A stretch of 64,000 bases of DNA from Microbacterium immunditiarum. GTDB lineage: Bacteria; Actinomycetota; Actinomycetes; Actinomycetales; Microbacteriaceae. Below the pieces are notes generated by a model. The model had not been told where the DNA came from and made no database searches. It saw nothing but the letters and a program-made list of their open reading frames with translations. Below are positions 1 through 64,000 of this stretch, piece after piece (position 1 is the first letter of the stretch; each line of letters begins with the position of its first letter). The stretch lies in contig NZ_JACCBV010000001.1 in the NCBI RefSeq assembly GCF_013409785.1, forward strand, positions 3,658,001 to 3,722,000, written 5' to 3'. The translations under genes were made by a program, and so were the position numbers.

Positions 1-720
1 GCGGAACGACCGATCGACCCCGCGCAGTTCCCCGATGCGGATCCCGCAGACCTCGTGCCCGGAGCACTCGTGTTCGCGCAGACCGACGGCCCGGTCGACC
101 TGCGCGACTGGCGCCGGTGGTGGCGATGGGTTCCTGGCGCGTCGTGGCTTCACCCGCAGGGCCCGGAGTCGACGATCGACGACCGTCTGGAGCATCCGGT
201 CGTGCAGGTCGCGTACGCGGATGCCCTCGCCTACGCCGCCTGGGCGGGCAAGCGCCTGCCGACCGAGGCCGAGTTCGAGTTCGCGGCTCGAGGAGGGCAC
301 GAGGGCCGGCGCTTCGCGTGGGGCGACGTGCCGTACCCCGACGGCGTGCCGCGCGCCAATACGTGGCTGGGGCGGTTCCCATACGAGAACCGCGGCCGCC
401 ATGGCGCCGGCACCGCGCCGGTCGGCAGCTACCCGCCCGACGATCACGGGCTTCACGACATGATCGGCAACGTGTGGGAGTGGACGAGCGATCTGTACAC
501 GCCGCGCCACATGGTTCCCGACCTGCGCCCGGTCGACGCCGAGAAGCGGCCGAACCTCCTCGCGTCGGCTCCCGGCGAGCAGTCGACGGTGCGACGCGTG
601 CTCAAGGGCGGGTCGTACCTGTGCTCGCCCGACTATTGCCTGCGCTTCCGCCCCGCCGCGCGATCGCCGCAGGCCGAGGACACCGCGACGACGCACATCG
701 GCTTCCGCTGCGCGCGGTGA
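1..720 (+). CDS. Formylglycine-generating enzyme family protein (5' end outside window)
   Basis: The reading frame is open from base 1 to a TGA at 718-720, so the N-terminus lies upstream of the window. The visible 239 residues carry the FGE-sulfatase fold: the core motif IGNVWEWTSD, then LKGGSYLCSPDYCLRFR and the terminal GFRCAR. The two cysteines in the CxxxxC arrangement of LCSPDYC match the copper-binding active-site pair of aerobic formylglycine-generating enzymes, which oxidise a cysteine in a CxPxR motif of sulfatases to formylglycine. A true FGE rather than a cysteine-less SUMF paralogue is therefore likely. A partner sulfatase should lie upstream, but none is visible here. Confidence 0.9.
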   Translation, partial: AERPIDPAQFPDADPADLVPGALVFAQTDGPVDLRDWRRWWRWVPGASWLHPQGPESTIDDRLEHPVVQVAYADALAYAAWAGKRLPTEAEFEFAARGGHEGRRFAWGDVPYPDGVPRANTWLGRFPYENRGRHGAGTAPVGSYPPDDHGLHDMIGNVWEWTSDLYTPRHMVPDLRPVDAEKRPNLLASAPGEQSTVRRVLKGGSYLCSPDYCLRFRPAARSPQAEDTATTHIGFRCAR

Positions 721-733
721 GGTTGGGGCGACG

Positions 734-1810
734 TCAGGTCTTCTGGTCCTGCCTCGGCACGACCACCTCGCGGATGATGAGCAGGATCGAGGCCATCACG
801 GGGAGCGCGACGAGCACGCCGAGGATGCCCATGAGGGCGCCGCCCACCATCGCTCCGATCAGCACGAGGGCCGCCGGGATCGCGATCGCGCGGTTCATGA
901 TGCGAGGGCTGAGGACGTACGACTCGATCTGGATGTAGATCAGGTACCCGATCGCGAAGATGAGCGCCTGCGTGGGACTGGAGAACAGCGCCACGACCGC
1001 TCCGAGAACGAGGAAGATGACCGATCCGAACAGCGGGACGAGCGTGATCACGAACGCGATGGCCGCCATGAGCGCGGGGAACGGCAGCCCGATCGCGAGA
1101 TGCAGGAGGAACACCGCTCCGGCGTTGAACGCCGAGAGGATGACCGAGCCGATGAGCGAGGCGCCGACCGACTTCGTGATGCGCTCGGTGAAGTCGGCCA
1201 CGCGCTCGCGCCGGTGGGCGGGGGCGAGAGCGTAGAACGCCTTCTTGATCGCGGGCAGCGAGGCGAGGAAGTACAGCGTGAGCGCCGTGACGACGAACGC
1301 GGCGGAGAGGAAGCTCGCGAGCCCCGCGCCGACGGCGAGGATCCCTCCGCCCAGCGCCAGCACCGTGTCGGGGTCGCCGAAGAACGCCGTGAGCTGGTCC
1401 ACGGCCGAGTCGACGCCCTCGCGCGCGTGGTCGCCGAGGGCGAGGTACCAGTCCGCCTCCTGGATGGACCGGACCCGATCCGGGATCGCCGCGACGAGCG
1501 CGACGACCTGCCCGATCACCGGCGGCAGCACGAAGATCGCGAGCGCCGCGACGAGCAGCGCGAAGGCGCCGAACACGATCGCGATGCCCCCGCCGCGAGG
1601 CACGCGATGTCGCTCGAGCCGCACCACGATCGGGTCGAGGGCCACGGCGACGAACATCGCAAGCACGATGTACACGAGGATCGTCGAGATCGATCCGAGC
1701 GCGACGCCGAGCACGATGGCACCCAGCACGCCGAGGGCTCCGATGAATCCGAGGGCGAGCGGGTGCTCCAGCGCCGTCCGCACCCGCCGCGTGTCCGCTT
1801 CACTGGTCAT
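734..1810 (-). CDS. AI-2E family transporter (PerM-like permease)
   Basis: This is a 358-residue hydrophobic protein starting with MTSEADTRRV. An N-terminal pair of membrane segments is followed by a soluble stretch (roughly residues 75-150) and then about five further membrane segments ending near GVLVALPVMASILLIIREVV. That is the AI-2E_transport/PerM layout. Members export signalling molecules or act as ion antiporters, so the substrate cannot be read from sequence. The open frame continues far upstream of the chosen ATG, but that extension is Arg/His/Pro-rich antisense translation of the next gene and is not believed. It is divergent from the SRPBCC-like gene with a 60-base gap. Confidence 0.85.
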   Translation of the reverse strand: MTSEADTRRVRTALEHPLALGFIGALGVLGAIVLGVALGSISTILVYIVLAMFVAVALDPIVVRLERHRVPRGGGIAIVFGAFALLVAALAIFVLPPVIGQVVALVAAIPDRVRSIQEADWYLALGDHAREGVDSAVDQLTAFFGDPDTVLALGGGILAVGAGLASFLSAAFVVTALTLYFLASLPAIKKAFYALAPAHRRERVADFTERITKSVGASLIGSVILSAFNAGAVFLLHLAIGLPFPALMAAIAFVITLVPLFGSVIFLVLGAVVALFSSPTQALIFAIGYLIYIQIESYVLSPRIMNRAIAIPAALVLIGAMVGGALMGILGVLVALPVMASILLIIREVVVPRQDQKT

Positions 1811-1870
1811 GCCTGACGGTATTCCGGCGCGAGCCGGCCGGACATCACGCGATCTGCGCGAGACTGAGGC

Positions 1871-2416
1871 ATGCGCGTTCTGCAGAAGCTTGTGATCGAC
1901 ATCGATGCGGATGCCGCGTGGCGCGCCCTGCACTCCCCGCGAGCGGTGGCCGAGCTCTACGGCCCGCTCATGATGCTCGAGCCCCTCGACCCCGACGGCC
2001 TGCCCACGAGCTGGCAGCCCGGCGGCGAGGTCGGCGTGCAGCTGCGACTCGGCGGGATCGTCCCGATGGGGCGGCAGCTCATCCATGTGAGCGACCGCGT
2101 CGTCGCCGACCCCGCCCCCGGCTCGGGCGGGGGCCCCGTGAGGATCTTCCGCGACAGCGGCATCCCGGTGTCCGGCCCGCTCGCGGGGCTCGATGTGTGG
2201 GACCACCAGATCGCCGTGTCGCCCGCGCCCGGCAACCCGTCCAAGACGCTGTGGCGCGACCGTCTCGTGATCGGCGGGCCGACCGCTCCCGTGCTGTGGC
2301 CCGTCCTGTGGACGATGTGGGAGTGGCGCGCGGCGCGCCTGCGCGCGCTCGCGCCGTCCTGGGCGCATGACTTCGCACCCGCCGAGATGCCTGACCAGTC
2401 GGATCAGCCCGAATAG
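1871..2416 (+). CDS. Hypothetical protein, SRPBCC/START-like
   Basis: This is a 181-residue protein with no signal peptide. The N-terminal strand MRVLQKLVIDIDADAAWRAL followed by a short helix, then LGGIVPMGRQLIHVSD and a C-terminal helix around WTMWEWRAARLRALAPSW, resembles the helix-grip fold of SRPBCC ligand-binding proteins. The fold call is an inference from pattern and no catalytic motif is visible. It is divergent from the AI-2E permease and convergent with the FtsX-type permease. Its TAG stop is embedded in the base of a strong terminator hairpin. Function unknown. Confidence 0.7.
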   Translation: MRVLQKLVIDIDADAAWRALHSPRAVAELYGPLMMLEPLDPDGLPTSWQPGGEVGVQLRLGGIVPMGRQLIHVSDRVVADPAPGSGGGPVRIFRDSGIPVSGPLAGLDVWDHQIAVSPAPGNPSKTLWRDRLVIGGPTAPVLWPVLWTMWEWRAARLRALAPSWAHDFAPAEMPDQSDQPE

Positions 2417-2456
2417 ACGGATGCCCCGGCCGAAGCCAGGGCCGGGGCATCCGTCT
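2415..2456. terminator. Perfect 17-bp hairpin, bidirectional terminator
   Basis: Arms 2415-2431 and 2440-2456 are perfectly complementary over 17 bases with an 8-base loop. It lies between two convergent genes and starts inside the stop codon of the SRPBCC-like gene. There is no T-run, as is usual in high-GC actinobacteria. The arms are built from GGATGCC/GGCATCC. Confidence 0.8.
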
Positions 2457-2463
2457 CACCCGA

Positions 2464-3936
2464 TCACTCCGCGAGCGCCTCGACGGGCGCCACGCGGGTC
2501 GCGAGCCGCGTCGGCACCACCGCGGCCACGAGGGTGAGCACGATCGTCCCGACGACGATCGCGAGGACCGGCCACAGCGGCACTGCCGGCGCGACGAAGT
2601 TCCCGACGCGCGGGGCATCCGGGTCGATCGGAACAGAGCCCAGCAGAGACTGCGCACCCGCCCACCCGTAGGCGATCCCGAGCACGAGTCCCGTCGCGAG
2701 CGCGGCGATCGTGAGGTGGGCGGCCTCGAGCAGCACGACGCGGCGCACCTGGCCGCTCGAGAGCCCGAGCGCGCGCAGCAGGCCCAGCTCGCGGCGACGC
2801 TGCACGATTCCGAGGGTCAGCAGGTTCACGAGGCCGACCGCCGCGATCACCGCGGACACGGCGACGATCGCCATCATGATGGCCGAGAACGAGTCGATGA
2901 CGGTCGTCATCTCCTCAGGCAGCTCGCCGCCGGCGGACTTCGTGAGCACCGCCTTCACGCTCTCGAGCGCGACCGCGAACATCGTGACGAGCGTGACGCC
3001 CATGACGACGCCGATGGCCATGCGGCTCGAGCGCTCGGGGTAGCGCAGTGCGTTCTCGGCGGCGAGGCGCGCGACCGCGGTGCGTCCGAAGGCGCGGCCC
3101 ACGAGCCGCAGCACGGGAGGCATCACGAGCGTCGCACCGAGCGCGATGCCGGTGAAGGAGATGATCCCGCCGAGGAACGCGATGAAGATGCCGAACACCG
3201 AGAGGAGCCCCGCCGCGATGCCGAGTGCGAGCAGTCCGCCGCCGATGATCACGAGCACGAGCGCGACGATGTTGCGCCCGCTGCGCTTCGCGATGCGCTC
3301 GTGCGAGGTCTCGACCGATCCGCCGAGCGCCTGCAGCGGGGTGACCGCGAGCACCCGGCGCGAGCCCGCCCACGCGGCGGCCCACGTCGTGAGCGCGACG
3401 ATGACCGCAGGCGCGAGGAGCACCGCCTGCACGACGCTGTACTCGACGCCCGACAGGCCGAGCAGCTGTGTCATGAGCGCGGCTCCCGCCGCCGACAGCG
3501 CGGTGCCGGCGACGAGCCCCGCGAACGCGCCGATGATCCCGACGACGAGCCCCTGGCGCGCGACCTCGACCCGCTGAGAGCGGGCCGACGCCCCGATGAG
3601 GCGCAGCAGGGCGATGCGCCGCGTGCGGCCGGCGACGACGGTCGAGAACGTGTTCGCCGTGACCATCGACGCGACGTAGACCGCGACCGCGACGAGCAGC
3701 ACCGCGAGGATCGCGACGACCGCCGCGAGCGTCTCGCTGTCACCGATGTAGGGGTCGGCCCGCAGCATCGCGCCGATGTAGCCGGTCGCCGAGATGAGCA
3801 CGACGCCGAACGCGGTCGAGATCGCCGACACGAGGATGCTCGCGCCCATGCCGCGGTCGCGCAGCCACGAGAGCGATCCGGATGCGGCGGCCCGCGGCAT
3901 CCGCGACACCGCATCGGCCGTGGCGACGGCGGTCAC
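2464..3936 (-). CDS. ABC transporter permease, FtsX/MacB-like
   Basis: This is a 490-residue membrane protein with two FtsX-type modules. The first includes GRTRRIALLRLIGASARSQR (about residues 105-125), and the second includes QRRRELGLLRALGLSSGQVR (about 375-395). These are the cytoplasmic coupling segments that meet the ATPase. The extracellular loops are unusually short, so the large MacB-type periplasmic domain is essentially absent. The start is a GTG whose bases overlap the TGA of the ATPase (GTGA), giving translational coupling. Probable role: export of a lipid, peptide or antibiotic, paired with the adjacent ATPase. The substrate cannot be told. Confidence 0.85.
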   Translation of the reverse strand: MTAVATADAVSRMPRAAASGSLSWLRDRGMGASILVSAISTAFGVVLISATGYIGAMLRADPYIGDSETLAAVVAILAVLLVAVAVYVASMVTANTFSTVVAGRTRRIALLRLIGASARSQRVEVARQGLVVGIIGAFAGLVAGTALSAAGAALMTQLLGLSGVEYSVVQAVLLAPAVIVALTTWAAAWAGSRRVLAVTPLQALGGSVETSHERIAKRSGRNIVALVLVIIGGGLLALGIAAGLLSVFGIFIAFLGGIISFTGIALGATLVMPPVLRLVGRAFGRTAVARLAAENALRYPERSSRMAIGVVMGVTLVTMFAVALESVKAVLTKSAGGELPEEMTTVIDSFSAIMMAIVAVSAVIAAVGLVNLLTLGIVQRRRELGLLRALGLSSGQVRRVVLLEAAHLTIAALATGLVLGIAYGWAGAQSLLGSVPIDPDAPRVGNFVAPAVPLWPVLAIVVGTIVLTLVAAVVPTRLATRVAPVEALAE

Positions 3937-4730
3937 GCGCGCACCTCCTCGGCGACGGGCGCCGCACCGGTCGTGCCGAGCTCGGACGCGAGCATGTACG
4001 CCGAGATCTCCTCCGCGGTCTGCTGCGGCTTGTCGGCGACGATGCGGCCGTCGCCGAGGAACAGCACGCGATCGGCGTGAGCCGCGGCGATCGGGTCGTG
4101 CGTGACCATCGCGATCGACTGTCCGTGCTCGCGGCTCGCCTCGGCGAGGAGCGCGAGCACCTCGCGACCCGAGCGCGAGTCGAGGTTGCCGGTCGGCTCG
4201 TCGGCGAACACGAGGTCGGGCGCGGTCGCCAGGGCGCGCGCGATCGCGACGCGCTGCTGCTGGCCGCCGCTCAGCTCGTGCGGGCGGTGGTTCAGGCGCG
4301 AGCGCAGGCCGAGCGAGTCGATGAGACCGTCGATGCGCGCGCGCTCGAGGGCCGACGGCATGCGGCCGTCGAGGTCGAACGGCAGCAGGATGTTGCCGAG
4401 GGCGTCGAGGGTCGGCACGAGGTTGAACGACTGGAACACGAACCCGACGCGCCGGCGGCGCAGGATCGTGAGCTCGAGGTCGGAGAGGCCCGTGATGTCG
4501 GTGTCGCCGATCCACGCGCGGCCGCCGGTCGGGGCGTCCAGGCCCGCCATGAGGTGCATGAGCGTGGACTTGCCCGAGCCCGACGGGCCCATGATGGCGG
4601 TGAACTCTCCGCGACGGATGCCGACGCTCACGTCGTCCAGAGCGCGCACCGCCCCCTCGCCCGAGCCGTAGGTCTTGGTGACGTTCTGCACCCGGGCGGC
4701 GAGGCCCAGGTCTGTCGAGGTGATGTGCAT
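3933..4730 (-). CDS. ABC transporter ATP-binding protein (LolD/MacB type)
   Basis: This is a 265-residue ATPase with Walker A GPSGSGKST (about residue 50), signature LSGGQQQRVAIARAL, Walker B LVFADEPTGNLDS and an H-loop in VTHDP. It belongs to the LolD/MacB/FtsE clade that pairs with FtsX-like permeases. I chose the ATG giving MHITSTDLGL. An ATG 27 codons upstream is possible but adds an Arg/Pro-rich stretch foreign to the family. The gene overlaps the permease gene by 4 bases. It lies downstream of a response regulator gene in the same direction, so it may be that regulator's target. Confidence 0.9.
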   Translation of the reverse strand: MHITSTDLGLAARVQNVTKTYGSGEGAVRALDDVSVGIRRGEFTAIMGPSGSGKSTLMHLMAGLDAPTGGRAWIGDTDITGLSDLELTILRRRRVGFVFQSFNLVPTLDALGNILLPFDLDGRMPSALERARIDGLIDSLGLRSRLNHRPHELSGGQQQRVAIARALATAPDLVFADEPTGNLDSRSGREVLALLAEASREHGQSIAMVTHDPIAAAHADRVLFLGDGRIVADKPQQTAEEISAYMLASELGTTGAAPVAEEVRA

Positions 4731-4815
4731 GTCTGCGACGCTACGGATGCCGGTGGGGCGGTCGCGTCGGCCCGGAGGCGCATCCGCGTACATCCGAAGG
4801 ATGATTCCCACCCCG

Positions 4816-4845
4816 GCGCTTCGTCTCGCTGACGGAGCGAAGCGC
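4816..4845 (-). terminator. Hairpin after the response regulator gene; copy of a dispersed repeat
   Basis: Arms GCGCTTCG (4816-4823) and CGAAGCGC (4838-4845) sit at the stop codon of the response regulator gene. The sequence shares the AGCGAGACGAAGCG core with intergenic repeats near 16937 and 38681. It probably separates the two-component operon from the ABC genes. Confidence 0.55.
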
Positions 4846-5498
4846 TACGCGAGCCCGTGCTCGTACGCGAACACGACCAGCTGCACCCGATCGCGCAGGC
4901 CGAGCTTGGTGAGGATCCGGCTGATGTGCGTCTTCACCGTCGCCTCCGACAGGAACTCGCGCGCCGCGATCTCGGCGTTGGACAGGCCGCGCGCGGCGAG
5001 CGCGAAGATCTCGCGCTCGCGCTCGGTGAGGTCGGCGTACTCGCGCGGCGGCGCGCTCTGCGCGGGTGCGGAGAAGTGCGCGAACAGGTCGCGCGTCGCC
5101 GACGCCGCGATCACGGCAGACCCCGAGTGCACGGTGCGGATCGCCGCGAGCAGGAACTCCGGCTCGGCGTCCTTGAGCAGGAACCCGCTCGCCCCTTCGC
5201 GGATCGCCCGGGCCGCCGCTTCGTCGAGGTCGAACGTCGTGAGCATCACGATGCGCGGCGGGTCGGGGTCGCGCAGCAGCTCGGCCGTCGCCGTGAGGCC
5301 GTCCATGACCGGCATCCGGATGTCCATCAGCACGACGTCGGGCCGCGACGCCCGCACGACCGAGAGGGCCTCGCGCCCGTCGGACGCCTCGCCCACGATC
5401 TCCAGGTCGGGCTGCGAGCCGACGAGCATGCGGATGCCGGCGCGGAACAGCGCCTGGTCGTCGACGAGCACGACCCGGATCGTGCCCGCAGCACTCAC
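4845..5498 (-). CDS. NarL/LuxR-family response regulator
   Basis: This is a 217-residue two-domain regulator. The receiver domain has the acidic pair in VVLVDDQ, the phospho-acceptor Asp in DVVLMDIRMP (about residue 57) and the conserved Lys in FLLKD. The C-terminal LuxR helix-turn-helix reads LTEREREIFALAARGLSNAEI. The GTG start overlaps the histidine kinase stop codon (GTGA), so the two are translated together. It is probably phosphorylated by the adjacent kinase and controls the ABC exporter downstream, which is an inference from adjacency. Confidence 0.93.
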   Translation of the reverse strand: MSAAGTIRVVLVDDQALFRAGIRMLVGSQPDLEIVGEASDGREALSVVRASRPDVVLMDIRMPVMDGLTATAELLRDPDPPRIVMLTTFDLDEAAARAIREGASGFLLKDAEPEFLLAAIRTVHSGSAVIAASATRDLFAHFSAPAQSAPPREYADLTEREREIFALAARGLSNAEIAAREFLSEATVKTHISRILTKLGLRDRVQLVVFAYEHGLA

Positions 5499-6676
5499 GA
5501 CGCGCCCCCGATCGGCAGCGTCGCGCGCACGACGAAGCCGTCGCCTTCGGCGCCCGCGTCGAGGCTTCCGCCGACCAGCTGCGCGCGCTCGCGCATGCCG
5601 ATCAGCCCGTGACGCCCACCCGTCGGCTGCTCGGCCGGGACGGTCGTCGCGAGCGGGTTGCGCACGTCGAGCTCGACACGATCCGGATGCCACGACAGCC
5701 GCACGACGACGGGGCCCGTGCCGTGGCGAAGGGAGTTCGTGAGGGCCTCCTGCAGGATGCGGTACACCGCGAGCTGGACCGCCGCGGGCGGCGTGCCGAC
5801 GGGCATCGGATCGACGTCGACGCGCAGCTCGAGCCCCGCAGCGCGCACCTGGGCGTAGAGCTCCTCGAGGTCGGCGAGCGTCGGCTGCGGGCCGTCCGCC
5901 TGCGAATGACGCAGCTGGGTGAGCAGCAGCCGCACGTCGGCGAGGGCCGAGCGCGCGGTGCTGGAGATCGTGCCGAGGGCGGCGGTCGCGGCATCCGGAT
6001 TCTCCGCCGCCGCGTACCGCGCACCGTCCGCCTGCGCGATCACGACCGCGAGCGAGTGCGCGACGACGTCGTGCATGTCGCGCGCGATGCGCACGCGCTC
6101 CTGCTCGGCGATCGCGTCCGCCTCGGCCCGCTGCTGCGCGAGCCGGTTCTCACGCGCGCGGATCGCCGTGCGCACGAGGGCGCCCGCGGTCCACGAGAGC
6201 ATGAGCGCGAACGTCGCCGCGATGTAGACGGCGACCGCGACGCTGATCGTGTCCCAGCTGAGGCCTCCGCTGCCGGGACCCGCGTACAGGTACAGGGTCG
6301 CCACGAGCGCGCCGCCCAGCGCCGAGGCGAGGCCGACCCAGAACACGCGGTCGGAGCCGTAGGCGGCCGCGGCGTACAGCACCGCGAAGACCGCGATATC
6401 GACCAGGCTCGGCATCCTGCCCGACGTCATCTGCAGGATGGCGGCCGCCCACGCGACGGCGAGCGCGAGCGCCGGCGACAGTCGGCGGACGGCGAGGGCC
6501 GCCGCGAACAGGACGACGACGATCCCGCCGAGCACGAGCGACAGCACGCCCCCGGAAAGCGGCGTGCCGAGGGCGCGCTGCGATACGAGCTCCAGCGGCA
6601 CCGCGACCGTGAGGAAGAACAGCGCGACGACGATGTCGACGATGAGCTGGTACGTCTTCAGCGGGCGGAGCACCAT
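5495..6676 (-). CDS. Sensor histidine kinase, HisKA_3/NarX type
   Basis: This is a 393-residue kinase. About six hydrophobic segments occupy residues 1-170 with almost no extracellular loop, suggesting sensing in or at the membrane. The phospho-acceptor His lies in the DHp helix ARDMHDVVAHSLAVVIAQA (about residue 215). The C-terminal HATPase domain shows the compact N box (EALTNSLRHG) and G box (GLIGMRERAQLVGG) of the LuxR-regulator kinases. It overlaps the response regulator gene by 4 bases and is divergent from the pyrimidine operon. Confidence 0.92.
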   Translation of the reverse strand: MVLRPLKTYQLIVDIVVALFFLTVAVPLELVSQRALGTPLSGGVLSLVLGGIVVVLFAAALAVRRLSPALALAVAWAAAILQMTSGRMPSLVDIAVFAVLYAAAAYGSDRVFWVGLASALGGALVATLYLYAGPGSGGLSWDTISVAVAVYIAATFALMLSWTAGALVRTAIRARENRLAQQRAEADAIAEQERVRIARDMHDVVAHSLAVVIAQADGARYAAAENPDAATAALGTISSTARSALADVRLLLTQLRHSQADGPQPTLADLEELYAQVRAAGLELRVDVDPMPVGTPPAAVQLAVYRILQEALTNSLRHGTGPVVVRLSWHPDRVELDVRNPLATTVPAEQPTGGRHGLIGMRERAQLVGGSLDAGAEGDGFVVRATLPIGGAS

Positions 6677-6693
6677 CTCACGCTACGTGAGGC

Positions 6694-6711
6694 CGGATGC
6701 CGCGGCATCCG
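6694..6711. repeat. 18-bp perfect palindrome CGGATGCCGCGGCATCCG
   Basis: A self-complementary 18-mer lies in the 128-base gap between the histidine kinase start and the amidase start. It is the purest instance in this window of the GGATGCC/GGCATCC word pair. It could be an operator or part of a general chromosomal motif; the sequence does not decide. Confidence 0.6.
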
Positions 6712-6804
6712 TCGCGAGATGTATCCGCGCGCCGTCGCGCGAAGCTCTTGTCCCGCGACGACACAGGCTCTACGGTGCCCACACAAGCGGAGAGAGGAAA
6801 CACG

Positions 6805-7653
6805 ATGACGACGGTACGTGCGGCGATCTCGCAGACGACCTGGACGGGCGACAAGGACTCGATGCTCGACAAGCACGAGGGCTTCGCCCGGGATGCGGCG
6901 GCCCAGGGCGCGCAGGTCGTGTGCTTCCAGGAGCTGTTCTACGGCCCCTACTTCGGCATCACGCAGGACAAGAAGTACTACCGCTTCGCGGAGCCCGCCG
7001 ACGGCCCGATCGTGCAGCGGTTCGCGGCCGTCGCGAAGGAGCTCGGGGTCGTGATGGTGCTGCCGATCTACGAGGAGGCGCAGACCGGGGTGTACTACAA
7101 CACGTCCGTGCTCGTCGACGCCGACGGCTCGATCCTGGGCACCTATCGCAAGAACCACCTGCCGAACCTCGAGAAGTTCTGGGAGAAGTTCTACTTCCGG
7201 CCCGGCAACCTCGGATACCCCGTGTTCGACACCGCCGTCGGCAAGGTCGGGATGTACATCTGCTACGACCGGCACTTCCCCGAGGGCTGGCGCGAGCTCG
7301 GGCTGGGCGGCGCGCACATGGTGTTCAACCCCAACGCGACCAAACCCGGCCTGTCGAACCGCCTGTGGGAGATCGAGGGTCCCGCAGCCGCCGTCGCGAA
7401 CGGCTACTTCGTGCTGCAGCCCAACCGCGTCGGCCGCGAGGACAACGAGTACGGCGAGGACGCCGTGACGTTCTACGGCACGAGCCAGGTGATCGACCCG
7501 CGCGGCGACTTCGTCGGCGAGCGCGGCTCGAACGAGCACGAGGAGCTGCTGGTCCGCGATCTGGATCTGGACATGGTCCAGGAGATGCGCGACGACTGGC
7601 AGTTCTACCGCGACCGCCGCCCCGACACGTACGGCGACATCGCCGCACCGTGA
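6805..7653 (+). CDS. Nitrilase-superfamily amidohydrolase, probable beta-ureidopropionase
   Basis: This is a 282-residue carbon-nitrogen hydrolase. The Glu-Lys-Cys triad is visible: Glu in CFQELFYGPYFG (about residue 45), Lys in YRKNHLPN (about 119) and Cys in MYICYDRHFPE (about 154). Next to dihydropyrimidinase the likely reaction is hydrolysis of N-carbamoyl-beta-alanine to beta-alanine, CO2 and ammonia. N-carbamoyl-putrescine or N-carbamoyl amino acids are alternatives. I chose the ATG of MTTVRAAISQ because it follows the purine-rich site AGAGAGGAAA. The longer upstream frame lacks a ribosome site. First gene of the operon, 28 bases before the next. Confidence 0.9.
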   Translation: MTTVRAAISQTTWTGDKDSMLDKHEGFARDAAAQGAQVVCFQELFYGPYFGITQDKKYYRFAEPADGPIVQRFAAVAKELGVVMVLPIYEEAQTGVYYNTSVLVDADGSILGTYRKNHLPNLEKFWEKFYFRPGNLGYPVFDTAVGKVGMYICYDRHFPEGWRELGLGGAHMVFNPNATKPGLSNRLWEIEGPAAAVANGYFVLQPNRVGREDNEYGEDAVTFYGTSQVIDPRGDFVGERGSNEHEELLVRDLDLDMVQEMRDDWQFYRDRRPDTYGDIAAP

Positions 7654-7681
7654 CCTGCGTCCGGACACGGAAGGATGAGGA

Positions 7682-9118
7682 ATGGCAACGACACTGATCA
7701 AGGGCGGCACCGTCGTCTCCGCCACGGGTCGCGGCGAGGCGGACGTGCTCATCGACGGGGAGACCATCGCGGCCGTGCTCGCGCCGGGCTCGCAGCTGCT
7801 GGGAACGGATGTCGCGGCATCCGTCGACACCGTCGTCGACGCGACCGGCAAGTACGTGATCCCGGGCGGCATCGACGCGCACACCCACATGGAGCTGCCG
7901 TTCGGCGGCACGAACGCGTCCGACACGTTCGAGAGCGGCACGCGCGCGGCCGCGTGGGGCGGCACGACGTCGATCATCGACTTCGCGGTGCAGCGCTACG
8001 GCGAGCGCGTCGAGGACGGCCTCGCCGCGTGGCACGAGAAGGCGCGCGGCAACTGCGCGATCGACTACGGGTTCCACCAGATCATCGGCGGCGTCGACGA
8101 CGACTCGCTGCGGGCGATGGACTCGCTCATCGACGAGGGCGTGACGAGCTTCAAGCTGTTCATGGCGTATCCGGGCGTCTTCTACTCGGATGACGCGCAG
8201 GTGCTCAAGGCGATGCAGAAGTCCGCCGAGACGGGGTTGCTCACGATGATGCACGCTGAGAACGGCCCCGCGATCGACGTGCTCGCCGCGCAGCTCGCCG
8301 AAGCGGGCAAGAAGGCTCCGTACTATCACGGCATCGCGCGCGCGTGGCAGATGGAGGAGGAGGCCACGCACCGCTCGATCATGCTCGCGAATCTCACGGG
8401 CGCGCCCCTCTACGTGGTGCATGTATCGGCGAAGCAGGCGGTCGAGCAGCTCGCGTGGGCGCGCGACCGGGGTCAGAACGTTTTCGGCGAGACGTGCCCG
8501 CAGTACCTGTACCTGTCGCTCGAGGAGCAGCTCGGCGCGTTCAGCGACGAGTGGGGGCAGTTCGAGGGCGCGAAATGGGTGTGCTCGACTCCCCTGCGCA
8601 GCCGCGCCGAGGGCCACCAGGACCACATGTGGCAGGCGCTGCGCACGAACGATCTGCAGATGGTCTCGACCGACCATTGCCCGTTCTGCATGAAGGACCA
8701 GAAGGAGCGCGGGAAGGACGACTTCCGCGCGATCCCCAACGGCATCGGCGGAGTCGAGCATCGCATGGACCTCATGTACCAGGGAGTGGTGACCGGGAAG
8801 ATCACGCTCGAACGGTGGGTCGAGCTCACCAGCACGACCCCGGCGCGGATGTTCGGCCTGTACGGGAAGAAGGGCGTCGTCCAGCCGGGCGCGGACGCCG
8901 ACATCGTCGTGTACGACCCGAACGGCCACACGTCGATCGGGTACGGCGAGACGCACCACATGAACATGGACCACTCCGCTTGGGAGGGCTTCGAGATCGA
9001 CGGGCACGTCGACACGGTGCTCTCGCGCGGCAAGGTCATCGTCGACGGCGGCGAGTATCTGGGGCGGCCCGGCGACGGGCAATACCTCAAGCGCGGCCTC
9101 TCGCAGTACCTGGTGTGA
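7682..9118 (+). CDS. hydA: Dihydropyrimidinase (hydantoinase)
   Basis: This is a 478-residue cyclic amidohydrolase with the metal-binding motif GGIDAHTHMELPFGG (about residues 61-75), the segment SFKLFMAYPG whose Lys is the usual carboxylated bridging residue, the His ligands in HAEN and VHVSAKQA, and the late Asp region VSTDHCPF. It hydrolyses dihydrouracil and dihydrothymine, or hydantoins, to N-carbamoyl beta-amino acids. Length and motifs are full and typical. A strong Shine-Dalgarno (AAGGATGAGG) precedes the ATG. It is followed after only 2 bases by the LLM oxidoreductase gene. Confidence 0.93.
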   Translation: MATTLIKGGTVVSATGRGEADVLIDGETIAAVLAPGSQLLGTDVAASVDTVVDATGKYVIPGGIDAHTHMELPFGGTNASDTFESGTRAAAWGGTTSIIDFAVQRYGERVEDGLAAWHEKARGNCAIDYGFHQIIGGVDDDSLRAMDSLIDEGVTSFKLFMAYPGVFYSDDAQVLKAMQKSAETGLLTMMHAENGPAIDVLAAQLAEAGKKAPYYHGIARAWQMEEEATHRSIMLANLTGAPLYVVHVSAKQAVEQLAWARDRGQNVFGETCPQYLYLSLEEQLGAFSDEWGQFEGAKWVCSTPLRSRAEGHQDHMWQALRTNDLQMVSTDHCPFCMKDQKERGKDDFRAIPNGIGGVEHRMDLMYQGVVTGKITLERWVELTSTTPARMFGLYGKKGVVQPGADADIVVYDPNGHTSIGYGETHHMNMDHSAWEGFEIDGHVDTVLSRGKVIVDGGEYLGRPGDGQYLKRGLSQYLV

Positions 9119-9120
9119 TC

Positions 9121-10137
9121 ATGGACTTCGGCGTCGTCCTGCAGACCAACCCGCCCGCGGCGCGCACGGTGCAGCTCGCCAAGCTCGCCGAGGCGCACGG
9201 GTTCTCCCACGTGTGGACGTTCGACTCGCACCTCCTGTGGGAGGAGCCGTACGTCATACACTCGGCGATCCTCGCCGAGACCCACCGCGTCACGGTCGGA
9301 CCGTTCGTGACGAACCCCGCGACGCGGGACTGGACGGTCACGGCATCCGTCTTCGCCACCCTCAACGAGATGTACGGCAACCGCACGATCTGCGGAATCG
9401 GCCGCGGCGACTCTGCGGTGCGTGTGACGAACGGCAAGCCCACGACGATGGCCGAGCTGCGCGAGTCGATCCATGTGATCCGCGAGCTCGCCAACTCGCG
9501 GCCGGTCGAGTACAACGGCGCGACGCTGCAGTTCCCGTGGAGCCGCGGCTCCGAGCTCGAGGTGTGGGTCGCCGCGTACGGGCCCATGGCGCTCAAGGTC
9601 GCCGGCGAGGTCGGCGACGGCTACATCCTGCAGCTCGCGGACGTCGACATCGCGGCGTGGATGATCAAGACGGTGAAGGACGCCGCGGTCGCCGCCGGCC
9701 GCGACCCCGACTCGCTCGCGTTCTGCGTCGCCGCTCCGATGTACATCGGCGACGACCTCGCGCACCAGCGTGAGCAGTGCCGGTGGTTCGGCGGGATGGT
9801 CGGCAACCACGTCGCCGACATCGTCGCGAAGTACGGGCATCACGGGATCATCCCCGACGCCCTCACCGAGTACATCGAGGGCCGCAAGGGCTACGACTAC
9901 AACACGCACGGGCGCGCCGAGAACGACCACGTCGACTTCGTGCCCGACGAGATCGTCGACCGCTTCTGCATCCTCGGCACAGCGGACGAGCACATCGAGA
10001 AGCTCAAAGCGCTGTCCGAGCTCGACGTCACGCAGTTCGCGGGTTACCTGCAGCACGACAACAAGGAGGAGACCCTGAGGATCTACGGCGAGACGGTGAT
10101 CCCGGCGCTGACCGCGCACGTGCGGGCGAAGTCCTGA
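9121..10137 (+). CDS. LLM-class F420-dependent oxidoreductase, TIGR03842-like
   Basis: This is a 338-residue luciferase-like (LLM) TIM-barrel protein. The N-terminus MDFGVVLQTNPPAARTV, then FSHVWTFDSHLLWEEPYV and ICGIGRGDSAVR, match the F420-dependent branch related to methylene-H4MPT reductase, as I recall the TIGR03842/CPS_4043 family. The ATG lies 2 bases after the dihydropyrimidinase stop, so it is almost certainly part of the pathway. Its reaction is not established. Because no canonical dihydropyrimidine dehydrogenase lies in the operon, it may supply or recycle the reduced pyrimidine, or act on a pathway intermediate; both are inferences. Confidence 0.85.
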   Translation: MDFGVVLQTNPPAARTVQLAKLAEAHGFSHVWTFDSHLLWEEPYVIHSAILAETHRVTVGPFVTNPATRDWTVTASVFATLNEMYGNRTICGIGRGDSAVRVTNGKPTTMAELRESIHVIRELANSRPVEYNGATLQFPWSRGSELEVWVAAYGPMALKVAGEVGDGYILQLADVDIAAWMIKTVKDAAVAAGRDPDSLAFCVAAPMYIGDDLAHQREQCRWFGGMVGNHVADIVAKYGHHGIIPDALTEYIEGRKGYDYNTHGRAENDHVDFVPDEIVDRFCILGTADEHIEKLKALSELDVTQFAGYLQHDNKEETLRIYGETVIPALTAHVRAKS

Positions 10138-10206
10138 CGTCGAGTCGCTCGATCGGTCGGTGAAAACGGCCTCGACAGGTGCGAGGACCGGCGGGAGGAT
10201 CGAGAC

Positions 10207-11541
10207 ATGAGCACCGAAACCGACACCGACGTCGACCTGGATGCCGAGGCCCGCCGCATCGACCGCGAGCACGTGTTCCACTCGTGGTCCGCGCAGGCGC
10301 ACCTCGACCTGCCCGTCATCGCCGGCGGCCAGGGCACGACGGTGTGGGATCACGCGGGGAACCGGATGCTCGACTTCGCGAGCCAGCTCGTCAACGTGAA
10401 CATCGGGCACCAGCATCCGGCCGTCGTCAAGGCGATCCAGGAGCAGGCGGCGCAGCTCGCGACCATCGGCCCGGCCACGTCGAACCTCACGCGCGGGCGC
10501 GCGGCGGAGAAGATCCTGGCCAAGGCGCCCGAGGGCTTCGAGAAGGTGTTCTTCACGAACGGCGGGGCGGATGCCGTCGAGAACGCCATCCGCATGGCGC
10601 GCCTGCACACCGGCCGTGACACGGTGCTGTCGACCTACCGCTCGTATCACGGCAACACGGGCGCGGCGATCGTCGCGACGGGCGACTGGCGACGGATGCC
10701 GAACCAGTACGCGCGCGGGCACGTGCACTTCTTCGGGCCGTACCTCTACCGTTCCGAGTTCTGGGCCACGACGCCCGAGGAGGAGTCGGAGCGCGCGCTC
10801 CACCACCTCGAGCGGGTCATCCAGTCCGAGGGGCCCCAGACGATCGCCGCCCTGCTGCTCGAGTCGGTGCCGGGCACCGCGGGGATCCTCGTTCCGCCGC
10901 CCGGATACCTCGCCGGGGTGCGCGCGCTCGCCGACACCTACGACCTCGTGCTCATCCTCGACGAGGTGATGGCGGGCTTCGGGCGTACGGGCCGGTGGTT
11001 CGCGTTCCAGGGCTACGACGTCGTCCCCGACCTCATCACCTTCGCGAAGGGCGTCAACTCGGGGTACGTCCCGGTGGGCGGCGTCATCATGTCGGAGCCC
11101 ATCGCGAAGACGTTCGACGAGCGCGTGTTCCCCGGCGGACTCACGTACTCGGGGCATCCGCTCGCCGCCGCCTCGATCATCGGCGCGCTCGACGCGATGG
11201 AGAGCGAGGGCATCGTCGACAACGCCCGCCGGGTCGGCGCCGAGGCGATCGGTCCCGGGCTGAAGGAGCTGCAGGCGAGGCATCCGCTCATCGGCGAGAC
11301 GCGCGGAGAGGGCGTGTTCTGGGCGATGGAGCTCGTACGGGACCGCGAGACGCGCGAACCCGTGGGCGTCGACGTCATCGGACGGCTCAAGAAGGAGCTC
11401 GTCGCGAGGGGCCTGATTCCCTTCACGGCCGAGAACCGCATCCACGTCGTCCCGCCCTGCGTCGTGACCCCCGAAGAGGTCGCCCAGGCGATGTCGATCT
11501 ACGATGAGGCTCTGGGCGTCGTCGAAGCGGATGCGCTCTGA
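10207..11541 (+). CDS. Class III aminotransferase, probable beta-alanine transaminase
   Basis: This is a 444-residue PLP-dependent class III (omega) aminotransferase. The cofactor loop reads FFTNGGADAVENAIRMAR, the Asp that pairs with the pyridine nitrogen lies in LILDEVMAGFGRTG, and the Schiff-base Lys in LITFAKGVNSGYVPVGG. Context points to transamination of beta-alanine or beta-aminoisobutyrate to malonic or methylmalonic semialdehyde. The ribosome site GGCGGGAGGAT precedes the ATG. The 69-base gap before the gene holds no obvious terminator. Other omega-amino donors cannot be excluded. Confidence 0.88.
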   Translation: MSTETDTDVDLDAEARRIDREHVFHSWSAQAHLDLPVIAGGQGTTVWDHAGNRMLDFASQLVNVNIGHQHPAVVKAIQEQAAQLATIGPATSNLTRGRAAEKILAKAPEGFEKVFFTNGGADAVENAIRMARLHTGRDTVLSTYRSYHGNTGAAIVATGDWRRMPNQYARGHVHFFGPYLYRSEFWATTPEEESERALHHLERVIQSEGPQTIAALLLESVPGTAGILVPPPGYLAGVRALADTYDLVLILDEVMAGFGRTGRWFAFQGYDVVPDLITFAKGVNSGYVPVGGVIMSEPIAKTFDERVFPGGLTYSGHPLAAASIIGALDAMESEGIVDNARRVGAEAIGPGLKELQARHPLIGETRGEGVFWAMELVRDRETREPVGVDVIGRLKKELVARGLIPFTAENRIHVVPPCVVTPEEVAQAMSIYDEALGVVEADAL

Positions 11542-11574
11542 AGTCCCCACGAGGGCAGTTTCAAGGAGGAGACC

Positions 11575-13107
11575 ATGACCGACACCACGACTCTGGAGCG
11601 GACCGCCGAGTCCGCGACCACGATCCTCGACCATTGGGTCGACGGGTCCGCCTGGACCGGTGAGTCCGAGCGCACGGGGCCCGTGTTCAACCCCGCGCAG
11701 GGCCGCGTCCAGAAGGAGGTGCGCCTCGCCTCGGCAGCCGATGTCGACTCCGCGGTCGCCGTCGCCACGGGCGCGTGGACGCAGTGGCGCGACACCTCGA
11801 TCGCGAAGCGCCAGGCCGTGCTCTTCAACTTCCGTGAGCTGCTCAACCAGCGCAAGGACGAGCTCGCCGCGATCCTGACCGCGGAGCACGGCAAGGTGCT
11901 CTCCGACGCGCTCGGCGAGATCGCGCGCGGCATGGAGGTCGTCGAGTTCGCGTGCGGCCTCGGCCACCTGACGAAGGGCGCGTACTCCGAGAACGTCTCG
12001 ACCGGCATCGACGTCTACACGCTGCGCCAGCCGCTCGGGGTTGTGGGCATCATCAGCCCCTTCAACTTCCCTGCCATGGTGCCGCTGTGGTTCTTCTCGG
12101 TCGCGCTGGCCGCGGGCAACGCCGTCCTGCTGAAGCCCTCCGAGAAGGACCCGACCGCCGCGAACTGGATGGCCGAGCTTCTGAAGGAAGCCGGGCTGCC
12201 CGACGGCGTGCTCAACGTCGTGCACGGCGACAAGGAGGCCGTCGACCGGCTGCTCGAGCACCCCGACGTGAGGGCGATCTCGTTCGTCGGCTCGACCCCG
12301 ATCGCGAAGTACGTGTACGAGAACGCCACCCGCAACGGCAAGCGCGTGCAGGCGCTCGGCGGCGCGAAGAACCACATGCTCGTGCTGCCGGATGCCGACC
12401 TCGATCTCGCCGCCGACGCGGCCGTCAACGCGGGCTTCGGCTCGGCCGGCGAGCGCTGCATGGCGATCTCGGTCGTGCTCGCGGTCGACACGATCGCGGA
12501 CGAGCTCGTCGAGAAGATCTCCCAGCGCATGGGGACGCTGCGCATCGGCGACGGCACACGCGGCTGCGACATGGGTCCGCTCATCACCGGACAGCACCGC
12601 GACAAGGTGGCGTCGTACATCGACGTGGCGGCGCAGGACGGCGCATCCGTCGTCGTGGACGGCCGTGGCGTCGAAGCCGACGGCGACCCCGACGGCTTCT
12701 GGCTCGGCCCCACCCTCATCGACAAGGTGCCCACGTCGTCGTCGGTGTACCAGGACGAGATCTTCGGCCCCGTGCTGTCGATCGTCCGCGTCGAGGGCTA
12801 CGAGGGCGGCCTCGACATCATCAACTCGAGCCCGTACGGCAACGGCACGGCGATCTTCACGAACGACGGCGGTGCGGCCCGGCGCTTCCAGCGCGAGGCG
12901 ACGGTCGGCATGATCGGCATCAACGTGCCGATCCCGGTGCCGGTCGCGTACCACTCCTTCGGAGGCTGGAAGGCCTCGCTCTTCGGCGACGCGAAGGCGT
13001 ACGGCCCTCACGGGTTCGAGTTCTTCACCGCGGAGAAAGCCGTCACGTCGCGCTGGCTCGACCCGTCGCACGGCGGGCTGAACCTGGGCTTCCCCCAGCA
13101 CGACTGA
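11575..13107 (+). CDS. mmsA: CoA-acylating (methyl)malonate-semialdehyde dehydrogenase
   Basis: This is a 510-residue aldehyde dehydrogenase. IISPFNFPAMVPLWFF and the NAD-binding region GSTPIAKYVYENATRNGK are typical of the MmsA clade, and the nucleophile is in AGERCMAISV. MmsA enzymes convert malonic or methylmalonic semialdehyde plus CoA to acetyl- or propionyl-CoA, the last step of reductive uracil or thymine catabolism. Last gene of the operon, followed by a strong hairpin. The ribosome site AAGGAGGAG is excellent. It could also serve valine or inositol catabolism, but the neighbours favour pyrimidines. Confidence 0.92.
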   Translation: MTDTTTLERTAESATTILDHWVDGSAWTGESERTGPVFNPAQGRVQKEVRLASAADVDSAVAVATGAWTQWRDTSIAKRQAVLFNFRELLNQRKDELAAILTAEHGKVLSDALGEIARGMEVVEFACGLGHLTKGAYSENVSTGIDVYTLRQPLGVVGIISPFNFPAMVPLWFFSVALAAGNAVLLKPSEKDPTAANWMAELLKEAGLPDGVLNVVHGDKEAVDRLLEHPDVRAISFVGSTPIAKYVYENATRNGKRVQALGGAKNHMLVLPDADLDLAADAAVNAGFGSAGERCMAISVVLAVDTIADELVEKISQRMGTLRIGDGTRGCDMGPLITGQHRDKVASYIDVAAQDGASVVVDGRGVEADGDPDGFWLGPTLIDKVPTSSSVYQDEIFGPVLSIVRVEGYEGGLDIINSSPYGNGTAIFTNDGGAARRFQREATVGMIGINVPIPVPVAYHSFGGWKASLFGDAKAYGPHGFEFFTAEKAVTSRWLDPSHGGLNLGFPQHD

Positions 13108-13114
13108 GGACCGC

Positions 13115-13168
13115 GCAACCGTGTGACCGGCCTCGCTGAGGCGGTCCGGTCACACGGCTCTCGGTTGC
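13115..13168 (+). terminator. Compound hairpin terminator of the pyrimidine operon
   Basis: The inner arms CCGTGTGACCGG (13119-13130) and CCGGTCACACGG (13146-13157) are exact 12-base complements with a 15-base loop. An outer GCAACC/GGTTGC pair (13115-13120, 13163-13168) extends the structure across a small internal loop. It lies 7 bases after the mmsA stop codon. Confidence 0.75.
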
Positions 13169-13197
13169 GTGCCGATGCGTCGGGGCGAATGCCCGGC

Positions 13198-13226
13198 TTG
13201 GCACTGACGTGACACACCTCTATGAT
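13198..13226 (+). promoter_or_regulatory. Near-consensus sigma-70 promoter of the putative toxin-antitoxin pair
   Basis: TTGGCA (13198-13203) and TATGAT (13221-13226) are separated by exactly 17 bases. The start point expected near 13233 falls on the ribosome site AAGAGGAG, 5 bases before ATG 13245. The leader is therefore about 12 bases. This also rules out the upstream ATG at 13222, which lies inside the -10 box. Confidence 0.75.
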
Positions 13227-13244
13227 CGAACCAAGAGGAGTGTC

Positions 13245-13880
13245 ATGCTTAGCGTTCAAGAGTATGCGAAGGCGTCCCGGCTGTCGCCCGCTCGTGTCTA
13301 CCAGCTCATTCAGGCTGGGCAGATCCCCGCGCAGAAGGTCGGGCGTGCGTGGGTGGTGGACGAGTCCGCCCTGCGCCGCAAGCCGATGTCACGCCGGTCG
13401 CTGAGCCCGCGGATGGCGCACCTCGTGCTGGATGCGCTCGCCCAGGAGAAGCCTGCCGGGATCGACTCTCGCCGCTGGCTGCGCGCGCAAGCGCACGCCG
13501 ATGCGATCACGTCGGCCGAGAACCCCGCGGCACTGCTGCGAGACCTCATGCGCAACCGCGGACAGCGTCTCGACCTCCGCGTTCAACCGGACTTCCTCGG
13601 CGAGCTCCGCTCGGATCCGCGCGTTCACGCCTCCGGCTTCAGCGACCCCCGGTCCGGGATCGACGACAGACGACAGCTTGAGGGACACGTCCGGCCCGCT
13701 GACCTCGCAGCAGTCCAGGCCGACTTCATGCTCATCCCCCACCCGGAGGCGAACGTCCGGCTGCACGTGTCGGATCGACCGCCTCGAATCTCGGAGAGCA
13801 TCGCGGACCTCGCCGATTGGGACGGCCCGAGAGAGGACGGAGAAGTGGCTCGGATGCTTGAAGCGGGGCTCCCCAGGTGA
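13245..13880 (+). CDS. Helix-turn-helix protein, probable antitoxin
   Basis: This is a 211-residue protein. Residues 1-45 form an excisionase/MerR-type winged helix (YAKASRLSPARVYQLIQAGQ then KVGRAWVVDESALRRK). The rest has no motif I recognise but includes a helical region from about 50 to 110. The start is fixed by the ribosome site and promoter just upstream. The stop overlaps the GTG of the nucleotidyltransferase gene (GTGA). A small DNA-binding protein translationally coupled to a nucleotidyltransferase is the usual design of AbiE/MenA-type antitoxins that repress their own promoter. The antitoxin role is inferred from this pairing. Confidence 0.75.
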   Translation: MLSVQEYAKASRLSPARVYQLIQAGQIPAQKVGRAWVVDESALRRKPMSRRSLSPRMAHLVLDALAQEKPAGIDSRRWLRAQAHADAITSAENPAALLRDLMRNRGQRLDLRVQPDFLGELRSDPRVHASGFSDPRSGIDDRRQLEGHVRPADLAAVQADFMLIPHPEANVRLHVSDRPPRISESIADLADWDGPREDGEVARMLEAGLPR

Positions 13881-14632
13881 CGGTCGCAATCACGCTGCCC
13901 GACAGCACCCCGCAGGCGGCCCAATCGTGGCACGGAATGCTCGCCATCTCAGAGAGGATCGGCCCGGAGGGGTGGGCGGTCGTCGGCGGGCAGATGACGG
14001 TTTTGCATGCGACCGAGCGCGGCTTCGACCTCCCGCGGGTGACCGACGATGGCGACATCGCTGTCGCTGTGCGCGCCTATCCCCGGCGGCTCAAAGACGT
14101 CACGCAGGCCCTGCACGACCTGGGGTTCAAGGTCGACAACGACCGCGGAGACCTTCCTTTCGCGGAGGCTCGGGATGAGACACGGTACCTGAAAGGGTCG
14201 GCACGAATCGATCTGCTCGTCCCCAAGGGCCTGCGACCGACGAGCAACGCGATCAAGACGGTGCGCGGCGGGCGCGTCCTGGCATCCCACGGCGTGCAGC
14301 GAGCGCTCGAGCGCTCGGAGCCGGTAGTCGTGACCGTCGAACGAATCATCGGCACGGTGCTTCGTCCTGACCTGCCCGGCGCGATCGCCGCGAAGGCAGC
14401 CGCCTACCAGCAGGAGAGCGGGCCGAAGCGGGATCGCCACCTGCTGGACATCGTCACGCTGGGAAAGATGCTCGGACCGGGAGACACCCGCCGTGAGCCG
14501 TGGAACAGGAGGGAGCTCGCCCGTGTCCAGGCCGCGGTCCGGGCCATCGGCTCGGGTGGACGTCTCTCCGTCTCGACGACGGACGTGACGACGGCTGTCG
14601 ACCTGATCGAACTCTTCGCGCGCCGCTCGTAG
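13877..14632 (+). CDS. Nucleotidyltransferase-fold protein, probable AbiEii/MenT-like toxin
   Basis: This is a 251-residue protein with a minimal nucleotidyltransferase core: GGQMTVLHATERG (the GG helix), the DxD-type metal site in TDDGDIAVAV (about residue 57), and a third acidic residue in ARIDLLVPKG (about 111). This resembles DUF1814/AbiEii and mycobacterial MenT toxins, which modify tRNA acceptor ends or other targets with NTPs. The motif spacing fits, though the GD insertion in TDDGD is atypical. It is coupled to the upstream HTH gene by a GTGA overlap. A housekeeping nucleotidyltransferase is a weaker alternative. Confidence 0.72.
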   Translation: MTVAITLPDSTPQAAQSWHGMLAISERIGPEGWAVVGGQMTVLHATERGFDLPRVTDDGDIAVAVRAYPRRLKDVTQALHDLGFKVDNDRGDLPFAEARDETRYLKGSARIDLLVPKGLRPTSNAIKTVRGGRVLASHGVQRALERSEPVVVTVERIIGTVLRPDLPGAIAAKAAAYQQESGPKRDRHLLDIVTLGKMLGPGDTRREPWNRRELARVQAAVRAIGSGGRLSVSTTDVTTAVDLIELFARRS

Positions 14633-14742
14633 CCCGCTCGGAACACGGTGATACGAGACCGCGCTATCCGGGACATTCGTCCTGCCCGATCGAGGACCGA
14701 CGGTTCTGCCGCCTCGCGCCGGCCGTCCGTAGGGTCGAGCGC

Positions 14743-15189
14743 ATGTTCACTCGTCGTCGAATCATCCGTCTTCTGACCATCCCCGCCGCAGCCCTCGCGG
14801 CCCTCGTCGTGTGGCTCATCGAGGTGCCCGTGCTGGGCACCGAGCTCGAGGCCGTCACGGGTACCGGCTCCGCCATCACCGTCGGCGCCGTCGTGACGGC
14901 GGTCGTCGCGGGCTTCGCGGCGATCCCCGCGTGGCTCGTGCTCGCGGCGTTCGAGAAGTGGACGCGGCATCCGGTGCGGTGGTTCGTCATCACCGCGGCC
15001 GCGTTCCTCGTCGTCTCGCTCGCCGGTCCGCTCGGGGGCACCTCGCCGGCCGCCGTCGCGGGCCTCGCGGCGCTGCATGTCGTCACCGCGGTCACGGTCA
15101 CGGGCGTGCTGCTGGCCTCGCGGGCGGTCGGCGCGTCGGCCGACGCGGCCCCCGCCGAGCGCGCGGTAGCCTACGGCGACGGGAGGTGA
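14743..15189 (+). CDS. DUF6069-like four-helix membrane protein
   Basis: This is a 148-residue protein with four hydrophobic segments (about residues 9-27, 43-67, 79-96 and 101-122) separated by short loops and basic at the N-terminus. The pattern ALVVWLIEVPVLGTEL in the first segment and the overall layout resemble the DUF6069 family, whose function is unknown. Its TGA overlaps the GTG of the histidine kinase gene (GTGA). It may modulate that kinase or be its target, by operon logic only. Confidence 0.75.
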   Translation: MFTRRRIIRLLTIPAAALAALVVWLIEVPVLGTELEAVTGTGSAITVGAVVTAVVAGFAAIPAWLVLAAFEKWTRHPVRWFVITAAAFLVVSLAGPLGGTSPAAVAGLAALHVVTAVTVTGVLLASRAVGASADAAPAERAVAYGDGR

Positions 15190-16307
15190 TCGCGATCGGC
15201 GCAGGCGCGGACGACTTCCGGTTGCGGGCGTTCCGCTGGATGGGGCGCCACCGGTGGGGGTGGATCGTCTCCATCTGGACGCCGGTGCTGATGATCGGGC
15301 CGCTCATCGCGACGATCCAGGACCCGACGCCGGTCGCGCTCGCGGCCCTCGCGGTCGTGCCGGGCCTCTTCGCGACCTTCGTGTGGCTCGCGATCGAGAC
15401 GCCGGACTGGACACTTCGCGTCATCCGCCCCCTCGCCCTCACCGCGCTCGTCGGCGCGTGCACCGCTGTCGTGACCTCGACGGGTGAGGGATGGATCTCG
15501 GCATGGGGCTTCGCGGGAGTCGCGGCCGCGATCGGCTTCCCCGCCCTCGGCAGCGCGATCGCGCTCGTAGCGTCGGCGGTCGTGGCAGCGGCGACGACCG
15601 CGACGGTCGCGCCGCACACGATCGTGGCGGCGGCCGCGACGGTGCTCTTCAGCGGGATCGGCGCGTTCGTCATCCAGCAGCTCGCCGTCAGCAACGCCGA
15701 GCTCGAGCGCACACGGCGGCTGCTCGCCCGCTCCGCCGTCGAGGAAGAGCGCCTGCGCTTCGCGCGAGACCTGCACGATGTGGCCGGGCACACACTGTCG
15801 GTCATCGTCGTGAAGGCCGAGACGGCGCGGCGGCTGGCGCCGACTGACCCGGATGCCGCGGCCGAGCACGCCGCCGATATCGAGCGCCTCGGGCGCGACG
15901 CCCTGCGTGAGCTGCGCACCGCGGTCGCCGGCTACAGGCGGTCGTCGCTGGACGCCGAGCTCGAGCGCGCGCGCACGTCTCTCACCTCGCGCGGCGTGGA
16001 CCTCGCCGTGCGCAAGGACGCCGGGGACCTCGACGCCGAGATCGACGCGCTGTTCGCTTCGGTCGTGCTCGAGGCATCGACGAATCTCCTGCGTCACGCG
16101 ATGCGCCCGACGCTGTGCCGTGTGACCGTGACCGCGGGGCCGTCTCGCGCGTCGATCGAGGTCGAGGACGACGGCGTCGCCCCGCCGCCCGTGCGCGAGG
16201 GCACCGGCCTCACCGGGCTGCGCGAGCGCGTGCGGCGCCTCGGCGGCGAGCTCGTCGTCGAGGCGGACGGCGGCGGCATCCGTCTGCGGGCGGAGGTGCC
16301 CGCATGA
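15186..16307 (+). CDS. Sensor histidine kinase, HisKA_3 type
   Basis: This is a 373-residue kinase. About six membrane helices in residues 20-165 are followed by a short coiled coil (LAVSNAELERTRRLLARSA). The phospho-acceptor His lies in FARDLHDVAGHTLSVIVV (about residue 199), and the HATPase domain includes EASTNLLRHA and GTGLTGLRERVRRLGGEL. The GTG start sits in the GGGAGGTGA overlap with the DUF6069-like gene. The ATG of the response regulator overlaps the stop (ATGA). Three genes thus form one tightly coupled operon. Confidence 0.9.
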   Translation: MIAIGAGADDFRLRAFRWMGRHRWGWIVSIWTPVLMIGPLIATIQDPTPVALAALAVVPGLFATFVWLAIETPDWTLRVIRPLALTALVGACTAVVTSTGEGWISAWGFAGVAAAIGFPALGSAIALVASAVVAAATTATVAPHTIVAAAATVLFSGIGAFVIQQLAVSNAELERTRRLLARSAVEEERLRFARDLHDVAGHTLSVIVVKAETARRLAPTDPDAAAEHAADIERLGRDALRELRTAVAGYRRSSLDAELERARTSLTSRGVDLAVRKDAGDLDAEIDALFASVVLEASTNLLRHAMRPTLCRVTVTAGPSRASIEVEDDGVAPPPVREGTGLTGLRERVRRLGGELVVEADGGGIRLRAEVPA

Positions 16308-16906
16308 GGGTGCTCATCGCCGAGGATCAGGCGCTGCTGCGCACCGCCCTCGCGACGCTCCTCGAGCTGGAAGGCGACATCGAGATCGTCGCGCAGGTCG
16401 AGAGAGGCGACGACATCGTGCCGGCGGCGGAGCGCACCCGGCCCGACATCGCGCTCCTCGACATCGAGCTTCCCGGCCGCAGCGGGCTTGACGTCATTCC
16501 CGACCTGCGGGCAGCGGTGCCCGACTGCCACGTCGTCGTGCTCACGACGTTCGCCCGGCCGGGCTACCTGCAGCGCGCACTGCAGCTCGGGGCGCGCGGC
16601 TTCCTGCTCAAGGACGCCCCCGCGACCCACCTCGCCGCCCAATTGCGTTCTGTGGCGGGAGGATCCACCGTCGTGGATCCCGACTTCGCGACCACCGCGC
16701 TCCGCGCCGAGCCGAATCCGCTCACGGACCGCGAACGCGAGGTGCTGCGGGCGTGCGAGAGCGGAGCGTCGATCGCCGCGATCGGGTCGCTGCTCCACCT
16801 GTCGAGGAGCACCGTGCGAAATCACCTCTCCGCAGCGATCGGCAAGACCGGCACCGCGAACCGCATCGAGGCGGCCGTGCTCGCGCGCGGGCGGGGGTGG
16901 CTGTAG
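16304..16906 (+). CDS. NarL/LuxR-family response regulator
   Basis: This is a 200-residue regulator. The receiver domain has the acidic pair in LIAEDQ, the phospho-acceptor Asp in DIALLDIELPG (about residue 53) and Lys in FLLKDAPATHLAAQL. The C-terminal LuxR-type helix-turn-helix reads LTDREREVLRACESG and HLSRSTVRNHLSAAIGK. DesR-type regulators look like this. Target genes are not evident. It is followed by a copy of a dispersed repeat and a convergent kinase gene. Confidence 0.92.
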   Translation: MRVLIAEDQALLRTALATLLELEGDIEIVAQVERGDDIVPAAERTRPDIALLDIELPGRSGLDVIPDLRAAVPDCHVVVLTTFARPGYLQRALQLGARGFLLKDAPATHLAAQLRSVAGGSTVVDPDFATTALRAEPNPLTDREREVLRACESGASIAAIGSLLHLSRSTVRNHLSAAIGKTGTANRIEAAVLARGRGWL

Positions 16907-16936
16907 CCGCGGGCGGAAGACGTCCGCGGGCCCGGG

Positions 16937-16967
16937 CGCTGAGCGAGCGCAGCGAGACGAAGCGTCG
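16937..16967. repeat. Intergenic repeat copy (GAGCGAGCGCAGCGAGACGA family)
   Basis: A 31-base stretch in the 62-base convergent gap. It matches the reverse complement of 38681-38712 with about one substitution and one insertion, and shares its core with the hairpin at 4816-4845. All three copies are intergenic and adjacent to gene 3' ends. Confidence 0.6.
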
Positions 16968-16968
16968 C

Positions 16969-17943
16969 TCAACGCGCCTCCGACCCCGGCGCGTACACCG
17001 TCACGGCCCGCGGCACGATGACGCAGCGAAGCCGGAACCCGCCCGCCGGCCGCTCCTCGAGCTCGCCGTCGTGCACGTACACCGACGGGCGCTCGGGTTC
17101 GACGCATACCGTCATGTCGAAGCCGGGCACCACGAGCCGCTCGACATCCGAGCGCGGCGGCATGAGCTTCAGCGCGTGGAGGACGGCGGCGGTGCGCTTT
17201 CCGAATGCGAGCGACGCGATGGCCCGCATCCGTGTCCCACTTGCATGGTGGATGCGGACGTCGAGAGTCGGCTCTTCGAGGTTCTCCCGCTGCATCGTCG
17301 CGACGCGCATCGGATCGCTGCGCCCGACGCCGACGAACACCGACCAAACGCGCGCTCGCCGCCCCTCGCGCACGATCGTGAGCGGCTCGGCGCTTCGGAG
17401 GGTGATCCACGCCGCGACGATGCCGCCGAGCCACTTGCCGAGTCGCGCGCGCCGGCGGTCGCGCTGGTCGATGAGCTCCGGGTATGCGCCGACCGACACC
17501 GCATTGAGGGCGAGGACCGGAGGCCCGTCGTCGGCCGTCACTTCGACCGCGCTCACCTCGACGGTCGATCCGCTCTCGAGCGCGTCGATCGCGGTCTCGA
17601 CGTCCACGACGCCCGCCGACCGGGCGAAGTGGTTGAACGTGCCGCCCGGCATCACCAGCAGCAGCCGGTCGTGCTTGCGGGCGAGCTCGGCCATGCGCGA
17701 CACCGATCCGTCGCCTCCGTACACGCCGAGCACGGAAGGCGGGTCCGTGGCCGCCATCGCAGTGTCGACGACGTCCGCCAGATCTTCGCCCTCGCCGAGC
17801 TCGCGCACATCGGCCTCGGGCAGCCGCTCGGCGATGAGCTCCGCGGGATCCGCACGGATGACCGCCGTGCCGGATCGCGTGTTGCGCACGATGAGCACCC
17901 CGTGGCCGCGGGCGACGGCGGTCGGCTCAGGGGCGGCGGCCAT
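16969..17943 (-). CDS. Diacylglycerol kinase-like (DAGK_cat) protein
   Basis: This is a 324-residue protein. The nucleotide-binding signature GVYGGDGSVSRMAEL (about residues 72-87) is followed by LLVMPGGTFNHFARS, the two hallmarks of the DAGK/YegS/sphingosine kinase fold. The C-terminal half is beta-rich as in YegS. No transmembrane segment is seen. The probable reaction is ATP-dependent phosphorylation of a lipid hydroxyl, but the lipid is unknown. The start ATG at 17943 is the only sensible one. It runs convergent to the response regulator and in line with the Lrp gene. Confidence 0.85.
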   Translation of the reverse strand: MAAAPEPTAVARGHGVLIVRNTRSGTAVIRADPAELIAERLPEADVRELGEGEDLADVVDTAMAATDPPSVLGVYGGDGSVSRMAELARKHDRLLLVMPGGTFNHFARSAGVVDVETAIDALESGSTVEVSAVEVTADDGPPVLALNAVSVGAYPELIDQRDRRRARLGKWLGGIVAAWITLRSAEPLTIVREGRRARVWSVFVGVGRSDPMRVATMQRENLEEPTLDVRIHHASGTRMRAIASLAFGKRTAAVLHALKLMPPRSDVERLVVPGFDMTVCVEPERPSVYVHDGELEERPAGGFRLRCVIVPRAVTVYAPGSEAR

Positions 17944-17963
17944 GAGCCGAGGCTACCCGCAGG

Positions 17964-18410
17964 TCACGCGGGCGGGATGGGCCTGTTCTCGAAGAACGTC
18001 TGCAGGACGACGGTCGTGCGCGTGTTGACGGATGCGGCCTGCCGGATCTCGCGGATGAGCGCCTCCAGGTGCCGCGGCGTCGCGACGCGGACGAACAGGA
18101 TGTAGCTCGCGTCGCCCGCGATCGAATGGCAGGCCTCGATCTCGGGAAGGTGCCCGAGCAGCTCGGGCGCGTTGTCGGGCTGGCCGGGGTCGAGCGGTGT
18201 GATCTCGATGAAGGCCGACAGCGGCTTGCCGACCGCCTCGGCGTCGATCACGGCCCGGTATCCCGAGATGACGCCGCTGCCCTCGAGTCGCTTGAGACGT
18301 GCTTGCACGGCCGACACCGACAGCCCGACGCGCTCGGACAGCTGGGCCAGCGTCGCGCGCGCGTCGCGCGACACCTCCGTGATGATCGCCAGATCGACAG
18401 GGTCGTCCAC
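17964..18410 (-). CDS. Lrp/AsnC-family transcriptional regulator
   Basis: This is a 148-residue regulator. The N-terminal winged helix (LAQLSERVGLSVSAVQARLK) is followed by GVISGYRAVIDAEAVGK and an AsnC/RAM ligand domain with the usual HSIAGDASYILFVRV. I chose the GTG that gives VDDPVDLAII because Lrp proteins nearly always begin with such a D-x-x-D/I stretch. A GTG ten codons upstream (18440) is also open. The gene is divergent from the DUF6421-SDR pair with a 77-base spacer, so it probably regulates them and itself. Confidence 0.88.
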   Translation of the reverse strand: MDDPVDLAIITEVSRDARATLAQLSERVGLSVSAVQARLKRLEGSGVISGYRAVIDAEAVGKPLSAFIEITPLDPGQPDNAPELLGHLPEIEACHSIAGDASYILFVRVATPRHLEALIREIRQAASVNTRTTVVLQTFFENRPIPPA

Positions 18411-18487
18411 GCATGGAAGAATACCTGTTGAGTCTGGCACTCGCCGGAATTCTTACGTCAACTCGTCCTCAGGATCGGAGGTTCCCA
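18411..18487. promoter_or_regulatory. Divergent control region between the Lrp and DUF6421 genes
   Basis: This 77-base spacer is poorer in GC than its surroundings. It holds GAGT-N5-ACTC (18430-18442) and a wider AAGAAT/ATTCTT pair (18417-18422 and 18449-18454). These are plausible Lrp-type operator halves. The ribosome site GGAGG at 18477-18481 serves the rightward gene. No clear -35/-10 pair could be fixed. Confidence 0.45.
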
Positions 18488-19906
18488 GTGTCTACGACAA
18501 CGCCCAACGCGAAGTCCATCATCGGAGAGCCCGAGGTCGTCGAGGACGCGACGAGCCTCGAGCAGACCCCCGCCTGGCTGCGCCTGAAGGACGCGGCCAC
18601 GGCGCTGCAGGCGATCCAGGCGCAGGACGGATCCGTGCCCGTCGAGGCCGACCACGCCGAGGCGCGCACGTGCGTCGAGGCGATCGTCGAGGCCATCCGC
18701 GAGCTCGCCCCGCGGTTCCCGCACGACGCCGAGTACCTCGCCGCGTCGATGCACGACTTCGAGCGCTGGGCGGACCGCGGGTTCGGAGTCCCCGACTTCT
18801 ACGACTCGCTCGTGGCCTTCCAGCCCCAGCAGCACCGGGTCGACGGCATCCGTCATCTCGTCGTCTTCCCGATGTACACGCAGAACGGGTCTCGCAACCG
18901 GTACGTGGAGGCCGTCCTCGTCGAGGTCATCTGGCCCGACTTCGTCGCGGAGCTCGAGGCGGGCGACTACGGCAACAAGCTCTTCGTCTCGCTGCGGCTC
19001 ATCGACTTCACGCCCGGCTACGACACGAACTCGGCCGTGCTCTTCCCCGAGACGGTCGCGATGCGCGAGATCCCGACCTTCACGTGGGGCGCGATCTTCC
19101 AGGACCGCGAAGCGGCCCGCTACCGGCGCGTCGTGCGCGCGGCGGCCGAGATCACGAAGCTCGAGCTGCCGACCGCGGCTGCTCGCATGCTCGACGACCA
19201 GACGCTCGCCGAGAAGACGTTCGTGATGTGGGACATCATCCACGACCGCACGCACATGCGCGGCGACCTGCCGTTCGACCCGTTCATGATCAAGCAGCGG
19301 ATGCCGTACTTCCTGTACTCGCTCGAGGAGCTGCGCTGCGACCTGACGGCGTTCCGCGAGTGCGTCGCGATCGAGAAGCGCCTCTCCGCACGCGACGACC
19401 TCACGGCGACCGAGGCCGAGATGCTCGAGCACGCGAAGCTCGTGCAGTACGCGGTCATCTTCGACCGCGTCTTCCGCTTCGCGATCACCGGGTCGCGCGT
19501 GCGGAACTACGACGGCCTCGGGGGTCAGCTCCTGTTCGCGTGGCTGCACCAGCGCCGCGTCCTGCACTGGACCGATACGGCACTCGCGTTCGACTGGGAC
19601 GAGGTCCCCGGGGCCGTCGTGGCTCTCGGCGACGAGATCGACGAGCTCTACTGGCGGTCGATCGACCGGCCCAAGACGGCGCATTGGCTCGCGGCGTACG
19701 ATCTGGTCCGATCCGTGGTGGAACCGAACCCCGCTTCGCTCTGGGCACGGGGGCTTCCGGACGAGATCCTCGCCGGGTCGCCGAAGGACTACACCGACGC
19801 CGTGCTCGACGACGAGTTCCCCTTGTCGATGTTCTTCGAGGCGCTCGAGAAGAAGATGCGCCCCGTGATCGAGTCGACTTCGGGCATCCGGGGAACGGAT
19901 GCCTGA
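18488..19906 (+). CDS. DUF6421 family protein
   Basis: This is a 472-residue soluble protein of unknown function, matching the DUF6421 family as far as I can recall it. Recognisable pieces are MWDIIHDRTHMRGDLPFDPF with several His/Asp residues, FVSLRLIDFTPGYDTNSAVL, and GGQLLFAWLHQRRVLHWTD. The HDRTHMRGD segment could bind a metal, which is speculative. The GTG start follows GGAGG at ideal distance. The stop overlaps the SDR gene by 8 bases, so the two are co-translated and probably act on one substrate. No signal peptide or membrane segment. Confidence 0.8.
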   Translation: MSTTTPNAKSIIGEPEVVEDATSLEQTPAWLRLKDAATALQAIQAQDGSVPVEADHAEARTCVEAIVEAIRELAPRFPHDAEYLAASMHDFERWADRGFGVPDFYDSLVAFQPQQHRVDGIRHLVVFPMYTQNGSRNRYVEAVLVEVIWPDFVAELEAGDYGNKLFVSLRLIDFTPGYDTNSAVLFPETVAMREIPTFTWGAIFQDREAARYRRVVRAAAEITKLELPTAAARMLDDQTLAEKTFVMWDIIHDRTHMRGDLPFDPFMIKQRMPYFLYSLEELRCDLTAFRECVAIEKRLSARDDLTATEAEMLEHAKLVQYAVIFDRVFRFAITGSRVRNYDGLGGQLLFAWLHQRRVLHWTDTALAFDWDEVPGAVVALGDEIDELYWRSIDRPKTAHWLAAYDLVRSVVEPNPASLWARGLPDEILAGSPKDYTDAVLDDEFPLSMFFEALEKKMRPVIESTSGIRGTDA

Positions 19907-20570
19907 CAACCGGCGGCTGGTGCTCGTGGCTGGGGCGACGAGCACCAGCGGCCTCGCGGCCGCCCGCGCCCTGTCTGGGGCCGGTGTGCGGGCGGTCGCG
20001 GTCGGCCGTGATCCCGAGAAGCTCGGGCGGCTGGCCGAGGCGGTTCCCGGGGTGCGCACCGAGGTGTGCGATCTGACGGATGCCGCGGCCGTCCAGTCCC
20101 TTGCCGAGCGAGTCCGCGAGACCGACGGCCGCATCGACGGGCTGTTCCATCTCGTCGGCGGTTGGCGCGGGGGCGGAGGGCTCGCGGGGCAGAGCGACGA
20201 GGACTACCGCATCCTCGAAGCGTCGTTCACGGCGCTGCGGCACGTGACGCGCACGTTCGACGACGACCTGCGGGCATCCGAAGCCGGACGGCTGGCGATC
20301 GTGTCGTCGACGGCGGTCGCCCGGCCGCTCGCCGGCGGCGCGAACTACGCGGCGGTGAAGGCCGCGAGCGAGGCGTGGACCCGCGCGGTCGCGCACGGAT
20401 TCGCGAAGGCGGCACGCGATGCCGGCGAGCCGCTGCGCGCGGCGGCCGTGATCTTCCGCGTGAAGGCGCTCGACGGGCTCGAAGACACGGTCGCGGACGC
20501 CTTCGTGAAGCTGTGGGACGCCGACGCGGCCTCGATCAACGACACGGTCGTCACTCTGCCGCAGGACTGA
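19899..20570 (+). CDS. Short-chain dehydrogenase/reductase (SDR)
   Basis: This is a 223-residue Rossmann protein. The glycine-rich cofactor motif is VAGATSTSGLAAARAL, slightly unlike the usual TGxxxGxG, and the acidic/polar step VCDLTDAAAV follows. The catalytic Ser-Tyr-Lys set appears in IVSSTAVARPLAGGANYAAVKAA (read in two parts: SS..., then YAAVK). Arg in AVAVGRDPEKL favours NADP(H). The coding region overlaps the DUF6421 gene by 8 bases. The substrate is unknown. Confidence 0.85.
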   Translation: MPDNRRLVLVAGATSTSGLAAARALSGAGVRAVAVGRDPEKLGRLAEAVPGVRTEVCDLTDAAAVQSLAERVRETDGRIDGLFHLVGGWRGGGGLAGQSDEDYRILEASFTALRHVTRTFDDDLRASEAGRLAIVSSTAVARPLAGGANYAAVKAASEAWTRAVAHGFAKAARDAGEPLRAAAVIFRVKALDGLEDTVADAFVKLWDADAASINDTVVTLPQD

Positions 20571-20593
20571 TCGCCCGACGCGGCCGACCGGGA

Positions 20594-20608
20594 CCCGCGA
20601 CTCGCGGG
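20594..20608 (+). terminator. Small GC hairpin after the SDR gene
   Basis: CCCGCG (20594-20599) and CGCGGG (20603-20608) pair across a 3-base loop, 24 bases after the SDR stop. It could end the DUF6421-SDR transcript. Confidence 0.45.
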
Positions 20609-20631
20609 GCTCCGACTTTCGCGGGGGGCGC

Positions 20632-21750
20632 TCAGCCCGTGAGTTCCTCGAGGTCGATCACGAAGCCCAGTCGCGTGAGGTCGATCGACTCGTCGTACCC
20701 ACCCAGGACGACGAGCACGCCACCGGTCACGCCGAGCGTGGAGAACGACGCCACGGCGTCCCGGGCCGCGTCCACGACCGAGGCCTCGCCCGAGGCGACG
20801 TCGATCACCTCGATGCCGGGGGCGCCTCCGGCGACGACCACGCGGCCGTCGGGGAGAAGGGTCGCGCCGAGCTTGTAACGCCCCACCGTGAGATCGGGTC
20901 CGGGTCGGAAGCTCTGCGACTCCGCGTCGAAGACCTCTGTCGACCTCAGCAGCTCGCGGTCGTCGGCGGTACCGCCCACGATCAGCACGTCACCAGCGGG
21001 CAGGGAGACGGTCGCGTGCTTGAACCGCGCCTGCCGCAGCGGCCCGACCTCTGTGACGGTGCCGTCCGGACACACGGTCAGCGCCAGGTCTGTCGGCACC
21101 GCGGATTCCACCTCGCCCCCGACGAGAAGGACACAACCACTCGGAAGCGACGCGGCACCGACGCCCACGACGGGTCTGGGGAGCAGCGGCCCGGGGCGGA
21201 ACGTCGCGGTCACGGGGTCGAAGATCTCCGTCGTGTCGGTGAAGCCGCCGGTCCTGGCCCAGCCCCCGGCGAGGAGCACGGTGCCGTCGCCCAGTAGAGC
21301 CGCCCCGTGCCCTCCGCGGCCGGTCGTGAGCGCGGCGACCTCGGCCCACCGCTCGGTCTCGGGATCGTAGATCTCCGCGGTGTCGAGCGCAGGGGTCCCC
21401 TCCGCGGCGAAGCCGCCCGAGACGAGTACCCGCCCATCCGCGAGCAGGGTCGCGCTGTGGGCGTCGCGCACGTAATTGAGCGACGCCGTCCGCCGGGCGT
21501 CGCGCCCCTCGATGATCCAGCTGTCGGCGGCGGCGGTGCCGCAGCCGTCCGTCACGCACCCTCCCACGACGAGCAGGCGCCCGTTGTCCAGTGCGGTCAT
21601 CGTGTGTGCCGCGCGAGCGGCGAGCTCGGTGGGTATCCGCGCGGGTGACTCGACGACTCGCGGCTCCTGATCCGGAGCGGATTCGGCGGTGCACGCCGTG
21701 AGCGCGGCTGCGGCCGCCACCGCGAGGACGGCCGCTCTCGACGGCCTCAT
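20632..21750 (-). CDS. Kelch-repeat lipoprotein
   Basis: This is a 372-residue exported protein. A basic N-terminus and hydrophobic run end in the lipobox LTAC, with the lipid-bearing Cys at about residue 20. Behind it are at least five Kelch-type units built on LLADGRVLVSGGF, LLGDGTVLLAGGWA, LPAGDVLIVGGTA and LLPDGRVVVAGGA, which should form a beta-propeller on the outer face of the membrane. The double Gly at each blade is intact. The role is probably binding of carbohydrate or protein; no catalytic site is visible. Confidence 0.85.
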   Translation of the reverse strand: MRPSRAAVLAVAAAAALTACTAESAPDQEPRVVESPARIPTELAARAAHTMTALDNGRLLVVGGCVTDGCGTAAADSWIIEGRDARRTASLNYVRDAHSATLLADGRVLVSGGFAAEGTPALDTAEIYDPETERWAEVAALTTGRGGHGAALLGDGTVLLAGGWARTGGFTDTTEIFDPVTATFRPGPLLPRPVVGVGAASLPSGCVLLVGGEVESAVPTDLALTVCPDGTVTEVGPLRQARFKHATVSLPAGDVLIVGGTADDRELLRSTEVFDAESQSFRPGPDLTVGRYKLGATLLPDGRVVVAGGAPGIEVIDVASGEASVVDAARDAVASFSTLGVTGGVLVVLGGYDESIDLTRLGFVIDLEELTG

Positions 21751-21759
21751 GGGGCCAGG

Positions 21760-23322
21760 CTACGCGCGGCGCTTTCCGTCGACCACGCCCCCGATGACGT
21801 CCTTCGTCGACGGCGGTCCGACGTCGATGGGCGCGGCGCCCGCGCCGTTGGGCGACGGATCCGTCGCGCCCGCGCCGGGTCGAGCCTCCTCGACGTCACC
21901 GCCCTGGGCCGGGCCATCCGTCTCGCCTTCGGCGTCGCCGCCCGCTTCCGCGTCGGCGTCCGTGAGGCCCTCCTGGTACTCCGCGGAGAGGATGCGGTAC
22001 GACGGCGTCAGGAACGCGAGCAGCGCGACGGCCACGAGGATGAGACCCGCGAACAGGAAGATGAGCGCGATGCCGCGCGCCTCGCCCTCGCCGAGCAGCC
22101 AGCCCCACGTCGCGCGGCCGCTGTCGGTGTCCATGTACGGGATGATGAGGAACTCGGCGATCGGGGCGATGAGGAACGCCGTGATGGGCGCCGTCGCGGA
22201 CTCGATCGCCGCCGCGAAGCCGAAGACGCGCCCTTGCCGGCGGAATGGGACGACCTTCTGGATGACCGTCTGCTCGGCCGCCTCTGCCGCCGGGATGATC
22301 GCCATGTAGGCATAGATGCCGACGATGTACAGCCACGACCACTCGCGGATCGTGAAGAGCGCGCCGAGCACGCCCATCGCGATGACGACGAGCAGCAGCG
22401 TGCGGATCGGGTTCCGCCCGAGCCCCCACTTGGCGACGACGAGCCCTCCGACGATGAAGCCCGTCGCCGTGATGCCGAGGACGACTCCCCACCACTGAAC
22501 CGTGAACAGCGTGAGGCCGTAAGGGTCCATGAGCGCGATGTAGGCGCCGCCGATGAAGTTGTTGAACGTCGAGAACAGGATCAGGGCGAACAGCCCCTTG
22601 ACGGCACGGACGGCCCGGATGCTGCCGCGGAAGTCGAACGCCTTGGCGCGGTTCTCGTCGGGATCGGGCTGCTCTTCTGGGATGCGGAAAGTCAGCAGGT
22701 GCAGGAACGCGATCGCCGTGGCGACGAGTGCGATCGCAAGCGTTCCGCCCATGCCGAGGAAGCCGACCGAGAGGCCCGAGAACACGCTCGTGACGACGAA
22801 CGCGATGCCCTGAACGGTGCCGACCATGCCGTTCGCGTTGGCGTGGCGCTCGACCGGCACGAGCAGCGTGACGGTCGTCGACAGCGCGATGTTGCGCAGG
22901 TTCTCGATGACCGCGCCGAACAGGATGATGCCGGTGAACAGCCAGAACCACGGGCCGGTGATGTCGACGAGCACGGATTCGGGCTGGGCGAGGTACAGCG
23001 CGCCGGCGACGAGGAACGACGCGAGCGTCACCAGGCTCGAGAGGACCATGACGCGCTGCTTGCGGTGACGGTCGACGAGCGTGCCGAACACCATCGAGAA
23101 GACGGCGACGAGCAGCATGTAGCTGCCGCCGACGATGCCGGTGGCGAGCACCGACCTCGTCTCGAGGTAGACCCAGAATGTCAGCGCGAACCACAGGAAG
23201 CTCGTCGTGACGTTCGCGGCGGCGGTGTTCACGAGCACCTGGAAGAAGATGCGCATGCCGTTCGGCGGGGGCACGACCGTTCGCTGCGCGGCTGTGGAGG
23301 GGCCGGGGGCGTCGGAGGACAT
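21760..23322 (-). CDS. MFS transporter
   Basis: This is a 520-residue permease with about twelve membrane segments. The loop FGTLVDRHRKQRVM between segments 2 and 3 is the MFS motif A (G-x-L-x-D-R-x-x-R/K). The final 70 residues form an acidic, glycine- and proline-rich tail. I chose the ATG of MSSDAPG; an ATG ten codons upstream is open too. It is of the macrolide-efflux-like (MFS_3) kind in general look, but the substrate cannot be given. It is divergent from threonine aldolase with a 69-base gap. Confidence 0.85.
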   Translation of the reverse strand: MSSDAPGPSTAAQRTVVPPPNGMRIFFQVLVNTAAANVTTSFLWFALTFWVYLETRSVLATGIVGGSYMLLVAVFSMVFGTLVDRHRKQRVMVLSSLVTLASFLVAGALYLAQPESVLVDITGPWFWLFTGIILFGAVIENLRNIALSTTVTLLVPVERHANANGMVGTVQGIAFVVTSVFSGLSVGFLGMGGTLAIALVATAIAFLHLLTFRIPEEQPDPDENRAKAFDFRGSIRAVRAVKGLFALILFSTFNNFIGGAYIALMDPYGLTLFTVQWWGVVLGITATGFIVGGLVVAKWGLGRNPIRTLLLVVIAMGVLGALFTIREWSWLYIVGIYAYMAIIPAAEAAEQTVIQKVVPFRRQGRVFGFAAAIESATAPITAFLIAPIAEFLIIPYMDTDSGRATWGWLLGEGEARGIALIFLFAGLILVAVALLAFLTPSYRILSAEYQEGLTDADAEAGGDAEGETDGPAQGGDVEEARPGAGATDPSPNGAGAAPIDVGPPSTKDVIGGVVDGKRRA

Positions 23323-23391
23323 GGGGTCGAACCTACGCCGCACCTCCGACACGGAAAACCCTCGTGCCGGCGTCGGCTAGATTTGGAACCC

Positions 23392-24465
23392 GTGACCCCG
23401 ATCCACGATCCGAGCATCCGCGGCTTCGCATCCGACAACTACTCCGGCATCCACCCCGAGGTGCTCGCGGCGATCGCGGCCGCGAACGAGGGCCACCAGG
23501 TCGCGTACGGCGAAGACGTCTACACCGAGCGCCTCCAGGAGGTCTTCGCCCACCACTTCGGCGAGCGCGTCGAGGCGTTCCCCGTCTTCAACGGCACCGG
23601 CGCGAACGTCACGGGACTGCAGTCGATGCTCCCCCGCTGGGGCGCCGTCGTGGCCGCGTCTACGGCCCACATCAACGTCGACGAGGGCGGTGCGCCTGAG
23701 CGCGTCGCGGGCATCAAGATCCTGAACGTCCCGACCGAGGACGGCAAGCTCACGCCCGAGCTCATCGACCGGGAGGCGTGGGGGTGGGGCGACGAGCACC
23801 GCGCGCAGCCCCTGGTCGTCTCGATCACGCAGTCGACCGAGCTCGGAACGCTCTACACGCCCGACGAGATCCGCGCGATCGCCGACCACATCCACCCTCT
23901 CGGCATGCACCTGCACGTCGACGGCGCGCGCCTCGCCAACGCGGCGGCCTCGCTCGACCTGCCGTTCCGCGCCTTCACACGCGATGCCGGCGTCGACGTC
24001 CTGAGCTTCGGCGGCACCAAGAACGGCGCGATGGGCGCCGAGGCGGTCGTCGTCCTGAACCCCGAGGCATCCGCCGGTCTCACGTACCTGCGCAAGCTCA
24101 ACATGCAGCTCTCGTCGAAGATGCGGTTCGTCTCGGCGCAGCTCATCGCGCTGCTCGAGGGCGACCTGTGGCTGCGCAACGCGCGCCACTCGAACGCGAT
24201 GGCGCAGCGCCTTCGCTCCGGCATCGAGGCGGGTCTCGCCGACGGATCGGTCCGCGGCGTCGGCTTCACGCAGAAGACGCAGGCCAACGGCGTGTTCGCG
24301 ACGCTGCCCGACGGCGTCGCCGACCGGCTGCGCGAGTCGTTCCGGTTCTACGACTGGGACGCCGCGCGCAACGAGGTGCGCTGGATGTGCTCGTTCGATA
24401 CGACGGAGGAGGACATCGACGCGTTCCTCGCCGCGATCGCGCGCGAGACGGCGTCGGCGGCGTAA
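23392..24465 (+). CDS. Low-specificity threonine aldolase (beta-eliminating lyase family)
   Basis: This is a 357-residue PLP enzyme. FASDNYSGIHPEVLAAI at the N-terminus, QSTELGTLYTPDEI, the Asp/His region LHVDGARLANAAASL, and the Schiff-base Lys in SFGGTKNGAMGAEAV are all diagnostic of threonine aldolases, which split threonine or allo-threonine to glycine and acetaldehyde. The GTG start gives VTPIHDPSIRG. The long upstream open frame is antisense to the MFS gene. A strong hairpin follows the stop. Confidence 0.9.
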   Translation: MTPIHDPSIRGFASDNYSGIHPEVLAAIAAANEGHQVAYGEDVYTERLQEVFAHHFGERVEAFPVFNGTGANVTGLQSMLPRWGAVVAASTAHINVDEGGAPERVAGIKILNVPTEDGKLTPELIDREAWGWGDEHRAQPLVVSITQSTELGTLYTPDEIRAIADHIHPLGMHLHVDGARLANAAASLDLPFRAFTRDAGVDVLSFGGTKNGAMGAEAVVVLNPEASAGLTYLRKLNMQLSSKMRFVSAQLIALLEGDLWLRNARHSNAMAQRLRSGIEAGLADGSVRGVGFTQKTQANGVFATLPDGVADRLRESFRFYDWDAARNEVRWMCSFDTTEEDIDAFLAAIARETASAA

Positions 24466-24478
24466 GCCGACAGACGAC

Positions 24479-24509
24479 GGATGCCGCGCCCTCGCGGCAC
24501 GCGGCATCC
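24479..24509. terminator. Hairpin shared by convergent genes
   Basis: GGATGCCGCG (24479-24488) and CGCGGCATCC (24500-24509) form a perfect 10-bp stem with an 11-base loop between the threonine aldolase stop and the DivIVA-like stop. It is again built from the GGATGCC/GGCATCC words. Confidence 0.75.
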
Positions 24510-24531
24510 GGTTCGTTCGATCCAGCGTCGG

Positions 24532-26277
24532 TCAGGCGGCCGTCTCGTCGCGGTCGTCCTCGCGGGGCTCGCCGCCGTCGTGGTCGTGCGGCTGCTCGCC
24601 CTCGGCGTGCTCGCCCTCGTGGTGCGCGAACCGCGCGACCTCGGCGCCCTCATCCGCGGAGTTCTCGCCTTCGCCCTCGGAGACCTCGCCCTCGTGGAAC
24701 CGGCCCTCGGGGCGCTGCTCCTCGGGGGACTCGGCTTCGGACCGCGTCTCCTCGGCGTCCTCGGGCTCGCCGTCGCGGGCCTCGTCCTGCGGCGCCTCGT
24801 GCGATTCGGCAGCCTCCGGCGCCTCGGCGGCACCTGCCGCGCGCGCCTCGCCGAACGGCGCGGCCTCCCCTTCGGTCGACCCGCCGTCGGCCGGCTCGAG
24901 GTCGACGACGGCGACGTCGCCGATCGGCATGTCGGGACGGATGAGCTCCTTGACCTCGGACATGAAGCTCATGAGCTGATGCTGCTGCCAGCGGAGCTGG
25001 CGCGTGCGGTCCTCGGCGTCGCGGAGCACGGCCTGCGAGTGCGCCGTGACGGTCTCGATGATGCGCTCCGCCTTGGCCCGCGCACGGTCGAGCACGTCGC
25101 GAGCGCGCAGGTTCGCATCGGCCTCGAGCTGCTGGGCCTGGGCGCGCATGAGCCGGTCGAAGTCGTCAGCCTTGCCGGCGACGCGCTGCGCGTGCTCGAG
25201 CGATGCGGCGACCTGCTCGTTCGCGTCCTGCGTGATGCGCTCGGCATGGGCGACCGCCTGGTTGTGGAGCATGAGGAACTCCTGCTGCGCGTCGTCCTGG
25301 CGCCGCGTGAGCGACTCCTCGAACTCGAGCGCGCGCATCCTGAGCTCGCGCACGGCCTCTTCGGCCTCGGCGCGCATCTGCGACGTCTCGCGCGCGACCA
25401 TCGAGCGGAGCGCGGCGGCGCCCTTCTCGGCCTCGCTGCGGATCGCCGCGGCCTCCTGCTCGGCCTGCGACACCTTCTCGGCCGCGTGCGCGGACTCGCG
25501 CTCGAGGCGCGCCTGGTGCGCCATGAGCTCGGTCTCGATGCGCAGGCGGGCCTGGTGCGCGTCGCTCTCGGCCTGCGCGCGGATGCCGTCGGCCTCGGCC
25601 TGGACCTCGCGACGACGGTTGACGACCTCTTCGCGGGCTGCCTCGAGCAGGCGGTCGGCCTGGACGCTCGCGTTGCGGATGATCTGGCTCGCCTGCTCTT
25701 CGGCGACGCGCAGGATCTCCTCGAACTGCGGGCGGTCGGACGCGTTGCCGTTCTCGACGAGCTCCTCGGTGAGCGTCGCGACCCGCTGCTCGGCCTTCGC
25801 GGCGCGAGCGTTCGCGGCGGTGAGCTCGGCCTCGAGCCGCTGGACGGTCTCGCGCGTGTCGCTCGTCGCGCTCGCGACCTCGGACTGCAGGCGCTGCTCG
25901 GCCTTGAGCGCCCGCGCGTTCGCGGTGGTGAGCGCGGCCTTCATCCTCTCGAGCGCGTCTCGCGCGCGATTCTCGGCCTCTTCGAGACGCGCCTCGTACT
26001 CGGCCTCGAGCTGCTCGACGGCCTCGCGGCTCTGCGAGTTCGCCGCGTCGGTCACGCGGCGGTAGCGCTCCTCGAGGAATGCGATCTCGTCGCCGCCTGC
26101 GCGCAGACGCGCCGTGAGCCGGGCGACCGCGGCATCGACCTCGTCCTTGTCGTAACCTCGGAACACCGTCGTGAACGACGCTCCCGTGGCGGGCACGGTG
26201 TCACCGCCGATGAGCTCGTCGAACGGGCTCGCCTCGTCGCCGCCGGCCTGACGGCCCGGCACCTGCTGATCCGACAT
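24532..26277 (-). CDS. DivIVA-like long coiled-coil protein
   Basis: This is a 581-residue protein. The segment FTTVFRGYDKDEVDAAVARL (about residues 34-53) is a DivIVA-type membrane/pole-targeting helix. Residues 55-430 are an almost unbroken coiled coil containing two related segments with TANARALKAEQR and TAANARAAKAEQR. The last 120 residues are an acidic, disordered tail ending in a His/Glu/Asp-rich run. Such proteins (Wag31, Scy, FilP kin) organise polar growth or septation in actinobacteria. The ATG at 26277 follows GAAGCGAGAG. Its exact role is open; a scaffold for cell-wall growth is the best guess. Confidence 0.8.
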   Translation of the reverse strand: MSDQQVPGRQAGGDEASPFDELIGGDTVPATGASFTTVFRGYDKDEVDAAVARLTARLRAGGDEIAFLEERYRRVTDAANSQSREAVEQLEAEYEARLEEAENRARDALERMKAALTTANARALKAEQRLQSEVASATSDTRETVQRLEAELTAANARAAKAEQRVATLTEELVENGNASDRPQFEEILRVAEEQASQIIRNASVQADRLLEAAREEVVNRRREVQAEADGIRAQAESDAHQARLRIETELMAHQARLERESAHAAEKVSQAEQEAAAIRSEAEKGAAALRSMVARETSQMRAEAEEAVRELRMRALEFEESLTRRQDDAQQEFLMLHNQAVAHAERITQDANEQVAASLEHAQRVAGKADDFDRLMRAQAQQLEADANLRARDVLDRARAKAERIIETVTAHSQAVLRDAEDRTRQLRWQQHQLMSFMSEVKELIRPDMPIGDVAVVDLEPADGGSTEGEAAPFGEARAAGAAEAPEAAESHEAPQDEARDGEPEDAEETRSEAESPEEQRPEGRFHEGEVSEGEGENSADEGAEVARFAHHEGEHAEGEQPHDHDGGEPREDDRDETAA

Positions 26278-26454
26278 GTGACTCTCGCTTCTGTTCTGCT
26301 GCTGTGGGGAGATGGGCGGCGCGCGCCGAGCACGGACGCGCCCACCGCTCGTGGCGCCCCAGCGGGTGACGGTTGCCGCGAGCGCGGCGGGAGGCATCGC
26401 GTGGACGCGCGACGACACCGGGTTCGGCGCGGTGTGCGCCTCGGGTTTGTGGGA

Positions 26455-26482
26455 ATCATACCCGTCGCGTCGATGCGGTCCA
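26455..26482 (-). promoter_or_regulatory. Candidate promoter for the DivIVA-like gene
   Basis: On the minus strand TGGACC (26477-26482) and TATGAT (26455-26460) are 16 bases apart. The predicted leader to ATG 26277 is about 170 bases. The rest of this 270-base gap shows no gene. Confidence 0.4.
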
Positions 26483-26493
26483 GACCCGCTGCC

Positions 26494-26539
26494 GACGGAT
26501 GGCGTCCGCGCCGGCCGCGCGAGGGGCGCGGCATCCGTC
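26494..26539 (-). terminator. Hairpin after the Nudix-fold gene
   Basis: GACGGATG (26494-26501) and CATCCGTC (26532-26539) close a GC-rich stem-loop just downstream of the leftward Nudix-fold gene. Confidence 0.5.
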
Positions 26540-26547
26540 TCTTCTCG

Positions 26548-27135
26548 TCAGCGGAGCGCGCCGACGCTCGCCAGCGCGAGCCTCACGAGTGTGCCCCGAC
26601 CGCCCTCCATCTCGGCGGCGAGCGCGTCGGACGACGCCTCCTCGGGCGTCAGCCACGTGACCTCGAGTGCGTCCTGGCGCGGCTCGCACGTGCCCGTCAC
26701 GGGCACCACGAACGCGAGCGACACGGCGTGCTGACGGTCGTCGTGGAAGGGGCTCACGCCGGGCAGCGGGAAGTACTCGGCGACGGTGAACGGCACGGGC
26801 TGAGGCGGCAGCAGCGGGAAGGCCATCGGCCCGAGGTCGTTCTCGAGGTGCCGGAAGAGCGCGTCGCGGATGGTCTCGCCGTAGCGGACGCGTCCCGACA
26901 CGATCGTGCGCGTGATCTCGCCGACGGGCGTGGCGCGAAGGAGGATGCCCACTTCGACGACCTGGCCCATGCCGTCCGTCCGGACGGGGACGGCCTCGAC
27001 GTAGAGCATCGGCAGTCGCCGGCGCGCCTCGGCGAGCTCGATCTCGCTCAGCCACGCCGGGTTCGAGACGTTCCCCGAGGGCGGTCCGAACGGATCGTCG
27101 CCCGCGGGTTCGGGGTCGGGTGTTCGCACGGCCAT
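26548..27135 (-). CDS. Nudix-fold protein with degenerate Nudix box (DUF4916-like)
   Basis: This is a 195-residue protein. The Nudix box region is GRVRYGETIRDALFRHLEND. The first Gly and Glu keep their spacing, but the REUxEE core is replaced by RHLEND, so the main metal-binding glutamates are altered. Hydrolase activity is doubtful and it may bind a nucleotide without cutting it. The start MAVRTPDPEP is chosen because the longer frame adds low-complexity residues that overlap the divergent esterase leader. As far as I recall, similar actinobacterial proteins are filed under DUF4916/NUDIX family. Confidence 0.78.
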   Translation of the reverse strand: MAVRTPDPEPAGDDPFGPPSGNVSNPAWLSEIELAEARRRLPMLYVEAVPVRTDGMGQVVEVGILLRATPVGEITRTIVSGRVRYGETIRDALFRHLENDLGPMAFPLLPPQPVPFTVAEYFPLPGVSPFHDDRQHAVSLAFVVPVTGTCEPRQDALEVTWLTPEEASSDALAAEMEGGRGTLVRLALASVGALR

Positions 27136-27217
27136 GGTTCCTGTATACCCCCTCGCTCCGCCCGACGCCGGACTCCCGGCGGGTGGCGCTGTCGACGCCC
27201 GGTGGCAGGATGAGGGC

Positions 27218-27910
27218 ATGCCCGAGTCGCTCATCCTCGACGCAGACGCGGCGCTGTGGTCGGTCGAGCCCGCCGACGTCGCAGGAAGGCACCTGCTGCT
27301 CCTCCTCCACGGCTACGGCGCCGACGAGCACGACCTCTACGGACTGCGCGCGTACCTCCCCGAGACGCTCGCGGTCGTGAGCCTCGCGGCCCCTCTCACG
27401 CCGCCGTGGCCCATGCCGGGGCGGTCGTGGTACCCGATCGACGGGTTGGACGGGCGCGACCCCTCGCACGTCACTGCCGCGGCTCAGGCCGTGATCGAGT
27501 GGGTCGACGCACATGCGCCGGGCGCGGCATCCGTCGGTCTCCTCGGGTTCTCGCAAGGCGGTGCGGTGTCGCTGCAGGCCCTGCGACTCGAACCCCGGCG
27601 CTTCGCGTACGCGGTGAACCTCAGCGGCTACGTGACGCCGGGCGGCCTGCCGCGAGACGCCGAGCTCGCCGAAGCCAAGCCGCCCGTGTTCTGGGGACGC
27701 GGCACGCACGACGATGTGATCCCCGCGGCGCTCGTCGAGCACACGACGCAGTGGCTGCCCGATCACGTCGACCTGAGCGGGCGCGTCTACCCCGGCCTGA
27801 CCCACAGCGTGTCCGAGCAGGAACTGGCCGATGTGCACGTCTTCCTCGAGAAGAGACTGACGGATGCCGCGCCCCCGCCCTCATCGGACGACGCGGGCGA
27901 CCGGCCCTGA
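27218..27910 (+). CDS. Alpha/beta hydrolase, phospholipase/carboxylesterase type
   Basis: This is a 230-residue serine hydrolase. The oxyanion region is LLLLHGYGADEHDL, the nucleophile Ser lies in LLGFSQGGAVSL (about residue 110), the acid in GTHDDVIP, and the base His in YPGLTHSVSEQEL. This is the YpfH/acyl-protein thioesterase family, which cleaves short-chain esters. It starts at the ATG after GGCAGGATGAGGG. It is divergent from the Nudix-fold gene and convergent, 2 bases apart, with the PfkB kinase gene. Confidence 0.88.
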   Translation: MPESLILDADAALWSVEPADVAGRHLLLLLHGYGADEHDLYGLRAYLPETLAVVSLAAPLTPPWPMPGRSWYPIDGLDGRDPSHVTAAAQAVIEWVDAHAPGAASVGLLGFSQGGAVSLQALRLEPRRFAYAVNLSGYVTPGGLPRDAELAEAKPPVFWGRGTHDDVIPAALVEHTTQWLPDHVDLSGRVYPGLTHSVSEQELADVHVFLEKRLTDAAPPPSSDDAGDRP

Positions 27911-27912
27911 CG

Positions 27913-28866
27913 TCACGCCGGCGGCAGCTGCGACTCGAGGTCCGCGACTTCGTCGGCGCCGCACAGTGCCGTCGCCGGGAGCGCGGCGGTCGCCGAGCCC
28001 GCCGCGACGGCGGTGCGGAACGCCGCGCGCGGCGTGCGGCCTTCGGCGAGGCGCAGCACGAACGCCCCCAGGAAGCTGTCTCCCGCGCCGACGGTGCTCT
28101 GGACGGCGACCTTCGGAGTCGGCAGCCGCCACGTGTCGTCGGCGGTCACGAGCACGGCACCCGCGCCGCCGAGCGTGAGCGCGACGATCTCGGTGCGCCC
28201 CGCCGCGATGAGCGCCCGCGCGGCCTCCTCGAGCTGCGCGTCGTCGCCGACGGGAGCGCCCACGAGCTCGGCGAGCTCGTGGCGACTGGGCTTCACGAGG
28301 AACACGCCTTCGTCGAGGGCGGCGTTCAGCGCGGCATCCGATGCGTCGACGATGCACCGCGATCCGTGATCGCGGGCGATGCGGGCCAGCCGCCCGTAGA
28401 AGTCGACGGGGATCCCGGGCGGCAGGCTGCCGCTCGCGACGAGATAGCCGCCGACGGGGAGGTCGTCGACGACGGCCGAGAGAAGTGCGCGCCACTCCGG
28501 CTCGGACAGCTGCGGCCCCTGCAGCACGAAGCGGAACTGCTCGCCGGTCGACGTCTCGTCGACCGTGAAGCTCTCGCGCGTGCTGCCCCTGACCCGGACG
28601 ACCCGGCCCATGATCCCCTCGCGTTCGAGCAGCTCGCGATACGCGTGGCCCGTCGGTCCGCCGGCGGTGTAGAGGGCGGTCGACCGGCCGCCGAGGTTGC
28701 GCACGACCCGCGACACGTTGATGCCGCCGCCGCCCGGGTCCAGGCGCGTCGGCCCGCACCGCAGCTTCTCCTCGGGGATCACCCGAGGGGTCGACGTGCT
28801 CACATCCAGCGCCGGGTTGGGCGTCACCGTCAGGATCGGATCATGGGCTCGCGCGGGGTCGGCCAT
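27913..28866 (-). CDS. 1-phosphofructokinase family hexose kinase (PfkB)
   Basis: This is a 317-residue ribokinase-fold enzyme. TVTPNPALDVSTSTP at the N-terminus, DPGGGGINVSRVVRNLGG for substrate binding, VKPSRHELAELVG, and the catalytic Asp in STVGAGDSFLGAFV are all present. This clade covers 1-phosphofructokinase, tagatose-6-phosphate kinase and PfkB. No PTS genes adjoin it, so the substrate may be fructose 6- or 1-phosphate. Stand-alone gene, divergent from the ABC-F leader. Confidence 0.88.
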   Translation of the reverse strand: MADPARAHDPILTVTPNPALDVSTSTPRVIPEEKLRCGPTRLDPGGGGINVSRVVRNLGGRSTALYTAGGPTGHAYRELLEREGIMGRVVRVRGSTRESFTVDETSTGEQFRFVLQGPQLSEPEWRALLSAVVDDLPVGGYLVASGSLPPGIPVDFYGRLARIARDHGSRCIVDASDAALNAALDEGVFLVKPSRHELAELVGAPVGDDAQLEEAARALIAAGRTEIVALTLGGAGAVLVTADDTWRLPTPKVAVQSTVGAGDSFLGAFVLRLAEGRTPRAAFRTAVAAGSATAALPATALCGADEVADLESQLPPA

Positions 28867-28965
28867 GCGCTCATGCTAGGACGGCGCGCAGGCGACTCAC
28901 AGACCATCGGACGCGCGAGTCCGCTATGCTGGCCCGCGTCCTTGTCCCGAGGTGAGGAAAAGACA

Positions 28966-28995
28966 GTGACAGAGATCGTCGCGACCGCGCAGTGA
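28966..28995 (+). CDS. Nine-codon leader ORF (MTEIVATAQ) upstream of the ABC-F gene
   Basis: GTG ACA GAG ATC GTC GCG ACC GCG CAG TGA reads as a 9-residue peptide. It is preceded by an unusually strong ribosome site (GAGGTGAGG, 28950-28957 region) and lies 160 bases before the ABC-F start. Antibiotic-resistance ABC-F genes are often controlled by ribosome stalling on such leader peptides. Coding status is inferred from the ribosome site and position only. It is too short to judge by codon use. A TATGCT -10-like box lies at 28925-28930. Confidence 0.5.
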   Translation: MTEIVATAQ

Positions 28996-29155
28996 CACCG
29001 CGCTGATCCGTCGATCCTTCGACGTGTCCGCGCGCCGCTGAAAAGCCGCACCGCGCTGACCGTCGATCTCCCGCCCTTCGCCGGGCTTCTGCACGCCCGG
29101 CATCCGTGGCACTCGTGGACTCCGACGTCAGCGCCCGACTGACGAAGGAGACCAC
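28996..29155 (+). promoter_or_regulatory. Structured leader of the ABC-F gene, possible attenuator
   Basis: This 160-base leader holds a direct repeat (CACCGCGCTGA...CCGTCGATC at 28996-29016 and 29049-29068, differing by one base) and three hairpins. These are CGTCGA/TCGACG (29009-29024), GCCGGGC/GCCCGGC (29080-29101), and CGTCAG/CTGACG (29126-29144) directly against the AAGGAG ribosome site at 29145-29150. The last could mask translation. Together with the 9-codon ORF this fits ribosome-mediated control. The switching mechanism is an inference. Confidence 0.45.
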
Positions 29156-30832
29156 ATGTCCACCCATACCCTCACACCCTCCGTCGTGCTCGACCGCGTG
29201 TCGTTCACGTGGCCCGACGGCACCGCCGCCCTCACGGACGTCACGGGCGCGTTCGGCTCTCGACGCACCGGCCTCGTCGGCCGCAACGGCGCCGGGAAGT
29301 CCACGCTGCTGCAGCTCATCGCGGGCGAGATCGCACCGACGTCGGGTCGCCTCGACGCGGTGGCGGATGCCGCGTCCCTGCCGCAGCGCCTGACGCTCGA
29401 AGTCGACCGCCCCGTGGCGGACGTGCTCGGGATCGGCGACGCCCTGCGCGCGCTCCGCGCGATCGAGTCCGGAGACCCCGACCCGCGTCACTTCGACGCG
29501 GTCGGCGCCGACTGGGACGTCGAAGCGCGGGCGCACGCCGCCCTCGCCGAGGCTGGTCTCGCGCCCGAGATGCTCGACCGCCGCGTCGGCGAGCTCTCGG
29601 GAGGCGAGGCCGTGCTCACGGCGATCGCGGGCATCCGCCTGGGGTCCGCCGGCGAGCGCGCGCCCATCGCGCTGCTCGACGAGCCGACGAACAACCTCGA
29701 CCGGAACGCGCGCACACGCCTGTACGACATGGTGCGCTCGTGGCGGGGCACGCTCATCGTGGTCAGCCACGATGTCGCGCTGCTCGACCTCATGGACGAG
29801 ACCGCGGAGCTCTACGCGAACGAGCTGTCGGTCTTCGGCGGCCCGTACTCCGAGTGGAGGGCGTGGCTCGACACCGAGCAGGACGCCGCCCGGCAGGCCG
29901 AGCGCTCCGCCGCCCAGGCGCTGCGGCGCGAGAAGCGCCAGCGCATCGAGGCCGAGACCACGATCGCCCGCCGCAGGCAGATGGGCCAGAAGGCGTTCGA
30001 TGAGAAGCGCGTGCCGAAGATCGTCATGAACGCCCGCAAGCGCGCCGCCCAGGTGTCGGCCGGCAAGCTCCGCGGCGAGAAGGCCGATCGTGAGGCGACC
30101 GCTCGCGAGGCGCTCGACGCCGCCGAGCGTCGCGTGCGCGATGAAGCGATCGTCAAGATCGACCTGCCCGACCCGGGTGTGCCCGCGGGACGCCGCATCG
30201 CGACGATCAGCGACGCGCACCACGCGTGGATCGTCCAGGGGCCCGAGCGCGTGGCGCTCATCGGCCCCAACGGCGTCGGCAAGACGACGTTGTTGGAGCG
30301 GCTCGTCGGCGGCACCGGCGTCGAGGTGAATCCGTCGGGCTCGATCGGCGACTCGGGCGCTGAAGCCGGAGCTGAAGCCCGGTTCAGCCCGGCGCTTTCA
30401 CGCGCCGTTGCGCATACCGACCGCATCGGCTACCTGCCGCAGCGCATCGACGGGCTCGACGATCGGTCATCCGTGCTCGAGAACGTCTCGGCCGTCGCGC
30501 AGAGCATCGGCATCGCCGAGCTGCGCAACCGCCTCGCACGGTTCCTGATCAGGGGCTCGACGGTCGAACGACCGGTCGGGACGCTGTCGGGCGGCGAGCG
30601 GTTCCGTGTGGCGCTGGCGCGGCTCCTGCTGGCCGATCCGCCTCCGCAGCTGCTCGTGCTGGACGAGCCGACGAACAACCTCGACCTCGACACGGTCGAC
30701 CAGCTCGTCGGCGCCCTGGCCGCCTACCGCGGCGCCGTCCTCGTGGTGAGCCACGACGACGTGTTCCTCGAGCGGCTCGGGGTCGACCTCGTGCTGGAGC
30801 TCGCGCCCGACGGAACGCTCACCGAGAGGTGA
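29156..30832 (+). CDS. ABC-F family ATPase (ribosome-protection or translation-factor type)
   Basis: This is a 558-residue protein with two ABC domains and no membrane segments. Walker A motifs are GRNGAGKST (about residue 43) and GPNGVGKTT (about 371). The signatures are LSGGE in both halves (VGELSGGEAVL, GTLSGGERFRV), and both Walker B motifs read LLDEPTNNLD or VLDEPTNNLD. The linker (about 250-310) is long, basic and helical (QALRREKRQRIEAETTIARR), as in ABC-F proteins that reach into the ribosomal E site to displace antibiotics. The structured leader with a short ORF supports a resistance role. A housekeeping Ettа-like role remains possible. Confidence 0.88.
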   Translation: MSTHTLTPSVVLDRVSFTWPDGTAALTDVTGAFGSRRTGLVGRNGAGKSTLLQLIAGEIAPTSGRLDAVADAASLPQRLTLEVDRPVADVLGIGDALRALRAIESGDPDPRHFDAVGADWDVEARAHAALAEAGLAPEMLDRRVGELSGGEAVLTAIAGIRLGSAGERAPIALLDEPTNNLDRNARTRLYDMVRSWRGTLIVVSHDVALLDLMDETAELYANELSVFGGPYSEWRAWLDTEQDAARQAERSAAQALRREKRQRIEAETTIARRRQMGQKAFDEKRVPKIVMNARKRAAQVSAGKLRGEKADREATAREALDAAERRVRDEAIVKIDLPDPGVPAGRRIATISDAHHAWIVQGPERVALIGPNGVGKTTLLERLVGGTGVEVNPSGSIGDSGAEAGAEARFSPALSRAVAHTDRIGYLPQRIDGLDDRSSVLENVSAVAQSIGIAELRNRLARFLIRGSTVERPVGTLSGGERFRVALARLLLADPPPQLLVLDEPTNNLDLDTVDQLVGALAAYRGAVLVVSHDDVFLERLGVDLVLELAPDGTLTER

Positions 30833-30836
30833 CGGC

Positions 30837-30877
30837 GGGCGCGGCATCCGGATTCATGTGATCCGGGTGCCGCGCCC
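30837..30877 (+). terminator. 17-bp hairpin after the ABC-F gene
   Basis: Arms 30837-30853 and 30861-30877 pair over 17 bases with a single G-T wobble and a 7-base loop. It begins 4 bases after the ABC-F stop and also faces the convergent Gre-like gene. Confidence 0.8.
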
Positions 30878-30895
30878 AACCGGCGCTCGCCGGAC

Positions 30896-31303
30896 TCAGC
30901 CGAACGGATGCGCCTCGAGGATCATCACCTGGAGCTTCGTGCCCGAAGGCGTCGCGTAGGTGACCGCGTCGCCGACATACCGGCCGCTGATCGCGGCGCC
31001 GAGCGGCGAGGTGGGCGAGTACACGTCGAGGTCGACCGCGGCGTCGTTTCGCACGACGTCGCGGCTGCCGAGGAGGAACTTCTCGACCGATCCGTCGGCC
31101 TCGAAGCGGACGCTCACGATCATGCCCGGCTCGACGAGACCGTCGTCGGGCTTCGGGCCGACCTCGGCGCGCCGGATGAGCTCGCGAAGCTCGATGACGC
31201 GCGCCTGGTCGGCGTCGGGCTGCGAGACGAGCTCGGCGAGCTCCTCTTCGAGCGACGCCAGCGTCGCGGGGGTCATCCAGACGGGATCCGTCACGTTGCT
31301 CAT
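30896..31303 (-). CDS. Short GreA/GreB-family elongation factor
   Basis: This is a 135-residue protein. The C-terminal two-thirds (from about residue 55) is the FKBP-like GreA/GreB domain, with SPLGAAISGRYVGDAVTYATPSG as its landmark (read in two parts). The N-terminal coiled coil is about half the usual length (true GreA is near 158-165 residues). The acidic tip that reaches the RNA polymerase active site is therefore displaced or lost. It may bind the secondary channel without stimulating cleavage, like Rnk or other Gre-fold regulators. The ATG at 31303 follows GGAGGAG. Confidence 0.8.
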   Translation of the reverse strand: MSNVTDPVWMTPATLASLEEELAELVSQPDADQARVIELRELIRRAEVGPKPDDGLVEPGMIVSVRFEADGSVEKFLLGSRDVVRNDAAVDLDVYSPTSPLGAAISGRYVGDAVTYATPSGTKLQVMILEAHPFG

Positions 31304-31388
31304 CGTCGACTCCTCCTCCTTGGCCGGAAGCGGCAGAGAACCTCCGAGCCTAGTCCCACCCGGTGGGAAAGGCCAGCGAACGGGAGGC

Positions 31389-31817
31389 CTACCGCCCAGG
31401 CAGGGGGTCGTCCTCGCGCGACCACGCGATCGCGATGAGCCGGCGCAGCACGTCGAGATCGACGTCTTCGAGCTTCTTGACGTACACGCACCCCGCGCCC
31501 TCGGTGTACGTGCCGAGCTCGGGGAGGAGCGCGGCGCCCTCCGGCAGATCCTTCAGCCCGTACAGCGACAGCTGCGCCTTGCGGGGCGAGAAGGCCGTCT
31601 TGGGCCAGTCGCCGCGGGTGCGCGGATCGGCGCGCGACACGTACCGGTAGGTTCCGTAGCCCACCATCGACGGCCCCCACATGACGGGATCCTCCCCCGT
31701 CACCTCGCGGAAGAGCTCCGCGAGCACGAGTCCGTCCTCACGCCGCTTCGCCGGAGTCACACCGTCGAGGAACGCGCGGACGTCGGCATCCGTGGGCTTC
31801 GTCTTGATCTCGGCCAT
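31389..31817 (-). CDS. DUF1801 domain protein
   Basis: This is a 142-residue soluble protein. The pattern VRAFLDGVTPAKRREDGLVL, then PVMWGPSMVGYGTYRY and the C-terminal GCVYVKKLEDVDLDVLRRLI, fits the DUF1801/YdhG-like fold, whose biochemical role is not established. The ATG of MAEIKTK is chosen; the frame extends 13 codons further without a ribosome site. No partner is evident from context. Confidence 0.8.
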   Translation of the reverse strand: MAEIKTKPTDADVRAFLDGVTPAKRREDGLVLAELFREVTGEDPVMWGPSMVGYGTYRYVSRADPRTRGDWPKTAFSPRKAQLSLYGLKDLPEGAALLPELGTYTEGAGCVYVKKLEDVDLDVLRRLIAIAWSREDDPLPGR

Positions 31818-31869
31818 GCCCCATTGTCCGCTCGGCGAGGCCGCGATGGCCAGCACCGGATGCCGCGCC

Positions 31870-32361
31870 TCACGGCTTGGGAGGTTTGGGCGCCTTCGTG
31901 TGCCCCGGAGCGCTCCCGCTGTTCCCGCGGCCTTCGGAGGGCGGAGGTCCGTCGGCGGATGTCGCGGACGGACTCGGCGTCGGCGCGGGCAGGGGTGCCG
32001 GGTCGACGACGGGAACGTCGATCACGCTTGGCGACGGGGAAGGTGCGGCATCGGGCGTCGGCGACGCACTCGGGGTCGGCGTGGGGCTCTGCGATGGCGT
32101 GGCAGGGGGCGTATGCCTGCCGCGCGATTCGTCGACGGATGCCGCGGGCCGAGCGGGCCACCGCGGCGACGCGTCGGGCGGGCCGCCCCCGATCGCGGCG
32201 ACGACGGCGAGCACGATCGCCGCGGCGGTGAAGCCGCCCGCCGTGACCGAGAGCAGGCGAATGCGCCGCATGCGGCGACCGGCGCGGTCGACGAAGACCT
32301 GGTACGCGCGGCGCGTGCTGAGATCGGGTGTCTCGGGCGCGCGCGGAGGCTCAGGATCCAT
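31870..32361 (-). CDS. Hypothetical single-pass membrane protein with Pro/Ser/Thr-rich outer domain
   Basis: This is a 163-residue protein. Residues 1-33 are charged and cytoplasmic, 34-57 form one hydrophobic helix (LSVTAGGFTAAAIVLAVVAA), and the remaining 105 residues are a Pro/Ser/Thr/Ala-rich extracellular stretch (for example SQSPTPTPSASPTPDAAPSP) ending in a basic KAPKPPKP. The start ATG at 32361 follows GCGAGGAG. The gene is divergent from the helicase, 142 bases apart. It is probably a cell-wall-spanning protein; function unknown. Confidence 0.72.
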   Translation of the reverse strand: MDPEPPRAPETPDLSTRRAYQVFVDRAGRRMRRIRLLSVTAGGFTAAAIVLAVVAAIGGGPPDASPRWPARPAASVDESRGRHTPPATPSQSPTPTPSASPTPDAAPSPSPSVIDVPVVDPAPLPAPTPSPSATSADGPPPSEGRGNSGSAPGHTKAPKPPKP

Positions 32362-32503
32362 CGCACTCCTCGCGAATGCAGACGTGCCGGGGGCGCACGT
32401 CGTACGCGAGCATACGGGACGCGGACGGTGCGCGCCCCTGTAATCCCGCTGGGCATCGCGCAACCCCTGCCCGGATGTCGCCGGTGGCGACGAAGATGGA
32501 AGC

Positions 32504-35500
32504 GTGGGCGACGTGCTCGGACGGTTCGGTCCTGCCACGCGGGACTGGTTCCGTGGCGCCTTCGCGCGGCCGACCGACGCCCAGGTGGGCGCATGGGAGG
32601 CGATCTCGGCCGGAAAGCACGCCCTCGTCGTGGCGCCGACAGGCTCGGGCAAGACGCTCTCGGCGTTCCTGTGGGCGATCGACCGCATCTTCCACGAGAA
32701 GCAGGCGACCCCGCCGACGCCGCCCAAGGGCCGCGGGCGTGCGCGCCGGAGCTCGGATCCGGCGACGCGAGTCCTCTACATCTCGCCCCTGAAGGCCCTC
32801 GGCGTCGACGTCGAGCGCAACCTGCGCTCCCCCCTCGTCGGAATCGGCCAATCGGCGCGGCGCCTCGGCATCGCGGTGCCCGATGTCTCGGTCGGGGTCC
32901 GCTCGGGAGACACGACGTCGAGCGACCGGCGCAAGCTCGTCACGGATCCACCCGACATCCTCATCACGACCCCCGAGTCGCTCTACCTCATGCTCACGAG
33001 CCAGGCGGGCGAGACGCTGCGCGGCGTGCACACGGTCATCGTCGACGAAGTGCACGCGGTCGCCGCCACGAAGCGCGGAGCGCACCTCGCAGTCAGCCTC
33101 GAGCGGCTCGACGACCTGCGGCGCGGGTTCGCCGAGTCCGCGGGTCTCGCCGACTTCGCGCCTGTGCAGCGCATCGGGCTCTCGGCGACCGTGCGCCCGA
33201 TCGACGAGGTCGCGCGATTCCTCGGCGGGGCGCAGCCGGTCGAGATCGTCGCACCACGAGCGTCCAAGGCGTTCGACCTGCGCGTCGTCGTTCCGATCGA
33301 CGACCTGACCAACCCGCCGCCTCCGCCGGGTGTGGATGCGGATGCCTGGGCCCCGGCCAACGGCAACGGCGACGGATCCCCGGACACCGAACGAGGACGC
33401 AACGCGTCCGAGACGAAGCGCGACCCCGAACCCTCCCCCGAGGACTGGTTCGCCGACGGATCCTCCGCGCGCCCCGCGTCGCCCACCGAGATCACGGGGT
33501 CCGTGTGGCCGCACGTCGAGGAGGCGATCGTCGACCGCATCCTGCAGCACCGGTCCACGATCGTGTTCTCGAACTCCCGACGACTCGCCGAGCGGCTCAC
33601 GGGTCGCCTGAACGAGATCTACGCGGAGCGATTGGGGATCGACTCTTCGGCGGGCTCAGGGACCGAGTCAAGGCATCCACCCGCCGCCATGATGGCGCAG
33701 GCGGGCGCCACCGCCGGTGCGCCTCCCGTGCTCGCGAAAGCACACCACGGATCGGTGTCGAAGGAGCAGCGGGCGATCGTCGAAGACGAGCTGAAGTCCG
33801 GCGCCCTCAAGTGCGTCGTCGCGACGAGCAGCCTCGAGCTCGGAATCGACATGGGCGCGGTCGACCTCGTGATCCAGGTCGAGGCGCCGCCGTCCGCGGC
33901 ATCCGGGTTGCAGCGTGTCGGCCGAGCCGGCCATCAGGTCGGCGAGGTGAGCCGCGCCGCGCTCTTCCCGAAGCACCGCGGAGACGTGCTCCACACGGCG
34001 ATCGTCACCGAGCGCATGCTCGCCGGGCAGATCGAGGCGATCGCAGTACCGCAGAACCCGCTCGACATCCTCGCGCAGCAGACGATCGCGGCATCCGCTG
34101 TCGCTCCGCTCGACATCGAGGGCTGGTACGAGACCATCAAGCGGAGCGCGCCGTTCCGGACGCTCCCGCGGTCGGCGTACGAGGCGACGCTCGACCTGCT
34201 GGCGGGCCGCTTCCCGTCGGATGAGTTCGCCGAGCTGCGGCCGCGCGTCGTGTGGGATCGCGACCAGGGAGTGCTCCTGGGCAGGCCGGGCGCGCAGCGC
34301 ATCGCAGTGACGAGCGGCGGCACGATCCCCGACCGCGGACTCTTCGGCGTCTACGTGGCCGGCGAGAGCCGCAACGCGCGGGTCGGCGAGCTCGACGAGG
34401 AGATGGTGTACGAATCGCGCGTCAACGACGTGTTCACGCTCGGCACGACGAGCTGGCGCATCGTCGAGATCACGCACGACCGCGTGAACGTCGTGCCCGC
34501 CTTCGGCCAGCCCGGCAAGGTGCCGTTCTGGCACGGCGACGGCATCGGCCGGCCCGCCGAACTCGGCGAGGCTCTCGGCAGGTTCTCGCGAGAAGTGTCC
34601 TCGGCGCCGACCGAGAAGGCCGTGGAGCGGCTGCGCGGATCGGGGCTCGACGAGAACGCGATCGGCAATCTCCTCTCCTACCTGGCCGAGCAGCGCGAGG
34701 CGACCGGCACGCTCCCGACCGATCGCACCCTCACCGTGGAACGCGGTCGTGACGAGGTCGGCGACTGGCGCGTGATCCTGCATTCCCCGTACGGAATGCA
34801 AGTGCACGCGCCGTGGGCGCTGGCCGTGAACGCGCGCATCCGCGAGCGGCTCGGTGTCGAAGGATCCGCGGTCGCGAGCGACGACGGCATCATCGCGAGG
34901 GTTCCGGATGCCACGGCCGAACCCCCCGGAGCCGAGCTGTTCGTCTTCGAACCCGACGAGCTCGAGCAGATCGTGACCGACGAGGTCGGCGGCTCGGCGC
35001 TGTTCGCGTCGCGGTTCCGCGAGTGTGCGGCCAGGGCGCTGCTCCTGCCGAGGACGAACCCGAACCGCCGCAGTCCGCTGTGGCAGCAGCGTCAGCGCTC
35101 GGCGCAGCTGCTCGAGGTCGCGCGGCGCTATCCGACGTTCCCGATCATCCTCGAGACGCTCCGCGAGGTGCTGCAGGACGTCTACGACGTGCCCTCCCTC
35201 CTGCGCATCGCGCGCCAGATCGGGGATCGCCGCATCCGCCTCATCGAGGTCACGACCGCGCAGCCGTCGCCGTTCGCGCGCGACCTGCTGTTCGGCTACG
35301 TCGGCGCCTTCATGTACGAGGGCGACTCGCCCCTCGCCGAGCGCCGCGCGGCCGCGCTCTCGGTCGATCCGTCGCTGCTGAGCGAGCTGCTGGGCAAGGT
35401 CGAGATGCGCGAGCTGCTCGACCCCGAGGTGATCGCCCAGTTCGAGCGCGAGGCCCAGCGGCTCGCCCCGGATCGGCGCGTGCGTGGTGTCGAGGGCGTC

Positions 35501-37381
35501 GCCGACCTGTTGCGGATGCTGGGACCGCTGGATGCGGCCGAGACGGCGGCGCGACTGCAGCCGGAGTCGCCCGACGGCGAGCCGGCGGAACGAGGAGCGG
35601 GCGAGGCCGCCCCTACGGCGACCGAGGCCGAGGCATCCGCCGATCTCGACGTCCTCGTGCAGAGCAGGCGTGCGATCGCCGTCACGATCGCGGGAGTCGC
35701 CCGGTTCGCGGCGATCGAAGACGCCGGACGCCTGCGCGACGCGCTCGGCGTCGCTCTTCCGATCGGGGTGCCGACGGCGTTCGTCGAACCCGTTGCCGAT
35801 CCGATGGGCGACCTCGTCGCGCGTTACGCACGCACGCACGGCCCCTTCACCGCGAGCGCCGTCGCCGACCGGCTCGGCATAGGCGTCGCGGTCGCGCGGC
35901 AGACGCTCCAGCGGCTCGAGTCGCAGGGACGCATCTCGAGCGGGTTCTTCCTGCCCGAGCCGACGAAGGGCCCCTCGCAGCACGGCGCCGTCGACGAGAC
36001 GGAGTGGTGCGACTCCGAGGTGCTGCGGCGCCTTCGGATGCGCTCGCTCGCGGCGATCCGCGGCAGCGTCGAGCCGGTTGCGCCGGACGCGTTCGCCCGA
36101 TTCCTGCCGGTGTGGCAGCACATCGCGCGCCCGCTCGAGGGCATCGACGGCGTGGCCGCGGTCGTCGAACAGCTCGCGGGCGTCCCGATCCCCGCGAGCG
36201 CGTGGGAATCGCTCATCCTCCCGTCGCGCGTCGCCGACTACTCCCCCGCGTTCCTCGACGAGCTCACCGCGAGCGGCGAGGTCATCTGGTCGGGGCACGG
36301 CGACCTCCCTGGTCGTGACGGCTGGGTCGCCCTCCACCCCGCCGACGCGGCCGCCCTCACGATCGCGCCGCCCGACGACGAGCTCGCACCCGCGGCCGGA
36401 AGCCTCGAGGAGCGCATCGTCGGGGTGCTGAGGGCGGGCGGCGCCTACTTCGCCGCGCAGCTGCGCCAGCTCGCCGATGCCGAGAACGAGCAGTCCGTCG
36501 TCGAGTCGCTGTGGAGCCTGACGTGGTCCGGACGCGTCACGAACGACACGTTCTCGCCGATCCGCACGCTCCTCGGTCAGGGCTCGCAAGCCCACCGGGT
36601 CTCGCGGCGCACGCCGCGCGGGCGCATGTACCGCGGCGCGACGCTCGCCCGCGTGGCCTCGAGCCCACCGCCGCGCCCACCCTCGATCGGCGGACGCTGG
36701 TCGCTGATTCCGGAGCCTGAGCCGGATGCCGCGCTCCGCGCGACCGCCGCCGGGAGCCTGCTGCTCGACCGGTATGGCGTCGTCACGCGCGGGTCCGTGC
36801 AGTCGGAGGGCATTCCGGGCGGATTCGCGCAGGTCTACCGCGTGCTCGCCGGCTTCGAGGAGGCGGGGCACTGCCGCCGCGGGTACCTCATCGAGAAGCT
36901 CGGGGCGGCGCAGTTCGCGGCATCCGCCACGATCGACCGGCTGCGCGAGTTCGCCGCCGTCCCCGATCCGCCGCCGCTGAAGGCGGTCACGCTCGCGGCG
37001 ACCGATCCCGCCAGCCCGTACGGCGCGGGGCTCCCGTGGCCCGCGCTCGAGGGCGTGACGCACCGCCCCGGACGCAAGGCGGGCGGCCTCGTCGTGCTCG
37101 TCGACGGATCGCTCACGCTCTACCTCGAGCGCGGCGGCAAGTCCGCGCTGGCCTTCACCGGCGACGAGGCGCTGCTCCAGGCCGCCACCAAGAGCCTCGC
37201 CGACACGGCGCGCCGCCGCGGACTCGACACCCTCACGATCGAGCAGGTCAACGGCGCCTTCGTGTACGGCACCGCCGTCGGGCGTGCTCTCCGCGACGCA
37301 GGGTTCGTCGAGTCCCCGCGCGGACTCACGCTGCGGCGCGAACGCGCCTCGGCGGTGACAGGGGTACGGACGGGTGCCTGA
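32504..37381 (+). CDS. lhr: Lhr-type ATP-dependent helicase (Lhr-Core plus long C-terminal region)
   Basis: This is a 1625-residue superfamily 2 helicase. Motif I is APTGSGKTLSAF (about residue 45), motif II VDEVHAV (DEVH, about 182), motif III LSATVRP, motif V TSSLELGIDMGAVD and motif VI QRVGRAGHQ (about 470). Lhr-Core proteins unwind 3'-tailed DNA and RNA:DNA hybrids in repair, and the C-terminal 700 residues correspond to Lhr-CTD. Length equals the full mycobacterial form. A linker of 80 residues around 270-345 is rich in Pro, Ser and acidic residues. The GTG start overlaps nothing upstream. It overlaps the Nei gene by 8 bases at the 3' end. Confidence 0.93.
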   Translation: MGDVLGRFGPATRDWFRGAFARPTDAQVGAWEAISAGKHALVVAPTGSGKTLSAFLWAIDRIFHEKQATPPTPPKGRGRARRSSDPATRVLYISPLKALGVDVERNLRSPLVGIGQSARRLGIAVPDVSVGVRSGDTTSSDRRKLVTDPPDILITTPESLYLMLTSQAGETLRGVHTVIVDEVHAVAATKRGAHLAVSLERLDDLRRGFAESAGLADFAPVQRIGLSATVRPIDEVARFLGGAQPVEIVAPRASKAFDLRVVVPIDDLTNPPPPPGVDADAWAPANGNGDGSPDTERGRNASETKRDPEPSPEDWFADGSSARPASPTEITGSVWPHVEEAIVDRILQHRSTIVFSNSRRLAERLTGRLNEIYAERLGIDSSAGSGTESRHPPAAMMAQAGATAGAPPVLAKAHHGSVSKEQRAIVEDELKSGALKCVVATSSLELGIDMGAVDLVIQVEAPPSAASGLQRVGRAGHQVGEVSRAALFPKHRGDVLHTAIVTERMLAGQIEAIAVPQNPLDILAQQTIAASAVAPLDIEGWYETIKRSAPFRTLPRSAYEATLDLLAGRFPSDEFAELRPRVVWDRDQGVLLGRPGAQRIAVTSGGTIPDRGLFGVYVAGESRNARVGELDEEMVYESRVNDVFTLGTTSWRIVEITHDRVNVVPAFGQPGKVPFWHGDGIGRPAELGEALGRFSREVSSAPTEKAVERLRGSGLDENAIGNLLSYLAEQREATGTLPTDRTLTVERGRDEVGDWRVILHSPYGMQVHAPWALAVNARIRERLGVEGSAVASDDGIIARVPDATAEPPGAELFVFEPDELEQIVTDEVGGSALFASRFRECAARALLLPRTNPNRRSPLWQQRQRSAQLLEVARRYPTFPIILETLREVLQDVYDVPSLLRIARQIGDRRIRLIEVTTAQPSPFARDLLFGYVGAFMYEGDSPLAERRAAALSVDPSLLSELLGKVEMRELLDPEVIAQFEREAQRLAPDRRVRGVEGVADLLRMLGPLDAAETAARLQPESPDGEPAERGAGEAAPTATEAEASADLDVLVQSRRAIAVTIAGVARFAAIEDAGRLRDALGVALPIGVPTAFVEPVADPMGDLVARYARTHGPFTASAVADRLGIGVAVARQTLQRLESQGRISSGFFLPEPTKGPSQHGAVDETEWCDSEVLRRLRMRSLAAIRGSVEPVAPDAFARFLPVWQHIARPLEGIDGVAAVVEQLAGVPIPASAWESLILPSRVADYSPAFLDELTASGEVIWSGHGDLPGRDGWVALHPADAAALTIAPPDDELAPAAGSLEERIVGVLRAGGAYFAAQLRQLADAENEQSVVESLWSLTWSGRVTNDTFSPIRTLLGQGSQAHRVSRRTPRGRMYRGATLARVASSPPPRPPSIGGRWSLIPEPEPDAALRATAAGSLLLDRYGVVTRGSVQSEGIPGGFAQVYRVLAGFEEAGHCRRGYLIEKLGAAQFAASATIDRLREFAAVPDPPPLKAVTLAATDPASPYGAGLPWPALEGVTHRPGRKAGGLVVLVDGSLTLYLERGGKSALAFTGDEALLQAATKSLADTARRRGLDTLTIEQVNGAFVYGTAVGRALRDAGFVESPRGLTLRRERASAVTGVRTGA

Positions 37382-38159
37382 GGGCGATACCGTCCATCGC
37401 ACCGCGCGGCGCCTCGACGAGGCCCTCGCGGGCGGCACCGTGACGAGGTTCGAGCTGCGGGTGCCCCGGGTCGCGACCGCCGACCTGCGCGGCGAGACGG
37501 TCCACGAGGTGGTCGCCCGCGGCAAGCATCTGCTGCACCGCATCGGCACGTGGACGCTCCACACGCACCTCAAGATGGAGGGCGAGTGGCACGTCTACCG
37601 CCCAGGCGAGCGGTGGCGCAAGCCCGCGTTCAAGGCGCGCGCGATCGTGGGCGCCGACGGACCCCGCGGTTCGGCCGAGACCGTCGGCTTCGAGCTGGCC
37701 GAGATCGCACTCGTCCCGACCTCCGAAGAGGAGAGCCTCGTCGGCTACCTGGGTCCCGACCCGCTCTCCGACGACTGGGACCCCGACGAGGCCGCGCGGC
37801 GGGTCGCCGCCGACACGCGCCCGATGCACGTCGCGCTTCAGGACCAGCGCAATGTCGCCGGGTTCGGCAACGAGTACGTCAACGAGATCCTGTTCGTGCG
37901 CGGCATCCGCCCTGACACGCCCGCGAACGAGACGGATGCCGCGGCCGCCGTCGACCTCGGAGCGCGCATGATCCGCGCGAATCGCGACCGCCGCGACCGC
38001 ACTTTCACAGGCGACGCACGCCCCGGCCGCACGACCTGGGTGTACGGCCGCGACGGCCGCCCGTGCCGCCGCTGCGGGACTCTCATCCGCCGCGGTTCGC
38101 TCGGTGCGGACCCCGCTCGCGAGCGCACCGTGTTCTGGTGTCCGCGCTGCCAGCCCTGA
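37374..38159 (+). CDS. Endonuclease VIII/Nei2-type DNA glycosylase
   Basis: This is a 261-residue Fpg/Nei family enzyme. The catalytic N-terminal proline is followed by EGDTVHRTA, the H2TH region reads DQRNVAGFGNEYVNEILF, and the C-terminal zinc finger has CRRCG and CPRC pairs. It removes oxidised pyrimidines by bifunctional glycosylase/AP-lyase action. The GTG start lies 8 bases inside the Lhr gene. The lhr-nei2 pairing is also known in mycobacteria and supports a joint role in DNA repair. Confidence 0.93.
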   Translation: MPEGDTVHRTARRLDEALAGGTVTRFELRVPRVATADLRGETVHEVVARGKHLLHRIGTWTLHTHLKMEGEWHVYRPGERWRKPAFKARAIVGADGPRGSAETVGFELAEIALVPTSEEESLVGYLGPDPLSDDWDPDEAARRVAADTRPMHVALQDQRNVAGFGNEYVNEILFVRGIRPDTPANETDAAAAVDLGARMIRANRDRRDRTFTGDARPGRTTWVYGRDGRPCRRCGTLIRRGSLGADPARERTVFWCPRCQP

Positions 38160-38268
38160 CCCCGGATCAGCGCGGAGATCCGGGCGTCGAATCGTTGCGA
38201 GGGAATGAATCGGACCCGTATTCCGTTGTTCTCCGACGTGGCATCGAATGGTGCCGCAGGAGGGGAAT

Positions 38269-38676
38269 GTGGGCAAGAACTACGTCGACATCGAGAACGA
38301 CCACGGCGAGACGCTGCGGTATCGCAAGCATGTCAACGGTCGTGGCTTGATCGCGAACGGAGCCAAGGTGCACCCGAGCGCCGTGGTCGAGGCCGGAGCG
38401 TACGTCGAGCCCGGTGTGCACATCGCCGCCGGAGCGCACGTCGGTCGCGGGGCCTGGGTCGAGACGGATGCCGTCATCGGCCCCGAAGCGCAGATCGCCC
38501 CCCATGCGCACATCGGTCCCGGTGCTGCTATCGGCGCCGGAGCGAAGATCGGTGTTCGCACTCACGTCGGAAGCGGCGCACGCGTCGCCGTCGGTTCACT
38601 CATCGGAGACGACGAGACGATCGCCGACGGCGAGAGCGTCGCCACCGACCGTCGCGGTCTGCGCCTGGCCGCCTGA
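38269..38676 (+). CDS. Left-handed beta-helix (hexapeptide-repeat) protein
   Basis: This is a 135-residue protein. From about residue 30 to 115 it is made of hexapeptide units ([LIV]-G-x4 type: VHIAAGAHVGRGAWV, AVIGPEAQIAPHAHIG, AAIGAGAKIG), which fold as a left-handed parallel beta-helix. Such domains make trimers with acyl- or carbonic-anhydrase-type sites, but no catalytic His pattern is clear. The GTG at 38269 is chosen because AGGAGGGG lies just before it. An in-frame ATG 7 codons upstream has no such site. It stands alone. Confidence 0.75.
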   Translation: MGKNYVDIENDHGETLRYRKHVNGRGLIANGAKVHPSAVVEAGAYVEPGVHIAAGAHVGRGAWVETDAVIGPEAQIAPHAHIGPGAAIGAGAKIGVRTHVGSGARVAVGSLIGDDETIADGESVATDRRGLRLAA

Positions 38677-38680
38677 CGGC

Positions 38681-38712
38681 CGACGCTTCGTCTCGCTTTC
38701 GCTCGCTCAGCG
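38681..38712. repeat. Intergenic repeat copy, inverse of 16937-16967
   Basis: A 32-base copy in the 110-base convergent gap. Its reverse complement matches the copy near 16937 almost base for base. A further related fragment, TTGAGCGAGCGTCTCGTCG, follows at about 38733-38752, giving the gap an overall inverted-repeat character that may terminate both flanking transcripts. Confidence 0.6.
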
Positions 38713-38786
38713 ACCGGTTCGAAAGGGCCGGATGTTGAGCGAGCGTCTCGTCGTGCCCGGATGCGCCCGCGCTCGAACCGCCCGCG

Positions 38787-39185
38787 TCACGCGAACAGGA
38801 GGAGCACAAACCCGATGAGCGGGAGCGTGCCCTGGATGAGCGCCGCGCGCAGGTACTTCGAACCCGTCGTGACGAGCACAAGCGCGGCCGCGATCATCGA
38901 GCCGAGGCTGAACAGCACGAGCGTCCGGCCCGCGATGCCCGCGACGGACCCCGCGTCTCCTGCCCAGAACAGCACGATGCCGAGGATCGCGCCGATCGCG
39001 AGGAACAGGTTGTAGAAGCCCTGGTTGTAGGCCATCGGCTTGGTCGCGTCGGCGATCGCCTGGTCGGGTACTCCGAAGCGCTTCCAGATGCGCGGCTGCG
39101 TCCACTGCACGCTCTCCATCACGAAGATGTACACGTGCAGGAGGGCCGCGAGCGCGGCGAACACCAGGGCGAGGGTCGGCACCAT
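38787..39185 (-). CDS. DUF1304 family membrane protein
   Basis: This is a 132-residue protein with four hydrophobic helices. The segment HVYIFVMESVQWTQPRIWKR and the middle YNQGFYNLFLAIGAILG are landmarks of DUF1304 (YqjF-like) integral membrane proteins of unknown function. The ATG at 39185 is clear. It is divergent from the LysR-effector-like gene with a 34-base gap. Confidence 0.85.
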   Translation of the reverse strand: MVPTLALVFAALAALLHVYIFVMESVQWTQPRIWKRFGVPDQAIADATKPMAYNQGFYNLFLAIGAILGIVLFWAGDAGSVAGIAGRTLVLFSLGSMIAAALVLVTTGSKYLRAALIQGTLPLIGFVLLLFA

Positions 39186-39219
39186 GAGCGAACCATACCG
39201 CCCGGGCTACGCTGGCGAC

Positions 39220-39993
39220 ATGGCGAAGGGCGGCAGCTCGCGTGCGCGCGGGCGGAGTTCCGGGCGAGGACGACGGCCCTCTCCGGCTCCGCCGCGCACC
39301 CCGGGGACGTCTGCCGTGAAAGCGTCGGGCCGAAACCGGCCGAAGTCCGCGCCGGACGCCCCCGAGGAGACGATCCGGCCCGACCGTTTCACCCTCGGCG
39401 CGATCCCCGGCGCCACGCCGGGCAAGTGGATCGCGACCTGGCGCGAGCGGGTTCCCGATGTCCCGCTCGAGCTCAGGCACATCTCGGTCTCAACTCAGCG
39501 CGAGGAGCTTCTCGCGCCGCGGGACCCCGACACGGACGAACCGCCCGTCGATGCCGCCCTCGTGCGCCTGCCGATCGTCCGCGAGGGCCTGCACGTCATT
39601 CCGCTGTACGACGAGGTTCCGGTCGTCGTCGTGTCGAAGGACTCGCACCTGAACGCCGCGGACGAACTCGAGCTCGCCGACCTGGCGGATGAAGTCGTCA
39701 TCGTCCCGCGCGACGACGTCCTCGGCATCGAGGTGCCGGGCGCCGTCGCGCCGTCGTTCGATCCGCCCGACGACACCGAGCAGGCGATCGCGACAGTCGC
39801 AACGGGGGTGGGGGTGGTCATCGTCCCGATGTCGCTCGCACGCCTCCACCACCGCCGCGACGTCGAGCATCGGCCGCTGCGCGACGGTCCGCCCTCGACG
39901 GTCGCCCTCGCCTGGCCCACCGACGCGCCGTCGCCGCTCGTGGAGACGTTCGTGGGGATCGTGCGCGGTCGGACGGCGAACTCCTCGCGCTGA
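39220..39993 (+). CDS. Stand-alone LysR-type effector (substrate-binding) domain protein
   Basis: This is a 257-residue protein. From about residue 60 it reads as a type 2 periplasmic-binding fold of the LysR effector domain: FTLGAIPGATPGKWIATWRE, VDAALVRLPIVREGLHVIPL, VPVVVVSKDSHLNAADELEL, and VATGVGVVIVPMSLARLHH. The LysR winged helix is absent. In its place is a 55-residue disordered tail very rich in Arg, Lys, Ser and Pro (GGSSRARGRSSGRGRR). It may be a ligand sensor that binds nucleic acid non-specifically or an anti-regulator; both are guesses. Confidence 0.82.
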   Translation: MAKGGSSRARGRSSGRGRRPSPAPPRTPGTSAVKASGRNRPKSAPDAPEETIRPDRFTLGAIPGATPGKWIATWRERVPDVPLELRHISVSTQREELLAPRDPDTDEPPVDAALVRLPIVREGLHVIPLYDEVPVVVVSKDSHLNAADELELADLADEVVIVPRDDVLGIEVPGAVAPSFDPPDDTEQAIATVATGVGVVIVPMSLARLHHRRDVEHRPLRDGPPSTVALAWPTDAPSPLVETFVGIVRGRTANSSR

Positions 39994-40057
39994 CGCGCGC
40001 CGAAACGGCCAACCCGGTCAGGGGTACCGACTGACGCGCCGGCGTCGCGCAGAGAAG

Positions 40058-40091
40058 GGGGGTGCCGCCGTCTGACCCCTGCGGCACCCCC
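40058..40091. terminator. Strong hairpin downstream of the CHAT gene cluster
   Basis: GGGGGTGCCGC (40058-40068) and GCGGCACCCCC (40081-40091) form a perfect 11-bp stem with a 12-base loop. It lies 64 bases after the rightward LysR-effector-like gene and about 170 bases past the leftward CHAT gene stop, so it can end either. The remaining 39994-40261 stretch holds only the motif noted at 40217-40244. Confidence 0.65.
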
Positions 40092-40216
40092 TTGGATCGG
40101 CGCTTTCGCGATCGCGTGCCGTTGGCATTCCCGAACCTGGCACTCCCCGGCCGATCGCGGCGCATCCCCAGACGGAGCCTGGCCGCGGCTCCGTGCGAGC
40201 GTCGTTCCACGATGTC

Positions 40217-40244
40217 GGAGCGCGTCCCTGCGCGCGTGATACAT
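40217..40244 (-). promoter_or_regulatory. Third copy of the upstream element seen in the sigma/subtilase promoters
   Basis: On the plus strand GGAGCGCG-N11-GTGATACAT matches GGAGCGCG-N11-CTGATACAC of the sigma-gene promoter and GGAGGGCG-N11-CTGATACAC of the subtilase promoter with identical spacing. The -10-like ATTGTG is missing at the expected place. It lies just beyond the 3' end of the CHAT gene and points away from the cluster. Confidence 0.35.
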
Positions 40245-40261
40245 ACGGGTCGGAAATTCCC

Positions 40262-42751
40262 TCAGAATCCCGCGCCGTGCGCTTGGAACGGCGCGATGAG
40301 ACCGGTGCGGGCGGATGCCTCGGCGAGCGCCACAGCCGGAGGCACCCCCGCTGCGAGACCCTCGTGCATTGCGCCGAGGAGCTCGCACGCGATGTCATCG
40401 GCGACGACCACGGGCGCCGCGATCACGCACCGCGTGCCTGCATGGAGCCAGATGCGCGTCATGCCGATCGCCTCCTCGCCCCACCGGACCGACGACCGGC
40501 CGACCTCGCATGCCGAGAGGACGACCGTGTCAGGGATGCGCGGGATGAGGTCGATGTCGTATCCGAAGAGGGTGCCGTCGGCGAGCTCAAGACCCGAGAA
40601 CATCGGGTTGTCCACGGCATGGTGGCCGTGGGCGGCGACGTGGAGCACGTCGACTCCGGCGGCGAGATCGGTGACGGATGCCGCATCGGCGGCCCTTCCG
40701 CGCAGGGTCCGCGCGCGCGACCAGGCGCGGGCCGCGGCATCCGTCTCCTCATCGCCCCTCGCGACGCGCGGGCCGACGACGAACCCGGCCGAGGACGGTG
40801 GGTCAGCGGGCGCGAAGCGCCGACGCGCCCAGAAGGAGGCCGACGGCGCGAGCGTGATCGCGCGCCCGGCCGATGCGGGGAGCATCATCCACGGGATGCC
40901 CGCGAGCACGCCGGGCGTGGTGATCACGACACGGTCGACGTCACCCGCGGCTGCGAGCGTCGGGGCCAGCAGCAGGTGCGACAGCCGGGCCAGGCGTCCG
41001 TCGAGCGCCCCGCGCACGACTCCGGCCAGCGCGCCGGCGACCATCGACGCGGACATGTCGAGGTCTGCGCGCAGACCCCTCAAGGCGGCGCGCACGCCCT
41101 CCCAGTCGAGCGCAACGATCGCACGCGACGACGCCGTCGCGACGACGCTGCTCAGACCGCGCCCGTCGAACACGAACGAGATCACCGCCTCGTGCGGACC
41201 GAGGACGCCCCGGACCTCGTCGAGCCCGACGCGTTCGGGGCCTCCCCCGACCCGCGACCACTGGCGTTCACGGATGCTGTCGCGAAGCCGCGCGGGTCGT
41301 CCCTCGCCGAGCCACTCCCCGTCGGATTGCTCCGCGCGCAGCACGCGCAGCTCCGCGAGCTCGGCCGCGAGCTCGGGGTCGTGCGGCGGGCGGACCGGGA
41401 GGATCGCTTGCGTGACGTGTCGCGCGCGCTCGGACCACTCGAACATGATCTCGGGCCTCCCGGACCGGACCGCCGAGGCGAGGCCGACAGAGAGTGGGCC
41501 GTTTCCCTGCAGGGAGCTCGACGCCGTCAGTTCGAGGCTCCCGCCGGATCGCTCGGCCCCTTCGAGGCGCTCGATCGCACGCGCGGCGTAGCGGCGGGCT
41601 TCGACCTCGCGGTCGAGCCGGCTCGCACGCTCCGCCCGCACCTCGTCGGCGAGAAGAGCCGCTTCGAGCGACGCGGTGCGCGGCAGGCGCGGGGCTCGGA
41701 TCGAGCGAGGATCGACCCCCGTGCGCAGCCGCGCGAGCAGATGCGTGAGCCGGAGGACGATCGCGTCGTTGCGGTGACCGAGACTCTCAAGCGTCGTCGC
41801 GAGGTCCTCCACCTCGGATGCCGAGGGCAGGCGCCCCGGCCGCTGCGCGGCCACGCCCGAACGGTCGATCGTCTGTACCGCGAGCCTCGCGCGAAGCCCG
41901 AGTGCTGCGGCCCTGGCGGCCCATCCGTCCGCCCCGAGCGAGCGGAAGCGCCTGCGCGCCGCGGCGCTCACGCGCGCGGCGCGGCTCGGAGCGTGCGAGA
42001 GGAGCGACCGCGCCAGCTGATACTCGGCCTCCGCACGGTCCTGCGTGATCCCGAGGCGCCCGAACACCTGAGCGACCTTCTCCAGCGATCGCTCCGCCTC
42101 GGTCGTCAGACCCGCTTCCCTGAGCACCTCGGCGCGATCCAGCTCGCCGATCGCGGCTGATGTCTCCGACGTGTCGCCGAGCGAGCCGCGAACGCTCTGC
42201 ATGATCTTGAGCGCGCTCACAAGGTCGCCCGCGAGCATGCGGAGGTAACCGCGGTTGTGGGCGGCCTGGTCCGCGTCGAGCACGAGCCCGGCTTCGCGAT
42301 AGATGCGCTCCGCCTCCAGGACGTCGCTCTCCGCCTCTTCGAGGCGCCCGCGGCTCATCTCGACGATGCTGCGGTTCATCCTCATGTGAGCAGCACGCAC
42401 CGGGCTGCCGGCGAGCCCGTCGATCGCCTTCGAGAGCCATCGCTCGGCGCTCTCGTGGCGACCGCGATCCATGTCGATCGACCCGAGCTGCCCATGCAGG
42501 ATCGCGATCGACTCGTCCGACAGCCCCGGAAGCGCGAGCGCCTCCAGGCACACCCGCTCGCCCTCGGCGGCGCTCGAGTGCTGGGCGATCAGGTACCCGG
42601 TCGTCCCGGCGATCCGGGCGCGCAGGTCGGTGTCGCCGAGCTTCTCCGCTGCCTCCGCCGCGGACGTCAGCGCGGCACGGGCGTCGTCGTGACGACCCAT
42701 GTTGGCGAGGTCGACCCCGCGCTGGTAGAGGGTCTCGGCATCGGTGGGCAC
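40262..42751 (-). CDS. TPR-CHAT protease
   Basis: This is an 829-residue protein. Residues 1-400 are helical tetratricopeptide-like repeats (YQRGVDLANMGRHDDARAAL, then ISQ-like AHNRGYLRMLAGDLVSALK). The C-terminal CHAT domain (about 560-829) carries the caspase-type dyad: His in HVAAHGHHAVDNPMF (about residue 707) and Cys in VVLSACEVGRSSVRWG (about 748), followed by GTRCVIAAPVVVADD. CHAT proteins are caspase-like proteases, and TPR-CHAT includes Csx29 of type III-E CRISPR. The GTG start lies 33 bases after the subtilase stop. Last gene of a five-gene leftward cluster. Substrate unknown; the small cluster proteins are candidates. Confidence 0.9.
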   Translation of the reverse strand: MPTDAETLYQRGVDLANMGRHDDARAALTSAAEAAEKLGDTDLRARIAGTTGYLIAQHSSAAEGERVCLEALALPGLSDESIAILHGQLGSIDMDRGRHESAERWLSKAIDGLAGSPVRAAHMRMNRSIVEMSRGRLEEAESDVLEAERIYREAGLVLDADQAAHNRGYLRMLAGDLVSALKIMQSVRGSLGDTSETSAAIGELDRAEVLREAGLTTEAERSLEKVAQVFGRLGITQDRAEAEYQLARSLLSHAPSRAARVSAAARRRFRSLGADGWAARAAALGLRARLAVQTIDRSGVAAQRPGRLPSASEVEDLATTLESLGHRNDAIVLRLTHLLARLRTGVDPRSIRAPRLPRTASLEAALLADEVRAERASRLDREVEARRYAARAIERLEGAERSGGSLELTASSSLQGNGPLSVGLASAVRSGRPEIMFEWSERARHVTQAILPVRPPHDPELAAELAELRVLRAEQSDGEWLGEGRPARLRDSIRERQWSRVGGGPERVGLDEVRGVLGPHEAVISFVFDGRGLSSVVATASSRAIVALDWEGVRAALRGLRADLDMSASMVAGALAGVVRGALDGRLARLSHLLLAPTLAAAGDVDRVVITTPGVLAGIPWMMLPASAGRAITLAPSASFWARRRFAPADPPSSAGFVVGPRVARGDEETDAAARAWSRARTLRGRAADAASVTDLAAGVDVLHVAAHGHHAVDNPMFSGLELADGTLFGYDIDLIPRIPDTVVLSACEVGRSSVRWGEEAIGMTRIWLHAGTRCVIAAPVVVADDIACELLGAMHEGLAAGVPPAVALAEASARTGLIAPFQAHGAGF

Positions 42752-42784
42752 TCTGCCATGATGGCGGTGCCGCCGGGCGCGAGG

Positions 42785-44479
42785 CTACTCGATACGCGAC
42801 GCGTCGAGTTGCACGACGACCTTCAGCGCGGCGTCGGTCGCCGCCGCCGTCGCGTCGACCCCACCCGCTGCACCGCCCATGAGCACGGGGGAGAGCTCAC
42901 GCGCGATGAGTCCGGCGACGTACGGCGCCGCAAAGGACGTGCCGCTCCAGATCGCGAACCCGCCTGTGAAGTCATCGGGATCGATCGTCTCGCGCCGGCG
43001 ACCGTACACGTCGTGGCGGGATCCCGGCTGCACCCCGCCCTGGAGCTGGGGAACGGTGCTCAGCACGGAGGTTCCCGGCGCGAAGGCGGTGACCCAGTCC
43101 CCGACGTTGCTGTACAGCGCCACAGCGGTGAGGTTGGGGTTGAGGGCGCCGATCGCGACGTGGGGCGCGAGCTCCGACGACTCGGGGAGAGTGATGTCAG
43201 GGTCGCCCCAGTTCCAGAGCGCTGCGGGGAACGCGGGCCGGTCCGTCGCGTCGTTGCCGGCGGAGCACACGACCGCGCAGCCCATGCTTCGCAGCTCGGA
43301 GAGGATCTCGTACAGCCTCGTGCTGAAGGCGCCATCCTCAGGCGTCTCGTGATAGTAACCGAGCGAGAGGTTCAGCACGTCGACGTGCTGAATGCCGTTG
43401 TCTCCGTCCTCCTTCATCCAGTCGATCAGCTCCTCGAGCGCCCGGATGAGCTCCGACTCCAGCACTGTGCCGTTGCTGTCGGCCACGCGGATCGTCACGA
43501 GGTCGGCCTCGGCCGCGACCTGACGGACGATGCCGGCCACGAAGGTGCCGTGCCCGGACGCGCCGTCGATGAAGCCATCGAGTGGCCCGCTGAGGTCACC
43601 GTGGAGCTCGGGGTTCGTCGACTCGTCCTCGATCCCGATCACGCCTTCGATCGCGGCCGACGCGACCCGTCGGCGAACGATCATGCGGTCCGGACCGGGC
43701 GACGTCTCGTCTCGTCCGGGCGGGAGCCACTCGTGCTCGCCGCATCCGGTGTCGACGATCGCGACCACCGGCCGCCGGCCACCGTCCTCGAGCTCGAGCA
43801 CGCGCGTCGGCGCGGGGCCGACGTACGAGGCCATCTCGAGGCCGCCCGATCCGGGGAAGGCGTACCCCTCCAGTCCGGCGGGATTGGTCTTCGAGTACGG
43901 GTTCGTCTTCGAATACGGATTCGTCTTCGAATACGGGTTCGTCTTCGAATACGGGTTCACCCCCGCCGGGTCGACCGCCAGCAGGTGGTCGAGCCCGACG
44001 CGCCGGAGCGGGTCGTCCTCCCTGGGCACGTACCCGTCCTTCCGGCGCGACCGTCTCGCGCGCTCCTTGGGAGCGGCCGACCGCGCAGCGTCGAGGGCCC
44101 GCGAACGGGCGTCCCGCCCGTCGATGGCCAGCAGTCGAGCACGCTGCAGCAGGCGCCACGAGTCGATCGGCGGCACCGGCTCGTCGTCACGGTTCTCGCG
44201 GGGGGATTGGAAGATGACCGCGCGCGAGAGCTGCTCGCGCGACTCGGTTTGCCCAGGAACGGACTCCACGTGCACGTCCCAGCCGAGTGCGGCCCCCGCC
44301 CTCCGGAGGAGTTCCTCCGGCTCCGCCTTGTCACCCGAGATGAGGAGGTAGCCGGGAGCGTACATCGTGCCGAAGGCTCGAACGCCCGGCACGGGCTCGA
44401 GCGTCGGGTCGAGCGGCACCCCCCTCGGCTCGTCGGCCGCCTCCCGCTCTCGCCACGTGCGTACCGGCTTGTCAGGCAT
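42785..44479 (-). CDS. Subtilisin-like (S8) serine protease with N-terminal adaptor-like domain and NPYSKT repeats
   Basis: This is a 564-residue protein without signal peptide, so probably cytoplasmic. Residues about 40-130 (YLLISGDKAEPEELLRRAGA...RLLQRARLLA) look like the adjacent 113-residue protein. Residues about 174-198 are four tandem NPYSKT units. The catalytic triad is intact: Asp in VVAIVDTGCGEHEW (about 243), His in GHGTFVAGI (about 310), Asn in CSAGNDATD and Ser in WSGTSFAAPYVAG (about 515). The ATG of MPDKPVRTW is chosen after GGGGAACGAG. A 19-codon upstream ORF on the same leader (ATG near 44531) ends inside this start. It has its own copy of the cluster promoter. Confidence 0.9.
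   Translation of the reverse strand: MPDKPVRTWREREAADEPRGVPLDPTLEPVPGVRAFGTMYAPGYLLISGDKAEPEELLRRAGAALGWDVHVESVPGQTESREQLSRAVIFQSPRENRDDEPVPPIDSWRLLQRARLLAIDGRDARSRALDAARSAAPKERARRSRRKDGYVPREDDPLRRVGLDHLLAVDPAGVNPYSKTNPYSKTNPYSKTNPYSKTNPAGLEGYAFPGSGGLEMASYVGPAPTRVLELEDGGRRPVVAIVDTGCGEHEWLPPGRDETSPGPDRMIVRRRVASAAIEGVIGIEDESTNPELHGDLSGPLDGFIDGASGHGTFVAGIVRQVAAEADLVTIRVADSNGTVLESELIRALEELIDWMKEDGDNGIQHVDVLNLSLGYYHETPEDGAFSTRLYEILSELRSMGCAVVCSAGNDATDRPAFPAALWNWGDPDITLPESSELAPHVAIGALNPNLTAVALYSNVGDWVTAFAPGTSVLSTVPQLQGGVQPGSRHDVYGRRRETIDPDDFTGGFAIWSGTSFAAPYVAGLIARELSPVLMGGAAGGVDATAAATDAALKVVVQLDASRIE
43887..43958 (-). repeat. Four tandem 18-bp units encoding NPYSKT in the subtilase
   Basis: Four adjacent 18-base copies of GTCTTCGAATACGGGTTC (plus strand) differ at only one to two wobble bases. 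The protein product is a flexible linker between the adaptor-like domain and the protease domain. The near identity of the DNA suggests recent slippage or expansion, so copy number may vary among strains. Confidence 0.9.
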
Positions 44480-44541
44480 CGTCTCGTTCCCCAATCGTCG
44501 TGTTTTCCCCTGGCGCGCGACCACGGGTCATCCGCGCAGCC

Positions 44542-44594
44542 GCGCCCATTGTGCCCACGGGTACCGGGAGGGCGAAAGGGCGCGGCTGATACAC
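44542..44594 (-). promoter_or_regulatory. Cluster promoter copy upstream of the subtilase gene
   Basis: On the minus strand the order is GTGTATCAG (44586-44594), 8 bases, TTTCGC (44572-44577), 18 bases, CACAAT (44548-44553), then GGGCGC. Every spacing equals that of the sigma-gene promoter at 46025-46077. The 127-base gap between the subtilase and the 113-residue gene holds nothing else but the 19-codon upstream ORF. It probably is recognised by the cluster's own sigma factor or by a dedicated activator. Confidence 0.7.
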
Positions 44595-44606
44595 GCACCC
44601 CGGCGG

Positions 44607-44948
44607 TCAGGCATCCGGTGTCGCGATCCGGTCGAGCTCGACGCCGATCAGGTCGGTGTGACGGCTCTTCGCCCGGCGCAGCAGCCGAGCCGCGTCGACC
44701 GGAGAGGCGTCGGCGTCGACCTCTTGGGAGAGGATCCGGACCAGATGCGGCCGCACCGGATGCACCCCGCCCAGCGCCCGCGTCTCGCGCTCCACCTCGA
44801 CGGGGTCGACCGGCCGGCCGCCCAGGGTCTCGGGTACGAGCTCCCATCCCAGCTCGTCCGCCGATTCGCGCAGCGCCTCGATGATCGACGCGAGGCGGTC
44901 GGGCCGGGTGACCAGCAGCTGCGTCCGCACGTACTCCGAATCGGCCAA
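44607..44948 (-). CDS. Small adaptor-like protein resembling the subtilase N-terminal domain
   Basis: This is a 113-residue soluble protein. A TTG start lies 3 bases after the stop of the preceding gene, with GAGGTG as ribosome site, so translation is coupled. QLLVTRPDRLASIIEALRES...LGWELVPETLGG...PVDAARLLRRAKSR follows the same order of strand, helix, LGW strand and late RLLxRA helix as residues 40-130 of the subtilase. I read it as a free copy of that domain that may bind the protease through like-with-like contact, as effector-associated domains do. The relationship is by eye and needs a profile comparison. No enzyme motif. Confidence 0.68.
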   Translation of the reverse strand: MADSEYVRTQLLVTRPDRLASIIEALRESADELGWELVPETLGGRPVDPVEVERETRALGGVHPVRPHLVRILSQEVDADASPVDAARLLRRAKSRHTDLIGVELDRIATPDA

Positions 44949-44951
44949 GCG

Positions 44952-45416
44952 TCACACCTCGAACTGAGGCGTCTGGAAGTCCCTCATGCCGTCGTCGGAG
45001 CGCACCACGAGCCGCAGCCGCGACACCCCGGGCGTCACGCCCTCGAAGGCGAAGCGCCCGTGCTCGCCGGCATCCGCCGACCACTCTCGGGACTCCTGCG
45101 TAAGCCGGATCGCGAGCGCGTCGGCATCCGTCCACCCGTCGACGCGCCGCAGTCCCTCCTCTGTGGCCGTCACATGCAGCAGCACGCTCGTCGTCCCGTC
45201 GCTGAACTGCAGAGTCGCGGTGTCGCTCTCGCCTCGGACGGCGGCCGTCTCGGCCTCGACCAGTGTCAGCAGGGCGTACTCGCGCGACAGGTCCTCGACG
45301 GCGACGGCGGCGACCATGCGATCGACGAGGTCGGCCGGCACAGGGTCGATCGCACTCCACATCACGCGCATTCGTGCGAAGAGCGCCGCATCCGCGGCGA
45401 AATCCTCATCGTGCAT
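44952..45416 (-). CDS. Sigma-factor-linked protein, possible anti-sigma factor or protease target
   Basis: This is a 154-residue protein. Residues 1-50 are helical and include MWSAIDPVPADLVDRMVAA. The rest is beta-rich, with FEGVTPGVSRLRLVVRSDDG near the end resembling a carboxypeptidase-regulatory-like Ig fold. There is no zinc anti-sigma motif and no membrane segment. The ATG overlaps the end of the sigma-factor gene by 11 bases, the usual place for an anti-sigma factor. By analogy with Csx30 of type III-E CRISPR it could hold the sigma factor until cut by the CHAT protease. That is inference. Confidence 0.65.
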   Translation of the reverse strand: MHDEDFAADAALFARMRVMWSAIDPVPADLVDRMVAAVAVEDLSREYALLTLVEAETAAVRGESDTATLQFSDGTTSVLLHVTATEEGLRRVDGWTDADALAIRLTQESREWSADAGEHGRFAFEGVTPGVSRLRLVVRSDDGMRDFQTPQFEV

Positions 45417-46023
45417 CTCGATCCTCTCCCCATCCGTCGCTCTGCAGGAGCGTTCGGAGCTTGCCGAGGCATCGCTGACGTGTCGGGCCGATCGAGCCGA
45501 TCGGCATCGAAAGGTCCTGTGCGATCCGTGCGTAGTCGGGACGCTCCTCGAACGCCACGATGCGCAGCAGTCGCTGACAGCGGTCGTCGAGTCGGGCGAC
45601 GGCCAGCCACAGCCGGCGACTCTCGTCATCGGCCGCGGCGACATCCTCGGCTGAATCGTGGACAGGCAGGTGCGGTTCGAGGTCCTCGGCTTCGGTCGCG
45701 TCGGCGCGGCGGTGCTGCTTGCCGACCCGCCACGCCTCGCGGCGTGCCGTGGTCGTCAGCCATCCCGACACCGCGAGGGGGTCGGCGATGGACTCGTGCC
45801 GGCGCACGAGCGTCAGCCACGTCGTCTGGACGACGTCTTCCGCGAGCGCCCGGTCGAGCCCGTACGCCCGCACGACGTGCCACAGCAGCGGCGTGAGCAG
45901 GCGCACGAGGTCGTCCATGGCGCGCGCGTCGCCGTCGCGCCAGGCGACGAAGAGCGCGGCGGCGCGCTGCCACCGCGCCGGTTCGGCGGCATCCGAAGAT
46001 GCCGCCGCCTCAGCGTGGGTCAT
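45406..46023 (-). CDS. Sigma-70 family (ECF-like) RNA polymerase sigma factor
   Basis: This is a 205-residue protein with only regions 2 and 4. Region 2 contains RALAEDVVQTTWLTLVRR and region 4 contains LDDRCQRLLRIVAFEE and the helix-turn-helix PDYARIAQDLSMPIGSIGPT. I chose the ATG of MTHAEAAASS. The ATG three codons upstream (46032) lies inside the CACAAT promoter box, so the message is probably leaderless or nearly so. First gene of the cluster, preceded by a promoter copied before the subtilase gene, which suggests autoregulation. Confidence 0.88.
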   Translation of the reverse strand: MTHAEAAASSDAAEPARWQRAAALFVAWRDGDARAMDDLVRLLTPLLWHVVRAYGLDRALAEDVVQTTWLTLVRRHESIADPLAVSGWLTTTARREAWRVGKQHRRADATEAEDLEPHLPVHDSAEDVAAADDESRRLWLAVARLDDRCQRLLRIVAFEERPDYARIAQDLSMPIGSIGPTRQRCLGKLRTLLQSDGWGEDRDAR

Positions 46024-46024
46024 A

Positions 46025-46077
46025 GCGCCCATTGTGTCCACACCCGAGGGGAGCGCGAAAGTCCGGGACTGATACAC
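46025..46077 (-). promoter_or_regulatory. Cluster promoter copy upstream of the sigma-factor gene
   Basis: On the minus strand GTGTATCAG (46069-46077), 8 bases, TTTCGC (46055-46060), 18 bases, CACAAT (46031-46036), then GGGCGC. The spacing of TTTCGC and CACAAT fits a -35/-10 pair, and GTGTATCAG would be an upstream operator or activator site. A start about 7 bases after CACAAT falls on ATG 46023. Confidence 0.7.
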
Positions 46078-46144
46078 GGGATCGGCCGGTTTCACAGGCG
46101 ATCCTCGGTCGCGCCCATCCCCCCGCCGCACCTAGAATCGCGCC

Positions 46145-46909
46145 ATGGCCGCCCCCCTCCTGTACGTCTGCGTGCGGCCGCAGAAGGGTGCGGCGGAAGC
46201 GGAGTACGAATCGTTCCGGCAGGCGATGCGCCTGGAGCCCTCCGAGCTGGATCACCTGGACCTCGTGCACGAGCCCCTGCCGCCCGACGCGGCGGAGCGC
46301 TGGCGCGGATTCGTCGTCGGCGGAAGCCCGTTCAACGTCTCCGACCCCGAGTCGACGAAGACGGACGTCCAGCGCAGGCTCGAAGCCGGCCTGGAGCTCA
46401 TCGCCGAGTGGGCGGCGGACCCCGCGGCGGGCGATGCGGGAACCGCCGCGTTCTTCACGTGCTACGGCATCGGCATCGTGACCCGGATGCTCGGCGGCGA
46501 GGTAAGCCGCGCGTTCCCCGAGGACACGGGGCCGACGATCGTGAACCTCACCGCCGAGGGGAGTCGCGATCCCCTGTTCGGCGACCTCGCGCACCGGTTC
46601 ACGGCGCTCGCGGCGCACAAGGAGGGGACGGGACGACTGCCCGACGGCGCGGTCCTCCTGGCCACGAACATCGGATGCCCCGTCCAGGCCTACCGCGTCG
46701 GAGACCGCCTGTGGGCGACGCAGTTCCACCCCGAGCCGACGACGCAGGCGTTCACCGAGCGCATGGCCGTGTACCGCGACGACGGGTACTTCGCCGCGGA
46801 CGACTACGACGTCATCGCGAGCCGCGTGCTCGCCGCATCCGTCACCGAGCCGGGCCGCGCGCTGAGGGCCTTCGCCCGCCGTTTCGCGCCGGCCGCTCCG
46901 GTCGCATAG
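46145..46909 (+). CDS. Class I glutamine amidotransferase-like protein
   Basis: This is a 254-residue protein. The Cys-His-Glu triad of class I amidotransferases is visible: Cys in FFTCYGIGIVTRML (about residue 105, where GMP synthase has CYGxQ) and His/Glu in WATQFHPEPTTQAF (about 198-200). It is of the GuaA-like stand-alone type that frees ammonia from glutamine for an unknown partner, or hydrolyses gamma-glutamyl bonds as PuuD does. It is divergent from the sigma-factor gene with a shared 67-base promoter gap; no other link is evident. Confidence 0.85.
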   Translation: MAAPLLYVCVRPQKGAAEAEYESFRQAMRLEPSELDHLDLVHEPLPPDAAERWRGFVVGGSPFNVSDPESTKTDVQRRLEAGLELIAEWAADPAAGDAGTAAFFTCYGIGIVTRMLGGEVSRAFPEDTGPTIVNLTAEGSRDPLFGDLAHRFTALAAHKEGTGRLPDGAVLLATNIGCPVQAYRVGDRLWATQFHPEPTTQAFTERMAVYRDDGYFAADDYDVIASRVLAASVTEPGRALRAFARRFAPAAPVA

Positions 46910-46959
46910 CGTCTGTCAACCCCGGTGCACGGCGGGGCTCCGCGGCATACCGTCGGAGC

Positions 46960-47802
46960 ATGTCCACGCGCGAATCCGTGCTCACAGACCGCCGCACCCC
47001 CGGCACGGCCGGCGATGTCCTCCGGCAGGTCGCCGTCATCTCGGCATTCTGCTTCATGCTGATCGCCTCGCTCACAGGCAGCGGCGTGTTCGGCGGACCC
47101 TCCGTCGACGAGCTCCAGGACGGCGCGCTCAGCGCCGAGGGCTCGTACCTCGCACCGGCCGGTCCCGCGTTCTCGATCTGGTCGGTGATCTACGTCGGCC
47201 TCGCCGCCTACACGATCTGGCAGGCGCTGCCGTCACAGCGGGCGAACCCGCGTCAGCGGTCGCTCGGCTGGCTCATCGCGGGCTCGATGGTGCTGAACGG
47301 GCTGTGGCTCGTGATCGCCCGGTTCGGGTCGCTCGTCGGCACGGTGCTCGCGATCGTGGGGCTGCTCATCGTGCTCGCGATCTGGTTCCAGCGGGCCGTC
47401 GTGACCCGCAGCGACGGCTGGCTCGACGCCCTTCTGATCGACGGCGTCTCTGGCCTGCACTTCGGCTGGGTCACCGTCGCGACGGTCGCGAACACCGCCG
47501 CGTGGCTCACCGCGATCGCCCCGCCGGAGTGGGAGCTCGCCGCGGACGTGTGGGGCATCGTCATGCTCGTCCTCGTCGGGATCATCGCGCTCGGCATCGC
47601 GGGCGCCGGCGGCTGGCGCATCGCGCCCGCACTCGCGATCGCGTGGGGCCTCTCGTGGATCGCCGTGGGCCGCCTCGCGGGCGAACCGCACAGCGCCCCG
47701 ATCGGCATCACCGCGGTGATCGTCGCGGCCGTCGTGCTCATCGTCAGCCTCGCCGGCGCAGCCATCACGCGCGCCGCGGACGTCCGCAACGCGGGAGCCT
47801 GA
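46960..47802 (+). CDS. TspO-like (tryptophan-rich sensory protein) membrane protein
   Basis: This is a 280-residue protein with about seven hydrophobic helices. LAPAGPAFSIWSVIYVGLA matches the TspO/MBR pattern of PxWxFxPxWxxxY only loosely, with the WSVIY core kept, and the usual five helices are extended. Such proteins bind porphyrins or regulate pigment and stress functions; here only the family resemblance can be given. The ATG at 46960 follows CGTCGGAG. The longer open frame upstream is the shadow of other genes. Confidence 0.75.
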   Translation: MSTRESVLTDRRTPGTAGDVLRQVAVISAFCFMLIASLTGSGVFGGPSVDELQDGALSAEGSYLAPAGPAFSIWSVIYVGLAAYTIWQALPSQRANPRQRSLGWLIAGSMVLNGLWLVIARFGSLVGTVLAIVGLLIVLAIWFQRAVVTRSDGWLDALLIDGVSGLHFGWVTVATVANTAAWLTAIAPPEWELAADVWGIVMLVLVGIIALGIAGAGGWRIAPALAIAWGLSWIAVGRLAGEPHSAPIGITAVIVAAVVLIVSLAGAAITRAADVRNAGA

Positions 47803-47818
47803 CGCCCGCTGCGGGCGG

Positions 47819-48307
47819 TCAGGCGCCTTCGGGCGGCTGCCGCAGCAGCTCGATGCGCTCGTCCAGATACGCCGAGAGAGGTTGCGCAGCGCCCGCGGCG
47901 CTCCAGCGCACCATCGGCTCGCCGTCGACGAGGCACAGAGGGCCGGATGCCTCGCCCCGCGCGACCGCGTCGAGATCGATCGCAGTCCACCCGACGTGCA
48001 CGGTCGTCCCCTCGGCGTATCCCCCGCGGTGGGCGGCCTCCGCGAGCTCGGCGCGGCGCCGCTGGTTCTCGGCCGTGTAGCCGCGGCGCGCGGGGGTGCG
48101 CGACCGCACGACCTCGCCCGTCGCGAGCACGGCGTCGGGCGTGAGCAGCAACACCCCGAGGTGCCATGCCTCACCGTGGGGCACGATCTTCGGAGCACGT
48201 GCGATGCCGAAGAGGCGGCGCGGCTGCACGGTCTCGCCGACGGCCTCGCGGGGGGCGTCGGCAAGCCGCGAGCGTGCGTCGTCGAGGAGCTCGCGCAGAC
48301 GGTTCAC
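47819..48307 (-). CDS. Hypothetical protein
   Basis: This is a 162-residue soluble protein that I do not recognise. It begins with a helix (LRELLDDARSRLADAP), followed by a mixed part containing GVLLLTPDAVLATGEVVRSR and a late ALDERIELLRQ-like helix. It has one Cys and no metal motif or signal peptide. The start is GTG. It lies in line with and downstream of the antiporter gene, but a small hairpin stands between them. Conserved-looking composition supports it being real. Confidence 0.6.
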   Translation of the reverse strand: MNRLRELLDDARSRLADAPREAVGETVQPRRLFGIARAPKIVPHGEAWHLGVLLLTPDAVLATGEVVRSRTPARRGYTAENQRRRAELAEAAHRGGYAEGTTVHVGWTAIDLDAVARGEASGPLCLVDGEPMVRWSAAGAAQPLSAYLDERIELLRQPPEGA

Positions 48308-48334
48308 GAGTTCAGGCTACGGGCGCGTGTGCGC

Positions 48335-48349
48335 CGGATGCAGCATCCG
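48335..48349 (-). terminator. Small GGATGC/GCATCC hairpin after the antiporter gene
   Basis: CGGATGC (48335-48341), one base, GCATCCG (48343-48349). It stands 17 bases beyond the antiporter stop. With only one unpaired base at the centre it is really a near-perfect palindrome. Confidence 0.4.
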
Positions 48350-48365
48350 TCTCGCCTCTCGCGCG

Positions 48366-49562
48366 TCACGCGCGATCGTCCTGCAGCGTCTCGGGCTGCT
48401 CGACCGTGCGGCCGCGCAACGTCATCGCGACGAGCGGATAGAGGAGCACCGAGAGCATGCCGCCCGCGACGAGGACGGCCTGCGCGGCGGGGCTGATGAT
48501 CTGCTCGTCGACGCCGATCGCCGTGACCGCCACGATGATCGGAAGACCCGTCGCGCCGAGCAGGCCGATCGCGGCGCGGTCGCGCACGTGCGAGCCCTGG
48601 GGCGCGGCGAGCGTCGACGGGAGGCCGCGCACGACGAGCAGCGCGACCATCACGAGCGGCACGTAGAGGAACAGCACCGGCCGGTTCAGGAGCGACTGCA
48701 GGTCGAACGTGATGCCCGTGTAGACGAAGAACAGGGGGATGAGGAACCCGAACGCGACGCCCTCGACCTTGCTCTCGACCGCGCGGCGCTCGGGCTCCGA
48801 CGCGTCGCGCATGAGCAGGCGCCAGATGATGCCTGCCGTGAAGGCACCCAGCAGCATGTCGAGGTCGAGCGCGAGGCTCAGCGCGACGAGCGCGCCGATG
48901 ATGAGCAGCACGACCCGGATCGCGAACTGACCGGACGTGTGCAGCGTCGCGGTCACGAAACGGTGCATCGCGCCGCGCGGGATGCGGAAAGCGAGCCAGA
49001 TGCCGGTGGCGGCGACCGCCGCGAAGAGGGCGAGCACGATCGTCGCGGGTCCCGGCTCGCGGCTTCCGAGGAAGACGGAGATCGCGATGAGCGGCGCGAA
49101 CTCGCCGACAGCGCCGATCACAGAGACCGCGCCCCCGAACGGCGTGCGCAGCTCGCCGGCGTCGCGCAGTATCGGCACGATCGTGCCGAGAGCCGTCGAG
49201 CACAGCGCGATGCCGACGACGATCGCAGCCTCACCGGGGAAGAACGCGAACCCGAGGGCGACGCCGAGCACGAGGCTGATGAGCCAGCCGCCGATGGCTC
49301 TGCGCCCCAGTCGCCCGCGGAACGCGGTGAAGTCGATCTCGGTGCCCGCGATGAAGAACAGCATTGCCAGACCGAGGTTCGCGAATACCTCGACGATGTC
49401 GGAAGGAGCGCCCCAGCCGAGCACCGCCGGGCCGACGACGATGCCCAGCACGAGCTCGAACACGACCACGGGCACGCGCACCCACCGTCCCAGTGCTCGG
49501 GCGAGCAACGGTGCGAGTACCGCGAGCAGTGGGATGAGGATGACCGCGGTCTCCAGCCACAC
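48366..49562 (-). CDS. Cation:proton antiporter (CPA2/KefB type)
   Basis: This is a 398-residue protein with about twelve membrane segments, of the CPA2 exchanger family. LGLAMLFFIAGTEIDFTAFR is the typical segment after the first bundle, and the paired-Asp region of the core appears as ALSLALDLDMLLGAFTAGII. No C-terminal TrkA-N domain is present. The role is Na+ or K+/H+ exchange at the membrane. GTG start (VWLETAVILI). Downstream of the coiled-coil gene but separated by 75 bases. Confidence 0.88.
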   Translation of the reverse strand: MWLETAVILIPLLAVLAPLLARALGRWVRVPVVVFELVLGIVVGPAVLGWGAPSDIVEVFANLGLAMLFFIAGTEIDFTAFRGRLGRRAIGGWLISLVLGVALGFAFFPGEAAIVVGIALCSTALGTIVPILRDAGELRTPFGGAVSVIGAVGEFAPLIAISVFLGSREPGPATIVLALFAAVAATGIWLAFRIPRGAMHRFVTATLHTSGQFAIRVVLLIIGALVALSLALDLDMLLGAFTAGIIWRLLMRDASEPERRAVESKVEGVAFGFLIPLFFVYTGITFDLQSLLNRPVLFLYVPLVMVALLVVRGLPSTLAAPQGSHVRDRAAIGLLGATGLPIIVAVTAIGVDEQIISPAAQAVLVAGGMLSVLLYPLVAMTLRGRTVEQPETLQDDRA

Positions 49563-49637
49563 GCGATCAGCGTAGCGATGCGGGGGTTCGCTCTGGGGTC
49601 TGAGCGCATGTCAGCGGGCAGGGTGGGCCCGCTCGGG

Positions 49638-50492
49638 CTACAGCTCGTCGAGCGCCCGGCTCGCCCGCTCCGACGCCTCGACCGCGGCGCGCACGCGGGA
49701 CGCTCCCGCGCGATGCTCCTTCTCGAGGGAATCGAGCTGCCCGCTCGCGGTGCGCTCCTCCTCTTCGAGGCGCTCGAGGTCGCGACGCAGGTCGTCGATG
49801 CGCTCGCGCACGTGGTCGAGGCGCTCCTGCGTCTTGGTGCGCCGGGCCTCGACCTGCGCGAACTCGCGCTCGGCCTCGTTGACGGCGCGCTCCGCATCAC
49901 GTGCGACCTTCTCCGCGGCCTTGCGCGCGCGGCGCTCGGCGAGATCGTCGCGCGGGGGCGGCGCGATCGCTCCAGGCACGGACCCGCCGACAGCCTCCGC
50001 GAGCTCTCCGGGCTCGAAGTCGCCCGCCTCGAGCGGCTTGACGAGCCGCCCCGTCATGACCGCCGCCGCGGCCGCGGCATCCATCACCGCGGCATTGATC
50101 GTCTTCTCGACGTCTTCGCGCGCGGCGGCGCTGATCGTGACGCCGGCGTCCTTCGCGAGACCGACCGCCTGCGCGGCCAGCGCCGATACGAGCTGGCGGC
50201 GCTGCTTGCCCAGGCGCGCGAGCTCGGCGGCGTCCAGATCCTCGTGTGCCTCGCGGAGCGCCGCTGCGAGTTCGAGCGCGTCGGCGAGCTGCCCGTCGCG
50301 CGCGAGCAGGTCGACCGCCCACGCGGCGACGGTCGGCTTGGGGAGCTTCTTGATGCGCGCCGCGAGGGAACGATCGGATGCCCCCGCCCGCGCATTCCGC
50401 GCTGCGGTGAACTTGTCGGGCGGCAGCGCGTAGAGCTCGGCCGCGACGGCGTCGAGCTCATCGTCGGCGGTGCGGGCGGAATCGGTCGGCAC
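49638..50492 (-). CDS. Hypothetical helical/coiled-coil protein
   Basis: This is a 284-residue protein. Residues 15-130 form a helical domain (LYALPPDKFTAARNARAGAS, then LPKPTVAAWAVDLLARDGQL). Residues 175-284 are a charged coiled coil (RARKAAEKVARDAERAVNEA, LDHVRERIDDLRRDLERLEE). I know similar actinobacterial proteins only as hypothetical. No signal peptide or membrane segment. GTG start. A long inverted repeat lies just upstream. Confidence 0.7.
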   Translation of the reverse strand: MPTDSARTADDELDAVAAELYALPPDKFTAARNARAGASDRSLAARIKKLPKPTVAAWAVDLLARDGQLADALELAAALREAHEDLDAAELARLGKQRRQLVSALAAQAVGLAKDAGVTISAAAREDVEKTINAAVMDAAAAAAVMTGRLVKPLEAGDFEPGELAEAVGGSVPGAIAPPPRDDLAERRARKAAEKVARDAERAVNEAEREFAQVEARRTKTQERLDHVRERIDDLRRDLERLEEEERTASGQLDSLEKEHRAGASRVRAAVEASERASRALDEL

Positions 50493-50535
50493 TCGCCCAT
50501 TCTTACGGGGCGTCCGCCGGACGGGTACCCGCCGC

Positions 50536-50626
50536 GGCCGTTCCCGGCGTAGGGAATGGTGCCGGCGTAGGACGCGAAGCCCGTGATCGTCCTACGCCGG
50601 GACCATCTCCTACCGCGGGAACGGCC
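50536..50626. repeat. 91-bp imperfect inverted repeat with CGGCGTAGG tokens
   Basis: The outer arms GGCCGTTCCC (50536-50545) and GGGAACGGCC (50617-50626) are perfect, and the inner arms (50562-50574 and 50588-50600) are perfect over 13 bases with a 13-base loop. The middle pairs at about 11 of 16 positions. CGGCGTAGG or its complement occurs in each arm. It lies between the xylulokinase stop and the coiled-coil gene start, so it may terminate the xylB transcript. Confidence 0.8.
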
Positions 50627-50649
50627 TCGGCCAAGACGCCGTGCGCGGC

Positions 50650-51963
50650 TCAGGCGGAGAGCACCCGCGCCGCCTGGCGCGCAGCGCCGAGCGCGACGTA
50701 CTCCCCCGGCGCGGGCACCTCGACCGGCATGCCGAGCATGAGCGGCGCGATCTCGCGCACCGCCTCGGACTGGGCCCCGCCGCCGATGAGGAGCGCGCGC
50801 TCGAGCGGGACGCCGAGACCACGCAGCGCGTCGAGCCCCGCCGCGAGGCCCGACAGCATGCCCTCGACGGCGGCGCGGGCGAGGTTCTCGCGCGTCGTCG
50901 AGGCCAGCGTCAGGCCCGTGAGGGAGGCCGTGGCATCCGGAAGGTTCGGCGTGCGCTCGCCCTCGAAATACGGCACGAGCGTGAGCCCGCCCGCACCCGG
51001 CTCCGCCGTGAGCGCGAGGCGCGACAGCTCGGCGTGGTCGACGCCGAGCAGACGGCCGACGGCGTCGAGCACGCGCGCCGCGTTGAGGGTCGCGACGAGC
51101 GGGAGGAACCGCCCGTCGGCGTCGGCGAAGCCGGCGACCGTGCCCGATGGGTCGACGACGCGCTTCTCGCTCACGGCGAAGACCGTGCCGCTCGTGCCGA
51201 TCGACACGACGACGTCACCGGGACCCGCGCCGAGCCCGAGCGCCGCGCCGGCGTTGTCGCCGGCACCCGGCCCGACGCGTCGGCCCGCGGCATCCGTCAC
51301 CCATTCGACAGGGCCGAGCACGTGCGGAAGCACGGCATCGTGACCGAGCGCCGCGATGAGTAGGTCGCGGTCGTAGCCCTCGGATCCGTCTGGCGCCTCG
51401 CCCCAGTAGCCCGTGCCCGACGCGTCGGACCGGTCGGTGACGAGCTCCTCGAGCACGGGACCGCGTTCGGACTCGCCTGCGGGGCCGAACCCGCGAAGAC
51501 GCCACGTCAGCCAGTCGTGCGGGAGGGCGACGGCCGCGACGCGCGCCGCGTTCTCGGGCTCATGGTCGCGCAGCCACCGCAGCTTCGTGATCGTGAAGGA
51601 CGCGACGGGCACGAGCCCCGTGCGCTGCGCGAGGTCGTCGGCGCCGAACTCCGCGATGAGGTCGGCCGCGGCGCCGGCCGAGCGCGTGTCGTTCCACAGC
51701 AGGGCGTCGCGGATGACGCGCCCTTCGGCGTCGAGCGCGACCATGCCGTGCTGCTGGCCGCCGATGGACCACGCCTCGACGTCGTCGAGGCCGCCCGCGG
51801 CGGCGATCGCCTCCTGCAGCGCCGTCCACCACGCGGCCGGGTCGACCGACGTGCCGTCGGGGTGAGTCGCGCGGCCCTGCCGCACGACGGCGCCGGTCGC
51901 GGCATCCGTGATCACGACCTTGCAGGACTGGGTCGACGAGTCGACCCCCGTCACGAGCGCCAT
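50650..51963 (-). CDS. xylB: Xylulokinase
   Basis: This is a 437-residue FGGY kinase. [20 protein letters not shown] is the first ATP-binding block, [14 protein letters not shown] the substrate block, [12 protein letters not shown] the second phosphate block and [20 protein letters not shown] the adenosine motif. It phosphorylates D-xylulose to xylulose 5-phosphate. ATG with the strong site GAGAGGAGCAG. It is downstream of xylose isomerase with a 94-base gap that holds an inverted repeat, so it may have its own promoter as well. Confidence 0.93.
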
Positions 51964-51981
51964 CGCTGCTCCTCTCTCAGA

Positions 51982-52003
51982 GTCCGTATGCCCATAGTCG
52001 GAC
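51982..52003. promoter_or_regulatory. Inverted repeat between xylA and xylB, possible operator
   Basis: GTCCG (51982-51986) and CGGAC (51999-52003) flank TATGCCCATAGT. The spacer shows partial dyad symmetry (TATG/CATA). It stands 19 bases upstream of the xylB start. Operator role is inferred from position. Confidence 0.4.
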
Positions 52004-52057
52004 ACCTCCGCCGGCCGCGCGGTCACGCGGTCGACGGAGATGTCCGGGAAGGCGGGA

Positions 52058-53248
52058 TCAGCCGCGCGCGCCGAGAAGGTGCTCGGTGGCCAGCTGCTGC
52101 ACGCGCACGAAGCCGAAGCCCTTGCCGGCGAAGTAGGCGCCCGAGTCGAAGTCCTCGAACGCCGAGCGGTCGGCGAGGAGGTCATCGGCGGTCTCGCCGT
52201 CGCTCAGCGTGGGCTCGGCGAGCTCGGGCACCCGGGCCGCGGCGAGCGCCTCCTGCACCTCGGGGTCGGCGCGGAAGGCCTGCGCGCGCTCCTTGAGCAG
52301 AAGGTACGTGCGCATGTTGGCCTTGGCCGACTCCCACACGCCGTCCTCGTCCTCGGTGCGCGACGGCTTGTAGTCGAAGTGGCGCGGGCCGTCGTACGCC
52401 GGACCGCCGCCCGGGCCGCCGTTCTCGAGCAGATCGACGAGCGCGAACGCGTTGTGCAGGTCGCCGTGGCCGAACACGAGGTCCTGGTCGTACTTGATGC
52501 CGCGCTGGCCGTTGAGGTCGATGTGGAACAGCTTGCCGTGCCACAGCGCCTGCGCGATGCCGGCCTGGAAGTTCAGGCCCGCCATCTGCTCGTGACCGAC
52601 CTCGGGATTCAGGCCCACGAGCTCGGGGTGCTCGAGCTCGTTGATGAACGCGAGGGCGTGGCCGACGGTCGGCAGCAGGATGTCGCCGCGGGGCTCGTTC
52701 GGCTTCGGCTCGATCGCGAAGCGGATGTCGTAGCCCTTGTCGAGGACGTACTGGCCGAGGAAGTCGAACGCCTCCTTGTAGCGGTCGAGGGCGACCCGGA
52801 TGTCCTTCACCGAGTCGTACTCGGCGCCCTCGCGACCGCCCCACGCGACGTAGGTCTTGGCGCCGAGCTCGGCGGCGAGGTCGAGGTTGCGCATGAGCTT
52901 GCGCAGCGCGAAGCGGCGGACGCCGCGGTCGTTCGAGGTGAGGCCGCCGTCCTTGAAGACGGGCTGGCTGAACAGGTTCGTCGTCGCCATCGGGATGATG
53001 AGGCCCGTGTCGCCGAGGGCGCCCTTCAGGCGGTCGATCTGCGTCTGGCGCTCGGCGTCGCTCGAGCCGAACGCGAACAGGTCGTCATCGTGGAAGGTGA
53101 GGCCGTAGGCGCCGAGTTCGGCGAGCTTCTCGACGACGTGGACGACATCGAGGGGCTTGCGGGTGGGGCCGCCGAACGGGTCGTTGCCGGGGTACCCGAC
53201 GGTCCAGAGGCCGAACGAGAACTTGTCCTCGCGAGTGGGGGTGGGCAT
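52058..53248 (-). CDS. xylA: Xylose isomerase (class I)
   Basis: This is a 396-residue protein, the normal length of actinobacterial class I enzymes. [20 protein letters not shown], the catalytic His/Asp in [14 protein letters not shown] (about residue 53), metal ligands in [13 protein letters not shown] and [14 protein letters not shown], and [16 protein letters not shown] are all intact. It converts D-xylose to D-xylulose. ATG with the site AAAGGAG at ideal distance. An operator-like palindrome lies upstream. Confidence 0.96.
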
Positions 53249-53274
53249 GTCGCTCCTTTGCGCGGCGCGGGTAA

Positions 53275-53290
53275 TTGTTGCGGCTAACAA
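53275..53290 (-). promoter_or_regulatory. Operator-like palindrome upstream of xylA
   Basis: TTGTT (53275-53279), six bases, AACAA (53286-53290), a dyad like those bound by ROK-family XylR or LacI-type repressors. It lies 27 bases before the xylA ATG in an AT-rich island that also contains TATATC. No XylR gene is in the window. Confidence 0.5.
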
Positions 53291-53302
53291 CCTATATCAA
53301 TC

Positions 53303-53337
53303 CGGATGCCGCGTCCACTCCGAGTTCGCGGCATCCG
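53303..53337 (-). terminator. 11-bp hairpin between the GH43 and xylA genes
   Basis: CGGATGCCGCG (53303-53313) and CGCGGCATCCG (53327-53337) form a perfect stem with a 13-base loop, 26 bases past the GH43 stop. It should end the LacI-GH43 transcript before xylA. Confidence 0.75.
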
Positions 53338-53362
53338 CGCCCTCGATCGCGGGCCCCTGTAA

Positions 53363-54919
53363 TCAGGCCGTGCGCACCTCGGCGAACTCGACGTCGGCGA
53401 AACCATCCCCCACCGCGAACGGACCGAACCAGCTGCCCACGAACCAGCTCGTACGGCCGGTGGTCAGCACGCCCGCGACATCCGTCGACGCGAAGGCGAA
53501 ACCGGCCGCGGTGAGATCGACGCGGTGCCCGTCGACGCCGATCGTGAGCGCAACAGGAGCGCCCGGCGGCACGGCCGTCTCGCCGAGCTCGTGTGCGTCG
53601 CCGTCGGCCCACAGGACACCGCGCACGCGTCCCGCGCGATCGACGGAGACCTCGAGGCATCCGCGCTCCGACGTCCGCAGCAGCAGTCCCGCGCGCAGCG
53701 CGCCGTCGCCGGGGACGAGCGCGACGGACGCCGAGATCGAGCAGCGCGACGTCGGCACGCGCCGCCCGAGGAACGCGGTCACGCCCACCTCGGACGGCTC
53801 GGTCGGCGTCGCCGCGAGACGCACAGACCCGCGCTTCGCGGTCAGATCGGCGAAGGTCTCGGGCAGGGCGCGCACGCCGTTCCATGCGAGGTCGAGCGCG
53901 TCGCCGTCGAAGTCGTCGCGGATGACGGACGGCCACGGATGCTGCTCCGGCACCCCCTCCGCCTCGACGTGCTCCTCGATCCGTCCCGCTCCGGGCGCGA
54001 AGACGGCGCGACTGCCCTCCCACGCGACCGGGACGAGCATCGTCTGCCGCGACATGAGGGCGTCCGTGCCGTCGATGGTCTGGGTCGCGAGGGCGACCGC
54101 CCACGTGCGGCCGTCCGGCGCCTCGACGAGGTCGGCGTGGCCGACGTTCTGGATCGCGACGTCCTCGCCGAGATGGCGGTGCGTGAGGCGTGGGTTGCCG
54201 GGATCGCCTCGGTACGGGCCGGTGATCTCGTCGGCGTACGCGACGGCGACCGAGTGGTCGCGGGCCGTGCCGCCCTCCGCCGTGACGAGCACCCACCCGC
54301 CGTCGGGGTGCCGGACGATGTGCGGCGCCTCGGACCACTCCGCGTCGGCGAGCGCACCCGTCCAGATCGGCGTGCGCTCGCCGATCGGCGCGAAGGTCTC
54401 GGGGTCGAGCTCGACGAGCCAGATCGCGTTGCGCCCGGTCCACGCGTCGCCTTCGGCCGGAGCGGTCGCGCACATCCACACGCGGTCGCCGTCGAACGTG
54501 AGCGACGGGTCGATGCCGGGCAGCCCGTCGAACCAGACGGGGTCGCTCCACGGCCCCGCGGGATCGGACGCGGTCACGACGAAGTGCCCGGAGCGCGCGC
54601 CCGGCAGGTCGCGGTACACGCCGTCGACGACACCCGGCACGAGCGTGCAGATGACGTGGAAGCGACCGTTGTGATGCCGGATCGTCGGGGCGTAGAGCCC
54701 CTTCGACGACGGCACACGGCTCAGGTCGAGCTGCCCCTCGCGGTGGATCGCGTGCCCGATGGGCTCCCAGTCGACGAGGTTCGTCGAGCGGTGGATGGGC
54801 AGGCCGGGCAGGTACTCGAACGTCGAGGTCACGAGGTAGTACTCGTCGCCGACGCGGCAGATGCTCGGGTCGGGGTGGCACCCGGGCAGGATCGGGTTGC
54901 GGTACGAGCCCACGCTCAC
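53363..54919 (-). CDS. Glycoside hydrolase family 43 (beta-xylosidase type)
   Basis: This is a 518-residue protein without signal peptide, so intracellular. The GH43 five-blade propeller begins with YRNPILPGCHPDPSICRVG, whose Asp is the general base. The pKa-modulating Asp lies in DGLPGIDPSLTFDGD and the general acid Glu in ADAEWSEAPHIVR. The second half (about 330-518) is the beta-sandwich found in beta-xylosidases. It probably releases xylose from imported xylo-oligomers. The GTG start overlaps the LacI stop (GTGA), giving coupled translation. Confidence 0.92.
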   Translation of the reverse strand: MSVGSYRNPILPGCHPDPSICRVGDEYYLVTSTFEYLPGLPIHRSTNLVDWEPIGHAIHREGQLDLSRVPSSKGLYAPTIRHHNGRFHVICTLVPGVVDGVYRDLPGARSGHFVVTASDPAGPWSDPVWFDGLPGIDPSLTFDGDRVWMCATAPAEGDAWTGRNAIWLVELDPETFAPIGERTPIWTGALADAEWSEAPHIVRHPDGGWVLVTAEGGTARDHSVAVAYADEITGPYRGDPGNPRLTHRHLGEDVAIQNVGHADLVEAPDGRTWAVALATQTIDGTDALMSRQTMLVPVAWEGSRAVFAPGAGRIEEHVEAEGVPEQHPWPSVIRDDFDGDALDLAWNGVRALPETFADLTAKRGSVRLAATPTEPSEVGVTAFLGRRVPTSRCSISASVALVPGDGALRAGLLLRTSERGCLEVSVDRAGRVRGVLWADGDAHELGETAVPPGAPVALTIGVDGHRVDLTAAGFAFASTDVAGVLTTGRTSWFVGSWFGPFAVGDGFADVEFAEVRTA

Positions 54920-55929
54920 TCCCCTGCGCCGGCGGCGGGGGCGGCGGTCGATGCGCGGGCGACGAGCTTCGGCTCGAGCTCGTGGTTGAGGTCGGCCGCG
55001 TCGGTCGTGCTGCCCGCGATGCGATCGAGCAGGAGCCCGACCGCCGTCTCTCCGAACTCGCGCAGGTCGACCCCGACGCTCGTGAGCGGCGGGAACGAGA
55101 GCTGCGCGACGTACGTGTTGTCGAACCCGAGCAGGCTCACGTCGTCGGGCACGCGCACGCCCAGCTCGGTCCACCGGGCGAGCAGGCCGAGCGCGACGAG
55201 GTCGTTGTACGCGATGACCGCCGTGGGGCGCCCCACGAGCGCGGCATCCGCCGCCTGTCGTCCGCCCTCGGCGTCGGGTGCGTAGCCCGACAGCTCGATG
55301 AGGTCGATGTCGGCGTAGGCCTGCGCCGCGTCGCGGATCGCCGCCGAGCGCCGCGCCTGGGACCACGATCGCGCGGGGCCGCCGATGTAGGCGATCCGCC
55401 GGTGCCCGAGGTCGTGCAGGTGGCCGACGGCGGCGCGGGCGCCGACGCGCTCGTCGATCGTCACGGTGGGGGTGGCCGGGGCATCCGGTCCCAGGTCCCG
55501 GTTCACGAGCACGCAGGTCGTCGTCGCCGCGATCTGCGCGAGCTGCTCGTCGGGCAGACGCGACGACGCGAGGATGATGCCGTCGATCTGGGGGCGCACG
55601 GCCTGGACCTCGGCCGACTCGACATCGGCGCGCTCGGTCGTGTCGACGACGACGAGCCCGTAGCCGCGCTCGCGCGAGCTCGCCTGCGCGCCCTTGGTGA
55701 GCGATGAGAAGTACGGGTTCTCGATGTCGGGCACGACCAGCCCGATGACGCCGGTGCGTCCGCCGCGCAGGCCGCTCGCGGCACGGTTCGGCTGGTAGCC
55801 CAGCTCGTGGACAGCAGCGAGCACCCGATCGCGCGTCTGCTCCGAGACGCGGTGCGGCGCGCGCAGCGTGCGCGACACGGTGGCGATCGAGACGCCCGAC
55901 AGGGCCGCGACGTCATGGACTGTGACCAA
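54916..55929 (-). CDS. LacI-family transcriptional regulator
   Basis: This is a 337-residue repressor. The helix-turn-helix and hinge read LVTVHDVAALSGVSIATVSR and HELGYQPNRAASGLRGG, and the sugar-binding domain carries GLVVPDIENPYFSSL and LLGFDNTYVAQL. I chose the TTG at 55929 because LacI proteins begin directly at VTxHDVA and AGGTGG lies 7 bases before it. A GTG at 56001 adds 24 atypical residues. It faces uxaC across a LacI-type operator and is followed by GH43 with a 4-base overlap. The ligand is probably a uronic acid or xylo-oligomer. Confidence 0.88.
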   Translation of the reverse strand: MVTVHDVAALSGVSIATVSRTLRAPHRVSEQTRDRVLAAVHELGYQPNRAASGLRGGRTGVIGLVVPDIENPYFSSLTKGAQASSRERGYGLVVVDTTERADVESAEVQAVRPQIDGIILASSRLPDEQLAQIAATTTCVLVNRDLGPDAPATPTVTIDERVGARAAVGHLHDLGHRRIAYIGGPARSWSQARRSAAIRDAAQAYADIDLIELSGYAPDAEGGRQAADAALVGRPTAVIAYNDLVALGLLARWTELGVRVPDDVSLLGFDNTYVAQLSFPPLTSVGVDLREFGETAVGLLLDRIAGSTTDAADLNHELEPKLVARASTAAPAAGAGE

Positions 55930-56010
55930 TTGTGCGCCACCTCGCTGTTCGGTGATCCGGGGTGATCCGGTGAGCCAATCATCCCCGAGCGGGGCCGACA
56001 CCGACTAGTG

Positions 56011-56024
56011 TAATAACGTTTACA
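56011..56024. promoter_or_regulatory. LacI-type operator TAATAACGTTTACA between lacI-like gene and uxaC
   Basis: The AACGTT centre with a perfect GTTTACA right half is the common LacI/GalR operator core of actinobacteria. The left half is imperfect. It stands 15 bases before the uxaC start and overlaps the likely promoter of the leftward regulator, so one protein could govern both directions. Confidence 0.65.
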
Positions 56025-56038
56025 TTCGGAGGGGTCAC

Positions 56039-57547
56039 ATGGGGTCGACAGTCGAAGGCGCCGCCGCGTCGCGGGGGTGGGCGCTGCACCCCGACCGCGC
56101 CCTGCCCGCCGACCCGGCCGTCCGCCCGATCGCCCGTCACGTGCTCGACGCGACCTCGCGCCTGCCGATCGTGTCGATGCACGGGCACGTCGACGCGGCG
56201 ATGCTCGCCGCCGACGAGCCGTTCGCCGATCCGGCCTCGCTGCTGGTGACCCCCGACCACTACGTCGTGCGCATGATCGTGTCGCAGGCGACCTCCCCCG
56301 GGCCGGTCCGCGACGCGGGCGTGCGCTCGGCCGCCGATCTCGGCGTGGGGCCGGATGCCGAGACCGACCCCCGCACGATCTGGCGGCGCTTCTGCGCGGG
56401 ATGGACGGCGCTTCGCGCCACCCCGACGCGATACTGGCTCGAGCACGTGCTTCACGACGTGTTCGACGCACCCCTCGCACCGTCGCCCGAGGCTGCCGAC
56501 GTGCTCTTCGACTGGATCGCCGACCGCCTCGCCCGCCCGGAGAACCGCCCTCGTGCCCTCTTCGAGCGCTTCGGGCTCGAGCTGCTCGCGACGACCGACG
56601 CGGCCGACTCCGATCTCGCCGCGCACGCGACGCTCGCCGCCGACGGATGGGGCGGCCGCGTCGTGCCGACGTTCCGCCCCGACACGCTCCTGGAAGCGGG
56701 GACACCCGCGTGGACGGGGGAGCTCGAGCGGCTGAGCGCGGCCGCGCGCATCGACGCCTTCTCGTACGACGGCTTCCTCGCGGCGCTGCGCGCCCGCCGC
56801 CAGGCGTTCATCGCCGCGGGAGCCCGGGCGACCGACCACGGGCACCTCCGCGCCGACACGACGCGCCTGCCCGATGCCGATGCGCGCGCCCTCTTCGGGG
56901 CGGCGCTCCGCGAGCCGCTCACGGGCGAGGCATCCGCCGCCCTCACCGCCCATCTGCTGTTCGAGCAGGCGGCGATGTCGGCCGACGACGGGCTGGTGAT
57001 GCAGTTGCACACGGGCGTGCTGCGCGACCACGACCGCGGCGCGGCCGCCGCCCACGGCCCGAACATCGGTTACGACATCCCGGTCGCGGGTGAGTTCACG
57101 CGCGCGCTGCGACCCGTGCTCGAGGCGTTCGGGCACCGCGAGGACTTCCACCTCATCGTCTTCACGATCGACGAGACGGTGTACTCGCGCGAGCTCGCGC
57201 CGCTCGCGGGCGCCTACCCGGCGCTGCGCCTCGGCGCGCCGTGGTGGTTCCTCGACGCGCCCGACGCGATGCGGCGCTTCCGCGAAGCGGTGACCGAGAC
57301 CGCGGGCTTCCGCAACACGAGCGGGTTCGTCGACGACACGCGCGCCTACTGCTCGATCCCCGCACGTCATGACCTCGCGAGGCGAGCGGATGCCGCGTAC
57401 CTCGCGCGCCTCGTCGCCGAGCACCGCCTCGACCTCGACGAGGCCGTCGACACCGCGATCGACCTCGCCTACCGTCTTCCGAAAGAGAGCTATCCCGTGC
57501 CGAAGTCCGCCCCTGTCGCCCCCGCCCAGCCGGAGCCCGTGGCATGA
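56039..57547 (+). CDS. uxaC: Glucuronate (uronate) isomerase
   Basis: This is a 502-residue amidohydrolase-fold enzyme. [15 protein letters not shown] has the metal-binding Hx[12 protein letters not shown] and [14 protein letters not shown] are typical of uronate isomerases, and [20 protein letters not shown] with the [15 protein letters not shown] segment completes the family signature. It converts D-glucuronate to D-fructuronate. ATG after GGAGGGG. Its stop overlaps the ManD-like ATG (ATGA). First gene of the rightward uronate operon. Confidence 0.93.
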
Positions 57548-58776
57548 CCGCGGGCACGCGCATCCGGTCGGCCGAGGTGCTCATCTCGAGCCCGTCGCGC
57601 AACTTCGTCACGCTGCGCATCACGACCGAGGACGGAGTGACCGGGCTCGGCGACGCGACGCTCAACGGCCGCGAGCTCTCGGTGGCGTCGTACCTGCAGG
57701 ACCACGTCGCCCCGCTGCTCGTGGGACTGGACGCGCACCGCATCGAAGACACGTGGCAGCTCCTCTACCGCGGGGCGTACTGGCGGCGCGGACCGGTGAC
57801 GATGACCGCGATCGCCGCGGTCGACGTCGCGCTGTGGGACATCAAGGCGAAGCTCGCCGGCATGCCGTTGCACCAATTGCTGGGCGGCGCATCGCGCGAC
57901 GGCGTGCTCGTATACGGGCACGCGTCCGGCCGCGACCTCGACGCGCTGCACGACTCGGTGCGTGAGCGGATCGCCGAGGGATTCCACGCCGTCCGGATCC
58001 AGGCCGCGGTGCCCGGCATCCGCACCGTCTACGGCGTCTCGTCGAAGCCCACCGGGCGCTCGTCGTACGAGCCGGCGCAGCGGGCGACCCTCGCGGTCGA
58101 GACGGAGTGGGACACGGACCGCTACCTGCGCTTCGTGCCCGACATGTTCGACTCGGTACGCCAGGAGTTCGGCGTCGAGCTTCCGCTGCTGCACGATGGG
58201 CACCACCGCATGACGCCGATCCAGGCCGCGCGGCTCGGCAAGGACCTCGAGCCGTACCGCCCGTTCTGGCTCGAGGACTGCACGCCCGCCGAGAACCAGG
58301 AGGCGCTGCGGCTCGTCCGGCAGCACACGACCACCCCGCTCGCGATCGGCGAGGTCATGAACACGGTGTGGGATTTCCAGACCCTCATCCGCGAGCACCT
58401 CATCGACTTCGTGCGCGCGTCGGCCGCGCACACCGGGGGCATCACAGGATTGCGACGGGTCTTCGACTACGCGGCGCTCTACGGCGTGCGTTCGGGCAGC
58501 CACGGTGCCACCGACATCTCGCCCGTCGGCATGGCGGCGGCGCTGCATCTCGACCTCGCGATCAACAACTTCGGCATCCAGGAGTACATGCAGCACGACC
58601 CGCTCGTGGCCGAGGTCTTCCACAGCGCGTACACCTTCGCCGACGGCTGCATGCACCCGGGCGACGATCCCGGCCTCGGCGTCACGTACGACGACGCGGC
58701 CGCCGACCGCTTCGCGTACGAACCCGCGTACCTTCCGGTCGCGCGCCGCGTGGACGGGACAGTGCATGACTGGTGA
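57544..58776 (+). CDS. D-mannonate dehydratase, ManD/RspA type (enolase superfamily)
   Basis: This is a 410-residue enolase-superfamily protein. [24 protein letters not shown] is split over the capping domain. [20 protein letters not shown] starts the barrel, the metal ligands are in [23 protein letters not shown] and AIGEVMN, and [12 protein letters not shown] closes it. It dehydrates D-mannonate to 2-keto-3-deoxygluconate, replacing UxuA. Not all ManD-like proteins are active on mannonate, but the neighbours support it. It overlaps the GH67 gene by 11 bases. Confidence 0.9.
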
Positions 58777-60739
58777 CCCTCGCGAGGTCGCGCCGATCGG
58801 GGAGCATCCGATGTGGCTTCCGGATGCCGCGACCGCCCACCTCCGCGGCCGGACGGTCGCGGTGCGCGGCGCCGGGCGGCTGCTCGAGACGGTGCGCGGC
58901 GAGGCGTCGCGTGCCGGGATGGTGTTCGAAGAGGCGGGCGGCGACGGCGCGGACCTCGTGATCGAGGCGACGACGGATGCCGCGACCGCCCCCGAGGGCT
59001 TCGAGGTGTCGCGCGCCGGCGGCGCGACGCGCGTGCGCGCCACGACCGATTCGGGCGCGCTGTACGGGTGGTTCCACGTCGTGCGCCTCGGCGCCACGGC
59101 CTTCGACGACACCCTGCCGACGGCCCGGCACGAGCCGCAGCATGCGATGCGGATGCTCGACCACTGGGACAACGTCGACGTCCACCCGGTGATGGGGCAG
59201 GTCGAGCGGGGCTACGCGGGCGGCTCGATCTTCTTCGCCGACGGTCGCCTGCGCGACGACCTCTCCCGCGTGGAGCGCTACGCGCGGCTCCTCGCCTCGA
59301 TCGGCATCAATCGCGTCGGGCTCAACAACGTCAACGTGCACGCGCGGGAAGCGCGGCTGCTCACCGACGGGCTCGGCATCGTCGCGCGTCTCGCCGACGT
59401 GTACCGCCCGTGGGGCATCCGTGTTCACCTGTCCGCCAGCTTCGCGGCCCCGATCACCGTCGGAGGCCTCGCCACGGCCGACCCGCTCGACCCGGACGTC
59501 ATCGAGTGGTGGGCGGATGCCGCGGCCCGCGTCTACCGCGAGATCCCCGACTTCGGGGGCTTCGTCGTGAAGGCCGACTCCGAAGGGCAGCCGGGACCGT
59601 TCGCCTACGGCCGCGACCACGCCGACGGCGCGAACGTGCTTGCGCGAGCCCTCGCGCCGCACGACGGGATCGTGCACTGGCGCGCGTTCGTGTACAACCA
59701 CCGACAGGACTGGCGCGACCGGTCGACCGACCGCGCCCGTGCCGCGTACGACCACTTCACGCCGCTGGACGGGCGCTTCCACGAGAACGTCGTGCTGCAG
59801 GTCAAGCACGGGCCGATGGACTTCCAGGTGCGCGAGCCCGTCTCGCCGGTGATCCCCGCGATGCGCGAGACCGCGGTCGCCCTCGAGCTGCAGGTGACGC
59901 AGGAGTACACCGGACAGCAGCGTCACGCGGTGTACCTCGCTCCGTGGTGGCGCGAGATCCTCGATTTCCCGCCGTTCGGCGACGGCGGTCCGTCGCTCGC
60001 CGAGACCGTCCGCGGCGGCATCGTCGCGGTGTCGAACGTCGGCGACGACCCGTTCTGGACGGGGCATCCGCTCGCCCAGGCCAACCTCTACGCGTACGGG
60101 CGCCTCGCGTGGGACGCGGGGCTCGACCCCGGTGCGATCCTCGACGAGTGGATCGCGCTGACGTTCGGCGACGACGAGGACGTGCGGCGGGGCATCCGGT
60201 CGGTCCTCGACGACTCGTGGCTCACCTACGAGGCGTACACCGCTCCCCTCGGCGTCGGGTTCATGGTGACGCCCGGCTCGCACTACGGCCCGTCGGTCGA
60301 CGGCTACGAGTACTCGCCGTGGGGCACGTACCACTTCGCCGATCGCGACGGCGTCGGCGTGGACCGGACGGTCGCGGCCGGAACGGGCTTCGCGGGGCAG
60401 TACCCCTCGCCGTGGCGCGAGACGTACGAGTCGCTCGAAACCGTTCCCGACGAGCTGCTGCTCTTCTTCCACCACGTGCCGTACGAGCACGTGCTGCGCA
60501 ACGGCAAGACCGTGATCCAGCACATCTACGACACGCACATCGACGGCGCCGACGCTGTCGACCGCAAGGTCGCGGAGTGGGACGAGCTCGAGGGCCGTGT
60601 GCCCGCCGACGTGTTCGCGCGCGGCCGCGACCTCCTCGCCGAGCAGCAGCGGTCGGCGCGAGAGTGGCGCGACCACGTGTGCACGTACTTCTGGCGCAAG
60701 TCCGGCGTTCCGGATGCCGGCGACCGCGTCATCCCGTAG
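58766..60739 (+). CDS. aguA: Alpha-glucuronidase (GH67)
   Basis: This is a 657-residue intracellular GH67 enzyme without signal peptide. [20 protein letters not shown] contains the general acid Glu, and [15 protein letters not shown] and [13 protein letters not shown] hold the Asp and Glu of the base pair. The C-terminal helical domain ([20 protein letters not shown]) is complete. It removes (4-O-methyl)glucuronic acid from the non-reducing end of aldouronic acids imported by the cell. ATG inside the end of the ManD-like gene. It provides the glucuronate used by UxaC. Confidence 0.95.
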
Positions 60740-60742
60740 CGG

Positions 60743-61486
60743 TCAGTCCTCAGGGGCTTCGGGTGCGTCAGGCGACTCGGGCGCGCGCGCGTCGGCCTCG
60801 TCGGGCGCGATGAACCGCTCGCGGATGTCTCGGGTCACGGGTCGCGCGGTGAACAGCGCGAGCCCCGCGAACGCCGACGCGAGCAGCGCGAGGGCCCAGC
60901 CCGACGCGAAGAACACGACGGCGACGGCGAGCACGAGCAGCGACGCGAAGCCGAGGGTCGCGAGCGGCCGCCCGGCCATGTAGTAGAGCGAGAGGCGGAA
61001 GATGTCGCGTGCGCGGAACGAGAAGAGCGACGCGATGATGATCGCGAACACGGTCCACAGCGCGACGAAGAGGAGCACGATCCACGAGATCACGATGAAG
61101 ACGGATGCCACGCCCACCGCGGGGCCGAACGCGATGCCGATGCCGATGAGTGCGCCGATCGCGAGCACCGGCACCCATACCCACAGGACGTCGATCACAT
61201 TGAGCCGCCACCCGCGCCAGTAGCGGGGCCACGGGTTCTGCTCCTCACCGCGCGTCCCGTCACGCAGCGCGTACAGGGCGGCCGAGAAGGCGGGACCGTA
61301 CGGCACGGCGCACAGCGCGAACAGCGGGACGTTGCTCACGACCGGGGCCACGAGCGCGGAGGCCACGAGTCCGGGAGCCGCGGCGAGCAGGAAGCCGGCG
61401 GCGACGACGAGGTACCAGTACACGGGCGTCGCGAGTCGCCCGAGACGAGTGTCCCGAGGGTCGGGGGTGCTCGCCGTGGGTGTCAT
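60743..61486 (-). CDS. YesL family protein (DUF624)
   Basis: This is a 247-residue membrane protein with about six helices. FSAALYALRDGTRGEEQNPW followed by YWRGWRLNVIDVLWVWVPVL is typical of DUF624/YesL proteins, which occur beside oligosaccharide ABC importers of the LplABC type. The ATG at 61486 is chosen because GGGAGG lies 9 bases upstream. The ATG at 61495 abuts it. Its role is not established; helper of the importer is likely. It is convergent with aguA, 3 bases apart. Confidence 0.85.
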   Translation of the reverse strand: MTPTASTPDPRDTRLGRLATPVYWYLVVAAGFLLAAAPGLVASALVAPVVSNVPLFALCAVPYGPAFSAALYALRDGTRGEEQNPWPRYWRGWRLNVIDVLWVWVPVLAIGALIGIGIAFGPAVGVASVFIVISWIVLLFVALWTVFAIIIASLFSFRARDIFRLSLYYMAGRPLATLGFASLLVLAVAVVFFASGWALALLASAFAGLALFTARPVTRDIRERFIAPDEADARAPESPDAPEAPED

Positions 61487-61519
61487 GTGATCCATCCTCC
61501 CGGATCCGGACATGCGGCG

Positions 61520-61561
61520 AGTCCGGTCCCGCCCCCGGGGGGAGGCGAGCGGGACCGGACT
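61520..61561 (-). terminator. 13-bp hairpin after the solute-binding protein gene
   Basis: AGTCCGGTCCCGC (61520-61532) and GCGGGACCGGACT (61549-61561) are perfect complements with a 16-base loop, 16 bases beyond the binding-protein stop. It separates the importer transcript from yesL. Confidence 0.8.
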
Positions 61562-61577
61562 GCCGTTCGATCGGCTC

Positions 61578-63293
61578 CTAGTCTTCGGAGCCGCCGTTCT
61601 CCACTGCCTCAGCGTGACGCTTCTGCGCCTCGTTCAGCATGTCGATGTACTGGTCCATTCCGGCGGTGTTCAGCTCGGCGAGGTACGCGTCCCAGTCGCT
61701 GAGCGAGCGGTCGCCGACGATGAACGCTGCCGTCGCCTGGCGCACGGTGTCGATCAGGGCCGTCTTCCACAGACCGGCCTGCTCGTTCTCGAGCTCGGTG
61801 AGCGGCGCCGCGGGCGCGGTGGGCCACTGCTCCTTGGTGAGCATCGAGTCCACGAACTCCTTCGTGGCGGGGGCCATCATCGAGGTGCGAAGGTCTTCGG
61901 TGCCGCCCTCGGCCGCCATCCACACGCCGTTGGCGAAGCCGCCGTCGACGTTGAGGAGCTTGGTCGCGCCCGGGTTCAGGAGGTCCTTGGCGCGGTCCCA
62001 GTCCGCCGCGAGCTCGCGGGTGTCGCCGTTGCGCTCGAAGGTGAGCCCCTCGACGCCCCACTTGGCGAACTCGAGTCCCTCGTCCGAGTAGTACTGCCAG
62101 TCGAGGTACTGCAGCAGCGCCTTGAAGTACGGCTGGTCGGCCGCCTTCGCCGAGATCATGAGGCCCGGGATGCCGTCGATGCGGCCACCCGCGGCGAGCT
62201 TGTCGCCGGCCGGACCCTCGGGAAGGCGGATGAGCGCGACCTCGGCATCGGTGTTGCCGACCTCGGAGAACGACGTCATCGCGGAGGGCAGGAACTGGTC
62301 GTTGCCCGCGATGACGAACGAGTCGCCGTTGAAGAAGCTCGCCTTGGCGTCGTCATCGGTCTGCGTGACGCTCGCCGGGTCGAGCAGCCCGTCCTCGACG
62401 AGCCCGTGGAAGAACTCGATGAGCTCCTTGTAGGCGTCGCTCGCACCGGCGTACTCGAACTCCTCGCCGTTCCACCATGCGCCCGTGCCCGCGGACAGAC
62501 CCCAGCCGGCGTGCGTGCCGAAGTTGGGAGCGACCATGTTGAGCGCGCCCCCGAGCGGGTCGGGGTCGTTGTACTGGTCGGAGATGACGTACTTGTCGGG
62601 GTAGGCCTCCTTGACCTTCATGAGGTCGGCCTTGAACTCGTCGTACGACTCGGGCTCGTAGCTCAGGCCCAGCTCGTCCCAGATGTCCTTGCGGACGACG
62701 TAGCTGTACTGCGGGACGACGATCTCGCTGACGCCCGGAAGCAGGTAGAACTTGCCGTCGTCCTTGCGCAGGACCGCGTCGATGTCGTCCTGCAGGTTCC
62801 ACTTCTCGACCTTGTCGAGGAAGTTCGGCATGTACTGCACGAAGTCGCTCACGGGCAGCAGCGCGCCACCGGCGACGAACGGGGTCTCCTGGCCGGGGTA
62901 GGTGACCGAGATGATGTCGGGCGCGTTGCCCGACGCGATCGCGGCGCCGCGCGCGTCCTCGTAGCCCGCGCGGGGTGCGCTCTCGATGTCGAACGTGACG
63001 TTCTGGTTCTCTTCGAGCGCCTGCAGGATGGGCCAGTCCTCCTGAAGGGGGTAGCCCTCGTGGTCGCGGTAGAAGAGCCCGAACTCGACCGGCTCGGTCG
63101 CCTTGAAGGTGTCGCCGACGCCGTAGTCGGCCATCGCGCCGACCTCCTTGCCGGTGAAGTCGAAGGCGTTCTCGTCGGTCTCGTCGCCGCCGGCCGCGCA
63201 GCCGGAGAGCGCCAGACCGCCCGCGGCGATCGCGGCCACGAGCGCGACTGCGCCCCGGCCGCGGCGCGTCGTCGCGCCTGCTCGCTGTGTCAT
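61578..63293 (-). CDS. ABC importer solute-binding lipoprotein (LplA/YtcQ type)
   Basis: This is a 571-residue exported lipoprotein with a basic N-terminus, hydrophobic run and lipobox LSGC (Cys at about 32). The length and landmarks (ISVTYPGQETPFVAGGALLPVSD in part, DIWDELGLSYEPESYDEFKA, WQYYSDEGLEFAKWG) fit the large LplA/YtcQ class, whose members in Paenibacillus bind aldotetraouronates. It carries that job here by neighbourhood with GH67, an inference. ATG at 63293. It lies 52 bases after the permease gene in the same direction. Confidence 0.92.
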   Translation of the reverse strand: MTQRAGATTRRGRGAVALVAAIAAGGLALSGCAAGGDETDENAFDFTGKEVGAMADYGVGDTFKATEPVEFGLFYRDHEGYPLQEDWPILQALEENQNVTFDIESAPRAGYEDARGAAIASGNAPDIISVTYPGQETPFVAGGALLPVSDFVQYMPNFLDKVEKWNLQDDIDAVLRKDDGKFYLLPGVSEIVVPQYSYVVRKDIWDELGLSYEPESYDEFKADLMKVKEAYPDKYVISDQYNDPDPLGGALNMVAPNFGTHAGWGLSAGTGAWWNGEEFEYAGASDAYKELIEFFHGLVEDGLLDPASVTQTDDDAKASFFNGDSFVIAGNDQFLPSAMTSFSEVGNTDAEVALIRLPEGPAGDKLAAGGRIDGIPGLMISAKAADQPYFKALLQYLDWQYYSDEGLEFAKWGVEGLTFERNGDTRELAADWDRAKDLLNPGATKLLNVDGGFANGVWMAAEGGTEDLRTSMMAPATKEFVDSMLTKEQWPTAPAAPLTELENEQAGLWKTALIDTVRQATAAFIVGDRSLSDWDAYLAELNTAGMDQYIDMLNEAQKRHAEAVENGGSED

Positions 63294-63345
63294 CGTGGGA
63301 TGTACCTTTCTGTTCTCTTGGGGGATCGGAGCGTCCGAAGATCGC

Positions 63346-64000
63346 TCACGCCTTGACCGAGCCGAGCATCACGCCCGACACGAAGTACCGCTGCAGGAAG
63401 GGGTAGAGGCAGACGATCGGCAGCACCGTGAGGAGCATCGTCACCGCTTTGACGTTCGCCGCGATCTGAAGGCCCTCATCGGAGCCGTCCGGCTGTGCGG
63501 ACGACATCAGCAGGTTCCGCAGGTAGAGGGTGACCGGATACAGCTCGGGCTTGTTCATGTAGAGCAGGGCCCCGAACCAGGCGTTCCAGAACGTCACGGC
63601 GTAGAACAGCACCATCGTCGCGAGGACCGCCTTGCTCAGCGGCAGCACGATGCGCCCCAGGATGCCGTACGTCGTCAGGCCGTCGATCGACGCGGCCTCT
63701 TCGAGCTCCTCGGGGAAGTTCTCGAAGAACGCCTTCATGACGAGCAGGTTGAAGATGCTGATCGCATTCGGGATGACGAGCGCCCAGAGGGTGTTGCGCC
63801 AGCCGAGCGAGTTGATCAGCACGTAGTTCGGGATGATGCCGCCCGAGAAGAACATCGTGAAGACCGCGAGCCCCACGAAGAAGGGCCGGCCCTTGAGGCG
63901 CTTCTTCGAGAGCGCGTAGGCGAACATCGTCGTGAGCACCATCGAGATCGCCGTGGCGACCGTCGTGTACAGCACCGTGTTGCCGTAGTTGCGCCAGAAC
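63346..64000 (-). CDS. Carbohydrate ABC transporter permease (YtcP/LplC type), 5' end outside window
   Basis: The frame is open to the right edge, so the N-terminus is missing. About 218 residues are visible with five membrane segments. The ATPase-coupling EAA loop reads EEASIDGLTTYGILGRIVLP, and the end RYFVSGVMLGSVKA is the usual C-terminus of YtcP-type permeases. It pairs with the LplA-type binding protein and presumably with a second permease upstream. The partner ATPase is usually encoded elsewhere (MsmK-like). Confidence 0.93.
   Translation of the reverse strand, partial: FWRNYGNTVLYTTVATAISMVLTTMFAYALSKKRLKGRPFFVGLAVFTMFFSGGIIPNYVLINSLGWRNTLWALVIPNAISIFNLLVMKAFFENFPEELEEAASIDGLTTYGILGRIVLPLSKAVLATMVLFYAVTFWNAWFGALLYMNKPELYPVTLYLRNLLMSSAQPDGSDEGLQIAANVKAVTMLLTVLPIVCLYPFLQRYFVSGVMLGSVKA

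Follow-up and report, generated by a model that had tools for sequence, protein, structure and literature searches.

Results

The window analysed here is a stretch of 64,000 nucleotides from Microbacterium immunditiarum (GCF_013409785.1, contig NZ_JACCBV010000001.1, positions 3,658,001-3,722,000). At 40262..46023 it carries five minus-strand open reading frames, located where the original prediction had placed them, which encode an ECF-type sigma factor, a 154-aa protein, a 113-aa protein, an S8 subtilase and a TPR-CHAT protease. The genes and their accompanying elements are arranged as follows (evidence in brackets):

46051..46076, minus strand: promoter 1 of the operon, TGTATCA-N16-CTC, then leader TGTGGACACAATGGGCGCTATGACC (motif scan, upstream-region counts)
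45406..46023, minus strand: ECF-type sigma factor, probably of group ECF54, alternative start 46032 (Pfam, TIGR02937, region 4 motif)
44952..45416, minus strand: 154-aa protein, gene overlapping that of the sigma factor (AlphaFold2, profile match to relatives)
44607..44948, minus strand: 113-aa protein, by homology related to the N-terminal domain of the subtilase but free-standing (homology and model)
44568..44593, minus strand: internal promoter copy with a remnant of the leader, ahead of the subtilase gene (motif scan)
42785..44524, minus strand: S8 subtilase with N-domain, NPYSKT repeat linker and catalytic domain (Pfam, triad motifs)
43871..43960, minus strand: subtilase linker, four NPYSKT repeats and NPAGL (sequence)
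40262..42751, minus strand: TPR-CHAT caspase-like protease, H708 and C748 (Pfam, invariant in 13 relatives)
40218..40243, minus strand: promoter 2, TGTATCA-N16-CTC, 18 nt past the CHAT stop codon (80/95 Microbacterium regions)
40055..40210, minus strand: candidate sigma-dependent small RNA, predicted start about 8 nt past the -10 element (R2 match, covariation)
40058..40091, minus strand: GC-rich 3' hairpin of the RNA, then CTTCTCT, terminator-like with no full T run (structure; no match in a consensus terminator scan)

The sigma factor matches Pfam Sigma70_r2 (E 2.7e-9) and TIGR02937 (65 bits); region 4 has no Pfam match and was recognized by a motif conserved across 16 aligned relatives. With regions 2 and 4 and without a long extension it resembles the ECF54 group, to which it probably belongs. 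Translation starts at 46023 (MTHAEA) or 46032 (MGAMTH), and a longer reading frame from 46131 was rejected because it would run through promoter 1. The 154-aa gene and the sigma gene overlap at 45406-45416.

Both proteases carry the intact catalytic residues that had been predicted. The CHAT protein (Pfam CHAT, E 3.7e-25, plus TPR) has a His-Cys dyad, H708 and C748, that is invariant in the 13-member family alignment. In the subtilase (Pfam Peptidase_S8, E 8.2e-21), regular expressions for the Asp, His and Ser triad motifs matched 90, 92 and 92 of the 92 distinct Microbacterium sequences. A strongly hydrophobic stretch near the N terminus, defined as a 17-residue mean > 1.6 within the first 70 residues, is absent from all 92, so that the description of the enzyme as cytoplasmic holds for Microbacterium. 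Among relatives in the class of G330 a signal-peptide-like start was found (L201; L200 by eye), and a subtilase step is therefore not universal. In the linker repeats, the residue preceding T/S is K/R/H in many subtilases and S or absent in others.

All four genes for the sigma factor, 154-aa protein, subtilase and CHAT protease were found in this order in 26 of the 28 same-genus loci fetched for CHAT, a set that excludes L018-L020, which were fetched via the 113-aa protein and lack CHAT, and L061-L062, which are contig fragments from a single genome. Across 80 named loci, some cut by contig ends, the respective counts were 74, 75, 78 and 80. At the level of the phylum, a sigma gene lies directly upstream of a 154-aa gene in 27/30 loci fetched with the 154-aa profile; no such sigma gene was found in L176 and L195, and L199 is a false match. 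Position and strand of CHAT and subtilase genes vary across these 30 loci. In L172 and L173 the fetched stretch holds one sigma gene together with several 154-aa genes and two sets of subtilase and CHAT genes; some sigma-154 pairs have neither protease adjacent. When ten genomes with protease-less or incomplete loci were searched, nine contained a strong CHAT relative, which in G276 was the one noted before at a distance of 3 kb; G476 yielded a TPR-range match only. The four genes thus form a module spread across Actinomycetota. The anticipated five-gene co-conservation applies to these four and not to the 113-aa protein, which is no conserved member and is retained in three species lacking the module.

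The 113-aa protein had been described as adaptor-like. It has no Pfam match at E <= 1, and its model (pLDDT 89.9, pTM 0.82) has a ferredoxin-like topology. Sequence comparison identified it as a homolog of the N-terminal domain of subtilases, with a weak BLASTP match to the subtilase of the window itself (E 0.04, 12 residues). A novel adaptor was therefore rejected in favor of a free-standing N-domain relative, an assignment by homology that is new here.

The 154-aa protein likewise has no Pfam match at E <= 1, and neither small-protein model gave a Foldseek match at E <= 0.001. Its AlphaFold2 model (mean pLDDT 86.8) consists of two N-terminal helices, a low-confidence stretch at 47-62, within which R61 is invariant across 64 sequences, and an Ig-like beta-sandwich at 66-148. 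Relatives of ~207 aa occur in 18/39 genomes of the class of G330, and two further genomes of that class match solely via RskA-like proteins. In their N-terminal domain these relatives match RskA factors found in that class (hhalign, E 1.4e-7), PF10099 was detected in three of the four tested (E ~1e-20 to 1e-22), and the window 154-aa family in turn matches the relatives with the RskA-like domain by profile comparison (E 4.1e-8). The link to anti-sigma factors is transitive: the first anti-sigma helices are absent from the window family, and its direct comparison with RskA gave no match. The two N-terminal helices may represent a remnant of the anti-sigma domain. The deep relatives thus lend indirect support to the idea that the sigma factor is restrained by the 154-aa protein, which we take to be a probable soluble anti-sigma factor; this has not been suggested before in the literature considered here. 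A carboxypeptidase was rejected as the protein lacks a peptidase domain; CarboxypepD_reg matches were obtained for relatives, below the curated cut-off, and none for the window protein (Pfam). Judged by these domain comparisons, the 'carboxypeptidase' of the ECF54 neighbourhood is a regulatory beta-sandwich and not an enzyme, which is also new here.

TGTATCA-N16-CTC has three matches within the window versus 0.05 expected. TGTATCA was found upstream of the sigma gene in 79 of 89 usable regions, a set that was not de-duplicated and from which 22 sigma reading frames without usable anchor, nine of them outside Microbacterium, had been excluded. The spacing between promoter 1 and the sigma start does not preserve the reading frame, so the element is non-coding. 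Outside Microbacterium, [T/C]GTATCA-N16-CTC gave 41 matches and the reversed motif 0 (44 loci, 709 kb); the motif recurs at module loci phylum-wide, a new observation, and we infer that it is used by this particular sigma factor. The internal copy before the subtilase gene is present in 1/106 Microbacterium entries.

The motif also lies just past the CHAT stop codon, at a distance of 6-73 nt, in 80 of 95 distinct, de-duplicated Microbacterium regions, with CTC correctly spaced in 99% of the 80 sites. It is followed by ~155 nt of non-coding, covarying sequence. A small reading frame was rejected: within 175 nt the median closed frame has 2 codons and the longest 46, and 56 of 83 post-CHAT regions contain none of 15 or more codons. 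Paired cells changed on both sides numbered 59 versus 17.1 in shuffled alignments and, in a second comparison, 107 versus 29.7, with 29 versus 10.5 for the long-range helix alone; helix positions were partly picked from the same alignments, A7 (26/30 group sequences) and A8 (38/53; 83 sequences overall), which favours those helices. Further pair types in A7 did not exceed the shuffles (301/500 reach the observed value), and the folding of single sequences is unremarkable (z -1.85; 0.08 for L110).

Covariance model R1, built on one group, gave a match at the expected position in 14 of the 24 loci searched from the other group, eight of these at E <= 0.01. The window RNA is matched by R2 at 40045-40217 with 52.9 bits, its sequence being a training member of R2, and R1 detects in it the 3' hairpin alone (15 bits). 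Strong R1/R2 matches occurred in 18/30 CHAT-positive genomes versus 0/29 CHAT-negative ones; the 12 CHAT-positive genomes without one include that of the window. R1 also gave an off-site match in L121 (E 5e-4) and weak matches (24-36 bits) in ten genomes, four of them CHAT-negative. Rfam 15 covariance models had no match at E <= 1 in 39900-46300. As judged from covariation, this is a non-coding RNA family next to the module that is absent from Rfam and new here, and its gene seems to be turned on by the same sigma switch.

The original prediction had assumed a circuit with no nucleic-acid sensor; a structured RNA that is conserved occurs alongside the module.

Discussion

We consider the locus best read as a cytoplasmic, protease-triggered, self-amplifying sigma switch with a structured RNA arm, a reading to which we give an even chance. 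Its basis in the sequences comprises the gene set, the catalytic motifs, co-conservation, the promoter motif, the covarying RNA and the homology between 113-aa protein and N-domain. In the resting state, the 154-aa protein, with its short anti-sigma segment and beta-sandwich, would keep the co-translated sigma factor inactive. We infer a signal, an order and sites of cleavage, an inhibition by the N-domain and a function of the RNA as follows. The TPR part of the CHAT protease would sense the signal, upon which CHAT would cut its partners, most likely the flexible linker of the 154-aa protein beside invariant R61 and/or the NP[FY]xx-T-type repeat linker tethering the N-terminal domain of the subtilase. 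Once freed, the subtilase would finish off the anti-sigma factor; its N-domain shows a ferredoxin topology reminiscent of a propeptide. Free sigma factor would then transcribe its own operon from [T/C]GTATCA-N16-CTC and also the separate ~155-nt RNA encoded just past CHAT, while the 113-aa protein would damp the subtilase in trans.

Alternatively, the proteases could degrade the sigma factor itself, with no anti-sigma factor involved and the 154-aa protein serving as an adaptor for delivery of sigma to CHAT or the subtilase. Such negative proteolysis is stated for ECF54 (PMC8999054, section 3.3) and agrees with L172 and L173, where the 154-aa gene is duplicated alongside the CHAT/subtilase sets and not the sigma gene only. 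Still, the RskA-like domain of the deep relatives and the sigma-154 pairs without adjacent proteases argue against it, and we regard it as rather unlikely.

The region past CHAT might also be no more than the 3' untranslated region and terminator of the operon, its promoter driving leftover or antisense transcription against the neighbouring gene, which in the window is LysR-substrate-like and convergent. The short distance from the CHAT stop codon and the strong terminal hairpin would fit. However, the region has its own, correctly spaced promoter, copies with the structure kept lie 1.5-8 kb downstream of CHAT in L044, L106, L089 and G001, and G496 has two copies, each with its own promoter, the second adjoining a partial second CHAT copy. 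Similar promoter sites also follow the last gene of loci in other classes (L188, L180, L191). This explanation appears somewhat improbable.

A bolder version of the switch makes the RNA a dedicated regulator: its UGGGG(A) loops would control the activity of TPR-CHAT, or of the 154-aa/subtilase complex, by binding to it, giving an RNA-responsive caspase-like protease outside CRISPR. The TPR-CHAT enzyme would be RNA-controlled as in Craspase, but by a host-encoded RNA. Co-occurrence, the position 3' of CHAT and the second RNA beside the partial CHAT of G496 count for this idea, the sites after other last genes in L188 and L180 against it; we consider it quite unlikely, and ordinary antisense action of the RNA is as compatible.

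The proposed defence role was not supported. In that scenario infection would trigger CHAT and free the sigma factor for a protective or suicidal programme, by the same logic as Csx29-Csx30-CASP-sigma (PMC10028731). Among PADLOC models, those for subtilase and IetS do match the subtilase (best E 1.5e-6), and CHAT has a weak match to BovA (E 0.03), but no PADLOC model matches the sigma factor, 113-aa or 154-aa protein at E <= 1. In 16 of the 28 fetched Microbacterium loci the cluster is flanked by the same pair of neighbours, the 154-aa protein has no match among 50,697 phage records, and CHAT has two among 72,556 plasmid records, neither covering 80% of the query. Nothing observed supports phage defence specifically, and we think it very unlikely. 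That the 154-aa protein is instead a positive partner, a co-sigma or RNA polymerase adaptor with a ligand-sensing beta-sandwich, appears just as unlikely; its transitive homology to RskA speaks against it.

With an anti-sigma candidate, R61 as predicted cleavage point, two proteases, a phylum-wide promoter and a candidate RNA, the pathway is directly testable in culturable soil bacteria. The RNA family may be a main output of the sigma switch.

The switch we favour has counterparts in known systems. In the N-domain and the 113-aa protein the order of elements, b-a-b-a-b-a-b, is ferredoxin-like, which recalls subtilase propeptides, and the N-domain precedes the S8 domain; fold searches gave no significant match. 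RskA-type anti-sigma factors (PF10099, RskA_N, zf-HC2) resemble the N-terminal domain of the G330-class relatives, but carry RskA_C where the relatives are fused to the beta-sandwich, and the 154-aa Microbacterium form retains just the final portion of that domain. The cluster as such was known before, since an actinobacterial ECF54 neighbourhood with subtilase, CHAT and 'carboxypeptidase' (CarboxypepD_reg-type proteins) is already listed in PMC8999054 (section 3.3, table), which cites Casas-Pastor 2021 and Huang 2015. There, proteolytic control was proposed from gene neighbourhood alone, no anti-sigma factor was assumed, and the 'carboxypeptidase' was treated as a peptidase, whereas here a CarboxypepD_reg-like domain sits on a probable anti-sigma factor. 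The ECF54 passages of that review mention neither promoter nor RNA, and our searches of open-licence papers turned up neither an anti-sigma interpretation nor a promoter or RNA for the cluster.

Weak tests, one of them covering the best 60 of 139 matches, revealed no similarity to Csx30 or Csx29, and profile A6 gave 22 matches to PDB sequences at E <= 5, none named Csx30. RAMP (PF03787) and Cas1 (PF01867) had no match in the whole genome of the strain, with controls matching in 4 and 9 of 14 genomes, in line with a circuit without CRISPR. The type III-E CRISPR Craspase, as described in PMC10028731, has the same elements, a TPR-CHAT protease, a sigma inhibitor and an ECF sigma factor, and to this extent the postulated Craspase-like logic stands. 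Its inhibitor has 565 aa compared to 154 aa here, and the present system adds a second protease and a recurrent chromosomal site. The cluster would thus be a CRISPR-free counterpart to Craspase that could help to show if the TPR-CHAT/sigma circuit is older than its role in immunity.

Gene content, conservation and chromosomal site

All five leftward ORFs (40262..46023) lie in the window where the original prediction had placed them. Pfam recognised TPR + CHAT, Peptidase_S8 and Sigma70_r2 among their products, and the search of the window proteins returned no Pfam name for the 113-aa and 154-aa proteins. The five-gene observation stands, and four of the genes are co-conserved: sigma factor, 154-aa protein, subtilase and CHAT protease occurred together in 26 of the 28 same-genus loci fetched for CHAT. 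The two exceptions were L025, which ends at a contig edge, and L043, which has no visible subtilase. CHAT homologues were found in 45 of 98 relatives and, counting the 3.9 Mb single-contig genome that contains the window, in 30 of 59 genomes within the genus. Of 504 relatives in named genomes, the 80 best made up the set of named loci; of these, 74 carried the sigma gene, 75 the 154-aa gene, 78 the subtilase and 80 CHAT; all bore Microbacterium titles except L067, L105 and L137. L067 (JASDDH010000015.1), titled Planococcus sp., encodes a Microbacterium-type CHAT protein (57% identity), and this contig is probably mislabelled or contaminated.

As in the window, a LysR-substrate-like gene and a class-I glutamine amidotransferase gene flanked the cluster in 16 of the 28 loci; they were present in 41 and 37, respectively, of the 80 named loci. 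Matches to CHAT turned up in 2 of 72,556 plasmid records, neither covering it in full, and the 154-aa protein had no match among phage records. The cluster appears to be inherited vertically and not to belong to a mobile island.

Farther afield, two loci from phylum relatives (L172 8240-19501 and L173 5542-17402) hold two or three 154-aa genes and two subtilase-CHAT sets but, over the stretch fetched, one sigma gene, an arrangement in which several protease inputs might converge on a single sigma factor. The 154-aa profile also caught a helicase of odd architecture (L199 8182-9600; EcoEI_R_C domain with an inserted CarboxypepD_reg domain), which is unrelated to the 154-aa protein. Because the subtilases seen in the class of the distant relative G330 (L200, judged by eye, and L201) look secreted, their role may differ there.

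A shared promoter

Alignment of the DNA upstream of the sigma genes revealed TGTATCA, 16 nt and CTC. TGTATCA was present in 79 of 89 usable regions, and 94% of those 79 also had CTC; since the frame is not kept, the element is not coding. The pattern occurs three times in the window against 0.05 expected, always within the cluster and on its strand. Outside Microbacterium (44 loci, 709 kb), [C/T]GTATCA-N15-17-CTC gave 41 sites and the reversed motif none; of these sites, 18 are found 11-374 nt upstream of the start of a sigma, subtilase or 154-aa gene, and another two fall just within an annotated sigma start. On the natural reading, the sigma factor would positively autoregulate through this shared promoter.

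The motif was also seen in genomes G493 and G028 upstream of two other genes, which are possible further targets:

L285 844-1701 and L287 3-749, FAD_binding_4 oxidoreductase gene
L286 713-1192 and L288 271-753, small DUF6220-like membrane protein gene

In three same-class loci (L192, L193, L198) it additionally lies ahead of a gene whose product is a large P-loop protein (motif GPAGxGxTRLVTEA), some 2 kb past CHAT.

The 113-aa protein and the subtilase

On sequence comparison, the 113-aa protein is a relative of the subtilase N-domain. Within the genus it had matches in nine other genomes; six of these fall inside an ORF of ~540-560 aa, identity is 20-36% in an alignment of 46, and the protein was modelled with a ferredoxin-like topology (pLDDT 89.9). 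The other three matches are lone copies with the same flanking genes and no cluster, at the site of the whole cluster in other Microbacterium:

L018 2836-3156, lone 113-like gene
L019 8688-9008, lone 113-like gene
L020 9270-9587, lone 113-like gene

Their dN/dS of 0.14-0.43 indicates purifying selection. In the window, the sigma promoter and leader recur after the 113-aa gene (44568-44593); such a copy upstream of the subtilase gene was found in 1 of 106 entries. The simplest history would be that a partial duplication long ago left behind a free N-domain, the 113-aa protein, since retained by selection. This protein may act as an inhibitor in trans.

In the window (43871-43960) and the S8 genes of L012-L142, peptide repeats join the subtilase N-domain to the catalytic domain. 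They number 3-8 in the 60 proteins listed of 92 and are lineage-specific and near-identical within one protein (NPYSKT, NPFTRT, NPYGST, NPFGHKT). Where the DNA was inspected, in five genes, the copies differ by synonymous changes, so the repeats appear to be maintained as protein sequence.

A candidate structured RNA after the CHAT gene

Of 95 distinct Microbacterium regions, 80 have a second promoter site 6-73 nt past the CHAT stop, and in 99% of these 80 the CTC is correctly spaced. The DNA downstream is mostly non-coding, ends in a GC-rich hairpin and contains 2.17 TGGGG per 170 nt versus 0.71 in shuffles. In the first sequence group (26 sequences), 59 cells were changed on both sides, against 17.1 in shuffles and at most 9 when slid; further pair types did not exceed shuffles. 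In the second group (38 sequences, the window among them) the figures were 107, 29.7 (shuffles) and at most 38 (slid); for its long-range closing helix alone they were 29, 10.5 and at most 19, and on two weaker measures for this helix 10 and 33 of 500 shuffles did as well. These data suggest that the region encodes a structured RNA, a candidate new family, and Rfam gave no match for it.

The model of the first group, R1, hit the expected position in 14 of the 24 loci of the second group that were searched, with E <= 0.01 in 8; it also found copies shifted 1.5-4.3 kb downstream in L044, L106 and L089 and had one off-site match (L121, E 5e-4). The second-group model, R2, was run on five first-group loci and picked up three of them at E < 0.02. 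Across 69 genomes, R1 matched strongly in 10 (82-173 bits) and R2 in 13 others (72-132 bits). Of the 59 genomes scored for CHAT, strong matches fell in 18 of 30 CHAT-positive and 0 of 29 CHAT-negative ones, a count that leaves out another 10 genomes in which R1 matched weakly (24-36 bits), 4 of these being CHAT-negative. The genome of the window is outside these 18. Support for its own RNA comes from the promoter, the position, the 3' hairpin and the place of the RNA in the aligned group; it scores 52.9 bits as a training member of the model, the hairpin lacks a full T run and the folding energy is unexceptional (z -1.85), that of the L110 RNA being at random level (z 0.08). Genome G496 has two RNA copies, each with a promoter (L284 2569-2740 and 5613-5787): one follows a CHAT gene matched over residues 106-829, which the fetched stretch cuts, the other a second CHAT copy whose match, at residues 458-829, spans its C-terminal half only.

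Loci of other classes (L188, L180, L191) have a similar promoter-plus-hairpin region after their last gene; R2 touched only that of L188, weakly (E 0.11). In L187 (15637; same phylum), the post-CHAT promoter precedes an apparent signal-peptide protein, not an RNA.

Comparison with known systems

The original prediction had likened the cluster to Craspase, the type III-E CRISPR Csx29-Csx30-CASP-sigma system. The likeness holds for the logic of the proposed cascade but not for membership: a genome-wide family search of the window's own genome matched neither RAMP nor Cas1, no Cas genes were found there, and a role in defence is not supported. We take the neighbourhood to be that of the sigma group ECF54, for which a review lists subtilase, CHAT and 'carboxypeptidase' (PMC8999054); the match is by neighbourhood. 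Because this neighbourhood is already on record there, the cluster itself is not new. New within it are the 154-aa protein as a probable anti-sigma factor, the subtilase N-domain in free-standing form, the shared promoter and the RNA, which is a candidate for a new family.
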